Source of the DNA: Nitrospira sp.
Lineage (GTDB): Bacteria > Nitrospirota > Nitrospiria > Nitrospirales > Nitrospiraceae
Length of the DNA stretch: 53,344 nt
Assembly: GCA_029881435.1 (NCBI GenBank)
Contig: JAOUMR010000012.1
Span: 1-53,344 of the forward strand
Reading direction: 5' to 3'
In this document: in pieces, positions 1 to 53,344 of the stretch
How the letters are laid out: each line of letters starts with the position of its first letter
Numbering within the stretch: the first letter of the stretch is position 1
Program-made: the position numbers and the translations under genes
The notes under the pieces: generated by a model
What the model was told of the DNA's origin: nothing
The model's input: only the letters and a program-made list of their open reading frames with translations
The model's database searches: none

Positions 1-1
1 T

Positions 2-301
2 GAACTAGAGATTACGGACCTGAACAGCATCTATCTGGATCAAGGGAAGCTGAACGTCGAAGTCATGGGTCGTGGCTACGCCTGGCTGGACACTGGTACC
101 CATGAGTCGCTACTTGATGCCAGCCAGTTCATTGCCACTCTAGAAAACCGTCAAGGCTTAAAGGTAGCATGTCCTGAAGAAATCGCCTTCAGGCAACAGT
201 GGATCGATACTGCCCAACTAGAAAAGCTCGCACGGCCATTGACCAAAAACGGTTATGGGCAATACCTGCTACAGGTGCTTAAAGAAACACTACTCAGATA
301 G
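2..301 (+). CDS. rmlA: Glucose-1-phosphate thymidylyltransferase, C-terminal part (RmlA)
   Basis: This is the last 99 residues of a dTDP-glucose pyrophosphorylase, which makes dTDP-glucose from glucose-1-phosphate and dTTP as the first step to dTDP-L-rhamnose. The start lies outside the window. The diagnostic C-terminal motif is visible: a short beta-strand stretch, then [20 protein letters not shown] (the WLDTGTH motif), then CPEEIAF and a helical tail ending [15 protein letters not shown]. It opens the polysaccharide cluster, so rhamnose or another dTDP-6-deoxysugar is probably part of the glycan. The remaining rml genes are not present as intact genes in the window; only a possible rmlC scrap follows directly. 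Confidence 0.93.
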
Positions 302-330
302 AACCAATTTTCCGTTATCTATCACGTTTT

Positions 331-468
331 CCTGTTCGAGCCAGAGTGCTCGGTGATGAGCGCGGGTTCTTATGTGAGGGCTTAAATCAGGATGAGGGTA
401 ACCAAGCGGCATCATTAGCGTGTTGGGCGGAGTGGTTCCCTTTCACCATCTCCAAGAGAGTGCAATAG
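331..468 (+). pseudogene. Probable rmlC (dTDP-4-dehydrorhamnose 3,5-epimerase) remnant
   Basis: The 170 bp after rmlA holds an open frame that reads PVRARVLGDERGFLCEGLNQ and then unrelated sequence to a TAG at 466. RmlC proteins carry a very similar N-terminal block (P-x-V-[FY]-GDERGFF-x-E-x-[FY]-NQ). About 20 codons therefore look like the start of an rmlC gene whose remainder has been lost, in the place where rmlC often follows rmlA. The match is short and was made from memory of the family, so the call is tentative. Confidence 0.4.
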
Positions 469-471
469 AAC

Positions 472-2844
472 ATGGGCGATAGAGTGGTCATCGGTTGGAA
501 AGTCGCCTCGCTAGACTCCAACATTGCCTCGGTCCGTTATCGTGCAATCTTGCCGAGTATGCTTTTGAAATCGCTTGCCATCCGATCTAGATGGTTTTCT
601 CGCCCGTTGATAAAGAATCTCGAGGGCATTGACGTACTTGTTATTGTCAAGAGCTTAACAGAGGAAGATGTTTTTCTTGCAGAGCAAGCAGCAGAGCGAG
701 GCGTTCCAGTTATTTTAGATTTATGTGACAACATTTTTGTGCCTGGCTATCTGGGCCGTGGCCAGGTGTCTCCAGCCGACAATTTTATGGCGATGGTGAA
801 ACACGCAACTGCCATCGTTGCTTCCACAGAGACGCTTGCAGCGGAAATCACTCGCAGTATTGGCGAGCACCCTCGGGTTTTCGTGGTTCCTGATGGTCTC
901 ATGCCGCTGGGGCAGGAGTGCGGCAATAGGTCGTTTCGTTGGGAAAAGTTTTGTGAAAGGAGTAGACGCGTTGTGGCAGGCCTTCGTCCTGGCCGGGTGG
1001 TCCACAAAGTAGCTCAGTTGCTTCCTGGTCCATTGGGCAAGAGTTTAATGCACCAGGAAGCAAGAAGGCAGATTAAGACCAGTCTAATCAAGTTCGTCTA
1101 TAAACGTCTTAATAGACTAAGTCAGAGAAATCGTGCCGTCGAGCGTCCTCATGAGATGCCATTGCCCAAAGTCACTGCATTAGGGGCGTTGCCAGCTAAA
1201 CGTATCTTATGGTTTGGAAATCACGGGGCTCCGTACTCTAATTTTGGCATGCTGGAGTTACTCACCATTCGCGATGTGCTGGAACGTATCGCAGTGGAAA
1301 TGCCAGTTGAGTTATGGGTGGTGAGCAACAACCGCACAAAATACAATAGTGAGATTGCCCCCCTGGCAATTCCCTCACACTATGTTGAATGGTCCCCTCA
1401 TGCCATGAAGACGGCGTTTTCCCTTGCGGATGTGGTGGTGTTGCCGAGTACGTGTGACCCTTTTAGTATCTGCAAGTCCGCGAACAGGGCTGTCTTAGCC
1501 CTGAGTAACAAGGTTCCCGTTGTGGCAACTGGCACACCTGCTTTGGCCCCGTTGTCGGATTGTATAGAAACGAATGATTTTTATACAGGGATAAAGCGTT
1601 ATCTAACTGAATCCGACCATGTTCGCTCTCACTTGCGCTTGGCAGCCAATTTCATCGAAGCTAATTTTGGTAAAGAAGTGATCACTGCCAAGTGGATGGA
1701 AGTACTGAGCTACGCGCGCAAGCAAGTCGTGTCAGTACCTGCGAATGATTTTCAGATAATTGTCTGTCTACACCTCGTTCAGGACCTTGATCTCGCGCTG
1801 CCCGTTCTGGCGCAGTTATTGCGGAAAGGTATTCGTTTTCAGGTTTGGCTAAGCACTTCGCTTAGGCAAAAGTCGTTGCGGGTAGGTGAGGCTTTGCAGC
1901 AAATGGGATGCGAGTGGCAGGTACTACCAGATTCTTATCCAGAGTCTCACAGTTTTCATTTTCCCGCTTCTGTCAAGGCGGTGCTAGCCGTTGCGGAAAC
2001 TAACCTAGGGCCCCATCGGTTCACGCACGAGATCTTGCGACGCGCAAATAGGGCAGGTGTGGTCACTTTTTGCATGCAGCACGGTTTTGAAAATGTGGGG
2101 CTGACATATACTGATGATGTGCATGCGATCGAAAAAGTTACATTTGCCGCGAAGCACATCTTTGTCTGGGGCTCCTTAGACGCCTTGCATCCTCAGTGCG
2201 CAAGTCAAACAGTCTCGCGATGTATCTCGGTTGGTTGTCCTAAGCCGGCATGGCAGCCTCCGGCTCCTGAGTTGGATGACCTACTTCCCAGAAACCGCAA
2301 GATCATTGGTGTATTTGAGAACCTGCACTGGCACCGGTACAGTGCGGGATACCGGGAGTTCTTTTTGGAAAGCATTCGCGGGCTGGCGGACGAATTTCCG
2401 GAATATGTATTCTTGATTAAACCGCATCATGCGGGTATGTGGCTCACTTCGAGGTATAAAGGAGAACGGCCACATGGGGCGAACATTGTGATTGCCAATC
2501 CTGATAAGGCTCCCTGGGAGCGTTTTACGGCAGGGCAGTTGCTCGGCCGTCTTGATGGGGTGATTACGACACCATCTACCGTAGCTTTAGATGCAGCAAG
2601 AGCGAATGTGCCAGTCACAGTCATTGGGTACGATCTTGATGTCAGTTATTATGCTCCACTCACGGTTGTTTCAACAATTGATCAGCTTCGCGAGTTTGTG
2701 CAGTCGATAAATGAAAAATTAGATAGCGCGGATCTTATAAAGTTATCACGTTTGTTTGTGGAAAGACGTGTATTGAATGGCGATGCTGCGCAACGGATTG
2801 TGGCAGATCTTGTTAGGACGATTGACCTTCAGGAGGTCAATTAA
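472..2844 (+). CDS. Two-domain glycosyltransferase (GT4-like plus CDP-glycerol-transferase-like)
   Basis: A 790-residue protein with two glycosyltransferase-type halves. Residues about 1-420 look like a GT-B retaining glycosyltransferase: a nucleotide-sugar-binding Rossmann half ends in ADVVVLPSTCDPFSICKSA (about residue 319), the place of the usual E-x7-E region. Residues about 425-780 resemble the CDP-glycerol glycerophosphotransferase/capsule transferase fold, with FCMQHGFENVG (about 534), LIKPHHAG (about 650) and a late ITTPSTVALDA loop (about 698). The protein is soluble, with no signal peptide or membrane segment, so it probably acts on the cytoplasmic face on a lipid-linked glycan. Sugar donor and linkage cannot be read from sequence. 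The ATG follows 3 bp after the rmlC-like remnant stop. Confidence 0.72.
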   Translation: MGDRVVIGWKVASLDSNIASVRYRAILPSMLLKSLAIRSRWFSRPLIKNLEGIDVLVIVKSLTEEDVFLAEQAAERGVPVILDLCDNIFVPGYLGRGQVSPADNFMAMVKHATAIVASTETLAAEITRSIGEHPRVFVVPDGLMPLGQECGNRSFRWEKFCERSRRVVAGLRPGRVVHKVAQLLPGPLGKSLMHQEARRQIKTSLIKFVYKRLNRLSQRNRAVERPHEMPLPKVTALGALPAKRILWFGNHGAPYSNFGMLELLTIRDVLERIAVEMPVELWVVSNNRTKYNSEIAPLAIPSHYVEWSPHAMKTAFSLADVVVLPSTCDPFSICKSANRAVLALSNKVPVVATGTPALAPLSDCIETNDFYTGIKRYLTESDHVRSHLRLAANFIEANFGKEVITAKWMEVLSYARKQVVSVPANDFQIIVCLHLVQDLDLALPVLAQLLRKGIRFQVWLSTSLRQKSLRVGEALQQMGCEWQVLPDSYPESHSFHFPASVKAVLAVAETNLGPHRFTHEILRRANRAGVVTFCMQHGFENVGLTYTDDVHAIEKVTFAAKHIFVWGSLDALHPQCASQTVSRCISVGCPKPAWQPPAPELDDLLPRNRKIIGVFENLHWHRYSAGYREFFLESIRGLADEFPEYVFLIKPHHAGMWLTSRYKGERPHGANIVIANPDKAPWERFTAGQLLGRLDGVITTPSTVALDAARANVPVTVIGYDLDVSYYAPLTVVSTIDQLREFVQSINEKLDSADLIKLSRLFVERRVLNGDAAQRIVADLVRTIDLQEVN

Positions 2845-2909
2845 CTGGTCGTATTCAGCCGATCTCTTGCGTGTTGGGGAAGGGAATTGCTGTGGATCAC
2901 AATGGAGTG

Positions 2910-3824
2910 ATGCGAGTATTTGTTGGTGCTGATCGCTCACAACAGTTGGCGATCAACGTCCTGAAGTATTCGATTCAACGTCACACTGCGGCACCAATTG
3001 AAGTGATCCCGATGATTGATCTGCCCGTTCCTGTGCCAAAAAATCCACGTAACAGCCAGCGCACTGGTTTTTCCTACAGCCGCTTTTGCATCCCCAAATT
3101 GGCAGGCTATTCTGGCCGAGCGATTTACATGGACGCCGACATGCAGGTTTTTAAGGATATTGTGGAATTGTGGGAACTTCCATTCAATGGAGCGAAAGTG
3201 CTAGTGCAGCAAGATGTTAAATATCTCGATGTCAGTATGGCTAAGAATAATGCGCCAAAGACGCGCATCAAGCAGTGCGCAGTGATGTTACTCGATTGTA
3301 GTCGGCTGGACTGGGACATTAACACTATTGTCAATGACCTAGACGAGGGACGGTACTCTTACGAGCAGTTGATGTACGAATTGTGCATCCTCAAAGAAGA
3401 CGAGGTGGGCTACGCTGTGCCATTTGAGTGGAACAGTCTTGAGTATTATGACGAGAATACCAGGTTAATTCATTACACCGATATGGGGACCCAGCCGTGG
3501 GTCTCCGTAAACAATCCCAATGGGCACCTTTGGTTCGCAGAAGTGCGCAAGATGCTCGGCAATGGCAGTCTCGATTGGGGGATGCTCGAAGCTGAAGTGC
3601 GACTGGAGTATTTTCGCCCGTCGCTTCTATACGAAATCCGTTATGGTCATCTCGTTCCAAAGTTTCTCTATCCGCTGTTCAATCACACGAATACAATTCT
3701 TGACAAGCTTAAAGGCTACGTTCCGCATAAAGCGGTTTACGATGCCAAGCGTCTGCGCGCCAAAGCAATTAAATCATATGAGCATACCGTGCAGCCACAA
3801 TCATCTGTGACAGGCTCGCAATGA
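2910..3824 (+). CDS. GT8-like glycosyltransferase, copy 1
   Basis: A 304-residue putative glycosyltransferase starting MRVFVGADRSQQ. It has a GT-A-like layout: an N-terminal nucleotide-binding strand, FSYSRFCIPKLAGYSGRAIYM followed by the DxD-type metal site in YMDADMQVF, then EWNSLEYYD and an IHYTD-x-GTQPW block. The ATG at 2910 is preferred over upstream possibilities because it directly begins the conserved strand and has GGAG a few bases upstream. The protein shares its whole layout with the one at 10453-11355, so the two are paralogues. Donor and acceptor are unknown. It sits between two other transferase genes, and its stop overlaps the next start (ATGA). Confidence 0.75.
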   Translation: MRVFVGADRSQQLAINVLKYSIQRHTAAPIEVIPMIDLPVPVPKNPRNSQRTGFSYSRFCIPKLAGYSGRAIYMDADMQVFKDIVELWELPFNGAKVLVQQDVKYLDVSMAKNNAPKTRIKQCAVMLLDCSRLDWDINTIVNDLDEGRYSYEQLMYELCILKEDEVGYAVPFEWNSLEYYDENTRLIHYTDMGTQPWVSVNNPNGHLWFAEVRKMLGNGSLDWGMLEAEVRLEYFRPSLLYEIRYGHLVPKFLYPLFNHTNTILDKLKGYVPHKAVYDAKRLRAKAIKSYEHTVQPQSSVTGSQ

Positions 3825-5041
3825 GCGTATTGAATATTGGATGGCATGGGTTACGTCGACTGCGGACACTCTGGCGATCCCCCAAAACAATGGCAGGAAC
3901 ATCTCACACCCAAGGTGGCAGAGATGCACCCATGAGACTGTTGGTTGTGGCCAATGCGCTCATTCCTACCGTGCAATTGTCATTGCTAATGCCCCTGGCA
4001 AAACACATCTCTAGCGGAAAATGTTTCGTTGATATCCTAACCGAACAGCAGTTGAAAAAACAGTTTGGAGCTTCTCTGAGATCTGCCGGGGCGGCGTCAT
4101 CGATCGAGAAGCGCTGGCGGGCCATTCGTCCGACGCACATAATCTTTTGTCGTTACAGCGGACCACATGCGGCCATGATGCTTGCTCTCGCTAAGGCCAG
4201 CGCGGTTCCTTCGATTTACTGTATAGATGATGATCTTTTAAACGTGCCACAAGAGTTGGGGCCGGAGAAGTTTGCATTTCACACTGATCCCTTGCGTCTG
4301 CAAGCGGTACGCTATCTGCTTGGAAACGCCGACTTGGTCTACTGTTCAAATGCCAGACTCGAACAAAGGCTGCGCGAAAACAATATCGCCGGACACCTAC
4401 ATGTCGGACAGATATTCTGTGCTGGTGAAATTATCTCTCCCGCCGAACTGCGGCCGATCCGAACTGTCGGATATATGGGCTTTGATCACGCCCACGATTT
4501 TGAAATCGCATTACCTGGATTGATCAAGGTGCTGCGGCGGTTTCCAGATGTACAGTTTGAGCTATTCGGCAAGATTTCAAAGCCCGCAGTGCTCGACGAG
4601 TTCGGCGACCGTATCGTGGTATTGCCGGTGGTCCCGGACTACGGAGAATTTTTGAAAGCTTTGGCAGTTCGACGTTGGGATGTTGGAATTTGTCCGCTGG
4701 CACCTATCGATTTTAATCGGGTAAAAAATATCAATAAATGGATCGAGTACACCGCAGTCGGAACGGCGGTTGTGGCTACGAAGGGTATGGTCTACGATGA
4801 ATGCTGTGCACATGGCTGTGGGCTGCTCGTTGGCCCTTCCGAATGGGAAGGTGCGCTGACAGCTCTGGTGGCAGATCCGCAGCGTCGTTTTCAGCAGGTA
4901 CAGACAGCGCAGCGCAGCTTCGTCATAAATTACTCCATTGAACGTTTGCGTGATCAGGTGCTTAGGATGCTCACACAGGCAAAGATAGTTTCGGAAAGTG
5001 GAAAGCGATGCGCCGTTCTGCCTACTGAAAGTGTTTCCTAG
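3821..5041 (+). CDS. Glycosyltransferase, GT4-like
   Basis: A 406-residue protein whose start overlaps the preceding stop by 4 bp (ATGA), indicating translational coupling. After a basic, poorly conserved leader of about 37 residues the fold begins at MRLLVVANALIP, which could be an alternative start. NADLVYCSNARLEQRLREN and GYMGFDHAHDFE are typical of the hinge and second Rossmann half of GT-B glycosyltransferases, and NKWIEYTAVGTAVVAT with a following GLLVGPSEWEGAL matches the donor-binding end. It likely adds one sugar to the growing O-chain in the cytoplasm. Specificity is not deducible. Confidence 0.72.
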   Translation: MSVLNIGWHGLRRLRTLWRSPKTMAGTSHTQGGRDAPMRLLVVANALIPTVQLSLLMPLAKHISSGKCFVDILTEQQLKKQFGASLRSAGAASSIEKRWRAIRPTHIIFCRYSGPHAAMMLALAKASAVPSIYCIDDDLLNVPQELGPEKFAFHTDPLRLQAVRYLLGNADLVYCSNARLEQRLRENNIAGHLHVGQIFCAGEIISPAELRPIRTVGYMGFDHAHDFEIALPGLIKVLRRFPDVQFELFGKISKPAVLDEFGDRIVVLPVVPDYGEFLKALAVRRWDVGICPLAPIDFNRVKNINKWIEYTAVGTAVVATKGMVYDECCAHGCGLLVGPSEWEGALTALVADPQRRFQQVQTAQRSFVINYSIERLRDQVLRMLTQAKIVSESGKRCAVLPTESVS

Positions 5042-5153
5042 CCGTCATCTTTCTGATGTCTATCATTTGTTTAACAGTTTCAGGCTCTGCACTGCTAAAG
5101 CGCCTGCAGCTTTCTGCCCAGACCGTCGAGGGCCGCCACAGCCGGAGATTGTT

Positions 5154-5900
5154 ATGACTATTAATATTCCTGAGCATTTGGCAAAGGGCCATGGCGTGGC
5201 CAAAGATGGAAAGTCATTCTCGGAGAGCGCGCAAGAAATTGGCAACAACTGGGTGAAAAGATTTGAGGTCTATGGCGGTCTAACCGAGAATGTAAGTATT
5301 CTAGACATTGGATGTGGTCCAGGTCGTATGGCAATTGCAATAGGTGAAAGATTTGGATGGAAGAATCAATATTTCGGGTTTGACATTAAGACTGCGGATA
5401 TCGATTTTGCGCAGAACTTCATTACTGCGAAGTACGAAAAATTTAAGTTTTCCAAGCTGGATATACGCAACCCACTGTATAACCCTCACGGAACCGTCGA
5501 GCCTTTTGCGGTGAAATTCCCGTGCGAAGATGAAAGTTTCGACTTCTGTTTTGCTACATCGGTTTTTACCCATCTCTATGCGGGTACTGTGGCGCTTTAT
5601 ATTGCAGAGGCTGCGAGATGTTTAAGGCAAAAAGGAATTTTCTTCTTTACCATGTTTGCTCTGCTAGGGAAGAAGGTAGAGGGTAACGCGCGATTTAGTT
5701 TTCATCTTGGACCAGATTCAACAACATTTATTACCGATAATAAAGTAGCGGAAGAGGCCGTCGGTTTTAACCTGGGATACATAGTTAATCTTTTGAAAGC
5801 CGCAGGATTTGACAATATCAAGCATTACCCCGGTGGATGGACGGGCAATGCGAGCGCCATTGCTGGACAGGATATTGTGATATGCGAAAAAGTCATATAG
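5154..5900 (+). CDS. Class I SAM-dependent methyltransferase
   Basis: A 248-residue methyltransferase. SAM-binding motif I is SILDIGCGPGRMAIAIGERF, an acidic motif II residue follows in YFGFDIK, and the post-motif FDFCFATSVFTHLYAG is typical of the Methyltransf_11/25 group. The frame is open further upstream, but ATG 5154 is chosen because GGAG lies about 8 bp before it and the upstream translation is low-complexity and overlaps the previous gene. Position within the glycan cluster suggests that it methylates a sugar of the O-polysaccharide, perhaps as a capping step. Substrate unproven. Confidence 0.78.
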   Translation: MTINIPEHLAKGHGVAKDGKSFSESAQEIGNNWVKRFEVYGGLTENVSILDIGCGPGRMAIAIGERFGWKNQYFGFDIKTADIDFAQNFITAKYEKFKFSKLDIRNPLYNPHGTVEPFAVKFPCEDESFDFCFATSVFTHLYAGTVALYIAEAARCLRQKGIFFFTMFALLGKKVEGNARFSFHLGPDSTTFITDNKVAEEAVGFNLGYIVNLLKAAGFDNIKHYPGGWTGNASAIAGQDIVICEKVI

Positions 5901-5973
5901 TTTTGATAATTATGCGAAGCAGATATGCCGAATGTATAAATGAATTGTCGCCTGGGTTGCGAGGTTCACTTTA

Positions 5974-6900
5974 ATGAGAATTAGCATGAAAGCATTTCTG
6001 AGAAATCTAGTTGCGGAAAGGCAGCCATCGCCATCTTCGGATGTCTCGTCTGCGTCGCCGAGGATAGAGCATGAGGCATCTTCGCTTCCTTTTAGAGGGT
6101 TCGATGTGGATCGCGTCAACTCGGGGTTTGTGGAATTCCTGAGCGATGATGATCTTGCGCGACTTAACGAGATGCTTCCTTGGAAATGCTTTACGGCGGA
6201 TTCCGTAGGCAGGCGATTTGGAAACTCTGCGTGGAAGGGTAAAAGAGATACGCCACAACAAATACCTGATCAGCGAATAGTACAAATGAATACATTGTTC
6301 AATTTAAAGAATAGGTCAGTTCTTGAGGTGGGCTGTTTTGAGGGCATCCATACGATCGGCATTGCTCAATGTGGTGCCAAAGTTTATGCGATCGATTCTC
6401 GGGTTGAAAACGTTGTCAAGACCATCGTGCGGACCTCGATGTTCGGTTACACGCCTCAGGTTTTTGTCTGTAATCTGGAAGAAGACTCTGATGTTGCTAG
6501 GCTGCCGGTGGTGGATTTTGTTCACCATGTGGGAGTTCTTTATCATCTAAAAGATCCAGTGTCGCATCTGTTGAAGCTTGCAAATATCGCCAAGGATGGC
6601 CTGCTTCTTGATACCCATTATGCCTCGAGTGAAATGGTGAATTCCTGCTATGCCGTGAATGGCAAGGAGTACCGATACTTTGGCTATCGAGAGAAAGGTC
6701 GAAATGAGGTGTTCTCTGGCATGTATGACCATGCCAAATGGTTATTACTCGATGATATCAAAGAACTTCTTGGGCAAATCGGATTCTCAGATATCAGGAT
6801 CTCTAAAGACTTTCAGCAAAGAAACGGACCGCGAGTAACGTTGTTTGCGGCTCGTCCTTCGATAATTATAGCGAAAAACAAACTGAATGATGACATTTAG
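5974..6900 (+). CDS. Class I SAM-dependent methyltransferase (CmoB/DUF1698-like)
   Basis: A 308-residue protein with a variable first 100 residues and a methyltransferase domain after it. Motif I is SVLEVGCFEGIHTIGIAQCG, followed by the acidic YAIDSR, and VDFVHHVGVLYHLKDP matches the block found in the CmoB-like/DUF1698 methyltransferases. GAGG lies about 9 bp before the ATG. These proteins often appear in O-antigen and capsule clusters. An O-methyltransferase for a sugar or phosphate terminus is the likely role, but a tRNA-type role is not excluded. It is immediately upstream of the exporter genes, which is a common position for chain-modifying enzymes. Confidence 0.72.
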   Translation: MRISMKAFLRNLVAERQPSPSSDVSSASPRIEHEASSLPFRGFDVDRVNSGFVEFLSDDDLARLNEMLPWKCFTADSVGRRFGNSAWKGKRDTPQQIPDQRIVQMNTLFNLKNRSVLEVGCFEGIHTIGIAQCGAKVYAIDSRVENVVKTIVRTSMFGYTPQVFVCNLEEDSDVARLPVVDFVHHVGVLYHLKDPVSHLLKLANIAKDGLLLDTHYASSEMVNSCYAVNGKEYRYFGYREKGRNEVFSGMYDHAKWLLLDDIKELLGQIGFSDIRISKDFQQRNGPRVTLFAARPSIIIAKNKLNDDI

Positions 6901-6936
6901 GGAAGATCTGCCCTATGTGGCTAAAGCACAGCATTA

Positions 6937-7746
6937 ATGCCTCGAATACCTCGGACGTTGTTCATAGAGAATATTCGCTTAGCCTGGGATCTAGCCCGCC
7001 GCGATCTTAGCGCTAAGTATCGCCGCTCAGCCATGGGGTGGGTGTGGCTAATACTGACGCCACTCTGCCTGCTCGGCATCTATTCCTTGGTGTTTGGCCA
7101 CTTTTTTGGCATTGAATGGAAGATACCTCATCTGGGAGGCGCCGTAGGTGTAGGCTTCGCTCTGCCTTTTTTTGTGGGTTTATCGGTCTATCTTGTTTTG
7201 TCCGACGTTGTTAATTCTTCAACGGTGTTATTTGCGAGTAAGCGAACATATGTAGTTAAGTCTCCGTTTCCGTTGTGGGTCATATGGCTTGCAAATTTAT
7301 TGCGTGCCGCCGTACATGCTGGCGTGGCCCTGTTCCTAGTATTAGCCCTCGCTTTGCTTCAGCAACGGTTGACGTTCTTCGGTTTGTGCTGGATGGCCAT
7401 AGGGCTAGTTTGTTGCGGCGTGTTTGTCAGTGGTCTTTCGCTGTTATTAGCAGCTCTTGGGCCATTTGTTGGAGATGTCTCAGAGGCGTTCCGCCTGCTC
7501 CTGCGGGTTCTGTTCTATGCAACGCCGATCACCTACCCAATGACGTTAGTTCCGCAACCCTACCATGATTGGATGTGGCTTAATCCGCTAACCAGCATGG
7601 TCGAGTTGCTGCGTGAGCCGATTGTGTTTGGCCAGATGTTGCCGTTGTATGTATATGGGATTGTTTTCGCATCTTCGCTGTTGTTGTTTGGTATAGCACT
7701 GTGGGTATTCCAGCAGGTCAAAGGGGTGATATCCGATGTCGTCTAA
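6937..7746 (+). CDS. wzm: O-polysaccharide ABC transporter permease (Wzm)
   Basis: A 269-residue integral membrane protein of the ABC2_membrane family. It has an N-terminal amphipathic stretch (LAWDLARRDLSAKYRRSAMG) and six hydrophobic segments, with GWVWLILTPLCLLGIYSLVF first and a last one just before the C-terminus. FYATPITYPMTLVP is a typical Wzm/TagG segment. It forms the membrane channel that moves lipid-linked polysaccharide to the periplasm, with the ATPase encoded next (11-bp overlap). Its presence together with the absence of wzx/wzy points to ABC-dependent O-chain export. Confidence 0.92.
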   Translation: MPRIPRTLFIENIRLAWDLARRDLSAKYRRSAMGWVWLILTPLCLLGIYSLVFGHFFGIEWKIPHLGGAVGVGFALPFFVGLSVYLVLSDVVNSSTVLFASKRTYVVKSPFPLWVIWLANLLRAAVHAGVALFLVLALALLQQRLTFFGLCWMAIGLVCCGVFVSGLSLLLAALGPFVGDVSEAFRLLLRVLFYATPITYPMTLVPQPYHDWMWLNPLTSMVELLREPIVFGQMLPLYVYGIVFASSLLLFGIALWVFQQVKGVISDVV

Positions 7747-8941
7747 TCTACTCTTGCGAGCAACTGGGCTCAGCAAGGTTTATTCTGGGTCGACACACCC
7801 ACTTGCAACGCTGTGCCACGCGCTGTTTGGTATTGCAGCGGATGCTGCTGACGAGTATCCGGTGCTTGATAACATTACCCTGGACATTCGACGCGGTGAA
7901 ACTGTGGGTATTATGGGGCGCAACGGCGCCGGCAAGACGACGCTTCTTGGCATACTCGGCGACGTCATCCAACCGACCAAAGGTACAGTGGAGCGCTTTG
8001 GACGAATTGCCACACTGCTTGGCCTCACCGCCGGCTTCAATCCTAACTTCACTGGCCGCGAGAATGCCTACCTCTTTTGCAGTATTCAGGGTCTGAGTCG
8101 TCGGCAGACCGACGACCGCATTGCCAACATTGAGACCTTTGCCGACTTAGGGCGCTATTTCGAATTACCCCTGCGAACGTATTCTTCAGGTATGCAGTCG
8201 CGCTTGGCATTTGCCTGTGCAGTTCATGTCTCAGCTGATTTGATTATCATCGACGAAACGTTGGCGGTGGGAGACGCGAATTTTCGCATGAAGTGTTATG
8301 ACCGTATCCGCCAGATGAAGCAGGAGGGGCAAAGCTTCCTGCTCGTGAGCCACAATCAGAATCTACTGGCTAACTTTTGCACCCGTGGCATTGTGCTCGA
8401 GGGTGGGAAGAAAGTGTTTGATGGTATTACTTCAGAAGCGGTAGAGGTCTACAAACGTATCCGAACCGAGGCAATGGGGGATACGGACTTGAAAGGTAAG
8501 GTGCTCAAGTTAGTGTCGGATAAGAGTGCACTAGACCATGATGTCGTGCTAGAGGGATTTTGCCTTACAGAGCGAGATGTCGATGGTGAGTCATTTGGTG
8601 TGGTTCAGGCTCAATTGGCCGTTCGCCGGGGCATGGAGCATATATCGATGAATTTCGGAATATCTAATCACCATGGCATCGTGGTTTGTGCATGGGATGG
8701 TGCACGAGCAGGTATGATAGTTCGTCAATTGAAGGCGGGCGACAGACATAATGTCGAAATGATGTTTAGGAAACGGCTATTGCCTGGTCGCTATTTCGTA
8801 AGTTGCATCATTCACGAGCTTGTCGGTGACGTAACCAAGCCACAAAGCATCTATCAGAACTTCCTTTCTTTCGAGATTAGTGGCAGTGATGTAATGAGCG
8901 GCATTGCGGATCTCGAGATGAGCATCGCAATGCTTGAATAG
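7736..8941 (+). CDS. wzt: O-polysaccharide ABC transporter ATP-binding protein (Wzt)
   Basis: A 401-residue ATPase. The nucleotide-binding domain (about residues 5-240) has Walker A GRNGAGKTTLLG, signature YSSGMQSRLAFAC and Walker B LIIIDETLAVGD with the switch His in LLVSHNQNLL. A further 150 residues form a C-terminal beta-rich domain of the Wzt_C kind. In known Wzt proteins that domain binds the modified non-reducing end of the O-chain and so couples export to chain termination. The flanking methyltransferases are plausible makers of that terminal mark. The start overlaps the end of wzm by 11 bp. Confidence 0.93.
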   Translation: MSSNLLLRATGLSKVYSGSTHPLATLCHALFGIAADAADEYPVLDNITLDIRRGETVGIMGRNGAGKTTLLGILGDVIQPTKGTVERFGRIATLLGLTAGFNPNFTGRENAYLFCSIQGLSRRQTDDRIANIETFADLGRYFELPLRTYSSGMQSRLAFACAVHVSADLIIIDETLAVGDANFRMKCYDRIRQMKQEGQSFLLVSHNQNLLANFCTRGIVLEGGKKVFDGITSEAVEVYKRIRTEAMGDTDLKGKVLKLVSDKSALDHDVVLEGFCLTERDVDGESFGVVQAQLAVRRGMEHISMNFGISNHHGIVVCAWDGARAGMIVRQLKAGDRHNVEMMFRKRLLPGRYFVSCIIHELVGDVTKPQSIYQNFLSFEISGSDVMSGIADLEMSIAMLE

Positions 8942-8998
8942 CAGGTGAAGCATTAAATATGCGACTCTTGGTGTCTTACTTGGAGCAGTGACAAACGA

Positions 8999-9763
8999 AT
9001 GGATTCTTCTGCTAAATTCACAACAAAGGATCAGCCACGAAAATTCAACGCAACCCTGAGATTTTCACACCGCCCGCCGTACGAACTGCTTTTCGCTGAG
9101 CGGGTACCCCTACTACAGGCATTTCAGTGTGCATTGGCTAACTACGTGTATGAACGCGCTCAGGCTGCACAAAGCTTACGGGGTCGGCTGGGAGCTCTGT
9201 TAAACCCTGCGGTGCACCCGTTCCGTGCGGTGGAGTGTGGCGTCTATATGGGGAGCAGTCTGCTCGCTTGTGCGTTGATGGCGCGCGATATGGCAATGCC
9301 TTATCGAATGATTGGCATGGACACGTTTTCAGGTTTACCGCCCCTGTCTGCTAAAGATCAAAGCTTTGCTCCAATGGGAGCGCGCTACCTAAGCACCCAG
9401 GTATTTGCAGACACATCAAAGGAATCTGTACAGGCAGAAATTGTCAGGGCAGGCCTGGGGAGGCACATCGAATTACGACAAGGCTTATTCAGCGAGATTC
9501 TTCCAACACTGCCTGAACAGCGGTATCACTTTGTTAATATCGATTGTGATCTTTATGAACCGCACATAGAGTGCCTCGAATATTTCTACCCGCGTATGGA
9601 AAGCGGCGGAATCATTTTCTTCGATGACTACCATTCAGTTGAATTCCCAATGGCAGGCCAGGCTATCGACTGTTTCATGCGTGATAAACCTGAGCAGCTT
9701 TTGCATTTGCGGTTTGGTGAAGACGGCTCTAATCGTACTAAATGTTACTTGGTTAAGTACTGA
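8999..9763 (+). CDS. TylF/MycF-family O-methyltransferase
   Basis: A 254-residue methyltransferase of the macrocin O-methyltransferase group. It shows AVECGVYMGSSLLACALMAR (SAM loop), MIGMDTFSGLPPLS (the MDTFxGLP signature), and VNIDCDLYEPHIECLEYFYP followed by GGIIFFDDYHS, where the acidic residues bind the catalytic metal in characterised relatives. It probably O-methylates a hydroxyl of a deoxysugar in the O-chain. The stop and the next start share one base (TGATG). Confidence 0.82.
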   Translation: MDSSAKFTTKDQPRKFNATLRFSHRPPYELLFAERVPLLQAFQCALANYVYERAQAAQSLRGRLGALLNPAVHPFRAVECGVYMGSSLLACALMARDMAMPYRMIGMDTFSGLPPLSAKDQSFAPMGARYLSTQVFADTSKESVQAEIVRAGLGRHIELRQGLFSEILPTLPEQRYHFVNIDCDLYEPHIECLEYFYPRMESGGIIFFDDYHSVEFPMAGQAIDCFMRDKPEQLLHLRFGEDGSNRTKCYLVKY

Positions 9764-10428
9764 TGGGCATTCGGACCCCTGGTGTCAATTGGCTAGTGCG
9801 AATAGCACGCAAATATCGTTTGTGTGCTGACACGATTCAGGCAGAACTGAATATATCCGATCCCCTTGTAAAATACGGTTTCAGATCCTATGGACAAGGC
9901 ACTAAATTAGGAAACGGTGTTGAGGTTATTGGCGTTGCCTCGAGAATTCTGCTTGGCCAAAATGTGAGTATCGGTGATGGTGTACGATTAGTCTGTTCCG
10001 ACCAAACCGCAGAAATAATCATTGGGGATGGTACTGTCATTCAGTCGCGAGCCATTCTTGAGACTGGGCCAGGAGGGCGTATTGAGCTGGGGAAAATGAA
10101 TTCGGTCAATCCCTATTGTGTTCTGTATGGGCATGGTGGTCTGACGACTGGTGACTATGTGCGCATTGCAGCGCACACTGTAATCATCCCGGCTAGCCAC
10201 GTCTTTGAGGATCCGGACAGGCCGATCGCAAGGCAAGGACTTACCAAGCAGGGAATACGCATCGGTCGTGATGTCTGGATTGCTTGTGGCTGCCGCATAT
10301 TGGACGGCGTTGAGATTGGCGATGGCAGCGTAATCGCAGCTGGTGCGGTCGTTAATCGAAACGTAGTGCCTTTTGCAGTTGTTGGTGGTGTGCCCGCTAA
10401 GGTTATCAAGATGCGTCGTGGCAAGTAA
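9763..10428 (+). CDS. Hexapeptide-repeat acyltransferase (left-handed beta-helix)
   Basis: A 221-residue protein with many isoleucine/valine-led hexapeptide turns, for example IGDGVR, IIIGDGTVI, GIRIGRDVWIACGC and VEIGDGSVIAAGAVV, ending in the family motif VVGGVPAKVIKMR. It belongs to the WbbJ/MaA-type O-acetyltransferases that use acetyl-CoA. A sugar O-acetylation in the O-chain is the likely role. It is translationally coupled to the upstream methyltransferase (TGATG). Confidence 0.85.
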   Translation: MGIRTPGVNWLVRIARKYRLCADTIQAELNISDPLVKYGFRSYGQGTKLGNGVEVIGVASRILLGQNVSIGDGVRLVCSDQTAEIIIGDGTVIQSRAILETGPGGRIELGKMNSVNPYCVLYGHGGLTTGDYVRIAAHTVIIPASHVFEDPDRPIARQGLTKQGIRIGRDVWIACGCRILDGVEIGDGSVIAAGAVVNRNVVPFAVVGGVPAKVIKMRRGK

Positions 10429-10452
10429 GAGAAGAGCTTCATTCCAAGAGAA

Positions 10453-11355
10453 ATGATCAAGACGGAAGATTGCATCCAAATCTTCGCCGCTGCGACGCCA
10501 GGCGAATGGCTCCCAACGCGCGTACTTGAGTTCTCCATTCGCGAGACTACCAAGCGTCTCGTGAAGGTTACGCCTCTCTACACCGTTGGGCGGACAATCC
10601 CTTTGCCGCAGGCGATAGAGAATCGACCGCGTACACCGTTCTCTTTTCAACGTTTTCTTATCCCTGAGCTTTGTGGATTCACTGGTCGGGCGATTTATCT
10701 TGATGCAGACATGCAGGTCTTTCGAGATATCGGTGAGCTGTGGAATTGGCCTTTGGATGGATGCGATCTGCAAACGGTATCTGAGGCAGGATTGGGGCGT
10801 CGAGAGCAATTCAGCGTCATGTTGCTGGATTGTGCTCAATTGGACTGGGATGTCGATGAGATCGTCGCGGCTCTCGATGCAGGTAAGCTTGATTATGCCG
10901 CACTCATGTTTCACATGCGTGTCGCAAAACAGATTGGCCGCGATATTTCGCCAGAATGGAATTCATTGGAACGCTATGACCCAGAGTCAACGGCCCTAGT
11001 GCATTATACAGACATGCCTACACAGCCTTGGACTTCTTTGGTGAATCCTCTTGATTGCCTATGGGTTTCGTGTTTGCGACGGGCAATTGCGGCAGGTTTT
11101 ATTACTGGAGATGAATTGCAACGCGAGGTGGCTGCGGGGCATGTGCGCCCTTCATTGATCGCTCAGGTTGAGACAGGTATCGATCATGGAGCTGATGTGT
11201 CCCGTGCAATTCGCAACCTGGATCGAAAGTTTATAGCGCCGTATCATCAACTCCATGCTGGGCATGTGCAGCTATGGACCTCAGCACGTAATTGGGTCAC
11301 AGCCACACTACGCAGACTTCCCTTCTGTATCAGGCGTTCAGGCGTGCATTACTAG
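10453..11355 (+). CDS. GT8-like glycosyltransferase, copy 2
   Basis: A 300-residue paralogue of the protein at 2910-3824. Shared blocks are PFSFQRFLIPELCGFTGRAI, the metal-binding YLDADMQVFRDIGELW, FSVMLLDCAQLDWD, PEWNSLERYDP and VHYTDMPTQPW. It lacks the roughly 15-residue insert that copy 1 has before the QCAVMLLDCS block. It probably transfers a sugar in the same glycan. The ATG is 24 bp after the acyltransferase stop with only a weak AAGAGA ahead of it. Confidence 0.73.
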   Translation: MIKTEDCIQIFAAATPGEWLPTRVLEFSIRETTKRLVKVTPLYTVGRTIPLPQAIENRPRTPFSFQRFLIPELCGFTGRAIYLDADMQVFRDIGELWNWPLDGCDLQTVSEAGLGRREQFSVMLLDCAQLDWDVDEIVAALDAGKLDYAALMFHMRVAKQIGRDISPEWNSLERYDPESTALVHYTDMPTQPWTSLVNPLDCLWVSCLRRAIAAGFITGDELQREVAAGHVRPSLIAQVETGIDHGADVSRAIRNLDRKFIAPYHQLHAGHVQLWTSARNWVTATLRRLPFCIRRSGVHY

Positions 11356-11465
11356 AACCCAGCTCAATATTTTCAGCACGATGTCCTGCTTGATACAAGC
11401 CGCGCGATTTGTTTTGTTCGATAGTTATCGAAGATCGCTTCTGAGATAGGTTCTAGACTCTTTCT
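11356..11465 (+). other. Short intergenic gap with an inverted repeat
   Basis: A gap of 110 bp between two transferase genes. CTAGAACC at 11352-11359 is the reverse complement of GGTTCTAG at 11449-11456, and ACTAGAACCCA (11351-11361) recurs at 12440-12450, so the repeat brackets the following gene. No promoter or terminator is clear. Confidence 0.4.
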
Positions 11466-12428
11466 ATGCGAATAGTTGTCATTATTGTTACATGGAACGC
11501 GGCCAATCTGATAGGGCGGGTGCTTGGCGCATTGTCCCTGCAATCGCGCCCCGCTGATCGTGTGCTGATTATCGATAACGGTTCCTCAGATGGGGATATG
11601 TTGGGGGGAATTGTCGCGCAGTACCCTTTCTGTGAATTGAACCCTCTTGGCAAGAATCTAGGGTTCGCAGCCGCCAACAATATTGGAGTCAGTCAATGCG
11701 ATGATGCCGAGTTTGTTGCGCTTCTCAATCCAGATGCATTCCCCGAGCCGCATTGGTTGGAAGCGTTATTGTCGGTGGCACGGGAGAATTCTGAATGCGA
11801 TGTTTTCGGGAGCAAGCTGGTGAATGCCACTGATCCGTCCGTGTTGGATGGGGCGGGTGACGCCTATCATATCAGCGGGCTGGTTTGGCGCGAAAGGCAT
11901 GGGGCACGGGAGTCCGCGAGAGACTGTGCCCCACGTGAAATATTTTCACCCTGTGCAGCCGCCGCTTTGTATCGGCGACAGGCCTTGATGGACGTGGGCC
12001 TATTTGATGAAGACTACTTCTGCTATGTAGAGGATGTGGATCTAGGCTTTCGCCTTCGTTTGGCGGGACACAAGGCCCTGTATGTGCCGGATGCGGTGGT
12101 TCATCATGTTGGATCGGCGACCACTGGTGGAAAACGCAGCGATTTTTCCGTGTATCATGGTCACCGCAATTTAGTTTGGACTTTTGTGAAGGATATGCCG
12201 GGGATCTTATTCTGGTTGTTGTTGCCGCTGCATATACTGATGAATCTCGCAAGCATCCTCTGGTTTGCACTGCAAGGACGTGGTGGGGTGATCTTGCGAG
12301 CCAAACGCGATGCGCTCCTCGGGCTGCCGAAGATGTGGCACAAGCGGCAGAAGATTCAATCGACCCGCATTGCAAAGGTGCGTGAGATTTGGCGGTACCT
12401 GGACAAGCAAATCATTCCCGCCAGGTAA
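11466..12428 (+). CDS. GT2-family glycosyltransferase (rhamnosyltransferase-like)
   Basis: A 320-residue inverting GT-A enzyme: IVVIIVTWNAANLIGRVLGA at the N-terminus, VLIIDNGSSDGD, NLGFAAANNIG, the DxD-like site in ALLNPDAFPEP, then a Cys-rich acceptor loop and DEDYFCYVEDVDLGFRLRLAG containing the catalytic ED region. A C-terminal hydrophobic stretch (about residues 245-270) may anchor it to the membrane. The family includes WbbL-type rhamnosyltransferases, which suits the rml genes upstream, but donor identity is inference. Confidence 0.83.
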   Translation: MRIVVIIVTWNAANLIGRVLGALSLQSRPADRVLIIDNGSSDGDMLGGIVAQYPFCELNPLGKNLGFAAANNIGVSQCDDAEFVALLNPDAFPEPHWLEALLSVARENSECDVFGSKLVNATDPSVLDGAGDAYHISGLVWRERHGARESARDCAPREIFSPCAAAALYRRQALMDVGLFDEDYFCYVEDVDLGFRLRLAGHKALYVPDAVVHHVGSATTGGKRSDFSVYHGHRNLVWTFVKDMPGILFWLLLPLHILMNLASILWFALQGRGGVILRAKRDALLGLPKMWHKRQKIQSTRIAKVREIWRYLDKQIIPAR

Positions 12429-12493
12429 CGCTCTTCCACACTAGAACCCATGACGGGCGGTCCCGCTTAGCCGGAGACTAGGGCATCTACTAG

Positions 12494-12523
12494 TTGACTT
12501 ACGCGGTAGCCATGGCCTAGGTT
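12494..12523 (+). promoter_or_regulatory. Weak candidate promoter upstream of GT2 gene
   Basis: TTGACT (12494-12499) is followed after 18 bp by TAGGTT (12518-12523), 44 bp upstream of the next start. The -35 is good and the -10 is poor. It lies in a 138-bp gap, the largest in this half of the cluster apart from that before kdsC. Confidence 0.22.
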
Positions 12524-12566
12524 CAAAATCAGGCTAAAGCTTAACGGAATTTCTCTAAGGAATGAA

Positions 12567-13541
12567 ATGCTGACCACGATTTCTGGACAGCAGCTTACCT
12601 CATCATCAGCATGTCGCCCGAGCAGTCTTGAGGTCAGTTCTACATCCGATACAGTATCGCTGATCATCGTGAATTACAATGCATGTGCATGCCTTGTCGC
12701 CTGTGTCTCGTCTGCCTTGAACCAGGTGGACGAAGTGGTTGTGGTTGACAACGCCTCGATCGATGACAGCTTGGCGCAACTTGAAGCGGTGTTTTCCGGT
12801 GACCGGAGGTTAAAGATTGTTCGTAATCGAGAAAATCTTGGGTTTGCCGCAGGTTGCAATGTCGGAATTGATCATTCGTCAGGCAGTTGCCTGCTGTTTC
12901 TTAACCCCGATTGTGTGCTGGAGCAGGATTCCGTGAGTCGTCTGTTGCAGGTGCTTGACGATCACCAGGACGTGGGAATGGTGGGTGGTCTGCTCGTCAA
13001 TCCCGATGGCACTGAACAAGCAGGCGGGCGACGGGCCATCCCAACACCATGGCGATCGTTTGTGCGGGCATTTGGGTTGTCACATTTTGCAGATCGATGG
13101 CCGCGTCTGTTTTTCGATTTTCACTTACACAAGCAGCCGCTGCCGACTCACCCCATTGAGGTCGAGGCGATTTCCGGTGCATGCATGTTAGTCAACCGTG
13201 CTGCGATACAAAGTGTCGGGCATTGGGACGAGGGATATTTTTTGCATTGTGAAGATCTGGATTTTTCCATGACCTTGCGAGGCAAGGGCTGGAAAATCAT
13301 GTTTGTGCCTGATGCCAGAATTATGCATGACAAAGGGGGCTGCAGCCGCTCTCGTCCACTATTTGTCGAATGGCATAAACACCGTGGGATGATGCGGTTT
13401 TATCGCAAGTTCTTCCACCATCAGTACCCAGGCCCTCTGATGTGGCTGGTGGCGCTCGGTATCTGGCTGCGATTCAGCTTGGTGGCCGCACACCACTCAG
13501 CATTGCTTACCCTGCGACATCTCGGGTTTCAGCGTGGATGA
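12567..13541 (+). CDS. GT2-family glycosyltransferase
   Basis: A 324-residue relative of the preceding gene. The fold starts around residue 28 (VSLIIVNYNACACLVACVSS) and carries VVVVDNASIDDS, NLGFAAGCNVGID, LFLNPDCVLE (metal site) and GYFLHCEDLDFSMTLRGKGW (catalytic ED). A C-terminal hydrophobic run (PLMWLVALGIWLRFSLV) suggests membrane association. AAGGA lies about 6 bp before the chosen ATG. It should add another sugar to the same chain; the two GT2 enzymes may build a repeated disaccharide. Confidence 0.83.
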   Translation: MLTTISGQQLTSSSACRPSSLEVSSTSDTVSLIIVNYNACACLVACVSSALNQVDEVVVVDNASIDDSLAQLEAVFSGDRRLKIVRNRENLGFAAGCNVGIDHSSGSCLLFLNPDCVLEQDSVSRLLQVLDDHQDVGMVGGLLVNPDGTEQAGGRRAIPTPWRSFVRAFGLSHFADRWPRLFFDFHLHKQPLPTHPIEVEAISGACMLVNRAAIQSVGHWDEGYFLHCEDLDFSMTLRGKGWKIMFVPDARIMHDKGGCSRSRPLFVEWHKHRGMMRFYRKFFHHQYPGPLMWLVALGIWLRFSLVAAHHSALLTLRHLGFQRG

Positions 13542-13544
13542 ACG

Positions 13545-14411
13545 GTGAATACCGGGTTGCTCGGGGCAAAAAGTTTGGTTGGCGAATGCGTGATTTCTCG
13601 ACTGAGTAAAGATGGTCGTCACACAGTTGCGTTTTCCAGGCGGCCACCTCATGGCAACGCCGAAGCTCGAGTGACTTGGCTGCAGCTCTCTGCCTCCTCG
13701 TCCGCCCGTTCAGAAGTTCCTCCAATCACGGATTGGTTGTGTCTGGCTCCTATCTGGGTATTGCCTCAGTATTTTTCTATGATCAAGGGCTGCGGTGCCC
13801 GCCGAGTGGTGGCGCTTTCTTCTACCAGCCTTTTCGTCAAGAATGATTCGTCGGATCAGAGCGAGAAGCATATTGCATGCTGTCTAGCCGAGGGAGAGCA
13901 TGCTTTGCGTGCCTGGGCAGAGGCACACGGGGTTGAGTGGGTGATTCTACGTCCCACGTTGATCTATGGCCGTGGGCGAGACAAAAATTTGACAGAGATC
14001 ATCCGCTTTGTACGTCGATGGGGATTTTTCCCCTTGTTGGGGAAGGCCGTAGGTCTGCGTCAGCCTGTGCATGCCGAAGATGTTGCCGCGGCATGTGTGT
14101 CGGCGCTGACTCTATCTGCTGTGGCCAACAGGACATACACTCTCTCCGGCGGGGAGACGTTGCCTTATCGGGAGATGGTGTGCCGTGTCTTTTCCGCAGT
14201 CGGCAAATTGCCGCACCTGGTATCTATACCGCGGTGGATGTTTCGGGTGGCAGTGGCAGTATTGCATCTGTTGCCACGCTACAAGCATTGGACCGTCGAG
14301 ATGGCGGAACGCATGAACCGCGACCTGGTATTTACCCATGCCGATACCACACGAGACTTGGGTTTTTCACCGCGGCCCTTTCGACTTTCGTCTGAGGATT
14401 TGCCTGTATGA
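13545..14411 (+). CDS. NAD-dependent epimerase/dehydratase-like SDR protein
   Basis: A 288-residue extended short-chain dehydrogenase. The N-terminal NAD loop is TGLLGAKSLVGECVISRL, a short version of GxxGxxG. A VVALSSTSLF strand follows, then EWVILRPTLIYGRGRD, and QPVHAEDVAAACVSAL and YTLSGGETLPYREM match the substrate half of the WcaG group. The usual YxxxK catalytic pair is not obvious (SEKHIACCLAEGE stands where it would be). The activity may therefore be altered, or the protein may be a non-catalytic relative. The start is GTG, 3 bp after the preceding stop. Confidence 0.7.
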   Translation: MNTGLLGAKSLVGECVISRLSKDGRHTVAFSRRPPHGNAEARVTWLQLSASSSARSEVPPITDWLCLAPIWVLPQYFSMIKGCGARRVVALSSTSLFVKNDSSDQSEKHIACCLAEGEHALRAWAEAHGVEWVILRPTLIYGRGRDKNLTEIIRFVRRWGFFPLLGKAVGLRQPVHAEDVAAACVSALTLSAVANRTYTLSGGETLPYREMVCRVFSAVGKLPHLVSIPRWMFRVAVAVLHLLPRYKHWTVEMAERMNRDLVFTHADTTRDLGFSPRPFRLSSEDLPV

Positions 14412-14506
14412 ATACTTGGGTTGTGACAGTAGTCATGTCAAAGCTTGAGACCAAATTCAACTGACCGTTCTTGGGCCGTTGCAGACCAGTGGGTGATGCT
14501 TTTGTC

Positions 14507-14534
14507 TTGCAAAGCGTTACTTGCCCGGTATGAT
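14507..14534 (+). promoter_or_regulatory. Candidate promoter upstream of kdsC
   Basis: TTGCAA (14507-14512), a 16-bp spacer and TATGAT (14529-14534) form a good sigma-70-like promoter in a 190-bp gap. The expected transcription start lies about 60 bp before the kdsC ATG. It would separate expression of the sugar-activation and gluconeogenic genes downstream from the glycan cluster upstream. Confidence 0.45.
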
Positions 14535-14602
14535 GGCTCTTATCGAAGCCGGACGAGCATGCGGACGACAAAGTATGTGTGCCCTGTTCTCGGGAATTGT
14601 CG

Positions 14603-15154
14603 ATGACGAGCAAAACTACAAAGCGGACCAGTGTGAGTAGACGGCTCTCACAGACCGTACTCCAAGACATCCGTCTCTTTGCCACCGACGTGGACGGAGT
14701 CCTGACCGATGCCGGTATGTATTATTCCGAGTCCGGCGATGAATGGAAAAAATTCAACGCCCACGATGGGATGGGTATCAAACTGCTGCAGAAGGCCGGC
14801 CTCATCACGGCGATTGTCACGCAGGAGCGAACCAGGTTGGTAGCCAGGCGGGCAGAAAAGCTCGCTATTCCTGAGCTGCACCAGGGAGCCGTGGACAAGT
14901 TGTCGGTGATCCGAGACATGGCTGAACGCCATGGGATTTCTCTGCGCCAAATCTCGTATATCGGGGATGATGTGAACGACATGGAGGCGCTGAACGCGGT
15001 GGGGTTTTCCGCGGCTCCCGCAGATGGTCTTCCTCAAGTGCGAAAAATCGTTGACTATGTTTGCCGACTGAAGGGCGGAGAGGGCGCGGTGCGAGAGCTC
15101 GCGGAAATGATCCTCCTATCCCGAATCAAAGCAACCACTAAGCGAGAGCGTTGA
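14603..15154 (+). CDS. kdsC: KDO-8-phosphate phosphatase-type HAD enzyme (KdsC)
   Basis: A 183-residue HAD-superfamily IIIA phosphatase. Motif I is LFATDVDGVLTDAGMYY, with both catalytic aspartates, followed by FNAHDGMGIKLLQKAGL; motif III/IV is YIGDDVNDMEALNAVG. This matches the cap-less KdsC/YrbI group, which removes phosphate from KDO-8-phosphate on the way to the lipopolysaccharide inner core. Dephosphorylation of another ulosonic acid phosphate is possible. ATG 14603 is preferred over GTG 14579 because GGGAA lies 8 bp upstream. The kdsA, kdsB and kdsD genes are not in the window. Confidence 0.85.
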   Translation: MTSKTTKRTSVSRRLSQTVLQDIRLFATDVDGVLTDAGMYYSESGDEWKKFNAHDGMGIKLLQKAGLITAIVTQERTRLVARRAEKLAIPELHQGAVDKLSVIRDMAERHGISLRQISYIGDDVNDMEALNAVGFSAAPADGLPQVRKIVDYVCRLKGGEGAVRELAEMILLSRIKATTKRER

Positions 15155-15163
15155 GGGGAAATT

Positions 15164-16615
15164 ATGGCGAGCAAATACTCATTGTATCCGGTGATCATGG
15201 CGGGAGGCAGCGGGACCAGGTTTTGGCCGCTGAGTCGCCATCTGTTTCCCAAGCAGCTCCTGCGGATCGGCGGGGAACATACGTTGATTCAACAGACCAT
15301 GCGACGGGTCTTGGGATGCGCACCGGCATCAAACGTTCTCATCTCGACGAATGCCGCCCAGGCAGATCTCATTCGTGTGCAGTTAGTCGATTGGAAGGAG
15401 GAGCTCACAAAGGGGTTCCTCCTTGAGCCGGAAGGGCGAAATACAGCCCCTGCTATTGCCCTCGCGGCTATTGAAGTATTGGCACGGGATCCCAACGGCC
15501 TGATGTTGGTAGTCCCAGCCGACCATGTGGTCACGGGACAACGGGATTTTCAAGCCGCGGTTGAGCTGGCTTCCGAATTGGCAGCCGGTGGCTACTTGGT
15601 CACGTTTGGGATCAAGCCGATCCGGCCAGAAACGGGCTACGGCTATATCAAGCCCAAGAGCCCCGTGCTGCTCGGCAAGCGCGGGAAATTGCGAGGGTAC
15701 CCGGTCCAAAAGTTCGTGGAGAAGCCTAATGTTGCGAAGGCCACCCAATATCTTCAAGCGGGTCACTATTTTTGGAACAGCGGTATGTTTGTCTGGCGTG
15801 CTGCAACAATTTTGGAAGAGATCGGTGCTCATCAGCCGGCCATTCTGGCTTCGATAGAGCGCATACGAAATCTCAAGAAAGATGGTGCGACTCAACAGGT
15901 GATGGATGACGTGTATCGTCAGATCAAGCCGGTTTCTATTGATAGCGGGGTGATGGAACGGTCATCGAAGGCCGCTGTCGTACCGGTGAGGTTCAAGTGG
16001 TCGGATGTCGGGAGCTGGGGCAGCTTGGATGAAGTGGCAGAGAAAAATCGGGCTGGGAATGTGATCACCGGGCGAGTCATTGACCTCGAAAGTAAGCACT
16101 CGATTGTCTATGCAGATCGGCGTGTTGTTGCAACGATCGGTTTGCAAGATATGGTGGTGGTGGATACTCCAGACGCCACGTTGGTATGTCCGAAGTCACG
16201 CACACAGGATGTGAAAGCGATTGTTGATATTCTCAAAAAGCAGCAGGCTCCCGAACACTTAGAACATCTGACGGTTCAACGGCCCTGGGGGTCTTATACT
16301 GTGCTGGAGGAAGGGCCTGGATTCAAAGTGAAACGTGTCACAGTCAATCCCGGCGGGAGGCTGTCGCTTCAAATGCATCATGAGCGCAGCGAACATTGGG
16401 TGGTGATCGCTGGGACGGCACGTGTGACCAGAGATCAGGAAGTTTTTGATCTGAAGGTCGGAGAGAGTACGGGCATTCCAGTCAAAACCAAACATCGTTT
16501 GGAGAATCCTGGGCAGGAGACCGTCCATATTATCGAGGTGCAGAACGGACCATATCTCGGAGAGGACGATATCGTGAGGTTTAAAGATGACTATGGTCGG
16601 ATTGCGAATAACTGA
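15164..16615 (+). CDS. manC: Mannose-1-phosphate guanylyltransferase / mannose-6-phosphate isomerase (ManC)
   Basis: A 483-residue bifunctional enzyme of the AlgA/ManC type. Residues about 5-345 are the nucleotidyltransferase: VIMAGGSGTRFWPLSRHLFPKQ is the pyrophosphorylase signature, FVEKPN binds sugar phosphate. Residues about 365-480 form the cupin isomerase with RPWGSYTVLEEGPGFKVKR and LQMHHERSEHWVVIAGTA, whose His/Glu residues bind metal. It converts fructose-6-phosphate-derived mannose phosphates into GDP-mannose for O-chain or GDP-deoxysugar synthesis. GAGGGGA precedes the ATG. It lies 9 bp after kdsC, with manB after it. Confidence 0.95.
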   Translation: MASKYSLYPVIMAGGSGTRFWPLSRHLFPKQLLRIGGEHTLIQQTMRRVLGCAPASNVLISTNAAQADLIRVQLVDWKEELTKGFLLEPEGRNTAPAIALAAIEVLARDPNGLMLVVPADHVVTGQRDFQAAVELASELAAGGYLVTFGIKPIRPETGYGYIKPKSPVLLGKRGKLRGYPVQKFVEKPNVAKATQYLQAGHYFWNSGMFVWRAATILEEIGAHQPAILASIERIRNLKKDGATQQVMDDVYRQIKPVSIDSGVMERSSKAAVVPVRFKWSDVGSWGSLDEVAEKNRAGNVITGRVIDLESKHSIVYADRRVVATIGLQDMVVVDTPDATLVCPKSRTQDVKAIVDILKKQQAPEHLEHLTVQRPWGSYTVLEEGPGFKVKRVTVNPGGRLSLQMHHERSEHWVVIAGTARVTRDQEVFDLKVGESTGIPVKTKHRLENPGQETVHIIEVQNGPYLGEDDIVRFKDDYGRIANN

Positions 16616-16691
16616 CGTAGGAAGACGTGGATAGGTTTAGACTGAAACCAGCTCGAATCTATCCGGCAACCGATTGTTGAAGGAGGGGGTT

Positions 16692-18092
16692 GTGGGGTTG
16701 TTTCGTGAATATGATCTTCGGGGAATCGTCGGCAGCGAATTGACGGAAGACTTGGCTGAACGGTTAGGCCGAGCGTATGCCACGTATGTGAAAGCGCGTG
16801 GAGTGACGACGATCAGCCTTGGGCGTGATGGTCGGTTGAGCTCTCCGGCTCTCCATAAGGCGCTGCTCAAGGGATTGCTGGCCGGTGGGCTCGATCTCAT
16901 CGATATCGGAATCTGTACCTCTCCGCTGCTATACTTCTCCCTATTTACCCTGCCGGTTGGTGGCGGCATCATGATTACAGGAAGTCACAATGCGGCAGAG
17001 TACAACGGGTTCAAGATCTGTATCGGCAAGACGGCCATCCACGGAGAGGAAATTCAGGAACTTCGGCGCGTGATGGAAAAAGGCGCATTTATTTCGGGAG
17101 AAGGATATCTCTCGGAACACCCAATCATTCCTGATTATCTCGCCTACATCGAAAAGAGTTTTGCGCATGTCAAAGCGGACCGATTGCATGTGGTGATCGA
17201 TAGCGGAAACGGGGCAGCTTCTATCGTCGCCAAACAAGCGCTCGAGTTGCTAGGCTGCAAAGTAACCGGGCTCTATTGCGATCTCGATGGGCGTTTCCCG
17301 AACCATCATCCGGATCCCACCGTGCTGGAGAACCTGTCCGACCTGATACAGGCGGTCAAACACCACAAAGCGGATGTGGGAATCGGATATGATGGCGATG
17401 CGGATCGAATCGGAGCCATCGATGAGCAGGGCGACGTGCTCTGGGGCGATCGTCTTTTGGTCTTGTACTCACGGGATATTCTGGCCGTGAAACCTGGTAG
17501 TACGATTATCTCGGAAGTGAAGGCATCACAAAGTCTCTACGACGATATCGCCAAGCACGGTGGGCGGGGTCTTATGTGGAAAACCGGTCATTCACTGATT
17601 AAGGCGAAGATGAAGGAGGAATCCGCAGTATTGGCTGGTGAAATGTCCGGGCACATGTTTTTTGCGGATCGGTATTTCGGATATGACGATGCCGTGTATG
17701 CGTCATGCCGGCTGGTTGAAATTCTGGCGAAAGCCCAACAGCCGCTTTCCGCCTTGATCTCGGATCTTCCCCCATCGGCAGTCACTCCTGAGATACGAGT
17801 AGATCTTCCTGATGCGGTCAAGTTCGACGTGGTTGAGCGGATTCACAAGAAGTTCGTGGAATGTTTGAAGACGCAACAGGGGCTCGGATCAAAGAAACTG
17901 GTCCTCCGAGACCTGATCACGATCGACGGCGTTCGGGCGATTTTCGAGGAGGGGTGGGGGCTGATTAGGGCTTCCAACACCCAGCCAGCCTTAGTGTTAC
18001 GGTTTGAAGCGGTATCCTCTGCACATCTCGATGTCATTCAAGCGCTCATTCAAGATGAGCTGATGGAGGCCAGACGAACACTCGGGTGCTAA
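16692..18092 (+). CDS. manB: Phosphomannomutase/phosphoglucomutase (ManB/AlgC type)
   Basis: A 466-residue alpha-D-phosphohexomutase that interconverts mannose-6-phosphate and mannose-1-phosphate (and often the glucose pair). It has FREYDLRGIVGSEL near the N-terminus, the phosphoserine loop ITGSHNAAEYNGFK, the Mg-binding GYDGDADRIGAID, the sugar-binding GEMSGHMFF and the phosphate-binding RASNTQPALVLRFE. The GTG at 16692 is chosen because AAGGAGG lies 5 bp before it; a TTG further upstream is in frame but has no ribosome site. Its end overlaps the DUF3108 gene by 7 bp. Confidence 0.94.
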   Translation: MGLFREYDLRGIVGSELTEDLAERLGRAYATYVKARGVTTISLGRDGRLSSPALHKALLKGLLAGGLDLIDIGICTSPLLYFSLFTLPVGGGIMITGSHNAAEYNGFKICIGKTAIHGEEIQELRRVMEKGAFISGEGYLSEHPIIPDYLAYIEKSFAHVKADRLHVVIDSGNGAASIVAKQALELLGCKVTGLYCDLDGRFPNHHPDPTVLENLSDLIQAVKHHKADVGIGYDGDADRIGAIDEQGDVLWGDRLLVLYSRDILAVKPGSTIISEVKASQSLYDDIAKHGGRGLMWKTGHSLIKAKMKEESAVLAGEMSGHMFFADRYFGYDDAVYASCRLVEILAKAQQPLSALISDLPPSAVTPEIRVDLPDAVKFDVVERIHKKFVECLKTQQGLGSKKLVLRDLITIDGVRAIFEEGWGLIRASNTQPALVLRFEAVSSAHLDVIQALIQDELMEARRTLGC

Positions 18093-18928
18093 CACGTGGT
18101 TCTTCCTGGCCCATCTCATCTCGATCTTGCGGCATCGGGCACCTGTGTGGGTATGCTGCGGCGGTAGCGGTCATTGTTCTTCTTCCGATTTCTGCCGACC
18201 CCAGTGAATCGAAGCCTTGGGGTGAACTAAAACGACCATTTCAGGTCGGCGAACGGCTTACGTACAAGGTCTCCTGGCTCAATATGACGGCGGTTACGGC
18301 TGTGATGGAAGTGGCACCGATCCCAGACATCTCTGATCACGGGGTGGCCAAGTTGGTGGGAACTGCGCAATCGACTCCGATCCTCACCAAGGTTTTCCCG
18401 GTCGATAGTCGTGTGGAGTCGGAACTAGATCTTGATACCCTTGCCCCGGAGCATATGACGTTCCGTCGGCGCGAGGGAAAGAAGAAAGAGGATATCGAGT
18501 ATACCTTTCACCAAAAAGAGGGGATGGTGACGGCGGTTCGAGGAGGCACGATTGAGTCACTCCCTATGCCGGCTGGGACCCAGGACATTCTTTCCTGTCT
18601 GTATTACACGCGCACGGTATTGGAGCCAACGCCAGGCGCCTCGCTCAAGATGAATGTGTACCACGACAAAAAAAATCGTCCAGTTGAAGTGCGTGTCGAG
18701 GGGGTCGAGACGATTGAAGGAACATGGGGCCAGGCGGAGACAGTACGGGTACTTGTGATTATGCCCTTTCATGGTCTCTTTATGAATCAAGGCAATATCC
18801 GCGTGTGGGTGACCACGGATGAGCGGAGAACTCCGTTGCGGATGAAGGCAAAGGTCGTGCTCGGGTCGATTGTTGCAGACCTCGTGGATGGCCTGGTAGA
18901 AACCGAAACCGTAAAGCAAGAAGAGTGA
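18086..18928 (+). CDS. DUF3108-family exported protein
   Basis: A 280-residue protein with a hydrophobic N-terminal segment (YAAAVAVIVLLPISA) that looks like a signal sequence, so the product is probably periplasmic or outer-membrane associated. The body is beta-rich and matches the DUF3108 pattern: FQVGERLTYKVSWLNM, KVFPVDSRVESELD, ILSCLYYTRT and a final VWVTTDERRTPLRMK block. DUF3108 proteins adopt an outer-membrane or LolA-like beta structure and have no assigned reaction. The GTG start overlaps manB by 7 bp, so it is probably co-translated with it. Confidence 0.75.
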   Translation: MLTRGSSWPISSRSCGIGHLCGYAAAVAVIVLLPISADPSESKPWGELKRPFQVGERLTYKVSWLNMTAVTAVMEVAPIPDISDHGVAKLVGTAQSTPILTKVFPVDSRVESELDLDTLAPEHMTFRRREGKKKEDIEYTFHQKEGMVTAVRGGTIESLPMPAGTQDILSCLYYTRTVLEPTPGASLKMNVYHDKKNRPVEVRVEGVETIEGTWGQAETVRVLVIMPFHGLFMNQGNIRVWVTTDERRTPLRMKAKVVLGSIVADLVDGLVETETVKQEE

Positions 18929-18938
18929 AGAGAGAGTG

Positions 18939-18967
18939 TTGTTCGCACGCACTAAACTCGCTATACT
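18939..18967 (+). promoter_or_regulatory. Candidate promoter for fbp
   Basis: TTGTTC (18939-18944), 17 bp, TATACT (18962-18967). The -10 ends only 9 bp before the fbp ATG and there is no Shine-Dalgarno sequence, so transcription from here would give a nearly leaderless mRNA. Confidence 0.4.
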
Positions 18968-18976
18968 GGCAACAGC

Positions 18977-19981
18977 ATGAGAGAGTTTCCCCTTACGTTA
19001 AACCGCTTTATCATTCAGAGTCAGGCCTCGCACCAGGGTGCCACAGGCGAATTTTCCAGTCTATTGACCCAAATCGGCCTCGTCGGCAAACTCATCTCAC
19101 AGGATCTTCGACGCGCCGGGCTGATCAATATTCTTGGAACGACCGGCGACACGAATGTGCAGGGTGAAACCGTCAAGAAGCTGGACGCCATCGCCAACGA
19201 CGACTTCGTCAAAGTCTTTCAATCCAGTGGATACGTTTGTGCCCTGGCCTCGGAAGAAATGGAGAAGCCCGTTTTCTTACCGGGGAATTGGCCGCATGGT
19301 AAGTACATGCTGCTCTTCGATCCGCTCGATGGCTCCTCCAATACGGACAACAATATGCCGCTCGGCGCCATTTTTTCCGTACTCAAGTATGACCGGACCG
19401 ATCGGTTGCCCACGGAAGCGGAATTAATTCGTCGAGGGACCGAACAGGTTGCGGCCGGATATTTGCTCTACGGACCGAGTACGATGCTGGTGTACACTGT
19501 CGGGCAGGGCGTGTGCGGATTTACGCTCGAACCCGGCATCGGCGAGTATCTTCTGTCGCATGAGCAGATCAGGATTCCAGAAAAGGGCAAAGTATACGCC
19601 ACCAACGAAGGGAATTATAATCGGTGGTCAGAGGGAGCGAAGAAGTACCTCGATTTGCTGAAGGTGAGCGACAAGGCAACAGGCCGTCCATACAGTGGTC
19701 GATATTCTGGCTGTTTGGTGGCCGATGTGCACCGTCTGTTGCTCGGGGGGGGAATCTATCTCTATCCAGGGGAAATTGAGAAGCCTGAAGGCAAGCTTCG
19801 GTTACTCTACGAGGCGAATCCTCTGGCGTTTATCGTTGAGCAGGCCGGCGGGAAAGCCTCGACGGGCACATCGAGAATTTTGGAGGTCGAGGCCAAGAAA
19901 CTTCACCAGCGCGTGCCCTTATTCATTGGAAGCCGCTGCGATGTTGAGCAGGCGGAGATGTACATTCAGGGGAAAACCTAA
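18977..19981 (+). CDS. fbp: Fructose-1,6-bisphosphatase class I
   Basis: A 334-residue class I FBPase, which hydrolyses fructose-1,6-bisphosphate to fructose-6-phosphate in gluconeogenesis. The metal-binding block is LLFDPLDGSSNTDNNMPLG, with ASEEMEKP upstream supplying a ligand. YSGRYSGCLVADVHRLLLGG and LRLLYEANPLAFIVEQAGG are the C-terminal family signatures. It lies 50 bp before the class I aldolase, so the two reactions are paired. Fructose-6-phosphate is also the precursor for the ManC/ManB pathway encoded just upstream. No ribosome-binding site is seen. Confidence 0.95.
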   Translation: MREFPLTLNRFIIQSQASHQGATGEFSSLLTQIGLVGKLISQDLRRAGLINILGTTGDTNVQGETVKKLDAIANDDFVKVFQSSGYVCALASEEMEKPVFLPGNWPHGKYMLLFDPLDGSSNTDNNMPLGAIFSVLKYDRTDRLPTEAELIRRGTEQVAAGYLLYGPSTMLVYTVGQGVCGFTLEPGIGEYLLSHEQIRIPEKGKVYATNEGNYNRWSEGAKKYLDLLKVSDKATGRPYSGRYSGCLVADVHRLLLGGGIYLYPGEIEKPEGKLRLLYEANPLAFIVEQAGGKASTGTSRILEVEAKKLHQRVPLFIGSRCDVEQAEMYIQGKT

Positions 19982-20031
19982 GCACGCAGTTATGCAGTTA
20001 TGTGGTACTGTACTGTTGTCGGGAGGAAATC

Positions 20032-20955
20032 ATGGGAGATCGGGTACAAGAAATTCTCAGTTGGTACGGGAGTGATAATGCCGGGACGAAGACCAATATC
20101 GCCCGCTTGCTGCGCTCTGGCAAATTAGCGGACACCGGCAGGTTGGTCATCCTGCCGGTCGACCAAGGCTTTGAGCATGGTCCGGCACGGAGTTTTGCAC
20201 CAAACGCGCCTGGCTATAATCCGCACTACCATTTTCAGCTTGCCATCGATGCGGGATGTAATGCCTATGCGGCCCCCCTTGGATTTCTTGAAGCCGGCGC
20301 AAGCCACTTCGCCGGGCAGATTCCTCTTATCCTAAAATTGAACAATCACGATGTCCTGCATGATGAGAAGGATCCGCTCCCGTCGGTGACCGGCAGCGTC
20401 AAGGATGCGCTTCGTTTGGGCTGTTCCGCCGTTGGGTTCACGATCTATCCCGGCTCCTCCCACTGTAATGCGATGTATGAGCAGTTGCGTGCAATTAGTG
20501 AAGAAGCAAAGGAGAGCGGCCTTGCCGTGGTGGTCTGGTCTTATCCACGTGGGTCGGTCTTGAGTAAAGAAGGTGAAACGGCGATCGATGTGGTGGCCTA
20601 TGCAGCCCAAATCGCCGCGCAACTCGGCGCTCATGTGATCAAGGTCAAGCTCCCGAGTGCCCACCTTGAACAGCCTGCGGCCAAAAAGGTCTACGAAGCC
20701 GAGAAGATTCCGATCAAGACGCTGGCTGAGCGTGTTAAGCATGTAGTTCAGAGCGCGTTCGATGGCCGCCGAATTGTGATCTTTTCAGGCGGTGCGAAAA
20801 GTGAAGATAAGCATGTGTTTGACGAAGCGCGAGCCATCAGGGATGGAGGAGGATTCGGGAGCATCATTGGGCGAAATTCGTTCCAACGTCCGAAGCCCGA
20901 GGCAGTCCAGTTCCTCCACACCATTATGGGAATATACGCTGGCGAGACTCAGTGA
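20032..20955 (+). CDS. fbaB: Class I fructose-bisphosphate aldolase (DhnA/archaeal type)
   Basis: A 307-residue Schiff-base aldolase of the DhnA/FbaB family. LVILPVDQGFEHGPARSF is the N-terminal phosphate-site block, VVVWSYPRG and HVIKVKLPSA hold the strand with the Schiff-base lysine region, and VIFSGGAKSED and FGSIIGRNSFQRP bind phosphate. It makes or cleaves fructose-1,6-bisphosphate and sits next to fbp, which argues for a gluconeogenic direction. ATG 20032 is preceded by GGGAGGAAA and is preferred over an in-frame upstream GTG codon. Confidence 0.93.
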   Translation: MGDRVQEILSWYGSDNAGTKTNIARLLRSGKLADTGRLVILPVDQGFEHGPARSFAPNAPGYNPHYHFQLAIDAGCNAYAAPLGFLEAGASHFAGQIPLILKLNNHDVLHDEKDPLPSVTGSVKDALRLGCSAVGFTIYPGSSHCNAMYEQLRAISEEAKESGLAVVVWSYPRGSVLSKEGETAIDVVAYAAQIAAQLGAHVIKVKLPSAHLEQPAAKKVYEAEKIPIKTLAERVKHVVQSAFDGRRIVIFSGGAKSEDKHVFDEARAIRDGGGFGSIIGRNSFQRPKPEAVQFLHTIMGIYAGETQ

Positions 20956-20991
20956 GCATCGTCGTGTCTTTCACAACCGCGAATTGAGGCT

Positions 20992-22542
20992 ATGAATCAG
21001 GTGGATTCCGATAAAAAACCAGTGCAGAGGATCAGACGATGGATGGTGGCTGCCACGTTGTTGACGGTGGGGGTTATTATTGGCTTGGTGGTTGCCTCGG
21101 ATCTTGGTTGGCTTCCGACGGGACATGCGGTGCCCGATTCATCATCCATTGCTCCATCTCCCCCAGTGGCTAGGCCTGTTTCAACCGCTCCACAGCCTAC
21201 GCTCGCGGGTGGCAGTCAAACATTCGTTGAAATTGCGAAGTCTGTGAAGCCGGCGGTGGTGAATATCTATGCGACCAAGAGCGGGCGCAGCGGATGGTCA
21301 GGTACCACACCGTTCGATGATCCGTTATTTCGGAAGTTTTTTGGTGACGAGTTTTTCAGGAAATTCGATCACCAGAAGGAACGAAAAGAGCGAGGCCTTG
21401 GATCAGGCGTGATCGTCGAGTCGAACGGCTTGATCATTACCAACAACCATGTCGTCGGCAAGGCTGATGAAATCCGGGTCACGCTGTCGGACAAGCGTGA
21501 ATTCAAGGCGAAACTCATCGGCACAGATCCAAAAACCGATGTGGCTGTTGTAAAGATTGATGCGACAGGACTCCCCACCGTCTCCTGGGCGGATTCCGAC
21601 AAGCTGGAGGTCGGGGAGTTTGTCCTTGCCGTCGGCAACCCCTTTGGGCTGACACAGACCGTCACCTTAGGGATCGTCAGTGCGTTGGGGCGGGCGGCCG
21701 GAATCGCCGAGTACGAAGATTTCATCCAGACGGATGCAGCCATCAACCCCGGCAACTCCGGCGGCGCACTCGTCAATGTGCGAGGCGAATTGGTGGGGAT
21801 CAATACGGCGATATTCAGCCAGAGCGGTGGCAACATGGGGATTGGGTTTGCTGTACCGAGCAACATGGCGCAGTCGATCATGGGACAGCTTGTGCAGACA
21901 GGAAAAGTTGTCCGTGGTTGGCTCGGCGTCTCGATTCAAGAGCTGACGCCGGAATTGGCGTCACAATTCGGTGTTGGGGATACGAAAGGCGTGTTGGTCA
22001 GTGATGTGATGGACGATAGCCCCGCAAAAAAGGCTGGGTTCGAACGGGCCGATGTCATCCTCGAGTATGACGGGAAATCGATGGACTCACCGACGCATCT
22101 CCGTAACGCCGTCGCCCAGACGCTGGTTGGCAAGAAGGTGACGATCAAGTTTATTCGTGACAAAAAGCCAAGGACCGTCGATCTCACGATCGTTGAGCAG
22201 CCCAAGTCGATGTCTCAAAACGGTGAGGATGATGGAGGCGAATCGGCCACTGCGACGGGTGTGCTCTCCAGTTTGGAGGTTCGAGACCTGAACGAAGAGC
22301 TGGCGACTCGGTACGGGCTCAAATCGAGCGAACGAGGTGTGGTGATTGTCAGAGTCAAGCCCGGAAGCACGGCGGAAGAATTGGGTGTCCGTGAGGGCGA
22401 TATCGTGATCGAGGTGAACCGGCAAGCTGTGACATCGGTGAAGGTTTTCGAGCGGATTGCCGGGAAGTTGCCGAATGATCAGGCAGTGTTGCTCTTGTTG
22501 AAACGACAGGGGCGGACAATCTATCTCACACTCCGCCCATGA
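20992..22542 (+). CDS. degP: Periplasmic serine protease, DegP/HtrA type
   Basis: A 516-residue Do-like protease. One N-terminal membrane segment (MVAATLLTVGVIIGLVVA) may be an anchor or uncleaved signal. The trypsin-like domain has the triad His in ITNNHVVGKA, Asp in KTDVAVVKID and Ser in NPGNSGGALV. Two PDZ domains follow (about residues 300-400 and 425-510, with RGWLGVSIQELTP and RGVVIVRVKPGS). It degrades or refolds damaged envelope proteins. A strong hairpin follows the stop codon. Confidence 0.95.
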   Translation: MNQVDSDKKPVQRIRRWMVAATLLTVGVIIGLVVASDLGWLPTGHAVPDSSSIAPSPPVARPVSTAPQPTLAGGSQTFVEIAKSVKPAVVNIYATKSGRSGWSGTTPFDDPLFRKFFGDEFFRKFDHQKERKERGLGSGVIVESNGLIITNNHVVGKADEIRVTLSDKREFKAKLIGTDPKTDVAVVKIDATGLPTVSWADSDKLEVGEFVLAVGNPFGLTQTVTLGIVSALGRAAGIAEYEDFIQTDAAINPGNSGGALVNVRGELVGINTAIFSQSGGNMGIGFAVPSNMAQSIMGQLVQTGKVVRGWLGVSIQELTPELASQFGVGDTKGVLVSDVMDDSPAKKAGFERADVILEYDGKSMDSPTHLRNAVAQTLVGKKVTIKFIRDKKPRTVDLTIVEQPKSMSQNGEDDGGESATATGVLSSLEVRDLNEELATRYGLKSSERGVVIVRVKPGSTAEELGVREGDIVIEVNRQAVTSVKVFERIAGKLPNDQAVLLLLKRQGRTIYLTLRP

Positions 22543-22570
22543 TGTGTATGCAAGGCAGTAAGGTCAAGTC

Positions 22571-22609
22571 GGGGGAAAGCCTGAGACTGAAGAAATTCGG
22601 CTTTCCCCC
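22571..22609 (+). terminator. Hairpin downstream of degP
   Basis: GGGGGAAAGCC (22571-22581) pairs perfectly with GGCTTTCCCCC (22599-22609) around a 17-nt loop. It starts 29 bp after the degP stop and ends 40 bp before ispD. There is no clear T-run, so it may act as a weak terminator or an mRNA-stabilising stem. Confidence 0.6.
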
Positions 22610-22649
22610 TTCGCGTTCTATCACCAGTCATGACGTCTAGATTCAATCC

Positions 22650-23360
22650 GTGAGTAATCGCACCGTGGCCCTCGTGCCTGCCGCTGGGCGAGGGCTTCGC
22701 ATGGGCGGCCAGGTTGCCAAACAGTTCCTCTCGCTTGGTGGCCAGCCCCTTATTCTTCATTCCCTTCGCGTTCTGCAAGCGTCTTCTGTTATTCATGAAA
22801 TCATCCTAGCCGTTCCTCACAGCGAGATGGACTATTGTCTCAAGGAAATCGTTGCCAAACATCACTTTACCAAGGTGACCAAAGTGGTGCCTGGAGGTGC
22901 GGAACGGCAAGATTCAGTTCGACATGCGCTTGAGGCAGTGCATGACGATGTCGATGTCGTGCTTGTGCACGATGCGGTCCGGCCGTTTCTGACCGAGCTG
23001 ATGATCAACGAGGTCGTGTGCACGGCTCGTGCAAAGGGAGCAGCGATTATTGCCCTGCCGATGAAGGATACCGTGAAGCAGGTTGGCGCAGACCATGTCA
23101 TCGAGCGGACGGTCGATCGTACAGGATTGTGGCTGGCTCAGACCCCGCAAGCCTTCCGTCGAGATTGGTTGCTGTTGGCTCATCGAAAAGCGCATGGAGA
23201 GGGAGTTCGTGCAACGGATGATGCCTATTTGATGGAGTGGTGTGGATATCCGGTCTCAGTGGTCGAGGGGAGTGGAGAAAATATCAAAGTCACCAGACCG
23301 GAAGATATGGCAATCGGTGAAGCGATCTTGGCGGTGAGAAATAGGAAGAACATAAGCTGA
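22650..23360 (+). CDS. ispD: 2-C-methyl-D-erythritol 4-phosphate cytidylyltransferase (IspD)
   Basis: A 236-residue cytidylyltransferase of the non-mevalonate isoprenoid pathway, making CDP-methylerythritol from MEP and CTP. The CTP loop is ALVPAAGRGLRMGGQVAKQ, substrate and metal residues lie in VVPGGAERQDSVRHAL and VLVHDAVRPF, and TPQAFRRDWLL and RATDDAYLMEWCGYPVSVVE are family signatures. The start is GTG. ispF follows after 118 bp. Confidence 0.95.
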   Translation: MSNRTVALVPAAGRGLRMGGQVAKQFLSLGGQPLILHSLRVLQASSVIHEIILAVPHSEMDYCLKEIVAKHHFTKVTKVVPGGAERQDSVRHALEAVHDDVDVVLVHDAVRPFLTELMINEVVCTARAKGAAIIALPMKDTVKQVGADHVIERTVDRTGLWLAQTPQAFRRDWLLLAHRKAHGEGVRATDDAYLMEWCGYPVSVVEGSGENIKVTRPEDMAIGEAILAVRNRKNIS

Positions 23361-23478
23361 CAAAGGGCCAGGGTGACAGGCGGTCAGGGGGCCAAGCTCA
23401 TCGGTTCTCAGAGTGCCAGTTTTCCATCGTGTCAGCCTGTCGGCATGCTGGTTTGTGAGCTGTATGAGGAGAGGAACC

Positions 23479-23952
23479 ATGCGAATTGGCTATGGCTACG
23501 ACGTCCATCCGCTCGGACCAGATCGCAAACTGATACTGGGCGGAATTGAAATCCCACACACCAAAGGGTTATTGGGCCATTCTGATTCTGATGTCCTTGT
23601 TCACGCGATCTGCGACGCACTCTTGGGTGCCATGGGAGAAGGCGATCTGGGTCGGCACTACCCCAGTTCAGATCCCAAGTATAAAGGGATCTCCAGTTTG
23701 AAGCTGTTGGAAGACGTCATGGCGAAGTTGAAAGCCAAGGGGTATCAGGTGGGGAATATCGATACGGTGATTGTGGCGCAAGCGCCTCGCCTCGGCCCGC
23801 ATCTAACAGCGATGCAGAAGAACATAGCTGAAACGGCCAATATCGACCCAAATTTGGTGAACGTGAAGGTGAAGAGTGGGGAAGGATTGGATGCGGTTGG
23901 GCATGAAGAGGGGATGATCGCTCACGCCGTCTGTTTGATCGAACCGATCTGA
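23479..23952 (+). CDS. ispF: 2-C-methyl-D-erythritol 2,4-cyclodiphosphate synthase (IspF)
   Basis: A 157-residue IspF, which cyclises CDP-methylerythritol 2-phosphate to MEcPP. Zinc ligands lie in GYGYDVHPLG and LLGHSDSDVLVHAICDAL; GEGDLGRHYPSSDPKYKG, DTVIVAQAPRL and GEGLDAVGHEEGMIAHAVCL are all present. The length is normal. AGGAGAGG directly precedes ATG 23479, so the upstream in-frame codons are untranslated. The adjacent ispD is the usual partner. Confidence 0.96.
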   Translation: MRIGYGYDVHPLGPDRKLILGGIEIPHTKGLLGHSDSDVLVHAICDALLGAMGEGDLGRHYPSSDPKYKGISSLKLLEDVMAKLKAKGYQVGNIDTVIVAQAPRLGPHLTAMQKNIAETANIDPNLVNVKVKSGEGLDAVGHEEGMIAHAVCLIEPI

Positions 23953-23972
23953 CGTCGTAAGATAACCGGTAA

Positions 23973-24623
23973 ATGTTTGCTCAGATCAAACAAGATCTCC
24001 AAGCCGTTTTTGATCGAGATCCGGCGGCTACGAGCACACTAGAAGTGGTACTGGCCTATGCGGGCTTCCACGCACTCTTGGCTTATCGAATTTCTCATTG
24101 GCTCAAGTTGATGGGAGTCCCCATCTTGCCGCGCGTGATTTCCCAACTGGCTCGTTGGGTGACCGGCGTGGAGATCCATCCTTCCGCCAAAATTGGCACC
24201 GGATTTTTTATCGATCATGGCATGGGAGTCGTCATCGGGGAAACAGCGGAGATCGGTGATTACGTGACCCTCTTCCAAGGGGTGACGCTGGGCGGAACCG
24301 GCAAGGAACGTGGCAAGCGGCATCCAACGCTCGGCAATCACGTGGTCGTGGGGGCCGGCGCCAAGATTCTCGGCGGGATTACGATCGGCGATAACGTGAA
24401 GATCGGGGCGAATTCCGTTGTGCTCAAAAACGTTGCGGCCAATTCAACCGTGATCGGCGTGCCAGGCCGCGTGATCAAATCCCAGGGCGAACGCCTGCCG
24501 GATGCGACGATGGACCAAGTCGATTTGCCGGATCCCATCAGCGACCGCTTCATCGCATTGGAACAGGAATTGATCGAACTCCGCAAAAAGCTCGAAAACC
24601 CGAACGAGCGTTCTGCTTCGTAG
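23973..24623 (+). CDS. cysE: Serine O-acetyltransferase (CysE)
   Basis: A 216-residue acetyltransferase that makes O-acetylserine, the precursor of cysteine. An N-terminal helical part ([17 protein letters not shown]) precedes a left-handed beta-helix: [20 protein letters not shown] with the catalytic His, then [39 protein letters not shown] and [10 protein letters not shown]. This is the short (EpsC/NifP-like) form. It follows ispF after 20 bp and ends 35 bp before a strong hairpin. Confidence 0.93.
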
Positions 24624-24658
24624 CGGTTGTCGATACAGACTGCCTGACTGACAGGATG

Positions 24659-24688
24659 ATTCCGGCGCGGCTCATGCCGCGCCGGAAT
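24659..24688. terminator. Perfect bidirectional hairpin between cysE and psiF
   Basis: ATTCCGGCGCGGC (24659-24671) and its exact reverse complement (24676-24688) flank a TCAT loop, giving a 13-bp perfect stem. It lies between two convergent genes (cysE stop 24623, psiF-repeat gene stop 24696) and can serve both. T-runs are lacking. Confidence 0.75.
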
Positions 24689-24695
24689 GTCAGGG

Positions 24696-25016
24696 CTATG
24701 CAGATAGACAGTCGCTCATGAACTTCTTCCGATCATCGCCCTTCAGCTGCTTCTCGCCCGCCTCTTTATTGCACGTCTTCATCTTATTCTGCTGAGTGTC
24801 CTTGCTACTTCCGCCTTTCACTGACTTGGCGGAAAGGCATTCCTTCAAAAACGCCTTCCGCTCATCGCCTTTCCCCTCGCCAAACCCTTTCTTATTCGCC
24901 TGTTCGTTACACGCCTTCATCTTGTTCTGCTGCGCGGGCGCAGCAATGGCCAATGGTGTGACTCCGAGACTGAACGCAAAGAATGCAAGCGTTAAGGTGC
25001 GTACAACTGTCTGCAT
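24696..25016 (-). CDS. PsiF-repeat periplasmic protein
   Basis: A 106-residue small exported protein. A signal peptide (about residues 1-26, LTLAFFAFSLGVTPLAIAAPA) is followed by two PsiF repeats: QQNKMKACNEQANKKGF...RKAFLKECLSA and QQNKMKTCNKEAGEKQL...RKKFMSDCLSA, each with two conserved cysteines. In E. coli PsiF is induced by phosphate starvation, but its function is unknown. The inner ATG at 25016 is chosen because AAAGGAGA lies just before it. Confidence 0.88.
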   Translation of the reverse strand: MQTVVRTLTLAFFAFSLGVTPLAIAAPAQQNKMKACNEQANKKGFGEGKGDERKAFLKECLSAKSVKGGSSKDTQQNKMKTCNKEAGEKQLKGDDRKKFMSDCLSA

Positions 25017-25061
25017 GCCAGATCTCCTTTTGGGTGAGAGTGAGGTGCGCGTCTGGACCAT

Positions 25062-25070
25062 ATCATAGCA
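25062..25070 (-). promoter_or_regulatory. Extended -10 promoter for the PsiF-repeat gene
   Basis: Reading the minus strand, TGCTATGAT is an extended -10 element (TGn plus TATGAT), about 45 bp upstream of the gene start. No convincing -35 is seen, as expected for this promoter class. Confidence 0.45.
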
Positions 25071-25228
25071 AAACAATACGTATGTGTCGTTAGGAGAGAG
25101 TTGTGGGTTCTCGTACGTGAGAAGACAGGATGATTTCTCGAAGGGAAAAGGATATTCTCTACAGCTGATCAACGCCTGACTGTGTCGTAGGTCATGGAGC
25201 GATTCATCTAGAAGAGGGAAGGTGAGGT

Positions 25229-26863
25229 ATGAGTTCAACGCCGATGGTCACGCCAGCGCGCCAATTTCGAAGCCTTCTCTTGTCCGAGCAGCTGGAATTC
25301 ATTTGTGAAGCCCATAACGGCCTGAGCGCGAAAATCGTTCAAGAAGCGGGGTTCAAAGGCATTTGGGCCAGCGGTCTTTCCATCTCGGCGCAATTCGGAG
25401 TTCGCGACAACAACGAAGCGAGCTGGACGCAAGTTCTGGAGGATCTGGAATTCATGTCCGACGCGGCCACGATTCCGATTCTTCTCGATGGTGACACCGG
25501 ATACGGCAACTTTAATAATATGCAACGGCTCGTCCGTAAACTTGAGCAGCGCCACATTGCCGCGGTCTGCATTGAAGACAAACTCTTCCCCAAGACAAAC
25601 AGTTTCATTAAAGGGGATGCCCAGCCGATGGCGGACATGCACGAGTTTTGCGGCAAGATTAAGGCAGGGAAAGATGCACAGACCGATCCGGACTTTTGCA
25701 TTATCGCCAGGGTGGAAGCCTTCATTTGTGGGTGGGGGTTGGCTGAAGCGCTGCGCCGGGCGGAGGCCTATCGACAGGCCGGCGCGGACGGCATTCTCAT
25801 CCATAGCGCCCTCTCGGTGCCGGACGAGATCCTCGCGTTCAAACAGGAATGGGGAAATCGAGGCCCGGTGGTAATCGTACCCACCAAATACTACGCGACG
25901 CCCACCGAAGTCTTTCGGCAACATGGGATTGCGATGGTTATTTGGGCGAATCACATGTTGCGCGCGGCCGTAGCCGCCATGCAGAAGACAGCACGGACAT
26001 TAAAGGAACAAGAGCATCTTCTCTCCATAGAAGACAAAGTCGCGCCTGTCTCCGAAATCTTCCGCCTGCAAAACGCTGCAGAGCTCCAAGATGCCGAAGA
26101 GCGCTATCTTCCCCGAGGTGCTGAGAATACCAGCGCCATTGTACTGGCGGCCTCCCGCGGCGAGGAACTTCGAGAGCTGACCGAGCATCAACCTAAAACG
26201 ATGATCAAAATTCAGGGGACCCCGATCCTGGCCCACATCGTCGATGCGTACAATGCCATGGGGATCAAGGACATTACGGTTGTTCGTGGCTATAGGAAAG
26301 AGGCCGTCAACCTGCCCAACCTCACCTATCTCGATAACGATGAGTTTTCAGAAACCGGTGAGTTGGATTCGCTCAACAAAGCGCTGAGCGCACGGAAAGG
26401 CCAGGCCAAGGATCTGATCATCTCGTACGGCGACGTGTTGTTCAATAAATATATCCCTCAAGCGCTCTGTCAGGAAAAGGAAGACTTTGTGATCTTCGTC
26501 GATAGTGATTGGCAGAACCAGAGCAGTTATGCTCGTCTTGGCGGCTTTGCCGAATGCTCATTGCCGAATTCGAAAAAAGCCTTTAATGCGAAGGTCTATC
26601 TCAAACAGCTAGGGGATATGGTTCCCAAAGAACACACTCATGGAGTTTGGATGGGGTTTCTGAAAGTGTCTCCTGCTGGAAGTGCTCTCCTCCAAACGAT
26701 CCTTGCGACGATGACGGCCGATCCGGCTAATCGCAAAGCCGGTATCCCGCATCTACTGCAGACACTCCTGAACCGTCAGCAACCCATTCGGGTGCTGTAT
26801 ACGGTTGGTCATTGGCTTGATATCAATAGTCTGGACGATGTGGTCCAAGCAGGAGAGTTTTGA
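25229..26863 (+). CDS. pepM: Phosphoenolpyruvate mutase fused to a nucleotidyltransferase
   Basis: A 544-residue fusion. Residues about 10-290 are PEP mutase, which forms the C-P bond of phosphonopyruvate: [32 protein letters not shown] (metal Asp) and the discriminating [10 protein letters not shown] loop, which separates true mutases from lyase relatives. Residues about 310-544 are a MobA/LicC-like nucleotidyltransferase with [20 protein letters not shown] in place of the usual GxGxRL loop, [19 protein letters not shown] and ISYGDVLF. In known systems such enzymes prepare CMP-activated 2-aminoethylphosphonate for glycans or lipids. No phosphonopyruvate decarboxylase or AEP transaminase gene lies next to it. 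GAGGT precedes the ATG; it is divergent from psiF. Confidence 0.9.
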
Positions 26864-26873
26864 TCCTCCCTCA

Positions 26874-27611
26874 CTACTCATAGTCGACCCGGATGAGAAA
26901 GAGACCCTGTGGCGGAGCCGTTTTTCCGGCTGCCGATCGGTTGCGTGCATTGAGGATCGGCGTCAGACTGTCAGGCTGGCGTTTTGTTAGGCCGACTTCC
27001 ACGAGCGTTCCTACGATCGAACGAACCATCTGTTTCAGAAACCGATCAGCATAGGCTTCGAGCCGCACTCGGTCTCCCTCTCGGGAGACGACAAGTCGCT
27101 GTAGATGACAGATGGGATCGTCATTCTCAGTGGGTTGAGTTTGGAACGAAGAAAAATCGTGTGAGCCGATCAGGTTATGCGCCGCCTCATTCATCGCAAC
27201 ATCGTCGAGCGTCCGATGGATATGCCAGCAGTAATCACGCTCGACCGCCGGGCGCTCAGGGCGGTTCAGGATTTGGTATTCATACAGTTTGCCTCGTGCC
27301 GAGTGTCTCGCGTGAAAGGTATCCGGCATGAGTGCGGCTGATCGCACCACGATGCTCTCAGGGAGATGAGCGTTCAGAGCTCTGGTCCATTCACGGGGTG
27401 TCATGTCCCGGTTGATACGGAAACTCGCCACTTGCCCCAGCGCATGAACTCCTGCATCGGTTCGTCCTGCCCCGATGACCGGGACATGGGTTTGCGTAAC
27501 ACCCACGATGGCCGACTCGACGGCTTCTTGAATCGTCGGCTGGTAGGGCTGACGTTGCCAGCCTGCGTAGGCCGTACCGTCATATTCAAGGATCAGTTTG
27601 ATGGTAGACAT
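26874..27611 (-). CDS. truA: tRNA pseudouridine(38-40) synthase (TruA)
   Basis: A 245-residue pseudouridine synthase acting on positions 38-40 of the tRNA anticodon stem. LILEYDGTAYAGWQRQP is the N-terminal signature, VIGAGRTDAGVHALGQVASF contains the catalytic Asp, FHARHSARGKLYEYQI and FLKQMVRSIVGTLVEVG are conserved blocks. Start ATG 27611 (MSTIKLILEYDG) is preferred to an upstream TTG. It converges with the pepM gene, 10 bp between stops. Confidence 0.95.
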   Translation of the reverse strand: MSTIKLILEYDGTAYAGWQRQPYQPTIQEAVESAIVGVTQTHVPVIGAGRTDAGVHALGQVASFRINRDMTPREWTRALNAHLPESIVVRSAALMPDTFHARHSARGKLYEYQILNRPERPAVERDYCWHIHRTLDDVAMNEAAHNLIGSHDFSSFQTQPTENDDPICHLQRLVVSREGDRVRLEAYADRFLKQMVRSIVGTLVEVGLTKRQPDSLTPILNARNRSAAGKTAPPQGLFLIRVDYE

Positions 27612-27653
27612 GAAGCGATGGGATTCTGACAATCACGGGAATTATCGGGGGTC

Positions 27654-28934
27654 TTATTTGTTATTGCCAAGGAATGAGAGGATCCCTTGGTAGAGTGATT
27701 GAGCGACATCGTTGACAAACGTCGGGTTTCGGAGCAGCGCCTCTTCATCGGGGTTGGAGATAAATGCCACCTCCGCCAGGATGCTGGGCATGCTCGTAAA
27801 TCTCAGGACGTAAAAGGGAGCCGTCTTGACCCCGTGGTCGGTGACATCGTACCGCCCATTCATCTGGGTGACTATCGCCTCTTTCGCGTTCCAGGCGAGC
27901 TCCAGTGACGCCTCGATTTTTTTCGTCGTCAGGAGATCCGCGACGAGATATTCCCATCCGACTCCGGTGCTGCTGATGGGCGTGCCGTTCTCTCGCGCCG
28001 CCACCTCCAGGGCTCGCTGATCCTTCGCCTCTCCAAAGTGATAGACTTCAAGGCCCTTCACTACGCGCGAGGGGTGCGAATTGACATGGATGGATACGAA
28101 CAAATCTGCCCCATGACTGTTGGCAAACTGGGCACGTTCTTCGAGTTCAAGATACACGTCACGATCTCGAGTCATCAACACGCGCACGTCCGGTCGTTTG
28201 CGGAGAAGCTCCTTGAGCCGGAGTGCCACTTTCAGTGTAATGTCTTTTTCTGCAGTCCGTCGAAGACCGAGCGCTCCCGGGTCCTTTCCCCCGTGGCCGG
28301 GGTCGATCACAATCGTTGTATAGCTCTTTGCGCGAGCTTGAGTCGGCTGGGTACCCACAGGGTCTGCTCTTGGCGGTGTCGTTTGGGTCTCCTCAATAGG
28401 TGAGGGGCTCTGTCCCAGAGAAGGCATCACATCGATCACCAACCGAGGCGGATCGGACAGCGTGAACTGGTTCAAAGTCTGGAAAGACGTAGTCAGAAGA
28501 GACACGGCAACGGCATGAGGAGTGATCTGAGTGACAACAAAGGGAGGAGGGACCGTGCCATCTGTCGCCTTCGCGCGTGCGGTTTGACTCAGCGAGGTAT
28601 TCGGAAGTGCGATGATCACACGACGAGGATTCTCCGCTTGCTGCTCGGTGACCTCGGGCTGGCGATCTAAATCCAGCACCAGCCTGGTTCCTCTGGAACT
28701 ACTCGTGGCACGGAGATTGATCACGTTGATAGGAGCGAGGGAAGCCGGCTTGCCCTTCATGCGGGACTTTTGTGATGAAGGTGAAAGCTTAGGATGACGA
28801 TGATCCTGAGTTCCGGACCAGGCGGTTTGAATCAGCAACGTATCGGCCGAGAAGACAAGGATGACACAAGACAAGAAGAGCCGAAGGGGTCGGGCTGACA
28901 TCAGTCGTGAAACGCAATTTCTCATGGATTTCAT
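27654..28934 (-). CDS. amiC: N-acetylmuramoyl-L-alanine amidase (AmiC type, AMIN plus Amidase_3)
   Basis: A 426-residue exported amidase that cuts the peptide from peptidoglycan glycan strands, usually at division. A signal peptide (LRLFLSCVILVFSADTLLI) is followed by a basic linker, an AMIN targeting domain (about residues 65-170: INLRATSSSRGTRLVLDLD) and the zinc amidase domain (about 205-420) with IVIDPGHGGKDPGALG, RTAEKDITLKVAL, VSIHVNSHPS and SILAEVAFISNPDEEALL, carrying the His/Glu ligands. A fair promoter (TTGACA) lies just upstream. Confidence 0.94.
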   Translation of the reverse strand: MKSMRNCVSRLMSARPLRLFLSCVILVFSADTLLIQTAWSGTQDHRHPKLSPSSQKSRMKGKPASLAPINVINLRATSSSRGTRLVLDLDRQPEVTEQQAENPRRVIIALPNTSLSQTARAKATDGTVPPPFVVTQITPHAVAVSLLTTSFQTLNQFTLSDPPRLVIDVMPSLGQSPSPIEETQTTPPRADPVGTQPTQARAKSYTTIVIDPGHGGKDPGALGLRRTAEKDITLKVALRLKELLRKRPDVRVLMTRDRDVYLELEERAQFANSHGADLFVSIHVNSHPSRVVKGLEVYHFGEAKDQRALEVAARENGTPISSTGVGWEYLVADLLTTKKIEASLELAWNAKEAIVTQMNGRYDVTDHGVKTAPFYVLRFTSMPSILAEVAFISNPDEEALLRNPTFVNDVAQSLYQGILSFLGNNK

Positions 28935-28954
28935 CGTAAAAGAAGGATCTTAAA

Positions 28955-28983
28955 CTATTCTCAGATGTCCGGCAGCTTGTCAA
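28955..28983 (-). promoter_or_regulatory. Candidate promoter for amiC
   Basis: On the minus strand a perfect TTGACA (28983-28978) is followed after 17 bp by GAATAG (28960-28955), a poor -10. The gene start is about 20 bp downstream. Confidence 0.4.
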
Positions 28984-29051
28984 GAATTACGCCGGTTGCG
29001 TAGTCAGGCGCCCGTATTGACTGTCCGGATAACGCCGCGGTAGCGTCGGGC

Positions 29052-29573
29052 ATGCCGACGCATCTGATCATCGACGGATACAACCTATTGGGAGGTAGCG
29101 GAACTCGATCGGGACATTCGGAATCTTCCCGCGAAATGTTGCTGCACGACTTGGCAGCCTATCGCCATCGCAAGCGTCACTCCATCACGGTCGTGTTCGA
29201 TGGTTGGCAACAGGGCCGATCCACTGAACAGCGGGAGCATCGAGCTGGTGTGCAGGTGATCTACTCCAAGCGAGGCGAGCGTGCCGATCAGGTGATCCAA
29301 CGGTTGGCACGGGAGTATGGGACTGATTGTGCCGTGGTCAGTTCCGACCATGAAATCATGAATGCTGCCAGAGCCCATGGAGCCTTTGTCATGGGAGCGC
29401 AGGAGTTTGCCGGAAAGCTCCGCGGATCGTCGTCTACACCCGGTGCGCTGCCATATAAGGAATTGGATCCAGGGGATGACGTTCGCTCAGGCCGCGGACC
29501 GGAGAAAAAGGGGAACCCTAGAAAGCTGCCGAAGTCCCAACGGCAACGCAACCGCCAGTTTAAACGATTTTGA
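29052..29573 (+). CDS. NYN-domain (YacP/Rae1-type) RNA-associated protein
   Basis: A 173-residue PIN-like protein of the NYN_YacP family. THLIIDGYNLLGG, SITVVFDGWQQGR, ADQVIQRLAREYGTDCAVVS and SDHEIMNAARAHGAFVMG supply the conserved acidic residues of the nuclease fold. In Bacillus the relative (Rae1/YacP) is a ribosome-associated endoribonuclease. A basic, probably disordered tail (about residues 135-173) could bind RNA. Its 3' end overlaps the convergent tatD by 14 bp. Confidence 0.88.
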   Translation: MPTHLIIDGYNLLGGSGTRSGHSESSREMLLHDLAAYRHRKRHSITVVFDGWQQGRSTEQREHRAGVQVIYSKRGERADQVIQRLAREYGTDCAVVSSDHEIMNAARAHGAFVMGAQEFAGKLRGSSSTPGALPYKELDPGDDVRSGRGPEKKGNPRKLPKSQRQRNRQFKRF

Positions 29574-30333
29574 AGAGTCTCTTTGCGTTGTCGCTGGTCT
29601 GTCTACTGATCTGCTCAAAAGACAGAGCTGGACCATGAATGGACGCCAATTGCTGCGCGACCTGCAATACGTAAGCCGGTTCATTGCGTTTTCCACGATA
29701 CGGGATTGGGGTGAGATACGGGCAATCGGTCTCGATGAGCACGCGATCTAGCGGTGTCTCTTTAGCGATCTCGCGTAGCGCCGCCGCATTTTGAAACGTC
29801 AGAATTCCAGAAAACGACAGATAAAACCCAAGATCCAGCGCCTCTTTCGCCAGCCAGGCATCTCCAGAAAAGCAGTGAAACACCCCGCCGATCTCTGAGG
29901 CTCGCTCCTCCTTAAGAATAGTGACCGTGTCCTCCTGGGCTTCCCTTGTGTGAATGATCACCGGAAGCTTGAGTTCGCGTGCAAGCTGAATTTGCTCTCG
30001 GAAGCGTTCGCGCTGTTCCTTGGGAGATGAATGATTGTAGTGATAATCGAGCCCGATCTCTCCATAGGCCACGACCTTCTTATTTTTGGCCAGCTGGCGG
30101 AACTCATCATACCAACCGTGCCCGATGTGTTTGACCTCGTGTGGGTGAACGCCGATCGAGGCATAGACGAATGGATGTTGGTCAGCGAGTTGTACGGCTG
30201 CTTGGCTTGTACCCAGATCGCAACCGATTGTCATAAACGCTTCGACACCAGCCTCCCGCGCACGGGCAATGATGGCCGCACGGTCGTCGTTGTAGCGTGC
30301 GTCGTCGAGATGCGTATGGGTATCGATCAACAT
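29560..30333 (-). CDS. tatD: TatD-family metal-dependent DNase
   Basis: A 257-residue TIM-barrel hydrolase. MLIDTHTHLDD (two metal His), VAYGEIGLDYHY (bridging Glu), VIIHTREAQEDTV, GVFHCFSGDAWLA and VLIETDCPYLTPIPYRGKRN are the full set of TatD signatures. Relatives are 3'-5' DNases and D-aminoacyl-tRNA-type hydrolases. The start is uncertain: in-frame ATGs at 30342 and 30333 both fit and neither has a strong ribosome site. Confidence 0.94.
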   Translation of the reverse strand: MLIDTHTHLDDARYNDDRAAIIARAREAGVEAFMTIGCDLGTSQAAVQLADQHPFVYASIGVHPHEVKHIGHGWYDEFRQLAKNKKVVAYGEIGLDYHYNHSSPKEQRERFREQIQLARELKLPVIIHTREAQEDTVTILKEERASEIGGVFHCFSGDAWLAKEALDLGFYLSFSGILTFQNAAALREIAKETPLDRVLIETDCPYLTPIPYRGKRNEPAYVLQVAQQLASIHGPALSFEQISRQTSDNAKRLFKIV

Positions 30334-30444
30334 CGGGTGCATCGTAGCATGGAACGAAGAGGTTATGAAAATGTGGCACAATCAGGGATGCCTGTGAAGC
30401 ATGAATCGTGACACGCCACTATGCGGCATAGGAGAGGTGGATCG

Positions 30445-31503
30445 TTAGGCAGGGCGTGGGGTGAGGGCTTCGGCCAGTTCGGCGAGCAACGAGGCCGTTT
30501 CGTCCCATCCCAAGCAGGCATCGGTAATGGAGACGCCATGAAGAAGCGCGACACCTTCTTTCCATGCTTGCTTACCAGGGCTCAAGTTGCTTTCGAGCAT
30601 CAATCCCATAATGGTTTGGCGGCCATCGCGGAACTGCCGCAGAACCTCATGGGCGACCAAGCCTTGGCGGGTATGATCTTTGTTGGAGTTGTCGTGCGAA
30701 CAATCGATCATGATCGGACGGGCGATATCCGCTCCGGCCACCGCAGCTTCCGCTCTGGCGACGTGTTCGGCTTCGTAGTTGGTCCTCCCGCCTCCACCGC
30801 GAAGCACGATATGGCGATCGGGATTACCCATGGTCTTGATGATGGCAGTTTGGCCGTCGGCGTTGATGCCGACGAAATGATGCGGAGCACGGGCAGAAAT
30901 CATGGCGTTGACGGCAACCTGCAAGCTGCCTTCGGTCCCATTCTTGAATCCGACCGGCATGGAGACACCGCTCGCTATTTCTCGATGAGTTTGGCTTTCA
31001 GTCGTACGGGCTCCGATCGCCACCCAACTGATGAGGTCAGCGACGTACTGCGGGCTGATCGGATCCAACAGTTCCGTCCCGCAGGGAAGGCCCAATTGAT
31101 TGATCTTGAGGAGAATCGACCTGGCTAGCTCGACCCCCGTTGCGATGTCACATGTGCCGTCGAGGCGAGGGTCATTGATCAGCCCCTTCCACCCCACCGT
31201 GGTCCGCGGCTTTTCAAAATAGGTTCGCATGACGATCAGGAAGCGGTCACGCAGGGCGTCGGCGACGGGTTTCAGCTTGGCGGCATACTCATAGGCTGCA
31301 TCGGGATCGTGAATCGAGCAGGGACCCACAATGACCAGTAGCCGGTCACGGTCCTGTCCATGGAGGATTCGGCGAATCGCTTCTCGCGTTTCGACGACGA
31401 GCGCGGCTGCCTGATCGGTAATCGGAAGTTTGGTCTTAATGGCGCGCGGCGAGGGGAGCGCCTTGATTTCAATAACGTGCTGATTGTCGATCGGTCTACT
31501 CAT
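30445..31503 (-). CDS. aroG: 3-deoxy-7-phosphoheptulonate synthase, class I (AroG type)
   Basis: A 352-residue DAHP synthase, condensing PEP and erythrose-4-phosphate in the first step of aromatic amino-acid synthesis. LLVIVGPCSIHD, MRTYFEKPRTTVGWKGLIND, CGTELLDPISPQYVADLI, AIGARTTESQTHREIASG, VGFKNGTEG and IMIDCSHDNSNKDH are the classic AroF/G/H signatures, including metal-binding Cys and His. ATG 31503 fits the family N-terminus; a long upstream extension in the same frame is unlike the family and is left out. Confidence 0.95.
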   Translation of the reverse strand: MSRPIDNQHVIEIKALPSPRAIKTKLPITDQAAALVVETREAIRRILHGQDRDRLLVIVGPCSIHDPDAAYEYAAKLKPVADALRDRFLIVMRTYFEKPRTTVGWKGLINDPRLDGTCDIATGVELARSILLKINQLGLPCGTELLDPISPQYVADLISWVAIGARTTESQTHREIASGVSMPVGFKNGTEGSLQVAVNAMISARAPHHFVGINADGQTAIIKTMGNPDRHIVLRGGGGRTNYEAEHVARAEAAVAGADIARPIMIDCSHDNSNKDHTRQGLVAHEVLRQFRDGRQTIMGLMLESNLSPGKQAWKEGVALLHGVSITDACLGWDETASLLAELAEALTPRPA

Positions 31504-31658
31504 GAACGGCCACGCAACGGATATTGGTCCTAAGATGATCCAGTCAGAGAAGGGGTAACACTTTAACGAATAATAGCAGAAAAGTCTATATTGCCTATCT
31601 GGGCTGGGAATTAGGGAAGATTGGCGCTCGGTGTGGGGGAGTTCTTGCAATTTCACAC

Positions 31659-32015
31659 ATGGATTCTTATCCTAGCGTCATGCTGTCGCTGAGAGTCCGA
31701 TTCAAGCATCTCTTCTTGCTGCTCCGCGCTGGGGTGGTGCTGGGGGTGGTCTGCGCGATGCTGGTCCTGGCGCCACTTGCTGTGGCTCAGGATATCCATC
31801 ACGAGTTGGCTGCGGCTGACTTAGATGGCCACGAACACTCCGACAGCGATATCTGTCAGTGGGTCCAGCACCATACAGCCGGCTCGGTTGATTGCGACGT
31901 TCCACAGTTAGCCTTTTGCGAGTCAGTCCGACAGCAGGACCTCCCGTCTGAAATCGTTCTGCTGTCCGCAGCTCCTTCCCTTGTCGGACCTTCCCGCGCT
32001 CCTCCTCGTTTCTAA
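31659..32015 (+). CDS. Small exported histidine-containing protein (DUF2946-like)
   Basis: A 118-residue protein with a signal-type segment (AGVVLGVVCAMLVLAPLAVA) and then a short His-bearing body: DIHHELAAADLDGHEHSDSD, ICQWVQHHTAGS, three cysteines and a tail ending SRAPPRF. The layout (leader, His cluster, C-x-W/H-H motif, tail with RAPP) recalls the DUF2946-type small proteins that often sit next to TonB receptors for metals. It lies about 100 bp before such a receptor gene. A periplasmic metal-binding accessory is the likely role. An in-frame ATG at 31680 is an alternative start. Confidence 0.6.
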   Translation: MDSYPSVMLSLRVRFKHLFLLLRAGVVLGVVCAMLVLAPLAVAQDIHHELAAADLDGHEHSDSDICQWVQHHTAGSVDCDVPQLAFCESVRQQDLPSEIVLLSAAPSLVGPSRAPPRF

Positions 32016-32122
32016 ACTATCACGCTGGGAAATCAGGATAGGTAATAGGCCGTTCCTACGGGTACGACTCTTCCATCCCGATCTTCCTCATCGTCCCGGT
32101 CTTGTGAAGAGGGAGGGGCATC

Positions 32123-34537
32123 ATGTACGCAGCTGTGAGATGTGTCTTGGGCGTCGGGCTTGTGCTGTTCGTCATGGCAGCGTGGAATGACCATTCGATC
32201 GTGTACGCCGAAGACAACGACGGAACCAACACGATCAAAGGGATTGTCCAAAACCAAGATCTCCGGCGAGCGCCACAGACGGTAATCGAGGTGAAGAATC
32301 AAGAAGGAGAGATCATCGCGTCCGGCGTCTCCAACGATGCGGGGGAATTCAAGGTCACGGTGTCTGAGAGTGGGACGTACTCCGTGAGCGCCGTGCAGGA
32401 GACCTATCGGAGTGAATACATCGTGTTGACGCTGGGCGAGGAGTCACCAAAGCCAGTGACGCTCACTCTTTCAATGACAAAGGAGGTGGCGCTTGAAGTG
32501 GTGTCGTCCCTCCCACCGATACAGGGTAGGTCCTCGAGTGAGACGTATTCGCTGAGCCGACGAGAAATCGATGTGTTGCCTCGAGGAAACAATATTAATT
32601 TAGACGATCTTCTGTTGACGATTCCGGGCGCAGCCTACGGGTCGCTCAAACAGGTCCACATCCGCCAGGACCATGCCAATCTTCAGTTTCGCATCGATGG
32701 GGTTCCAATTCCCGATACGGTATCCTCAACCTTCTCCGATGTCATCACCCCTAGGGCGTGGGAACGGGCTGATATTGTGCTGGGCGGTATGGAAGCGAAC
32801 GTCGGGAACAAAGCGGCCGCACTCTTGGACATTACCACGAAGAGCGGAACAAAACCGGGATTTGGGTCGCTCCAAATGTTCGGCGGGTCCAATCGCACGA
32901 TCAATCCATCTTTTGAGTATGGAGGGACGATCGGTCAGAAGTTCCGCTACTATTTCTTGAACAGCCATACGGCGACGAATCGAGGTATCGAGCCGCCGAC
33001 GCTCGGCCATTCCATCTTCCACGGGCAGAGCGAGCGCAATCAGTCTATATTTCGTGGCGACTATCAGCATGACAATAACAACAATTTCACGCTGTTGTTT
33101 TTAAACTCCATCGCCAAGTATCAGATTCCCACGCTTCCTGGCCAGGCGCTGAATCCAACCATCGTCGGGCTGTTACCAGGCGGGTTTACCCCTGTGCCGT
33201 CGGAAATGATCGACGAGAATCAGAAAGAGAACAATCAATATGGCCATCTGGTCTGGAGACACGACATCGACACCCGTAACTTTTTCAGTGTGGCCGGGTA
33301 TTTCCGCCACACGAGGGCCACATTTAGGACTGATCCGTTCAATGTTTTAGCCTATGTGCCGGATGAAGCCGAACCCTTCTCGGCGGGCAGCCAGGATCGC
33401 ACAGGCTATTCGGGCGGGGTGCGCTTCGACTACACCTTTCTCCATAGCAAGGAGCATCTGATCAAGGCAGGGTTTCAGATCGATCGCACTCAGGCGATTA
33501 ATAAGACGAGATTGTTTACGTTTCTCGACGATGGTTTGGGAAATCCGAACGGGGGAGTGATCAATGCCAACGCGGATAACCGGTTGATCGGCTGGCGCGA
33601 GGAGTTCTGGATTCAGGACCAATGGACTCCGAATGAACACTGGACCTTCAACGTTGGCGTCCGCGGGGATGCCGTGCAGTACCAGCGCAACGAAGGTCAG
33701 GTCAGCCCACGAATCGGGGTGACGTACCGCTACAATCCAGCTCACGCGTTCCACGCCTTCTACGGCCGGTTGTTTACTCCACCGAATCTGGAAGCGATTT
33801 CCTTTGCCAAGCTGAATACCGTAGGAACAAAGGCAGCTCCGGAAGATACCACCAACAATCAACCTCGCGCTGAACGTGCCCACTACTTTCAGATCGGCAG
33901 CACTCACGCCTTGACGGACTGGGCGACGCTGCAACTCACTGGCTACTACAAACTGGCGAACTATCTTTCAGACGCGGGCCAGTTTGGGACGACTCCCTTG
34001 CTGAATTATTTTGCGTTCGAGCGAGGCTGGAGCCGTGGTGCTGATGCGGCCCTCAAGGTCTCGCTCATGGAGAATTGGACCGGCCGTGGGAATATCGCGT
34101 GGGGACAGTGCAAAGGATATGGACTGCAATCCGGCCACTTTTTATTGGAGGCGGCTGAGATCGCCGATATCAGGACTTCCAGCGGGGTCCATTGCGATCA
34201 TCAGCAAACGCTGAGCGCGTCGGGAGTGCTGAGCTATCGCGTGTTCGAGCGAACGACCATCACCGGGCAGGTCCTGTTTGCGTCGGGGCTGCGAACGGCA
34301 GAAGAGGGAGCCAAGACCAACTCGACCCATAGTCCGTCCTACACGATCTATAATTTTTCAATTAACCATGTCATTCCGTTACCCTGGCATGGACAAAAAC
34401 TCCTGCTGGGGTTTGATATCGTCAATGCGCTGGACCAAAAGTACTTCATCAACCAAGGGGAAGGAAGTATCGGCCTCGGTGTTTCTCATGCTGGAATGCC
34501 GCGTTCCTTTTTCTTCCGTGGGCAATGGTTCTTCTAA
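32123..34537 (+). CDS. TonB-dependent outer-membrane receptor
   Basis: An 804-residue receptor. A signal peptide (CVLGVGLVLFVMAAWNDHSI) is followed by a carboxypeptidase-regulatory-like beta domain (about residues 32-120: IKGIVQNQDLRRAP, SGVSNDAGEFKVTV), a plug domain (NINLDDLLLTIPGAAYGSLK, FRIDGVPIPDTVSS) and a barrel ending in ...FFRGQWFF with a terminal Phe. It takes up an unknown ligand with TonB energy. Neighbours (His-rich small protein upstream, TonB-C-like protein downstream) suggest a metal or metal chelate. GGGAGGGG precedes the ATG. Confidence 0.9.
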   Translation: MYAAVRCVLGVGLVLFVMAAWNDHSIVYAEDNDGTNTIKGIVQNQDLRRAPQTVIEVKNQEGEIIASGVSNDAGEFKVTVSESGTYSVSAVQETYRSEYIVLTLGEESPKPVTLTLSMTKEVALEVVSSLPPIQGRSSSETYSLSRREIDVLPRGNNINLDDLLLTIPGAAYGSLKQVHIRQDHANLQFRIDGVPIPDTVSSTFSDVITPRAWERADIVLGGMEANVGNKAAALLDITTKSGTKPGFGSLQMFGGSNRTINPSFEYGGTIGQKFRYYFLNSHTATNRGIEPPTLGHSIFHGQSERNQSIFRGDYQHDNNNNFTLLFLNSIAKYQIPTLPGQALNPTIVGLLPGGFTPVPSEMIDENQKENNQYGHLVWRHDIDTRNFFSVAGYFRHTRATFRTDPFNVLAYVPDEAEPFSAGSQDRTGYSGGVRFDYTFLHSKEHLIKAGFQIDRTQAINKTRLFTFLDDGLGNPNGGVINANADNRLIGWREEFWIQDQWTPNEHWTFNVGVRGDAVQYQRNEGQVSPRIGVTYRYNPAHAFHAFYGRLFTPPNLEAISFAKLNTVGTKAAPEDTTNNQPRAERAHYFQIGSTHALTDWATLQLTGYYKLANYLSDAGQFGTTPLLNYFAFERGWSRGADAALKVSLMENWTGRGNIAWGQCKGYGLQSGHFLLEAAEIADIRTSSGVHCDHQQTLSASGVLSYRVFERTTITGQVLFASGLRTAEEGAKTNSTHSPSYTIYNFSINHVIPLPWHGQKLLLGFDIVNALDQKYFINQGEGSIGLGVSHAGMPRSFFFRGQWFF

Positions 34538-34552
34538 TATAAGGATGCTGAC

Positions 34553-35014
34553 ATGAATTCATTGGTTGACATGTTGAGAGATGCCGGGAGGCGAATCGTG
34601 TACGCTGCGGCCTGCTGCGTAGTATTGAGCCCTGCCGCTGCCTTCGCAGCGACGGGCGATGAAGCCACCCATGAGAGCGATCACCAAGAAGATGTTCTTG
34701 AGCTGCCGGAAGTGCACGTTCACGGACTGCCGCTCAATAAAGACCAGCAATTTGGCCCCGTGGCCAAGTCTACGCCCTGGCCTGGTATTCCCGCGTCGCT
34801 CAATGGCCAAGAACTCGATGACTGGATGAAAGCCCGTCTGCTGGTCTCGAAACATGCGAAGGTCACCGTCGTGGTCTTAGAGCCGTGCAAATATCGAGAG
34901 TTGACGACCGCTGGGGTCAATGCGCTTGGGAAATGGACCTTCGATCCTCAGATGAGCGGGGACGATCCGGTGGACGGCGAGCTGACTGTCCGAATTCATT
35001 TCCGCACGCGGTGA
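34553..35014 (+). CDS. Small exported protein with TonB-C-like domain
   Basis: A 153-residue protein with a signal peptide (YAAACCVVLSPAAAFAATG), an acidic/His stretch (HESDHQEDVLELPEVHVHG) and a C-terminal domain resembling TonB-C: VVVLEPCKYRELTTAGVNAL, GKWTFDPQMSGDDPVDGEL, VRIHF. True TonB has an uncleaved N-terminal helix and a proline-rich span, both missing here, so it is not a normal energy transducer. It is 15 bp downstream of the receptor gene and is probably its partner in the same transcript. Confidence 0.6.
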   Translation: MNSLVDMLRDAGRRIVYAAACCVVLSPAAAFAATGDEATHESDHQEDVLELPEVHVHGLPLNKDQQFGPVAKSTPWPGIPASLNGQELDDWMKARLLVSKHAKVTVVVLEPCKYRELTTAGVNALGKWTFDPQMSGDDPVDGELTVRIHFRTR

Positions 35015-35189
35015 AAACGCCAAGAGGCTGAGAATAAAGAGCGAGTCGGGCACGCACATCTACTCGTTCTTGCCTCGTAATCAAAACGCGTCAGCCTCCG
35101 GTCCTCCGTCACCAATATGATTTTTCATTCCAGCTCGGTGATGGGTTATTTTGAGCTTTCATCATCGCTCCAACGGCTCACGCTCCCTT

Positions 35190-35218
35190 TTGTAATCCGC
35201 TCGCACAACTAGTATCAT
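35190..35218 (+). promoter_or_regulatory. Candidate promoter for the duplicated coiled-coil membrane protein
   Basis: TTGTAA (35190-35195), 17 bp, TATCAT (35213-35218), 49 bp upstream of the gene start. The 250-bp gap before it otherwise shows nothing recognisable. Confidence 0.45.
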
Positions 35219-35266
35219 TTGTGCTCTGGCTTCAGTTCTGAACTTGCAAGAACTAGGGGAAATGGG

Positions 35267-36310
35267 ATGATCTCTTCCGCCTTTGAATTGTTGGCGTTTT
35301 GGACGGGAATAGTGGCCGTGGGGATCACTGCGACGGGTGCATTGTTCGGCTGCTTATCCTGGTGGTTCTCTTCCAGGGTCAATTTTTTGAAAGAGGAGAT
35401 AAGCGTTCAACAGGACACAACAACCAACGCGCCCACCGAAGCTATCTCGCATCTGCAACGATCTGCAGATCGGACAGGAAACACAGCCGTCACGTTTGCT
35501 GCGGCGGGTGCCCTGTTCGGCTGCTTGTCTTGGTGGTTCTCTTTCACTGTCAGCGATACAAAAGAAGAAGCTCGCGTGCGTTTCGAATCCGAATATGCAG
35601 CGAAGATGAAAGTGGCGGAGAGTGATGTGGTAAAGGCACGTCAGGAGACGGCCAACGCACTCGCTCATGTGGCGGTAGCGAACGAGCGTACCGGCAACCT
35701 CGAAGTCGAGGCGGCTGGTCTTCGAGAGCGAGCGGCTCGAGCAGAAGATTCGATGAACGCCGCAGAGGCACGGTCGGAGGATGCAAAGAAAGAGGTGGCA
35801 CGGGCGCATAAAAGTACCGCCAAAGCACTCGCTGATGTGGCGGCAGCGAACGAGCGCACCGGAAAATTCGAAGTCGAGGCGGCAGGCCTTCGAGAGCGGG
35901 CGGCTCGAGCAGAGATTGACCTTATGAAAGTCAAAGAGCGAATAGAGAGAAGGGCCATTTCGGACGCGCAGCGCACTCGCTTACAGCAAGCTTTGAAACG
36001 AATTCCAAAGGGGCCAATAAAAATCATCGCCGTTCTGGGAGATGAAGACGCTGGAAAGTTTGCAAAAGAAATGGCGGATATTCTCAAAGACGCCGGATGG
36101 ATCGATGTCCACATGAGTCGTGGCCTGTTCAGCGGAGGTATCGATGGTTTCGAAATTCGAATTCGAGACCGCGAGAAGGTCCCAGTGTCTGCGCTGCAAA
36201 TGGCTAGAGCTTTCGATTCCATCGGATTTGAACCTGCACTCGTGCTCGATCCATCGGTCGCGGAAGGGGCAATGGAAATCATCATCGGCATGGAACCAGA
36301 CGCCGGATAG
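35267..36310 (+). CDS. Internally duplicated membrane coiled-coil protein, function unknown
   Basis: A 347-residue protein not assigned to a known family. Two hydrophobic segments share the block GALFGCLSWWFS (about residues 24-35 and 81-92), so the membrane unit is duplicated with a period of 57 codons. A long charged coiled coil follows, containing a second duplication of about 56 codons: VAVANERTGNLEVEAAGLRE and VAAANERTGKFEVEAAGLRE, each followed by RAARAE. The last 105 residues form a compact alpha/beta domain (GPIKIIAVLGDEDAGKFAKE, then GFEIRIRDREKVP). The design looks like a membrane-tethered sensor with a cytoplasmic or periplasmic head. AGGGGA precedes ATG 35267. Confidence 0.7.
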   Translation: MISSAFELLAFWTGIVAVGITATGALFGCLSWWFSSRVNFLKEEISVQQDTTTNAPTEAISHLQRSADRTGNTAVTFAAAGALFGCLSWWFSFTVSDTKEEARVRFESEYAAKMKVAESDVVKARQETANALAHVAVANERTGNLEVEAAGLRERAARAEDSMNAAEARSEDAKKEVARAHKSTAKALADVAAANERTGKFEVEAAGLRERAARAEIDLMKVKERIERRAISDAQRTRLQQALKRIPKGPIKIIAVLGDEDAGKFAKEMADILKDAGWIDVHMSRGLFSGGIDGFEIRIRDREKVPVSALQMARAFDSIGFEPALVLDPSVAEGAMEIIIGMEPDAG

Positions 36311-36346
36311 CCTTTCCGGATAGCCTTTTTAGGGTACGTCTAGTTC

Positions 36347-36363
36347 CCTGGAGGAACTCCAGG
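36347..36363 (+). terminator. Short hairpin between two genes
   Basis: CCTGGAG (36347-36353) pairs with CTCCAGG (36357-36363) around GAA. It lies 36 bp after the coiled-coil gene. No T-run follows, so termination is uncertain. Confidence 0.3.
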
Positions 36364-36414
36364 CCTCCTTCTCTGTCATGATGTCGTCTTTTTGGGGGAG
36401 GAGCAAGAGATCGC

Positions 36415-36442
36415 TTGACGCTTGCGGAGTAAGGCTTTATCG
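36415..36442 (+). promoter_or_regulatory. Candidate promoter for the PAP2 phosphatase gene
   Basis: TTGACG (36415-36420), 16 bp, TTATCG (36437-36442). The -10 ends only 8 bp before the ATG, so the mRNA would be leaderless or nearly so; no ribosome-binding site is visible. Confidence 0.3.
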
Positions 36443-36450
36443 TCGCACGC

Positions 36451-37035
36451 ATGAGCGTGGACGAAACCCTCTTCCTGGCTATCAACGGATTGGCAGGCCG
36501 GTCACCGGTTGCCGATTACTTTTTCCTGCAACTGGGAAACCGCAGTACGCTCTATCTTCCAGGTGCTTGCGCGATCGCCTATTGGCTCTGGAGCAACCGG
36601 CGAGAGGCGCTGTTGGGAGGTCCGGTTCTGGGAGCAGCGGTCGGACTCACCGATTTCTGTGGGGGACAGCTCAAATGGCTCTTTGAACGAGTTCGACCCT
36701 GTCGGGCGCTCACCGAAGCAGTCAAAGTCGAGTCGAGCGGCTGTGGGGGACTGTTCAGCTTCCCGTCGAACCACGCGGCCAACACCGCGGCGCTCGCAGC
36801 ATTCCTCCAAGTCTTGTACCCAAAGTCAGGCTGGATCACCTGGCCGATTGTGGCATTCGTCGGATTTTCCCGTGTGTATATCGGCGCTCATTATGTGACC
36901 GACGTCCTTGGTGGGTGGATGCTCGGAGGGCTTGTTGGTGGAGGGGCGGCATGGGCGCTGCTTCAATGGCCCAGGTTCAGGAAGAAGTTGGGATCGGTCG
37001 TTAGGCCGATTGAGAAGGTTGAAGTTAGATCATGA
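36451..37035 (+). CDS. PAP2-family membrane phosphatase (undecaprenyl-diphosphatase-like)
   Basis: A 194-residue membrane protein of the PAP2 superfamily. The three catalytic motifs are present: KWLFERVRP (K-x6-RP), FPSNHAANTAALAAF (PSxHA) and SRVYIGAHYVTDVLGGWMLG (SR-x5-H-x3-D). Hydrophobic segments surround them. Members remove phosphate from undecaprenyl diphosphate or lipid A/phosphatidylglycerol phosphate. Recycling of the carrier used by the wall or O-chain is the likely role. Confidence 0.85.
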   Translation: MSVDETLFLAINGLAGRSPVADYFFLQLGNRSTLYLPGACAIAYWLWSNRREALLGGPVLGAAVGLTDFCGGQLKWLFERVRPCRALTEAVKVESSGCGGLFSFPSNHAANTAALAAFLQVLYPKSGWITWPIVAFVGFSRVYIGAHYVTDVLGGWMLGGLVGGGAAWALLQWPRFRKKLGSVVRPIEKVEVRS

Positions 37036-37038
37036 GGA

Positions 37039-38007
37039 TTAAGCAGACGGTGGCGATTCCTCAACTGTAGCCAAGAGATCAGCGCGCAGCCGATCGACAT
37101 CATAACCACGCCCAATCAATACCAGCGCTGATTGTGGCTCATCCAATAGTGTCACCGGTGTGATCGTGGCCTGCCCCGGCAGTGCATATTGGAATTCTTG
37201 CAGTTCCGGCTCCTTGGCAAATCGGAAATAGCCTTTGGCACGCTCCAGCTCTTTTGGGATTGTCTTAATCCAGGCTAAGAAACGCTGGCGATTCAGCGGA
37301 CCAGGCAATGGGACGGTTGTCGCGATGGAATGGTAGGCAGCCCGTTGAACGGAAGCCAGTCGTGACGTCCCGAACACCACGTTCGTCGGTGCCGTCGGTT
37401 TTATCGCGGTATGTGGAGCCAATAATTCAGCAGCATCGAGTCGCGCATGGGATGTTTCCCACAGCCGCGCATAGGGGTTTTGCTCGATGATCGAAGAGCG
37501 AAATCCTTCCCAGTGACCAGGGACGTAGAGATCTCGTTTGTTCAAAATAAGTTCATCGGCGCACCGGATCGCCTGTGTCGTCACATAGGCGCTGGAGTGG
37601 CTTTCGTCTGTCGAGACCGGATGCAAGAGCGCGATGACCCGTTCGAGAACAGCAAGTCGCGCCGTGTACGCATCAGTCACCGCATCGACCACCTCAGCGG
37701 GATCGGCCAGCCCTGAACATTCCAGAATCAGGACATCCGCTCCATGGTCACGCACCAGCTGGGCAATACCCCACGACAGATCTTCCTTTGTGTCGCAACA
37801 GACACAGCCACCCGCCAGGTTCATCACCTGCTCAGCTAGTGTGCCGGCGCGAGGACCATCGATACTGACGGAGCCCGCTTCGTTCATCAGTACGCCGGCT
37901 CGTCGGCCTTCGGTTTTCCAATGTTCCAACAACCGCATCAACAATGTGGTTTTGCCGGCACCGAGCGAGCCGCAGAGAATATAGAAGGGGACAGGCGCTG
38001 GGATCAT
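37039..38007 (-). CDS. CobW/COG0523-family GTPase (putative metallochaperone)
   Basis: A 322-residue G3E GTPase. Walker A is CGSLGAGKTTLLMRL, the metal motif is GGCVCC (CxCC), DVLILECSGLADPAEVVDAV gives Walker B-like residues, and ILNKRDLY is the NKxD base-specificity motif. A CobW C-terminal-type domain follows (residues about 200-320). Relatives (ZNG1, YeiR, CobW) deliver zinc or cobalt to target enzymes. ATG 38007 has GAGGAGA 5 bp upstream. The TonB receptor group 2.5 kb away may serve the same metal, but that is only a guess. Confidence 0.87.
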   Translation of the reverse strand: MIPAPVPFYILCGSLGAGKTTLLMRLLEHWKTEGRRAGVLMNEAGSVSIDGPRAGTLAEQVMNLAGGCVCCDTKEDLSWGIAQLVRDHGADVLILECSGLADPAEVVDAVTDAYTARLAVLERVIALLHPVSTDESHSSAYVTTQAIRCADELILNKRDLYVPGHWEGFRSSIIEQNPYARLWETSHARLDAAELLAPHTAIKPTAPTNVVFGTSRLASVQRAAYHSIATTVPLPGPLNRQRFLAWIKTIPKELERAKGYFRFAKEPELQEFQYALPGQATITPVTLLDEPQSALVLIGRGYDVDRLRADLLATVEESPPSA

Positions 38008-38054
38008 ATATCTCCTCAATTTAAACCGGAGATCATTGTACCGAGAAGAGGGAG

Positions 38055-38450
38055 TTATCCTCCAGCGAAGACCGGGCGAAATCCCGCGTCCGTGAGAATG
38101 CGCGCGACTGCCTCACGCTGATCGCCTTGGACCTCGATCCGTCCCTCCTTGACCGTTCCACCTGCTCCACAGGCTTTCTGCATCCGTTGGGCGAGAGCTT
38201 CTTTCTCCGCTTGGCTGATTCCAACGAACCCCGTGACTACTGTGACTGTCTTGCCTCCGCGGTGTGCCGTGTGGCGAAGGATATCCACTCGGCCACGATT
38301 TTTCTTCAGCGCGGAAGACGCTAGTGCATTCGGGATGGAAGAAGGTTGCGTAGGCGAAGCCGCTGGGAGTGATGGGTGCTTGAGTGAGGCGAATGGGCTG
38401 GCCCACTTGATCGGTCCACCATCGGTGGGAAGGCGTTTCTTTTCTTTCAT
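38055..38450 (-). CDS. SUI1/YciH-family translation factor
   Basis: A 131-residue protein. Residues about 52-131 form the SUI1 domain (eIF1-like): VDILRHTAHRGGKTVTVVTG, then AQRMQKACGAGGTVKEGRIE and VQGDQREAVARILTDAGFRP. The first 50 residues are a Pro/Ser-rich, probably disordered leader starting MKEKKRLPTDGG, like bacterial YciH but longer. It may act on start-codon fidelity. It lies 47 bp upstream of the CobW gene and may share a transcript with it. Confidence 0.88.
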   Translation of the reverse strand: MKEKKRLPTDGGPIKWASPFASLKHPSLPAASPTQPSSIPNALASSALKKNRGRVDILRHTAHRGGKTVTVVTGFVGISQAEKEALAQRMQKACGAGGTVKEGRIEVQGDQREAVARILTDAGFRPVFAGG

Positions 38451-38532
38451 ATGCGAATCATTCCTGCATGAGGCTACACGTGGGCAGACCGTAGGACAAG
38501 TGCCCTATGAGGCGAAGTTTTAGGGAACTGGC

Positions 38533-38831
38533 CTAGTCATACCCATACAACCACTGTGTTGTGGAGGGTGAGATATTCTTCACAGAGTGGCGGACGTGTC
38601 TCGGGATACAGACTTCGTCGCCTGGTTCTGCAACGATCTCTTCACCGGCGATGGTCAATGCTTGCCAACCACGACGGTGACGAGTTCGTTCGTCGTGTGA
38701 ACAAAATCATTCCACTCTCTGCCGGGAGGATCAGTGAACAGATCGCAGGAGTATCCCCGCTTCTTCCAGTCGTGAGCGACCTGATCACGGTCGAGAGGAA
38801 CCGAGAATTTCTGGCGGGTCAGATAGGACAT
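38533..38831 (-). pseudogene. Cupin-domain protein gene with a one-base frameshift (copy A)
   Basis: On the minus strand ATG 38831 opens MSYLTRQKFSVPLDRDQVA, then DWKKRGYSCDLFTDPP and REWNDFVHTTNELVTVV, and stops early at TGA. In the next frame the protein continues TIAGEEIVAEPGDEVCIPRH and HSVKNISPSTTQWLYGYD, to TAG at 38533. The length is 299 bp, exactly one base short of 100 codons, so a single lost base near the VVVGK codons explains it. This is the small cupin family with W-x3-GYSCD, WxDFVH and WLYGYD motifs. It shares 43 identical bases with copy B. A sequencing error is the main alternative. Confidence 0.8.
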
Positions 38832-39115
38832 TGAACCAAGTTATGGGCCTGATCCCTTTGCAATTATCGAAGTGTGGCACAAATACTTTCGATAAGCAGC
38901 AAGCTCCTGCGACACGGTTGCCGATCGCATCCTCGTCTATGCCTGCGTACGTCCCGAAGGAATCCGCCAAGCCCTGTCATCCATTTGATTGGGACAGGGG
39001 GGTACCGTTTTGATTTCTTCAAACCAGACGTTAGATCCATACACATGGGTCCGACACCCTTCCTTGCGTAGCGCTCAGCAGAGGTTTAGGCTGAAAGGCA
39101 TCGAAGAGGTGCGTG
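38832..39115. other. Intergenic stretch without recognisable gene
   Basis: Nothing here matches a family I know. A short plus-frame string reading DRILVYACVRPEGIRQAL is open but isolated and lacks a start. The region separates two gene remnants and is probably decayed sequence. Confidence 0.4.
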
Positions 39116-39270
39116 ATGAGACTTATGGTTGCGAGTATTTTCCTCCCATTCACCTCGTACGCAAGGTATCGTGGTAGGTTCAGCGTCGATCAATTTGATC
39201 TCAATTCCCATGGGACTCCATTCGGGACCGGCAGTTTCTTCTTATTGAAAAGCCTTGGGAACGAGCAGGG
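39116..39270 (+). pseudogene. Possible 5' fragment of trehalose-6-phosphate synthase gene
   Basis: ATG 39116 opens MRLMVASIFLPFTSYARYRG, followed by FSVDQ, then a G-x3-GTGSFFLLKSLGNE block. Trehalose-phosphate synthases (GT20) begin MRL-[IV]-V-x-SNRLP-x-T, and about 20 residues later have a GGLATGL-x-S-[FY]-L-x-SL segment. The order and spacing agree, but the key NR and GGLATGL residues are changed, and the frame then runs into unrelated sequence. A decayed otsA start is the best reading; similarity was judged by eye only. Confidence 0.3.
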
Positions 39271-39428
39271 TCGTTGCAGAAGCTCGGCCTGTAATCAGTC
39301 TGCCGCTATCGCTTCCTGCGCCGCAAATGATCCAGTAGTTTGTGAGAGGCATGGTCACTTCAAAAGCACCCTGGGAACACCTCAGCGTGATCCCATGGCG
39401 GTGAACAATCCAAAAAGGAGGAAATCTT

Positions 39429-39956
39429 ATGTATGGAAGACATTTCGTATACTGCGCCCTCGCCTTCGTAATGTTTCTGCTGCTAGGGTCACCCGCTGTT
39501 GCCCATGAGGCGGACCTCGGCGGGCCACACAGCCACCAGGATCTACCAGGCACGATCTCGAAGATTGAATCGGGGCTGATGTACATCCAAATACAAGGGT
39601 CTTCGGGAGAGAAATTTCGGCCGCGACCGGTCAGTGTAAAGAAGGCGGAACGCATGGGACTGCACCAAGCCAAGGTCGGGGACAAAGTGATCGTGACGTT
39701 GGATGAATCGAATGTGCTCCTGGACATTCACGATCCAAGCCGGCCTGTCCAGGGTCATCGCATTTTGGTCGGGAACCTCGCCTATGCGGATCCGGTCTGG
39801 GAGGTAGTCGAGATTTTTACTAGCAAAGGGTTGGAGTCGTTTTCGGTTGACCCTTTAACGAGTAGTAAACTTGGTGTGCTTCAAGAAGGAGCCTTGGTAA
39901 GAGCAGAGTTAGACGAGGCGAATGTGTTGATTGATATCCATCCGTACCACCGGTAA
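39429..39956 (+). CDS. Exported protein of unknown function with repeated LDExNVLxDIH motif
   Basis: A 175-residue exported protein with a very good ribosome site (AAAGGAGGAAA). The signal peptide (FVYCALAFVMFLLLGSPAVA) ends before HEADLGGPHSHQDLP, which is His-rich. The mature part has two units that each end in the same motif, VTLDESNVLLDIHDPSRP and RAELDEANVLIDIHPYHR, suggesting a duplicated beta domain. It lies upstream of a cytochrome c gene and of another small HGEG-containing exported protein. A periplasmic metal- or redox-related function is possible; no family is recognised. Confidence 0.65.
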   Translation: MYGRHFVYCALAFVMFLLLGSPAVAHEADLGGPHSHQDLPGTISKIESGLMYIQIQGSSGEKFRPRPVSVKKAERMGLHQAKVGDKVIVTLDESNVLLDIHDPSRPVQGHRILVGNLAYADPVWEVVEIFTSKGLESFSVDPLTSSKLGVLQEGALVRAELDEANVLIDIHPYHR

Positions 39957-40213
39957 TGCGAGCATGCAGGTGTTTCACTCTTCATGCCAAACAGGCAACT
40001 GGGCACGCGCGGGTTCCGGCAATTGCGTCTCCATCGCGAGATCACCGGTTGATACAATAGGGCATCCCGTGCCTGTGTTTCTTTATCGTCATCTGCCTGA
40101 GATAATACAGGGTGAGGCTTGGGCGTCGATTCTCACGTCCCCTTCAAACGTGAGAGGTCATAAGAATCCTAAGATTTATTATTGCAGCAAGGGCCGACAA
40201 GGGAGCGTCGATA

Positions 40214-40825
40214 ATGACCAAGGGTGTCTGGGTGGTGCTCGCGATCACAATGGTTGTCGTGACAGGAAATGTTGCCATACTTTGGCATGTCCTGCAATCA
40301 GGTTTTAGTGCGAGGGAACAACCATCGGAACTCGAGGTCATATTCGCGCGTCAGCTCCGGAGCCTGGCAATGCCCAAAGCCCAGAAACAGCTGAAAAACC
40401 CCGTTCCCGCCTCGGAGGAGGTTCTTGCAGAAGCGCGGATTCACTTTGCGGACCACTGTGCGAATTGCCACGGGAATGATGGAAGTGGCTCTACCTTGAT
40501 TGGACAGAACTTCCATCCTAGAACACCCGATCTGACGAAAATAGAGACGCAGTCCTTCTCCGATGGAGAATTGTTCTATATGATCAGTAATGGCATCCGA
40601 TTTACCGGAATGCCCGCATGGGGGAAAGGCCGTCCAGAACCAGATCTCGATAGTTGGAAGCTGGTGCATTTCATCCGTCATCTCCCAAGCATTACGAGGG
40701 AGGAACTGGCACTTATGGAGAAGTATAACCCCGTGAGTCAAGTGGCCCGGGAAGAGCAGGAACGAATCGACCGGTTTCTGCAAGGCGAAGTGCTTGATCC
40801 AGAGTCTCCTGCACATCATCATTAA
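40214..40825 (+). CDS. Membrane-anchored mono-haem cytochrome c
   Basis: A 203-residue class I cytochrome c. An N-terminal anchor (VWVVLAITMVVVTGNVAIL) precedes the single haem-binding site HCANCHGNDGSG. The axial Met is probably in GIRFTGMPAWGKG. A helical region and a His tail (ESPAHHH) follow. It would carry electrons on the periplasmic face of the inner membrane; the partner is not evident. GGGAG lies upstream of the ATG. The gene with the HGEG-type protein follows after about 20 bp. Confidence 0.9.
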   Translation: MTKGVWVVLAITMVVVTGNVAILWHVLQSGFSAREQPSELEVIFARQLRSLAMPKAQKQLKNPVPASEEVLAEARIHFADHCANCHGNDGSGSTLIGQNFHPRTPDLTKIETQSFSDGELFYMISNGIRFTGMPAWGKGRPEPDLDSWKLVHFIRHLPSITREELALMEKYNPVSQVAREEQERIDRFLQGEVLDPESPAHHH

Positions 40826-40847
40826 CTGAGGCAGAAGGTTGACCAAC

Positions 40848-41168
40848 ATGGTGAAACGAATAGGAAGACTGCTCCTGTTGATGACCGCGTTTTTACCCGG
40901 AATAGCCGCCGCGCATGGTGAAGGGATGCACGTCTTTGGGACGGTTGCCGCCATCGACACTGCTGAGATTCAGGTTCTGACGATCGAAGGGAAAACAGTC
41001 TCAATACACACGGTCGCCGAGACGAAATACCGAAATAGAGGAAGGAGCGGAGGAGGGGAGGTTCCCAAGGTAGGCGACCGAGTTGCCGTAGATGTCACAG
41101 AGAAAGATGGCAAATTGATGGCCATCGAAGTCCAATTCTCTTCCTTTGTGAAACAACAGAAGCCGTGA
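40848..41168 (+). CDS. Small exported DUF5666-like protein
   Basis: A 106-residue exported protein: signal peptide (RLLLLMTAFLPGIAAA) then HGEGMHVFGTVAAIDTAEIQ, VLTIEGKTVSIHT and a VPKVGDRVAVDVTEKDGKL block. This GxVxxID...GKT...GDxV pattern is that of small OB-like periplasmic proteins (DUF5666 group) often found near copper and cytochrome genes. ATG 40848 is chosen over a TTG 9 bases upstream. Confidence 0.65.
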   Translation: MVKRIGRLLLLMTAFLPGIAAAHGEGMHVFGTVAAIDTAEIQVLTIEGKTVSIHTVAETKYRNRGRSGGGEVPKVGDRVAVDVTEKDGKLMAIEVQFSSFVKQQKP

Positions 41169-41507
41169 ATGGATGATGTCCGCCGACAGGTGAGCTGAAG
41201 TAGCCTGGATTTGAGAGGCGCCTTTGCAGGGGGACAGGATCTTCCGAGGAGGTGGCCGATTCGTGCGAAGGCGAAAAGGTACCGCCCATCTCGAAGGCAT
41301 CGGTTAAGAGGGCGGAGCGTTTGTTTTCCGCTTCGCGCACGGATGCGGTAGGCGTATGAGCGTCCTAACCCGTACTCGCAGAGCTGAGTGACTCAGGCGA
41401 ATTGTGGTTCTCCTTGCCGGTAAGGTTAGCTCAGATGCTGAGCTGCATCAATCACGCATCAGGTTTAAGGCTGTGGAGGGATTCGTTGGTGGATAGCCCT
41501 TCAGGTT
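41169..41507. other. Intergenic stretch with a small perfect hairpin
   Basis: No gene is recognised. AGCTCAG (41428-41434) and CTGAGCT (41438-41444) form a 7-bp stem with a 3-nt loop. A minus-strand open frame crosses 41095-41340 but overlaps the preceding gene and resembles no family. Confidence 0.35.
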
Positions 41508-41675
41508 CTTTATCATGACAATCATTAGCTCGTTCAGCGCATGGACGAAGTCATTCCACCCTCTGCTGGGTGGCTCGACGAACGCATCACAGGAATAGCT
41601 CCGCCGGATTCAGTCGTGAGCGACCTGATCACGGTCGAGAGGAACCGAGAATTGATGACGGGCAAGGTACGGCAT
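41508..41675 (-). pseudogene. Cupin-domain protein gene, truncated with an internal stop (copy B)
   Basis: Reading minus from ATG 41675: MPYLARHQFSVPLDRDQVAH then D, a TGA where copy A has Trp, then RRSYSCDAFVEPP, GWNDFVHALNELMIVMIK. Homology ends about 41508 and the C-terminal cupin half (AEPGDEV...WLYGYD) is missing. The nonsense codon and the truncation make it non-functional. It is in the same orientation as copy A, and 41611-41653 is identical to 38767-38809. Confidence 0.75.
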
Positions 41676-42294
41676 GGTCATATCACAGGGGCACGTTTTC
41701 TTTTTGAAGAGTCCACAAAGCAATGAGGCTTTTTTATCATACCTCATGGATCCAATGGGATTCAGATATGATCAATAGCTCACGCCATGAGATCGCGCTG
41801 AGCCGTGTGGGCCTGTCCGTTGGGAAAGAAAAAAATAGGGTTCCCCCGACTACTCCGGATCGGCGAATGGGCGAGAGTGGATGACACACTCTCACATCAG
41901 CTGGAAAAACTGGATTTGATCGGGCAGGTCGTGTCAGAACACCTGCCCGATCTTGGGAGACTGGGCCAGGCCGACCCTTCGGCAGGGGGCACGCCCGTAT
42001 TTCCGATGGCCGAGCCTGGGGATTGATCCTTCACGAGGTCTTTGGTACGTTCCTGGCCAGGCCACAAGGCCTTTAGATTTCCTATTCCTGAGTGTCTGAT
42101 CCACTTCACGAGCTATGCCGGCTATCCGAAGGCCGCGCCGGTCTGGGCAGAGATCCGGATCGCGTTCGCGAAGCGGGAGATCCTGCCGCTGTCGGCGAGT
42201 CTCCGGCCGGGGCGGCATCCGGAGCGGGATCGCGACCGGGCGAGACCTGCACGGGGCATAGAGACCAACAGACCGAGAGGAACCTGGCCCGCAG
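41676..42294. other. Intergenic stretch with a long inverted repeat and a base-composition change
   Basis: No gene is recognised in 620 bp. GATCGGGCAGGT (41918-41929) is a perfect inverted repeat of ACCTGCCCGATC (41941-41952) around an 11-nt loop. From about 42110 onward the DNA becomes conspicuously G+C-rich, continuous with the transporter gene that follows, so a junction of foreign DNA probably lies near 42050-42110. Confidence 0.5.
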
Positions 42295-43026
42295 ATGACC
42301 GCCCACGCCGAACCGCTCGAGCAGAAACTCGTTTCGAACCCCCGCCACTACCGCTACTACGATCTCGTCATGGCGGGCTTCGTGACGGTCCTGCTCTGCT
42401 CGAACCTGATCGGGCCGGGCAAGACGTGCATCCTCTTCGGCCTGACCTTCGGTGCCGGGAACCTGTTCTTCCCGATCTCCTACATCTTCGGCGACGTGCT
42501 CACCGAGGTCTATGGCTACGCGCGCACACGCAAAGTCATCTGGGCGGGCTTCGCCTCGATGATCTTCGCGACCATCATGGGGCTCTTCGTCATCCACATG
42601 CCGGCGGATACGGAGGAGCCCTTCAATGCCGTGATCCAGCCTGCCCTAGAGGTCGTGTTCGGGAGTACGGGGCGGATCGTCGTCGCGTCGATCGTCGCCT
42701 ACTGGTGCGGCGACTTCATGAACAGCTATGTCATGGCGAAGATGAAGGTCTGGACCGAGGGGCGTCATCTCTGGACCCGCACGATCGGCTCGACCGTGAT
42801 TGGCCAGCTTGTCGACAGCGCCCTCTTCTATCCGATTGCCTTCCTCGGGACCTGGCAGCCCGGGACGATGCTGAAGGTCATCGCCTTCAACTGGGCGTTC
42901 AAGGTCTCCGTCGAGATCGTCTTCACGCCGGTAACCTACGCGATCGTCGGCTGGCTGAAGCGCCAGGAGAACGAGGACTGGTACGATAGGCATACGGACT
43001 TCACGCCCTTCTCCTTGAAGGACTGA
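42295..43026 (+). CDS. Queuosine precursor transporter (YhhQ/Vut_1 family)
   Basis: A 243-residue membrane protein of the YhhQ/QueT family, which imports queuosine precursors such as preQ0/preQ1. It has about six hydrophobic segments: LVMAGFVTVLLCSNLIGPGK at the start, then LFFPISYIFGDVLTEVYGYA (the family's F-P-x-[ST]-Y-x-x-x-D-x-x-x-E-V-Y-G block), WAGFASMIFATIMGLFVI, DFMNSYVMAKMKVWTEGRH and FYPIAFLGTWQPGTML. The gene and the 200 bp before it are far richer in G+C than their neighbours, with C/G-ending codons almost throughout, and the next sequence is an insertion-sequence remnant. It was probably acquired by transfer. No ribosome site is clear. Confidence 0.85.
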   Translation: MTAHAEPLEQKLVSNPRHYRYYDLVMAGFVTVLLCSNLIGPGKTCILFGLTFGAGNLFFPISYIFGDVLTEVYGYARTRKVIWAGFASMIFATIMGLFVIHMPADTEEPFNAVIQPALEVVFGSTGRIVVASIVAYWCGDFMNSYVMAKMKVWTEGRHLWTRTIGSTVIGQLVDSALFYPIAFLGTWQPGTMLKVIAFNWAFKVSVEIVFTPVTYAIVGWLKRQENEDWYDRHTDFTPFSLKD

Positions 43027-43051
43027 GCCGTCGAAGCGCCAGACGACTGCG

Positions 43052-44020
43052 CTGCGCGATCGGGCGGGCACGTTTGAACCAACCGTGGTCAAGCAACGGC
43101 AGCGGCGGCTTGAGGGGTTTAATGACAACGTGCTGGCCCTCTATGCCCATGGGCTCACCACGCGGGGCATTCAAGGCCACCTCGAAGAGGTATATGGGAC
43201 GGAGGTGTCGCCGACACTCATCTCCACCATGACCGATACGGTCTTAGAGGATGTGCGTCTCTGGCAGAGTCGTCCCCTAGAAACGGTCTATCCGATTCTC
43301 TATTTCGATTGTCTCTTTATGAAATCGCGGCATGACGGAGCCGTCACAACCAAAGCGGTCTATGTAGCGCTAGGCGTTACCTGAGCCGGGGAAAAAGAAC
43401 TCGTAGGCCTCTGGGTCAGTGAGACCGAAGGCGCCAAATTCTGGTGAGCGGTCTTTACGGATCTCCGGCAACGAGGGGTCAAAGATTGTTTCGTGGCCTG
43501 TGTCGATGGGCTGACGGGTTTGCCCGACGCGTTGGAGAGGATCTTTCCGCGAACCCAGGTGCGGCTCTGCATGGTGCATAAAGTCCGACAATCCTGGCGG
43601 TCTGTGGTGTGGCGGGAGCGGCGTGCCGTGGCCCGTGATCTGCGAGCCATGTATGGAGCGCCGGCGGTCACGGAAGCTGAAGCGGCCTTGGAGCGCGTTG
43701 CCCTGACGTGGGATGCGCACGATCCCACGATCTGCACGAGTTGGCGGCGGGACTGGACGCGGCTCACGGTCTTCTTTGACGATCCTCCAGCCACTCGCAA
43801 AGCCCTGTACACTACGAATGCCATTGAACCCCTGAATGATTCGTGACGAAAAATGTTAAAAAAGCGCGGGGCGTTTCCCACGGATGAAGCGATCCTCAAA
43901 GTCCTCTATCTGGGCCTGCAGCGCATAGCCAAGAAATGGACCGCCCCGATTCCGGAGTGGAAACAGGCGCTGAATCAATTTGCCATGATCTTAGGAGACC
44001 GTGTGCCTACCAGTGATTAA
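43052..44020 (+). pseudogene. IS256-family transposase, 5'-truncated, three in-frame TGA codons
   Basis: The frame reads continuously from LRDRAGTFEP (43052) to TAA at 44018: GFNDNVLALYAHGLTTRGIQ, LYFDCLFMKSRHDG (first catalytic D), FVACVDGLTGLPDALE (second D), VRLCMVHKVRQS, and ALYTTNAIEPLNDS (catalytic E). TGA interrupts it at 43382, 43445 and 43844 with no frameshift. The first hundred or so codons usual in this family are absent. The right end, around CAGTTACGCCGAAAACTTGACA (44028-44049), looks like the terminal inverted repeat. It abuts the transporter gene with 25 bp between. Confidence 0.88.
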
Positions 44021-44045
44021 CCACAATCAGTTACGCCGAAAACTT
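43052..44045 (+). mobile_element. IS256-type element, left end deleted
   Basis: The transposase remnant plus its probable right terminal repeat (ending about 44045-44049). The left end and the N-terminal coding part are missing. The right end interrupts the IS1634-like transposase gene on the other strand, so this element inserted into the older one and a later deletion or recombination removed the left side. Confidence 0.6.
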
Positions 44046-44631
44046 GACACGCCCAACAACGCCTGTTTGTGCTCGATCAACAAATCCAGACACCGATACA
44101 GCGTGTTCGCCTGCGCGATCCGCACATCCTCATCGAGCAAATCGCCCATCGCGCTGCGATCGAACCATTGACGATGCAAGCGCCACTCGCTCCCAGGATC
44201 GATCAAGCGGTACACCACCAACGTCTTGAGTACATTCAACCAACGCGTACCTTCACGGCTGGGCATCAGCCGCGGTGCCCAGAATCGGTCCAGATCGAGG
44301 TGTTCCCACAGCTCCAGTGCCAACCAACACGCACCCCATTGCCGCGGCCGCACCAGGCGCATGTCTTTCACGCGCACCTGCGCCACTTCGCATGGCAGTG
44401 GCGGAGCGATGCGATCTTCGGGAAAGATCGCCATCTGCGACGTCTTGCCCGCTCCCCCTCAACCACTTCAATCGTCTTGCACCAGGCACGATGCTGTGCG
44501 TCGTTGATCTCCCCCAGGTACAGCACCTGTCGTTGCGCGACTCGACCATCTGGCAAGCGCCGATTCTCCACCACGCTGAAGGTGCGGTGGACCTTACCGT
44601 CTTTCTTACGCGTCTTCGATCGCAAGAACAT
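44040..44631 (-). pseudogene. IS1634-like (IS4 group) transposase, frameshifted and truncated
   Basis: On the minus strand ATG 44631 opens MFLRSKTRKKDGKVHRTFSV, VENRRLPDGRVAQRQVLYLG and EINDAQHRAWCKTIEVVEGE. After a frameshift within about 44440-44460 (a run of five C on the plus strand is the likely site) it goes on MAIFPEDRIAPPLPCEVAQV, RPRQWGACWLALELWEHLDL, SREGTRWLNVLKTLVVYRLI and YRCLDLLIEHKQAL. The remaining C-terminal two thirds, with the catalytic residues, is missing where the IS256-type end begins. Confidence 0.82.
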
Positions 44632-45019
44632 GGAGAAGTATCGCCGTGTACACGCAATACCGCAACAACCAAGGTCGGCACTACAAGCGACTTCGACCAT
44701 CGACTCCTTACTACATCAATCAGTTAGCTCGGCCCTGAGTGCGAAAATCGTAGAATTGGAGGGTGAGTTGGTGAAGTTGGGCTACGGCACGACGGAGCAT
44801 TATGTGTGGGAAGCGCAGCAGATGTTGGAAGGAGCGGAGGGAAAGATTACGCAGGTCTAAGCGTGATCGCGAAGTCGTGGGGTGCGGGATGTCCACATGA
44901 CCGCGGTGGCCGGGTCGTCTTGCAGGGGCGCCAGAGCCAACAGTCTGTTCTTGAGTCACAGCACCTCAACGATGAATTAACCCAGCATCTTTTGACAACT
45001 TCATGTGAGGTATGGGCTC
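44632..45019. other. Stretch with an isolated coding-like fragment
   Basis: A plus-strand fragment (about 44732-44860) reads SALSAKIVELEGELVKLGYG then TTEHYVWEAQQMLEGAEGKI and a stop, with good amphipathic character but no start and no recognised family. It may be the tail of a lost gene. The rest up to the decayed cbiX copy shows nothing. Confidence 0.3.
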
Positions 45020-45300
45020 AGAGAAGCGATGGATCTGTTGGGCCAAGGCATTCGCCACGAGGTGCAGATTGAAAGGCGAGGCGTAACGGAGGTCCACACT
45101 GGGCGGCTGAGGTGGAGATGATCGAGGATTTGAAGAATTGTGATATCGGGATGAAAGCCTTCAAGAGCAAACATCGTCCTCATAAACGTCATGTGAATGG
45201 TGCCCTGTGCGCAGAACTCATTACACGCCATACCGAATACGACGCCACCAGCATCGCCTCCCGGTCGCGGCCACAGACTGCTTCGAAAACCCTTGTAGCA
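45020..45300 (-). pseudogene. Decayed cbiX (sirohydrochlorin chelatase-like) copy
   Basis: Minus-strand frames here align with the intact CbiX protein at 52589-53098: FEAVCGRDREAML against LETVAARLRAQL, NEFCAQGT against NEFCAPT, MRTMFALEGFHPDITILQIL against TTTMFTPGGSHSEVEIPEIL, and VDLRYASPFNLHLVANAL against IELRYAWPFDLDHVANTL. About 11 codons after NEFCA are deleted and at least two frame changes are needed (around 45100 and 45245-45260). The N-terminal half is absent. Confidence 0.8.
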
Positions 45301-45383
45301 GAGGAGTAGGGGTGAGATAGTAGCCCTCATAAGAACACTAGCACGACGAAGCTCTCTACGAGCGGAGAGGCCAGGTCAATGCA

Positions 45384-46688
45384 TCAGCATCCTGTAGATT
45401 GAGGCCGCCAGCCCGGCTTGCAAAAAAGCATGTGTACGGTGCTGATCGAGCGCTCAAGGAAGCCGCCTTCGCAGTAGGAGAGATAGAAGTCCCACAGGCG
45501 GAGGAATTCAGGTTGATACCCCAACGCCTTGATCTCTGGAAGCTTCGTGGCAATGTTCCTCCCCCAGGCTCGCAGCGTCGGAGGGTAGTGCACGCCGATA
45601 TCTTCAAGGTGAATCAGTCCCAGATCGCCGACTTTCGCCGACGCTTGCGTTAAAGCGCTCACGGACGGGATGCAGCTGCCGGGGAAAATGTAGCGCTGGA
45701 TAAAGTCCACGGAGCGCTTTGCCCGTTCGTAGAATTGCTCGTCAATCGTGATGCCCTGGATTAAGGCCAGCCCGCGAGACCTCAACATGCGACTGCAGAT
45801 CTTGAAAAACGTTGAGTAATACTCATGCCCAACGGCCTCAATCATTTCTATGGAGACGAGCTTGTCAAATTGTACACCGAGCTTCGGCAAGTCTCGATAG
45901 TCCGTGAGCGACACCGTGACTTGATCACGTAAGCCGGCATCTCGAACTCGTTGCAGCGCTAGGGCATACTGCCGCCGTGAGATTGTCGTGGTCGTTACCC
46001 GGCAACCATAGTGAGACGCGGCATGGATGGCGAATCCACCCCAACCGGAGCCGATCTCGAGGAGATGGTCGCTGGCGACCAACTGCAGCTTTCGACAGAT
46101 ACGATCGTTCTTCGCGCGTGAGGCTTCCGCCAGCGTCGCGTCCGGTCGCTCAAAGTAAGCGCACGAGTACATCATCGTCTCGTCAAGCATGAGACGAAAG
46201 AACTCGTTGCCCAGATCGTAGTGGGCTGCGACGTTCTTCCTGCTGCCGTCCATCGTATTGCGATGCAGCCAATGGATCGTCTTGAGCAATGGCCTGGTCG
46301 CCAGGGCCAGGCCACCTTCCATACGATCCAAGAGCGTGCGATTCAGGACGAAGATCCTGACTAAGGTCGTCAGATCGTCACAACTCCACAAACCACGACG
46401 GTAGGCGTCACCCAGTCCCACCGTGCCGCCCAGGGTAATCTCTGCATAGACGTGGAGGTCCTGAATCGTCACGGTAGCCCTCAGCTGGCAGCGTGCGGTG
46501 ATTTGGCCGAACTGGAAGTGCTCGTGTCCTTCTACGATTGTCACGGTGCCGAACTCCAGCTTCGACAGGCGAGAGAAAACCGCTCGACGTGCGAGACGGT
46601 AAAACCAGGGTGCGATCTTCGAATGAACTTGTTGCCCGCTCGACCGATCGTCGAGCACAAGACCCGGTGGAATGGTCCGGTTGCTCAT
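45384..46688 (-). CDS. cfa: Cyclopropane-fatty-acyl-phospholipid synthase family methyltransferase
   Basis: A 434-residue enzyme of the CFA synthase family, which uses SAM to methylenate or methylate unsaturated acyl chains in membrane phospholipids. HYDLGNEFFRLMLDETMMYS and CAYFERPDATLAEAS are substrate-site signatures, LLEIGSGWGGFAIHAASHYG is the SAM site, and ISRRQYALALQRV, VSIEMIEAVGHEYY and IQRYIFPGSCIPS follow. Its start overlaps the DUF1365 gene stop by 4 bp (ATGA), showing coupling. The operon context argues for membrane-lipid modification. Confidence 0.92.
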   Translation of the reverse strand: MSNRTIPPGLVLDDRSSGQQVHSKIAPWFYRLARRAVFSRLSKLEFGTVTIVEGHEHFQFGQITARCQLRATVTIQDLHVYAEITLGGTVGLGDAYRRGLWSCDDLTTLVRIFVLNRTLLDRMEGGLALATRPLLKTIHWLHRNTMDGSRKNVAAHYDLGNEFFRLMLDETMMYSCAYFERPDATLAEASRAKNDRICRKLQLVASDHLLEIGSGWGGFAIHAASHYGCRVTTTTISRRQYALALQRVRDAGLRDQVTVSLTDYRDLPKLGVQFDKLVSIEMIEAVGHEYYSTFFKICSRMLRSRGLALIQGITIDEQFYERAKRSVDFIQRYIFPGSCIPSVSALTQASAKVGDLGLIHLEDIGVHYPPTLRAWGRNIATKLPEIKALGYQPEFLRLWDFYLSYCEGGFLERSISTVHMLFCKPGWRPQSTGC

Positions 46689-47476
46689 GATGGTGTCTGA
46701 CGCGTCGCCGCAGGCGACGGCTCCTTTCGGTTATTTGGGTGAGCGTAGAATGGGACTCCTTTGGCCCAGAGTCTCAAGGCCTGCCAATGAATGGCTCCGA
46801 TGATCTTGGCCGTCATCAAGGGATAGTGCGCCAGGACGCGCGCCAAAGACGACCCGGATAGCTCTCGTCGTTCCAGCCGCATCGTGGCGTCGAAAAAAGG
46901 CCGTCCGTCGCGAAGGTTTTCCATATGGATGGCCAATTGCGATGTCGGCTCGGTGAACCGCCAATCGTAGGCCACGTCCATGTCGATAAAGGGCGAGACG
47001 TGGAACACCTTGTCGAGTCGGTAGCGCTTCCGTCTGCCGCTGGCGCGATTGTGTTCGGCTCCCAAGACGTAACAGTGACGCTCTCCCCATGGGGTATTCG
47101 TGATTTCCGCGACGATGGTGTCGACAGAATCATCGGATCGGTCATAGCAAAAATAGAAGCTAACTGGGTTGAAGACGTACCCGAAGTAGCGGAAGTGAGT
47201 CAGGAGACGGATCGGTCCAGCCGGTCGACTGCCCGTTCTCTCCTCCACGAGATGTCGGATCGATTCGTCCAACGTTATGATTGGATCACCAACATGGTCA
47301 ACGCGATTGAACGAAGCGAGGTTGGTGCGATCAACAGACCAGAACCAGCGATCCTCAAAAACGGTCGGGAGTTCCTCCAGGTCCACATACATCATGAACA
47401 ACCGGTAGGTGAACGAGTGCGGAACTGGGCTGAATCGCCGGTGCCGAACGTGTCCAGTATAGATCGCGCTCTTCAT
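46685..47476 (-). CDS. DUF1365-family protein
   Basis: A 263-residue DUF1365 protein: MKSAIYTGHVRHRRFSPVPH at the N-terminus, LLTHFRYFGYVFNPVSFYFC in the middle and HVSPFIDMDVAYDWRF with the conserved CH-x-SPF-like block. DUF1365 has no established reaction, but it is repeatedly found next to CFA synthase-like and flavin amine-oxidase genes and is thought to take part in the same lipid modification. Both ends overlap neighbouring genes by 4 bp, so the three are one translation-coupled unit. Confidence 0.88.
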   Translation of the reverse strand: MKSAIYTGHVRHRRFSPVPHSFTYRLFMMYVDLEELPTVFEDRWFWSVDRTNLASFNRVDHVGDPIITLDESIRHLVEERTGSRPAGPIRLLTHFRYFGYVFNPVSFYFCYDRSDDSVDTIVAEITNTPWGERHCYVLGAEHNRASGRRKRYRLDKVFHVSPFIDMDVAYDWRFTEPTSQLAIHMENLRDGRPFFDATMRLERRELSGSSLARVLAHYPLMTAKIIGAIHWQALRLWAKGVPFYAHPNNRKEPSPAATRQTPS

Positions 47477-48735
47477 GATGAGAGGTCCTTCCCGAGCGGC
47501 TTACAGACGGCCAGAGCACTGTTCACTCCATCCTCATGAAACCCAAAACCCCAGTAAGCACCGCAATAGGAAGTCCGATTGACGCCGTTGATCTCACCGT
47601 GGCGCCTCTGTGCGGCAACGGCTTCCGGTGAGTACACCGGATGATGATAAGTGATGCGACACAGGATCTTAGTTGGATGGATGGCTTGTGTGTGATTGAG
47701 TGTGACACAGAATTCACAGGGCGCGGTCAGGCTCTGTAACTTGTTCATGTGGTAGGTCAGAACCGCACGATCCGGCTGGGCCTCAAGCAGATGGTAATTC
47801 CATGCGGCCCAGGCCAGTTTACGCTTGGGGAGCAACGACGTGTCGGTGTGCAACACGGCTTCATTCTCTTGATAATGGATTGCCCCCAAGACCTCCTTTT
47901 CCGTCGGTGAGGGGTCGGCTAGAATGGTGAGGGCTTGATCGCTATGCGTGGCCATGATCACATGATCGAACCGCAAGGCGCAGTAGTTGCGCCCTTGCAT
48001 CTTCGTGCGGATTTCTGCGTAATCCGGGAATCGTTCTATCGACTCGACCGGGGAATTGAGATAAATGCGGTGGCGGAACGGCGCGATGAGTTTCTCAGCA
48101 TACCGCTGCGAGCCACCCTTGATGACCCGCCAGGTCGGCCGCTCATCGACCGAAAGCATGCCATGGTTTTTGAAAAACTGGACGAGGTACCGGGCCGGAA
48201 ACTTCCACATGTCCTCGTGACTAGCTGACCAAATCGCGGCTCCCATTGGAACCATGTAGTGCTCGATGAACTCCCTTGAGTATCGATGGGTCTCCACATA
48301 GGAGCCGAGCGAAGGACCCGGCTCCGTCAGTGTCAGCAGTTCCAGTGACTCGCGATTGAAGCGCAGGATGTCCCGTATCATCCGGTAGAACGAGGGGCGA
48401 AGCAGGTTTCGCCGCTGGGCGAACAGTGTATTCAGCGACGTCCCATTGTACTCGAGGCCAGTTCGCTCGCATTTCACACCGAAGCTCATGTTGCTCGGTT
48501 GCGATTCCACGCCCAATTTCTTGAGTAGGGCAATGAAGTTCGGGTAGGTACACTCGTTGAACACAATGAATCCGGTATCTATGGCGTAACCGCGGTCTTC
48601 CATCGGGACTTCGACCGTATTGGTATGTCCGCCGATATAATCAGCAGCCTCGAAGACAGTGATCTCATGATCTCGATGCAGGAGATACGCCGCGACCATT
48701 CCCGAAATGCCTGTGCCGACAATCGCGATCTTCAT
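47473..48735 (-). CDS. FAD-dependent amine-oxidase-like oxidoreductase
   Basis: A 420-residue flavoprotein. The N-terminal dinucleotide site is IAIVGTGISGMVAAYLLHRD followed by ITVFEAADYIGGHTNTVEV (GxGxxG...E...GG). DTGFIVFNECTYPNFIALLK and YCGAYWGFGFHEDGVNSALA are typical of the NAD(P)/FAD amine-oxidase-like proteins that accompany DUF1365. It probably oxidises or desaturates a lipid-linked substrate with the neighbouring methyltransferases; the substrate is unknown. Its stop overlaps the DUF1365 start (ATGA). Confidence 0.86.
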   Translation of the reverse strand: MKIAIVGTGISGMVAAYLLHRDHEITVFEAADYIGGHTNTVEVPMEDRGYAIDTGFIVFNECTYPNFIALLKKLGVESQPSNMSFGVKCERTGLEYNGTSLNTLFAQRRNLLRPSFYRMIRDILRFNRESLELLTLTEPGPSLGSYVETHRYSREFIEHYMVPMGAAIWSASHEDMWKFPARYLVQFFKNHGMLSVDERPTWRVIKGGSQRYAEKLIAPFRHRIYLNSPVESIERFPDYAEIRTKMQGRNYCALRFDHVIMATHSDQALTILADPSPTEKEVLGAIHYQENEAVLHTDTSLLPKRKLAWAAWNYHLLEAQPDRAVLTYHMNKLQSLTAPCEFCVTLNHTQAIHPTKILCRITYHHPVYSPEAVAAQRRHGEINGVNRTSYCGAYWGFGFHEDGVNSALAVCKPLGKDLSS

Positions 48736-48899
48736 TCAGTCTTCAGTGCCTCGTTGATCGAGTTCGGACCAAGCCAGATTGCATAAGAGGCCTCCAGGAC
48801 ATCGACGCCCGGTATGATTTCCTTACGCTGGTGGTGAGCGCCAACCCGGTCAGGACGCCCGGAGATGCTGTCACCATATAGCAATCCGACCTGTTCCAT
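48732..48899 (-). CDS. Small ORF in the lipid operon, uncertain
   Basis: A 55-residue reading frame (ATG 48899, MEQVGLLYGDSISGRPDRVG ... GVDVLEASYAIWLGPNSINEAL) lies in the only larger gap of the lipid operon. Its stop overlaps the FAD-protein start as ATGA, as expected for a coupled gene. It has no ribosome site and no recognised family, and could instead be the remains of a larger gene. Confidence 0.28.
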   Translation of the reverse strand: MEQVGLLYGDSISGRPDRVGAHHQRKEIIPGVDVLEASYAIWLGPNSINEALKTE

Positions 48900-48915
48900 G
48901 ACTGGCTGGGGTACA

Positions 48916-49446
48916 CTAGTTCCAGCGTTGGGGCACCTTCCTGACTTTGGAGACATCGTAGCCCTCCTCGGCGATGAGCGTCAGAAACCGCTGGTAGTCC
49001 GGATCAGGAATTTCAGGTGTCCGGGCCATTAGCCACACATAATCGCGCGCGGTTCGTCCGATGACCGTCTGACTGTACGACTCGTCGACAAAGACAATGC
49101 GATAGTCGGCCTTGATCGGCCAGACGAACTGCATACCCCAGACGGCATTCGATTGCGTATCGATAATATAGCCGGTGGGATGATAGGTCTTCCGCTCCCC
49201 CTCAAAGCCGCCCTCACGGAAGCTAAAGGTCGTGGGCACGGTACCATCCTCGGCCAAGCGATAGGACTCCATGGCGTTGTAGGCGTTCGTCTCGATAAAG
49301 GTTGGAATATTGGCGATGACGTACCAGTCCCCCATGAACCGCTCCAAGTCCACGGCCGTCGCAATTCGAATGGGTGGAGGGCTGCTGCAGGCAGCGAGCG
49401 TCAGCAGCACAATGGGCATGAAGAATGACGACCTTACAGATGACAT
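48916..49446 (-). CDS. blc: Lipocalin-family outer-membrane lipoprotein (Blc-like)
   Basis: A 176-residue lipoprotein: signal peptide with lipobox LAAC (residues about 16-19), giving a lipid-modified Cys, then the lipocalin GxW block ERFMGDWYVIANIPTFIETN, RTARDYVWLMARTPEIPDPD and the closing helix. Bacterial lipocalin (Blc) sits in the outer membrane and binds fatty acids or lysophospholipids. In this operon it may carry or store the modified lipid product. GAGG lies upstream of the ATG. Confidence 0.88.
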   Translation of the reverse strand: MSSVRSSFFMPIVLLTLAACSSPPPIRIATAVDLERFMGDWYVIANIPTFIETNAYNAMESYRLAEDGTVPTTFSFREGGFEGERKTYHPTGYIIDTQSNAVWGMQFVWPIKADYRIVFVDESYSQTVIGRTARDYVWLMARTPEIPDPDYQRFLTLIAEEGYDVSKVRKVPQRWN

Positions 49447-49453
49447 GTGTACC

Positions 49454-50125
49454 TCACTGGAGCGTATAGCGAAGGGTATCGCCCTTCTTCGTGGTGGAGT
49501 GGAGGGCGACCCATCGGCCGTTTAAGGTGTACCAGAGATCGATCGTGAACTTGTCCGTTACGATGCGGCGATGTGTGGTTCGAGTCGGGACGCCCTGCAC
49601 GGGGATCGTCTCTTCGCCCACCACAAGAATGGATGCCGGCTGATGTTCTCCGGTCTGCGAATTCAGCAATCGCTCGCCCGTGATCCACTCAGGGTTCCAG
49701 TAGGCAAAGGTCTTGATACAGCCCTCACCGATCCAGTTGCCGGTCTGTGTCTGCACCTGCAACTGCCCGTTCCGAAAGATGCCGTTCACAAAGAAGGACT
49801 CACCGTTATCATCCGTCTCCGCACGAATCTCGCGTAGGCAGGTGCCCTCCCATGTTTCGATGTTGGTATGCCGATAGGTGTAGACCGTGATGTACAGGAA
49901 CTTGACCGTGAAGTGCGCGTCTATCCTGACCTGGGTCCGTTCGTTTTCCGAAGAGACGTCAAAGCGCTGGTGTCCGATTTCATCCATGCCGAGGAACACC
50001 TTGAAGTCATAGGTCTGCGAAGTGGCACTCCACGCCTGTTGGGAGGGGCTTACAAGGCAGACCAGGAATCCGAGGATGGACGCCGCGATGGGAAACCTGC
50101 TGGTCACGGAACACGCAGTGCTCAT
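49454..50125 (-). CDS. DUF6134-like exported protein
   Basis: A 223-residue exported protein with a signal peptide (ASILGFLVCLVSPSQQAWSA). The mature beta-rich part shows TYDFKVFLGMDEIGHQRFDV, VYTYRHTNIETWEGTCLREI, CIKTFAYWNPEWITGERLLN and IDLWYTLNGRWVALHSTTKK, a pattern I associate with DUF6134. It lies 7 bp from the lipocalin gene and could be a periplasmic lipid-binding or transfer component. ATG 50125 has GAGGAAA about 9 bp upstream; longer in-frame extensions are disregarded. Confidence 0.7.
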   Translation of the reverse strand: MSTACSVTSRFPIAASILGFLVCLVSPSQQAWSATSQTYDFKVFLGMDEIGHQRFDVSSENERTQVRIDAHFTVKFLYITVYTYRHTNIETWEGTCLREIRAETDDNGESFFVNGIFRNGQLQVQTQTGNWIGEGCIKTFAYWNPEWITGERLLNSQTGEHQPASILVVGEETIPVQGVPTRTTHRRIVTDKFTIDLWYTLNGRWVALHSTTKKGDTLRYTLQ

Positions 50126-50138
50126 GATGGTTGTTTCC

Positions 50139-50927
50139 TCAAATGGAACCCTCCATCCTCTGTTTCGGAGGGCCGGGAAGGAAGGCATTGGTGTGAGCGA
50201 TATACTCTCGATACGCAGGTCGCCGTTCGATGATAGTCTGCTCCATTAGTGTTACGCCTGAGAACTTCAGGAGCAGGTAGGTGAGGAGCAGGGGCCCGGC
50301 CATCGTCCACCAGGCTCCAGTCGGTACCGCAAAAAGGTAGAAGCTCCACCAGATCAAGCACTCACCGAAGTAATTGGGATGCCGTGTATAGTGCCAGAGT
50401 CCGCGGTCCATCACCTTGCCGTGGTTGTCCGGGTCGGCCTTAAACTGTGACAACTGCCAATCTCCGATGCCTTCGAAGATCATGCCGACGGTCCATACCG
50501 TCACCGCGAGTACATCGAATGCCCCCCCATCGATCGGAATGGTGAGAGCCGGCCACAGGGGCATGGAGATAATCCACGCCAGTCCCGCCTGAAACCAGAA
50601 GATGAGGCCAAGACTCTTCAGTGCAAAATGCGGTTCGTATTTCTGGCGGATGTCTCGATAACGCCGGTCCTCAGGCTCACCCCAGTTGCGATGGATGATA
50701 TGACCTGAGAGACGCAGGCCCCATAGCACAACCAGCGTCAGGATGAGTGTCGTCCGTCCTGTATAGGGCTTCGCACCGGTGGCGTACACGGTCGCGGCGG
50801 CGAGGAGCATAAAGGCCCACACACCGTCTACAATGCTCACATCGCGCTTGAGGACGCTGACGACCCAAGTCAGCGTTGCCAGACCCAAGGTTGAAACCAG
50901 TCCCAAGAGATAGAGCGAGAGACTCAT
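50139..50927 (-). CDS. DUF1295/steroid-5-alpha-reductase-like membrane protein
   Basis: A 262-residue membrane protein with several hydrophobic helices. The C-terminal block DRGLWHYTRHPNYFGECLIW (RHPNYxGE) and VTLMEQTIIERRPAYREYIA mark the DUF1295/Erg4-ICMT fold, used by NADPH-dependent double-bond reductases and isoprenylcysteine methyltransferases. In this operon a lipid-chain reductase role is plausible. It overlaps the DUF2878 gene by 4 bp. Confidence 0.88.
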   Translation of the reverse strand: MSLSLYLLGLVSTLGLATLTWVVSVLKRDVSIVDGVWAFMLLAAATVYATGAKPYTGRTTLILTLVVLWGLRLSGHIIHRNWGEPEDRRYRDIRQKYEPHFALKSLGLIFWFQAGLAWIISMPLWPALTIPIDGGAFDVLAVTVWTVGMIFEGIGDWQLSQFKADPDNHGKVMDRGLWHYTRHPNYFGECLIWWSFYLFAVPTGAWWTMAGPLLLTYLLLKFSGVTLMEQTIIERRPAYREYIAHTNAFLPGPPKQRMEGSI

Positions 50928-51475
50928 GACGTTTGCTTCTCCAGTAGGCCAGCATAGCCGTCAAAATGCGAAGACAAGGCCAGCAGCAGCGGTGTCAGCA
51001 CCGCCCAGCCGATGGCCAAAGCCAACAACCCTGCGGGCATATTGCCGAATTCCAGCGCCCCGAGGCGGAGGCCGCCGTAGTAGGCGGCAGGGCCCCCGAC
51101 GGCTCCAAAAACAATCGCGAGAACCCAGCGCCCTCTCATCCAACGCAATGAGATATTCAAGAGGGTTGCGAAGAGCCCCCACAACGCCACGATCCAATAC
51201 GGGGCAACGTTCGGGAACACGATTCCCGAGGAATACTGAAGCCAGCCCTGCCAGACCAACAGGCTATCGAAGACGAGTCCTAAGCCGAGCGAGAGGAGCA
51301 CCAGTTCGAGCTCCGCTGTTGGCATGGGAGCGCGGAGCACGTGCGTGACCACCACCGCCGTTGTCACAAGGATGCCGAGCCAGGGCTGATGCGCCGCGGC
51401 GCTCAACACACACGCAAACCAGCCGATCTGAAACAGCACAACGTTGCTGACAATCATCGTGGTGCTCATCTTCAT
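50924..51475 (-). CDS. DUF2878-family membrane protein
   Basis: A 183-residue integral membrane protein with about five hydrophobic helices (IVSNVVLFQIGWFACVLSAA, VLAIVFGAVGGPAAYYGGLR, GLLALAIGWAVLTPLLLALS). DUF2878 has no assigned function; it commonly accompanies DUF1295 and CFA-type methyltransferase genes. ATG 51475 is chosen because it shares one base with the preceding CFA-like gene stop (TGATG), indicating coupling. Confidence 0.83.
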   Translation of the reverse strand: MKMSTTMIVSNVVLFQIGWFACVLSAAAHQPWLGILVTTAVVVTHVLRAPMPTAELELVLLSLGLGLVFDSLLVWQGWLQYSSGIVFPNVAPYWIVALWGLFATLLNISLRWMRGRWVLAIVFGAVGGPAAYYGGLRLGALEFGNMPAGLLALAIGWAVLTPLLLALSSHFDGYAGLLEKQTS

Positions 51476-52536
51476 CAGGCACTCGCCCTCGATTTGTCGA
51501 AGAGATAGTGACTGACCCCCCACTGTCGGCCCTCTTCATAGCCGAACAGTTCAGCACAGGCCATGAAGAACAGTCGCCACCGCCCCCACCAGATGCGCGC
51601 GCGCGCCTTGCCGTAGACGCGTTCGATCACGGGCCACAGTGATTCGCGGGCGGTATCCATATTGCTCAGCCAGGCGTTGGCTGTCTTTTCATAGTGCGTG
51701 CCGTCCCACCGCCAGCGGTCCACGCAGGCAAGATGGTCCTGGCAGGCCAGCGGAAGGCCATCGCTGGGCATCATCCCGCCCGTGAAAAACTGCCGACTCA
51801 TCCAGTCGGCGGGTCCCCGGTCTTCGAACAGGTACGACGTAGCGCGATGCACGAACACGTGCATGAAGAACTGGCCGCCCGGTTTCAGCCATCGGCGGAC
51901 GCGAGCAAAGAGATCAGGCCAGTTACGCATGTGTTCGAACATTTCCACCGACACCACCCGATCGAATTGCCCGGAGTCGATCTCGAACGTGTTCATATCG
52001 CAGGTCATCACCCGAACCTGGTTCTGTAGGCCACGTTTTCTGGCCTGGGCCTCAATGTAAGCCCGCTGCGAGCAAGAATTGGAGACCGCTGTGATGCGGC
52101 TGTCGGGGTAGTGCTCAGCCATCCACAGCGTGAGGGACCCCCAGCCGCATCCGAGTTCCAAAATCGTTTGCCCATTTATCAGGCCTGCATGGAGGCAGGA
52201 TTCACGTAAACCGGCGGCTTCTGCTTGGCCTAGGGTTGTCGCGTTGGCGGGCCAGAAGGCGCTGCTGTATTTGAGGTGGGGCCCGAGGACCTGCCGGAAG
52301 AACTCAACCGGAACCTCATAGTGCTGATCATTGGCTTTCTCCGGTACCACTGCGATGGGCGCACGGCGCATCTGGTCGATAAATTGCGTTTCCTGCAGTG
52401 CTGCTGTTCGAGCGTCGCCCGACCGGATCTCCTGGAGACGCTGCGTGAGCAACTGCCGAATCCCCCATCGGAGCACCACGTCTGGGAACAGCCCCTGTTC
52501 GGCCAAGTTCAATGCAAGACGAGTGAGATGTTGCAC
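51475..52536 (-). CDS. CFA synthase-like SAM methyltransferase, second copy in the operon
   Basis: A 353-residue methyltransferase of the CFA-like family, distinct from the one at 45384-46688. HYEVPVEFFRQVLGPHLKYS, SSAFWPANATTLGQAEAAGL and ILELGCGWGSLTLWMAEHYP (SAM site) are visible, then VVSVEMFEHMRNWPDLFARV and FFMHVFVHRATSYLFEDRGP. GTG 52536 is preferred because GGAGG lies 8 bp upstream; a TTG at 52551 is in frame. In the operon it probably methylates the same lipid class, or performs the carbon-transfer step to the FAD enzyme's substrate. Confidence 0.88.
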   Translation of the reverse strand: MQHLTRLALNLAEQGLFPDVVLRWGIRQLLTQRLQEIRSGDARTAALQETQFIDQMRRAPIAVVPEKANDQHYEVPVEFFRQVLGPHLKYSSAFWPANATTLGQAEAAGLRESCLHAGLINGQTILELGCGWGSLTLWMAEHYPDSRITAVSNSCSQRAYIEAQARKRGLQNQVRVMTCDMNTFEIDSGQFDRVVSVEMFEHMRNWPDLFARVRRWLKPGGQFFMHVFVHRATSYLFEDRGPADWMSRQFFTGGMMPSDGLPLACQDHLACVDRWRWDGTHYEKTANAWLSNMDTARESLWPVIERVYGKARARIWWGRWRLFFMACAELFGYEEGRQWGVSHYLFDKSRASA

Positions 52537-52588
52537 GGGTTTAGCCTCCAAACAAACGTACGCGTATGGATACTGCCTTACGCCATCA

Positions 52589-53098
52589 TCATGAAAAACG
52601 CTTCACCTGTTCTGCCAATGTGTTGGCGACGTGATCCAAGTCAAATGGCCACGCATAACGAAGCTCAATGCTGGGATACTGTGGCCGTAATTGATCGAGA
52701 ATTTCCGGAATCTCTACTTCCGAATGTGAACCGCCTGGTGTGAACATCGTGGTCGTCACGGTAATATGAGTCGCTCCCTGCTGGATCAACGATTCGACCG
52801 ATTCCTCCAACGTTGGTGCACAAAACTCATTGTAGGCCACGGCAAAGAGCGCGCCGTCGAGTTGAGCTCGCAGGCGTGCCGCGACGGTTTCGAGACCTGC
52901 TTGATAGGGGTCTGTCTCCGCGGTTCTCGGCCACTGGCGAACCTTGGTATCCAGCTCCAGTTCTTCTGCAGAAGGTGGAAGCTTCGCGGCACGCCGCTGG
53001 GCTTCCAACCGTTTCAGTTTCGTGACTAATTCCTGAGGGCACCCCTTGGGAATGCCACCGTGACCGACCAGAATGACTCCGTGTTGTTGCGTCGCCAT
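52589..53098 (-). CDS. cbiX: Sirohydrochlorin ferrochelatase/cobaltochelatase-like protein (CbiX)
   Basis: A 169-residue CbiX-family protein. GVILVGHGGIPKGCPQEL carries the conserved active-site HG, AVAYNEFCAPTLEESVESLI the second block, and VTTTMFTPGGSHSEVEIPEI the third (the C-terminal His). Such chelatases insert iron or cobalt into sirohydrochlorin for siroheme or B12. A charged insert of about 40 residues (KLKRLEAQRRAAKLPPSAEE) follows the first block. AGGAGG lies upstream of the ATG. It lies 37 bp upstream of the CFA-like gene. Confidence 0.88.
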   Translation of the reverse strand: MATQQHGVILVGHGGIPKGCPQELVTKLKRLEAQRRAAKLPPSAEELELDTKVRQWPRTAETDPYQAGLETVAARLRAQLDGALFAVAYNEFCAPTLEESVESLIQQGATHITVTTTMFTPGGSHSEVEIPEILDQLRPQYPSIELRYAWPFDLDHVANTLAEQVKRFS

Positions 53099-53120
53099 GC
53101 ATCCTCCTAGAAAGAGTTGG

Positions 53121-53150
53121 GCCCGGAATCCTTAGAATGGAATTCCGGGC
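53121..53150 (-). terminator. Hairpin between cbiX and the gene upstream
   Basis: GCCCGGAAT (53121-53129) pairs with ATTCCGGGC (53142-53150) around a 12-nt loop, with further CC/GG pairing possible. It lies just past the stop of the partial minus-strand gene and before cbiX, so it probably ends that gene's transcript. Confidence 0.5.
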
Positions 53151-53190
53151 CGATTACTGCTACACCAACCGTTTCGTTAACGGCGTACCA

Positions 53191-53344
53191 TTAATAGACA
53201 GACTTTGCGCCTGGGCTCACCTGGCTGGGGAACGGATCCAGGATGCTCTTGGGCGCATTGTTCCAGATCACATCCGCCAGGTTCGACATGCGGCTCACGA
53301 TCTGGGCCGCCACGCCGCCCGCGGCGCCGAACAACCCGCACCAG
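53191..53344 (-). CDS. C-terminal end of an unidentified protein
   Basis: The last 50 codons of a minus-strand gene whose start lies outside the window. It reads [20 protein letters not shown], then [20 protein letters not shown] and [10 protein letters not shown], then TAA. A glycine/alanine-rich, hydrophobic first part hints at the end of a membrane segment. I do not recognise the family. The stop is followed by a hairpin. Confidence 0.6.

Follow-up and report, generated by a model that had tools for sequence, protein, structure and literature searches.

Three enzymes, UfaM, UfaD and UfaO, are sufficient for the formation of the 9M5-furan fatty acid (9M5-FuFA), and in R. palustris the ufaD-ufaO-ufaM families are found as adjacent genes, RPA2571-2570-2569 (PMC7380195). 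Blue light raises ufaM expression in Pseudomonas about 25-33-fold (PMC9758184), and in Chlamydomonas CFA2, DUF1365 and DUF1295 genes are induced under singlet oxygen (PMC4067076). The cluster smlt2375-smlt2367 of Stenotrophomonas maltophilia, published in 2025, has nine genes and is closely similar to the operon described here; furan lipids are not mentioned in that report (PMC11832516).

Here we examine an operon of Nitrospira sp. located in a window of 53,344 nucleotides (contig JAOUMR010000012.1, whole stretch). Eight open reading frames lie on the minus strand between 45384 and 52551, and their products match the Pfam families CMAS (twice), DUF2878, DUF1295, DUF6134, Lipocalin_2, Amino_oxidase and DUF1365, in agreement with the original prediction, which had named these eight genes as one unit. 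A ninth gene, encoding a CbiX-family chelatase, ends 37 bases upstream of the second methyltransferase gene (MT2); this position is kept in Nitrospira relatives, where CbiX is the first gene of the unit. We estimate a probability of about two in three that the operon is a light- and oxidative-stress cassette which equips membrane phospholipids with methylated furan fatty acids and which came to Nitrospira from a proteobacterial source. Its features are as follows:

52589..53098, minus strand: CbiX-family tetrapyrrole chelatase-like gene (PF01903 4.8e-13), directly upstream of MT2 in Nitrospira loci
51475..52551, minus strand: MT2, coclaurine N-methyltransferase-like SAM methyltransferase, FufM-type candidate (TTG start; PF02353 3e-42)
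50924..51475, minus strand: DUF2878 inner-membrane protein (PF11086 1.5e-41)
50139..50927, minus strand: DUF1295 membrane protein, steroid 5-alpha-reductase/sterol-reductase superfamily (PF06966 5.1e-69, Steroid_dh 5.7e-8)
49454..50125, minus strand: DUF6134 exported all-beta protein (PF19630 1.8e-39)
48916..49446, minus strand: Blc-type lipocalin lipoprotein (PF08212 1.3e-38)
47473..48735, minus strand: UfaD-like FAD oxidoreductase, amine-oxidase type (PF01593 2.4e-27)
46685..47476, minus strand: UfaO-like DUF1365 protein (PF07103 4.6e-89)
45384..46688, minus strand: UfaM-like methyltransferase, CFA family (PF02353 5.4e-82)
45020..45297, minus strand: second CbiX gene, decayed to a frame-shifted remnant, lying just past the downstream end of the operon (tblastn with the intact CbiX, E 2.4e-13)

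The genes are tightly packed, with the four or more stop/start overlaps and small gaps that had been noted before. The MT2 stop codon and the DUF2878 ATG overlap by 1 base (TGATG at 51477-51473, read from the junction sequence), and there is a 4-base overlap at each of three junctions (DUF2878/DUF1295, UfaD/DUF1365 and DUF1365/CFA). The longest DUF6134 reading frame begins at 50188, while its probable start, followed by a signal peptide, is M22 at 50125; given this start, 13 bases separate DUF1295 from DUF6134, and 7 bases separate DUF6134 from the lipocalin gene. The largest gap among the eight genes (180 bases, between lipocalin and UfaD) was searched for a desaturase remnant and none was found. 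Sigma-70 promoters and terminators are no commoner in this part of the contig than in shuffled sequence, which makes them uninformative, and the DNA upstream of CbiX has no blastn match in relatives.

Genes for an FAD amine-oxidase-type protein, a DUF1365 protein and a CFA-type protein lie side by side here, in the D-O-M order of R. palustris (PMC7380195). Judged by family and gene order, the three products match UfaD, UfaO and UfaM. The UfaD-like protein is 39-45% identical to the FAD gene of plasmid-borne furan-type clusters. Both the Ufa and the Bfa systems had been proposed as analogies, and the Ufa half stands, in family membership and in gene order. BfaA-type flavoproteins are FAD_binding_4 proteins; the flavoprotein of the operon is of the UfaD-like amine-oxidase type (PF01593 / NAD_binding_8), not the BfaA type, and the mycobacterial BfaA/BfaB 10-methyl pathway was dropped. 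The match to furan enzymes also means that the product, which the original prediction called not described, is so only in part: the product of the core chemistry, 9M5-FuFA, has been described (PMC7380195), and so has a similar cluster, smlt2375-2367 (PMC11832516). In a motif survey, nearly all of 63 rows of linked CFA-like proteins have SIEMIEAVG together with a Gln (LLQAITI). Aligned to 6bqc, 7qos and 5z9o, the UfaM-like protein has Gln where E. coli CFA (6bqc) and the Lactobacillus CFA synthase (5z9o) have the bicarbonate-site His. The bicarbonate-site residue set of E. coli CFA, including what we take to be His266, is not conserved in the UfaM-like protein.

Both methyltransferases exceed the CMAS cut-off, which bears out their description as CFA-like at the family level, but MT2 is far nearer to coclaurine N-methyltransferases (CNMT). 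Its profile matches CNMT 6gkv at 6.5e-99 versus 3.6e-39 for E. coli CFA 6bqc, and its single sequence matches 6gkv at 5.5e-62. By these scores MT2 is a member of the CNMT-like branch and not a CFA synthase proper. The plant protein LIME1 is presumably also CNMT-like. Because FufM is 37.9% identical to LIME1 (PMC10940516), MT2 is plausibly, and at present best, read as a candidate furan methylase of the FufM type.

The remaining proteins include one with the features of a reductase and two exported, carrier-like proteins, as had been expected. DUF1295 has a PDB profile match to 7c83, and its predicted model (pLDDT 89.5; alignment of genome-collection rows and our own rows, plasmid rows left out) gives VIA Z 14.1-14.2 to 7c83 and 4quv and Z 11.8 to ICMT. 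It contains an NYFGE motif and invariant residues D156 and N185, which presumably correspond to the NADPH-site residues D164 and N193 of SRD5A2. By modeled fold and these residues, DUF1295 is a steroid-reductase-type membrane protein. For DUF6134 (model pLDDT 87.3), the nearest folds are DUF1849/6ntr (Z 14.8) and the LolA family (about Z 9), both alike in fold only, and its sequence has no PDB match up to E = 1; the model suggests a LolA/EipB-like beta fold and a putative role as lipid or lipoprotein carrier. The lipocalin has a lipobox, LAAC, with Ser at +2, and its PDB matches are plant temperature-induced lipocalin and E. coli Blc.

The complete set of eight, on a single strand and in identical order, is present in 36 of 80 independently found genome loci, which indicates that the gene set is not due to chance. 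The 36 loci belong to Nitrospirota, Gammaproteobacteria and Betaproteobacteria, so that the co-occurrence outside the phylum, for which a search had been proposed, does exist. Sequence of 7.3 kb or more follows MT2 in 57 loci, of which 49 have UfaD, DUF1365 and CFA together with it and 33 have all eight genes; among 10 loci where MT2 is alone or in a reduced cluster, DUF1365 is present in the genome in 8. In the UfaD tree the copies from Nitrospira, present in only 8 of 35 genomes of the genus, group into a single clade amid rows from Proteobacteria; the eight-gene set likewise occurs in no more than about 8 of the 35. Horizontal acquisition of the Nitrospira operon from a proteobacterial source is therefore the best reading of these sequences.

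The same distribution bears on an alternative product. UfaM-like methylation followed by reduction by DUF1295 or the FAD protein would give saturated 11-methyl fatty acids, e.g., 11-methylhexadecanoic acid, with furan minor or absent. The 11-methyl-16:0 acid is a known Nitrospira lipid (PMC5516240), the methyl position agrees with the UfaM product, and DUF1295 is of the reductase type. We nevertheless consider this route unlikely, given how few Nitrospira genomes have the eight-gene set and that in many others a CFA-type gene stands separately, frequently next to a flavin reductase; moreover DUF1365, whose homologues form the furan, stays with the core, where it would have nothing to do.

Alternatively, furan lipids are made, but MT2, DUF2878 and DUF1295 form a module of their own with a different membrane substrate (e.g., a quinone or isoprenoid) and are co-regulated only through a shared light-stress response. 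The substrate range of CNMT relatives is wide, the order of modules varies among clades (L079, L080), and MT2 lies apart from UfaD/O in five loci (L076, L093, L103, L106, L114). However, DUF1365 is present elsewhere in all five of these genomes, and FufM, probably of the same branch as MT2, acts on the furan ring, which makes such a division quite unlikely. An operon for cyclopropane fatty acids that includes accessory stress proteins, to which the CMAS matches of both methyltransferases might point, is most improbable, as the CFA-like protein has Gln for the catalytic-site His and MIEAVG instead of MFEHVG, MT2 is CNMT-like, and neither UfaD nor DUF1365 is known to take part in making cyclopropanes.

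The light- and oxidative-stress part of the furan cassette reading draws on genomic context. Of 23 MerR regulators located upstream, 22 contain Wx9EH, the motif of CarH/LitR B12 photoreceptors, and in Nitrospira relatives the operon has a photolyase and RudS as neighbors; in this genome photolyase/RudS are on another contig than the operon. We rejected control by the anti-sigma factor ChrR for this genome, which is 99.85% complete and has no TIGR02451 match. The operon has no regulator assigned to it in this genome; this, the missing ChrR and the separate contig of photolyase/RudS count against the furan cassette reading. So do two results from Stenotrophomonas: the homologous nine genes affect superoxide tolerance and ceftazidime susceptibility, and their controller, rpoEc-chrR-chrA, barely affects singlet-oxygen tolerance (PMC11832516).

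The furan cassette reading thus combines observations made here, on families, gene order, conservation, folds and the context of regulators and photolyase, with UfaM/D/O and FufM chemistry that is established for homologues and would be the same in this Nitrospira. The UfaM-like protein would methylate a cis-monounsaturated acyl chain, the UfaD-like FAD protein would desaturate it to a methyl-diene, DUF1365 would add oxygen from O2 with closure of the furan ring, and MT2 would put a second methyl on the ring. The candidate product, by analogy, is a mono- or dimethyl furan phospholipid. As UfaM/D/O alone suffice for furan synthesis, any action of the other genes on furan lipids, and the role of each of DUF1295, DUF2878, DUF6134, lipocalin and CbiX, is something we infer. 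The likely reaction of DUF1295 is the reduction of a conjugated C=C or an enone of these lipids. Lipocalin and DUF6134 are probable periplasmic binders or carriers of modified or oxidized lipid, and CbiX may lower photosensitizing tetrapyrroles. In this sense the predicted pathway that makes, reduces and carries a modified lipid survives as one lipid-modifying unit, its reducing and carrying steps being putative.

It is tempting, though very speculative, to see the cassette as a renewable membrane antioxidant: the furan lipid would trap singlet oxygen and open to give an enedione, which DUF1295 would convert, by reduction of its C=C, to a 1,4-diketone that can close to furan again (Paal-Knorr), while lipocalin and DUF6134 handle oxidized lipids in the periplasm. 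Known steroid-5-alpha-reductase-type relatives reduce enones with NADPH. If DUF1295 does reduce furan oxidation products, these membranes would gain a singlet-oxygen scavenger that can be recycled. More broadly, conserved gene order links at least four uncharacterized families (DUF1295, DUF2878, DUF6134 and the Blc-type lipocalin) to furan lipids, and the analysis supplies a candidate product for a widespread stress cluster left unexplained by recent work. It also extends furan-lipid genes to nitrifying Nitrospira; the literature we found describes no furan acids and no response to light in these bacteria.

Compared with the UfaM/UfaD/UfaO and FufM pathway (R. sphaeroides RSP2144, RSP1091, RSP1090; R. 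palustris RPA2571-2569, RPA0924), the Nitrospira operon shares three adjacent enzyme families in D-O-M order (PMC7380195) and a second SAM methyltransferase, plausibly of the FufM type. It differs in having this second methylase inside the same operon, in adding DUF2878, DUF1295, DUF6134, lipocalin and CbiX, and in belonging to a genome without ChrR. With smlt2375-smlt2367 it shares two CFA-annotated enzymes, an FAD oxidoreductase, a lipocalin, a cytosolic hypothetical, two inner-membrane hypotheticals and a periplasmic hypothetical, whereas the Stenotrophomonas cluster has a desaturase, another gene order and sigma-E/ChrR control (PMC11832516). The LitR/PplR-regulated phrB-ufaM region of Pseudomonas (PMC9758184) and Shewanella SO_3374-3386 (PMC4336711) likewise place a photolyase, an FAD oxidoreductase and ufaM/cfa within one regulon that answers to light or oxidative stress; unlike in those regions, the photolyase of this genome is on a separate contig.

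The window is all of contig C28 of a Nitrospira-type genome, and the closest loci that bear a name come from Nitrospira. The operon and the sequence downstream of it are arranged in the window as follows.

43085-44700: ORFs resembling fragments of transposase genes, downstream of the operon
45020-45297, minus strand: a second CbiX gene, surviving as a frame-shifted remnant, immediately downstream of the operon
45384-52551, minus strand: eight ORFs in the order MT2 (the second methyltransferase), DUF2878, DUF1295, DUF6134, lipocalin, FAD oxidoreductase (UfaD-like), DUF1365 (UfaO-like) and CFA-like methyltransferase (UfaM-like)

Within the operon there are one overlap of 1 base (TGATG), three of 4 bases, gaps of 13 and 7 bases, and a single 180-base gap that precedes the FAD gene. 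A CbiX-family gene lies 37 bases upstream of MT2, the position it also occupies in Nitrospira relatives; given the downstream remnant, the operon is flanked by one intact and one dead CbiX copy.

Is the gene set conserved? The original prediction treated the eight genes as one lipid-modifying unit and proposed a search for their co-occurrence in other phyla. All eight are present in 36 of the 80 loci recovered by a single profile search of genome contigs with the MT2 alignment (because MT2 selected the loci, this and the following fractions apply to MT2-bearing loci only), and all 36 share the same order on one strand. Of the 57 loci in which 7.3 kb or more of sequence follows MT2 downstream, 33 have the full set and 49 have UfaD, DUF1365 and the CFA-like gene. 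These sets are found across Nitrospirota, Gammaproteobacteria and Betaproteobacteria, so the expected co-occurrence is borne out. An extra acyl-CoA desaturase gene stands between lipocalin and UfaD in 22 of the 36 full loci (within L040-L117); its site in the proteobacterial copies is the exact position of the window's 180-base gap, and Nitrospira is without it. In Planctomycetota the loci hold part of the set or have it rearranged. Looser versions occur on plasmids of Rhizobiaceae, Burkholderia, Cupriavidus and Acinetobacter, several accompanied by sigma/anti-sigma pairs, photolyase or DUF2177. The rhizobial versions L029 and L032 include DUF2177; in Chlamydomonas, singlet oxygen induces a DUF2177 gene along with genes for DUF1365 and DUF1295 (PMC4067076). 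MT2 stands without other operon genes nearby in L076, L093, L103, L106 and L114 (Chromatiaceae and a gammaproteobacterium), with DUF1365 elsewhere in those genomes.

Besides the window genome, 7 of 34 congeners have UfaD and DUF1365. Nitrospira UfaD forms one fully supported clade inside proteobacterial sequences in a tree rooted at midpoint only, and the simplest reading is a single transfer into Nitrospira.

The oxygen of the furan fatty acid derives from O2, and in Rhodopseudomonas palustris the methylase FufM attaches the second methyl (PMC7380195). The window has the UfaD-UfaO-UfaM triplet. In the alignment, triplet-linked CFA-like proteins have SIEMIEAVG in common and a Gln at the site that His occupies in the CFA synthases of E. 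coli and Lactobacillus; judged from these sequences, the two features are a consistent difference from cyclopropane synthases. The second METHYLTRANSFERASE (MT2) and the CFA-like protein are both called CMAS by Pfam. For the MT2 profile, the match to coclaurine N-methyltransferase is full-length and scores 6.5e-99, versus 3.6e-39 for E. coli CFA, and the window's MT2 as a single sequence matches the former at 5.5e-62. We take LIME1 to be a coclaurine-N-methyltransferase-like protein. It is the best plant match of FufM (37.9%; PMC10940516). Together, these likenesses point to MT2 as a candidate FufM-type enzyme, orthology aside.

Wx9EH, the CarH/LitR signature, is present in 22 of 23 MerR regulators adjoining operons. 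Pseudomonas ufaM is induced by light and controlled by LitR (PMC9758184). In Nitrospira relatives photolyase and RudS lie ahead of CbiX; in the window genome they are together on another contig (C49, 6687-9082; RudS as TudS-DUF1722; locus L141), and a CarH-like B12-binding MerR with Wx9EH is found on contig C100 (4668-5591; L142), approximately 2.7 kb from a divergent katG. ChrR was looked for in the window genome and is absent. This context makes light control of the operon likely there, short of proof. The homologous Stenotrophomonas cluster affects superoxide and ceftazidime phenotypes, and the operon controlling it barely affects singlet-oxygen tolerance, which counts against a furan/light-stress reading (PMC11832516).

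A branched-chain fatty acid as the operon's product needs weighing, since 11-methyl-16:0 is among the lipids known from Nitrospira (PMC5516240). Many operon-free Nitrospira have another CFA gene, which carries the MFEHVG motif and in several instances has a flavin reductase gene as its neighbour; this other CFA gene is a better candidate than the operon for the source of 11-methylhexadecanoic acid (11-methyl-16:0). In L019-L026, from Nitrospira mostly without the operon, several MFEHVG genes adjoin an FNR-type FAD/NAD reductase and a protoporphyrinogen-oxidase-like gene.

As for the added proteins, among solved structures the DUF1295 profile best matches 7c83, a bacterial steroid 5-alpha-reductase (E 7e-5); SRD5A2 ranks third. 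The DUF1295 model (pLDDT 89.5) reaches Z 14 to the sterol reductase 4quv and to 7c83, and 11.8 to ICMT, with unrelated folds below 6.5. D156 and N185, both invariant, line up with SRD5A2 D164/N193; the E of the NYFGE motif is common, not invariant. DUF6134 is exported and all-beta (model pLDDT 87), nearest to DUF1849 (6ntr, Z 14.8), with the LolA family more distant. The lipocalin is a Blc-type lipoprotein and DUF2878 a membrane protein. CbiX may lower free tetrapyrroles, a role we set beside the ferrochelatase genes of a comparable Ensifer locus and of the Shewanella RpoE2 regulon (PMC4336711). The operon is real and conserved, and the known pathway in extended form would explain most of it, the DUF1295, DUF2878, DUF6134 and lipocalin proteins apart.
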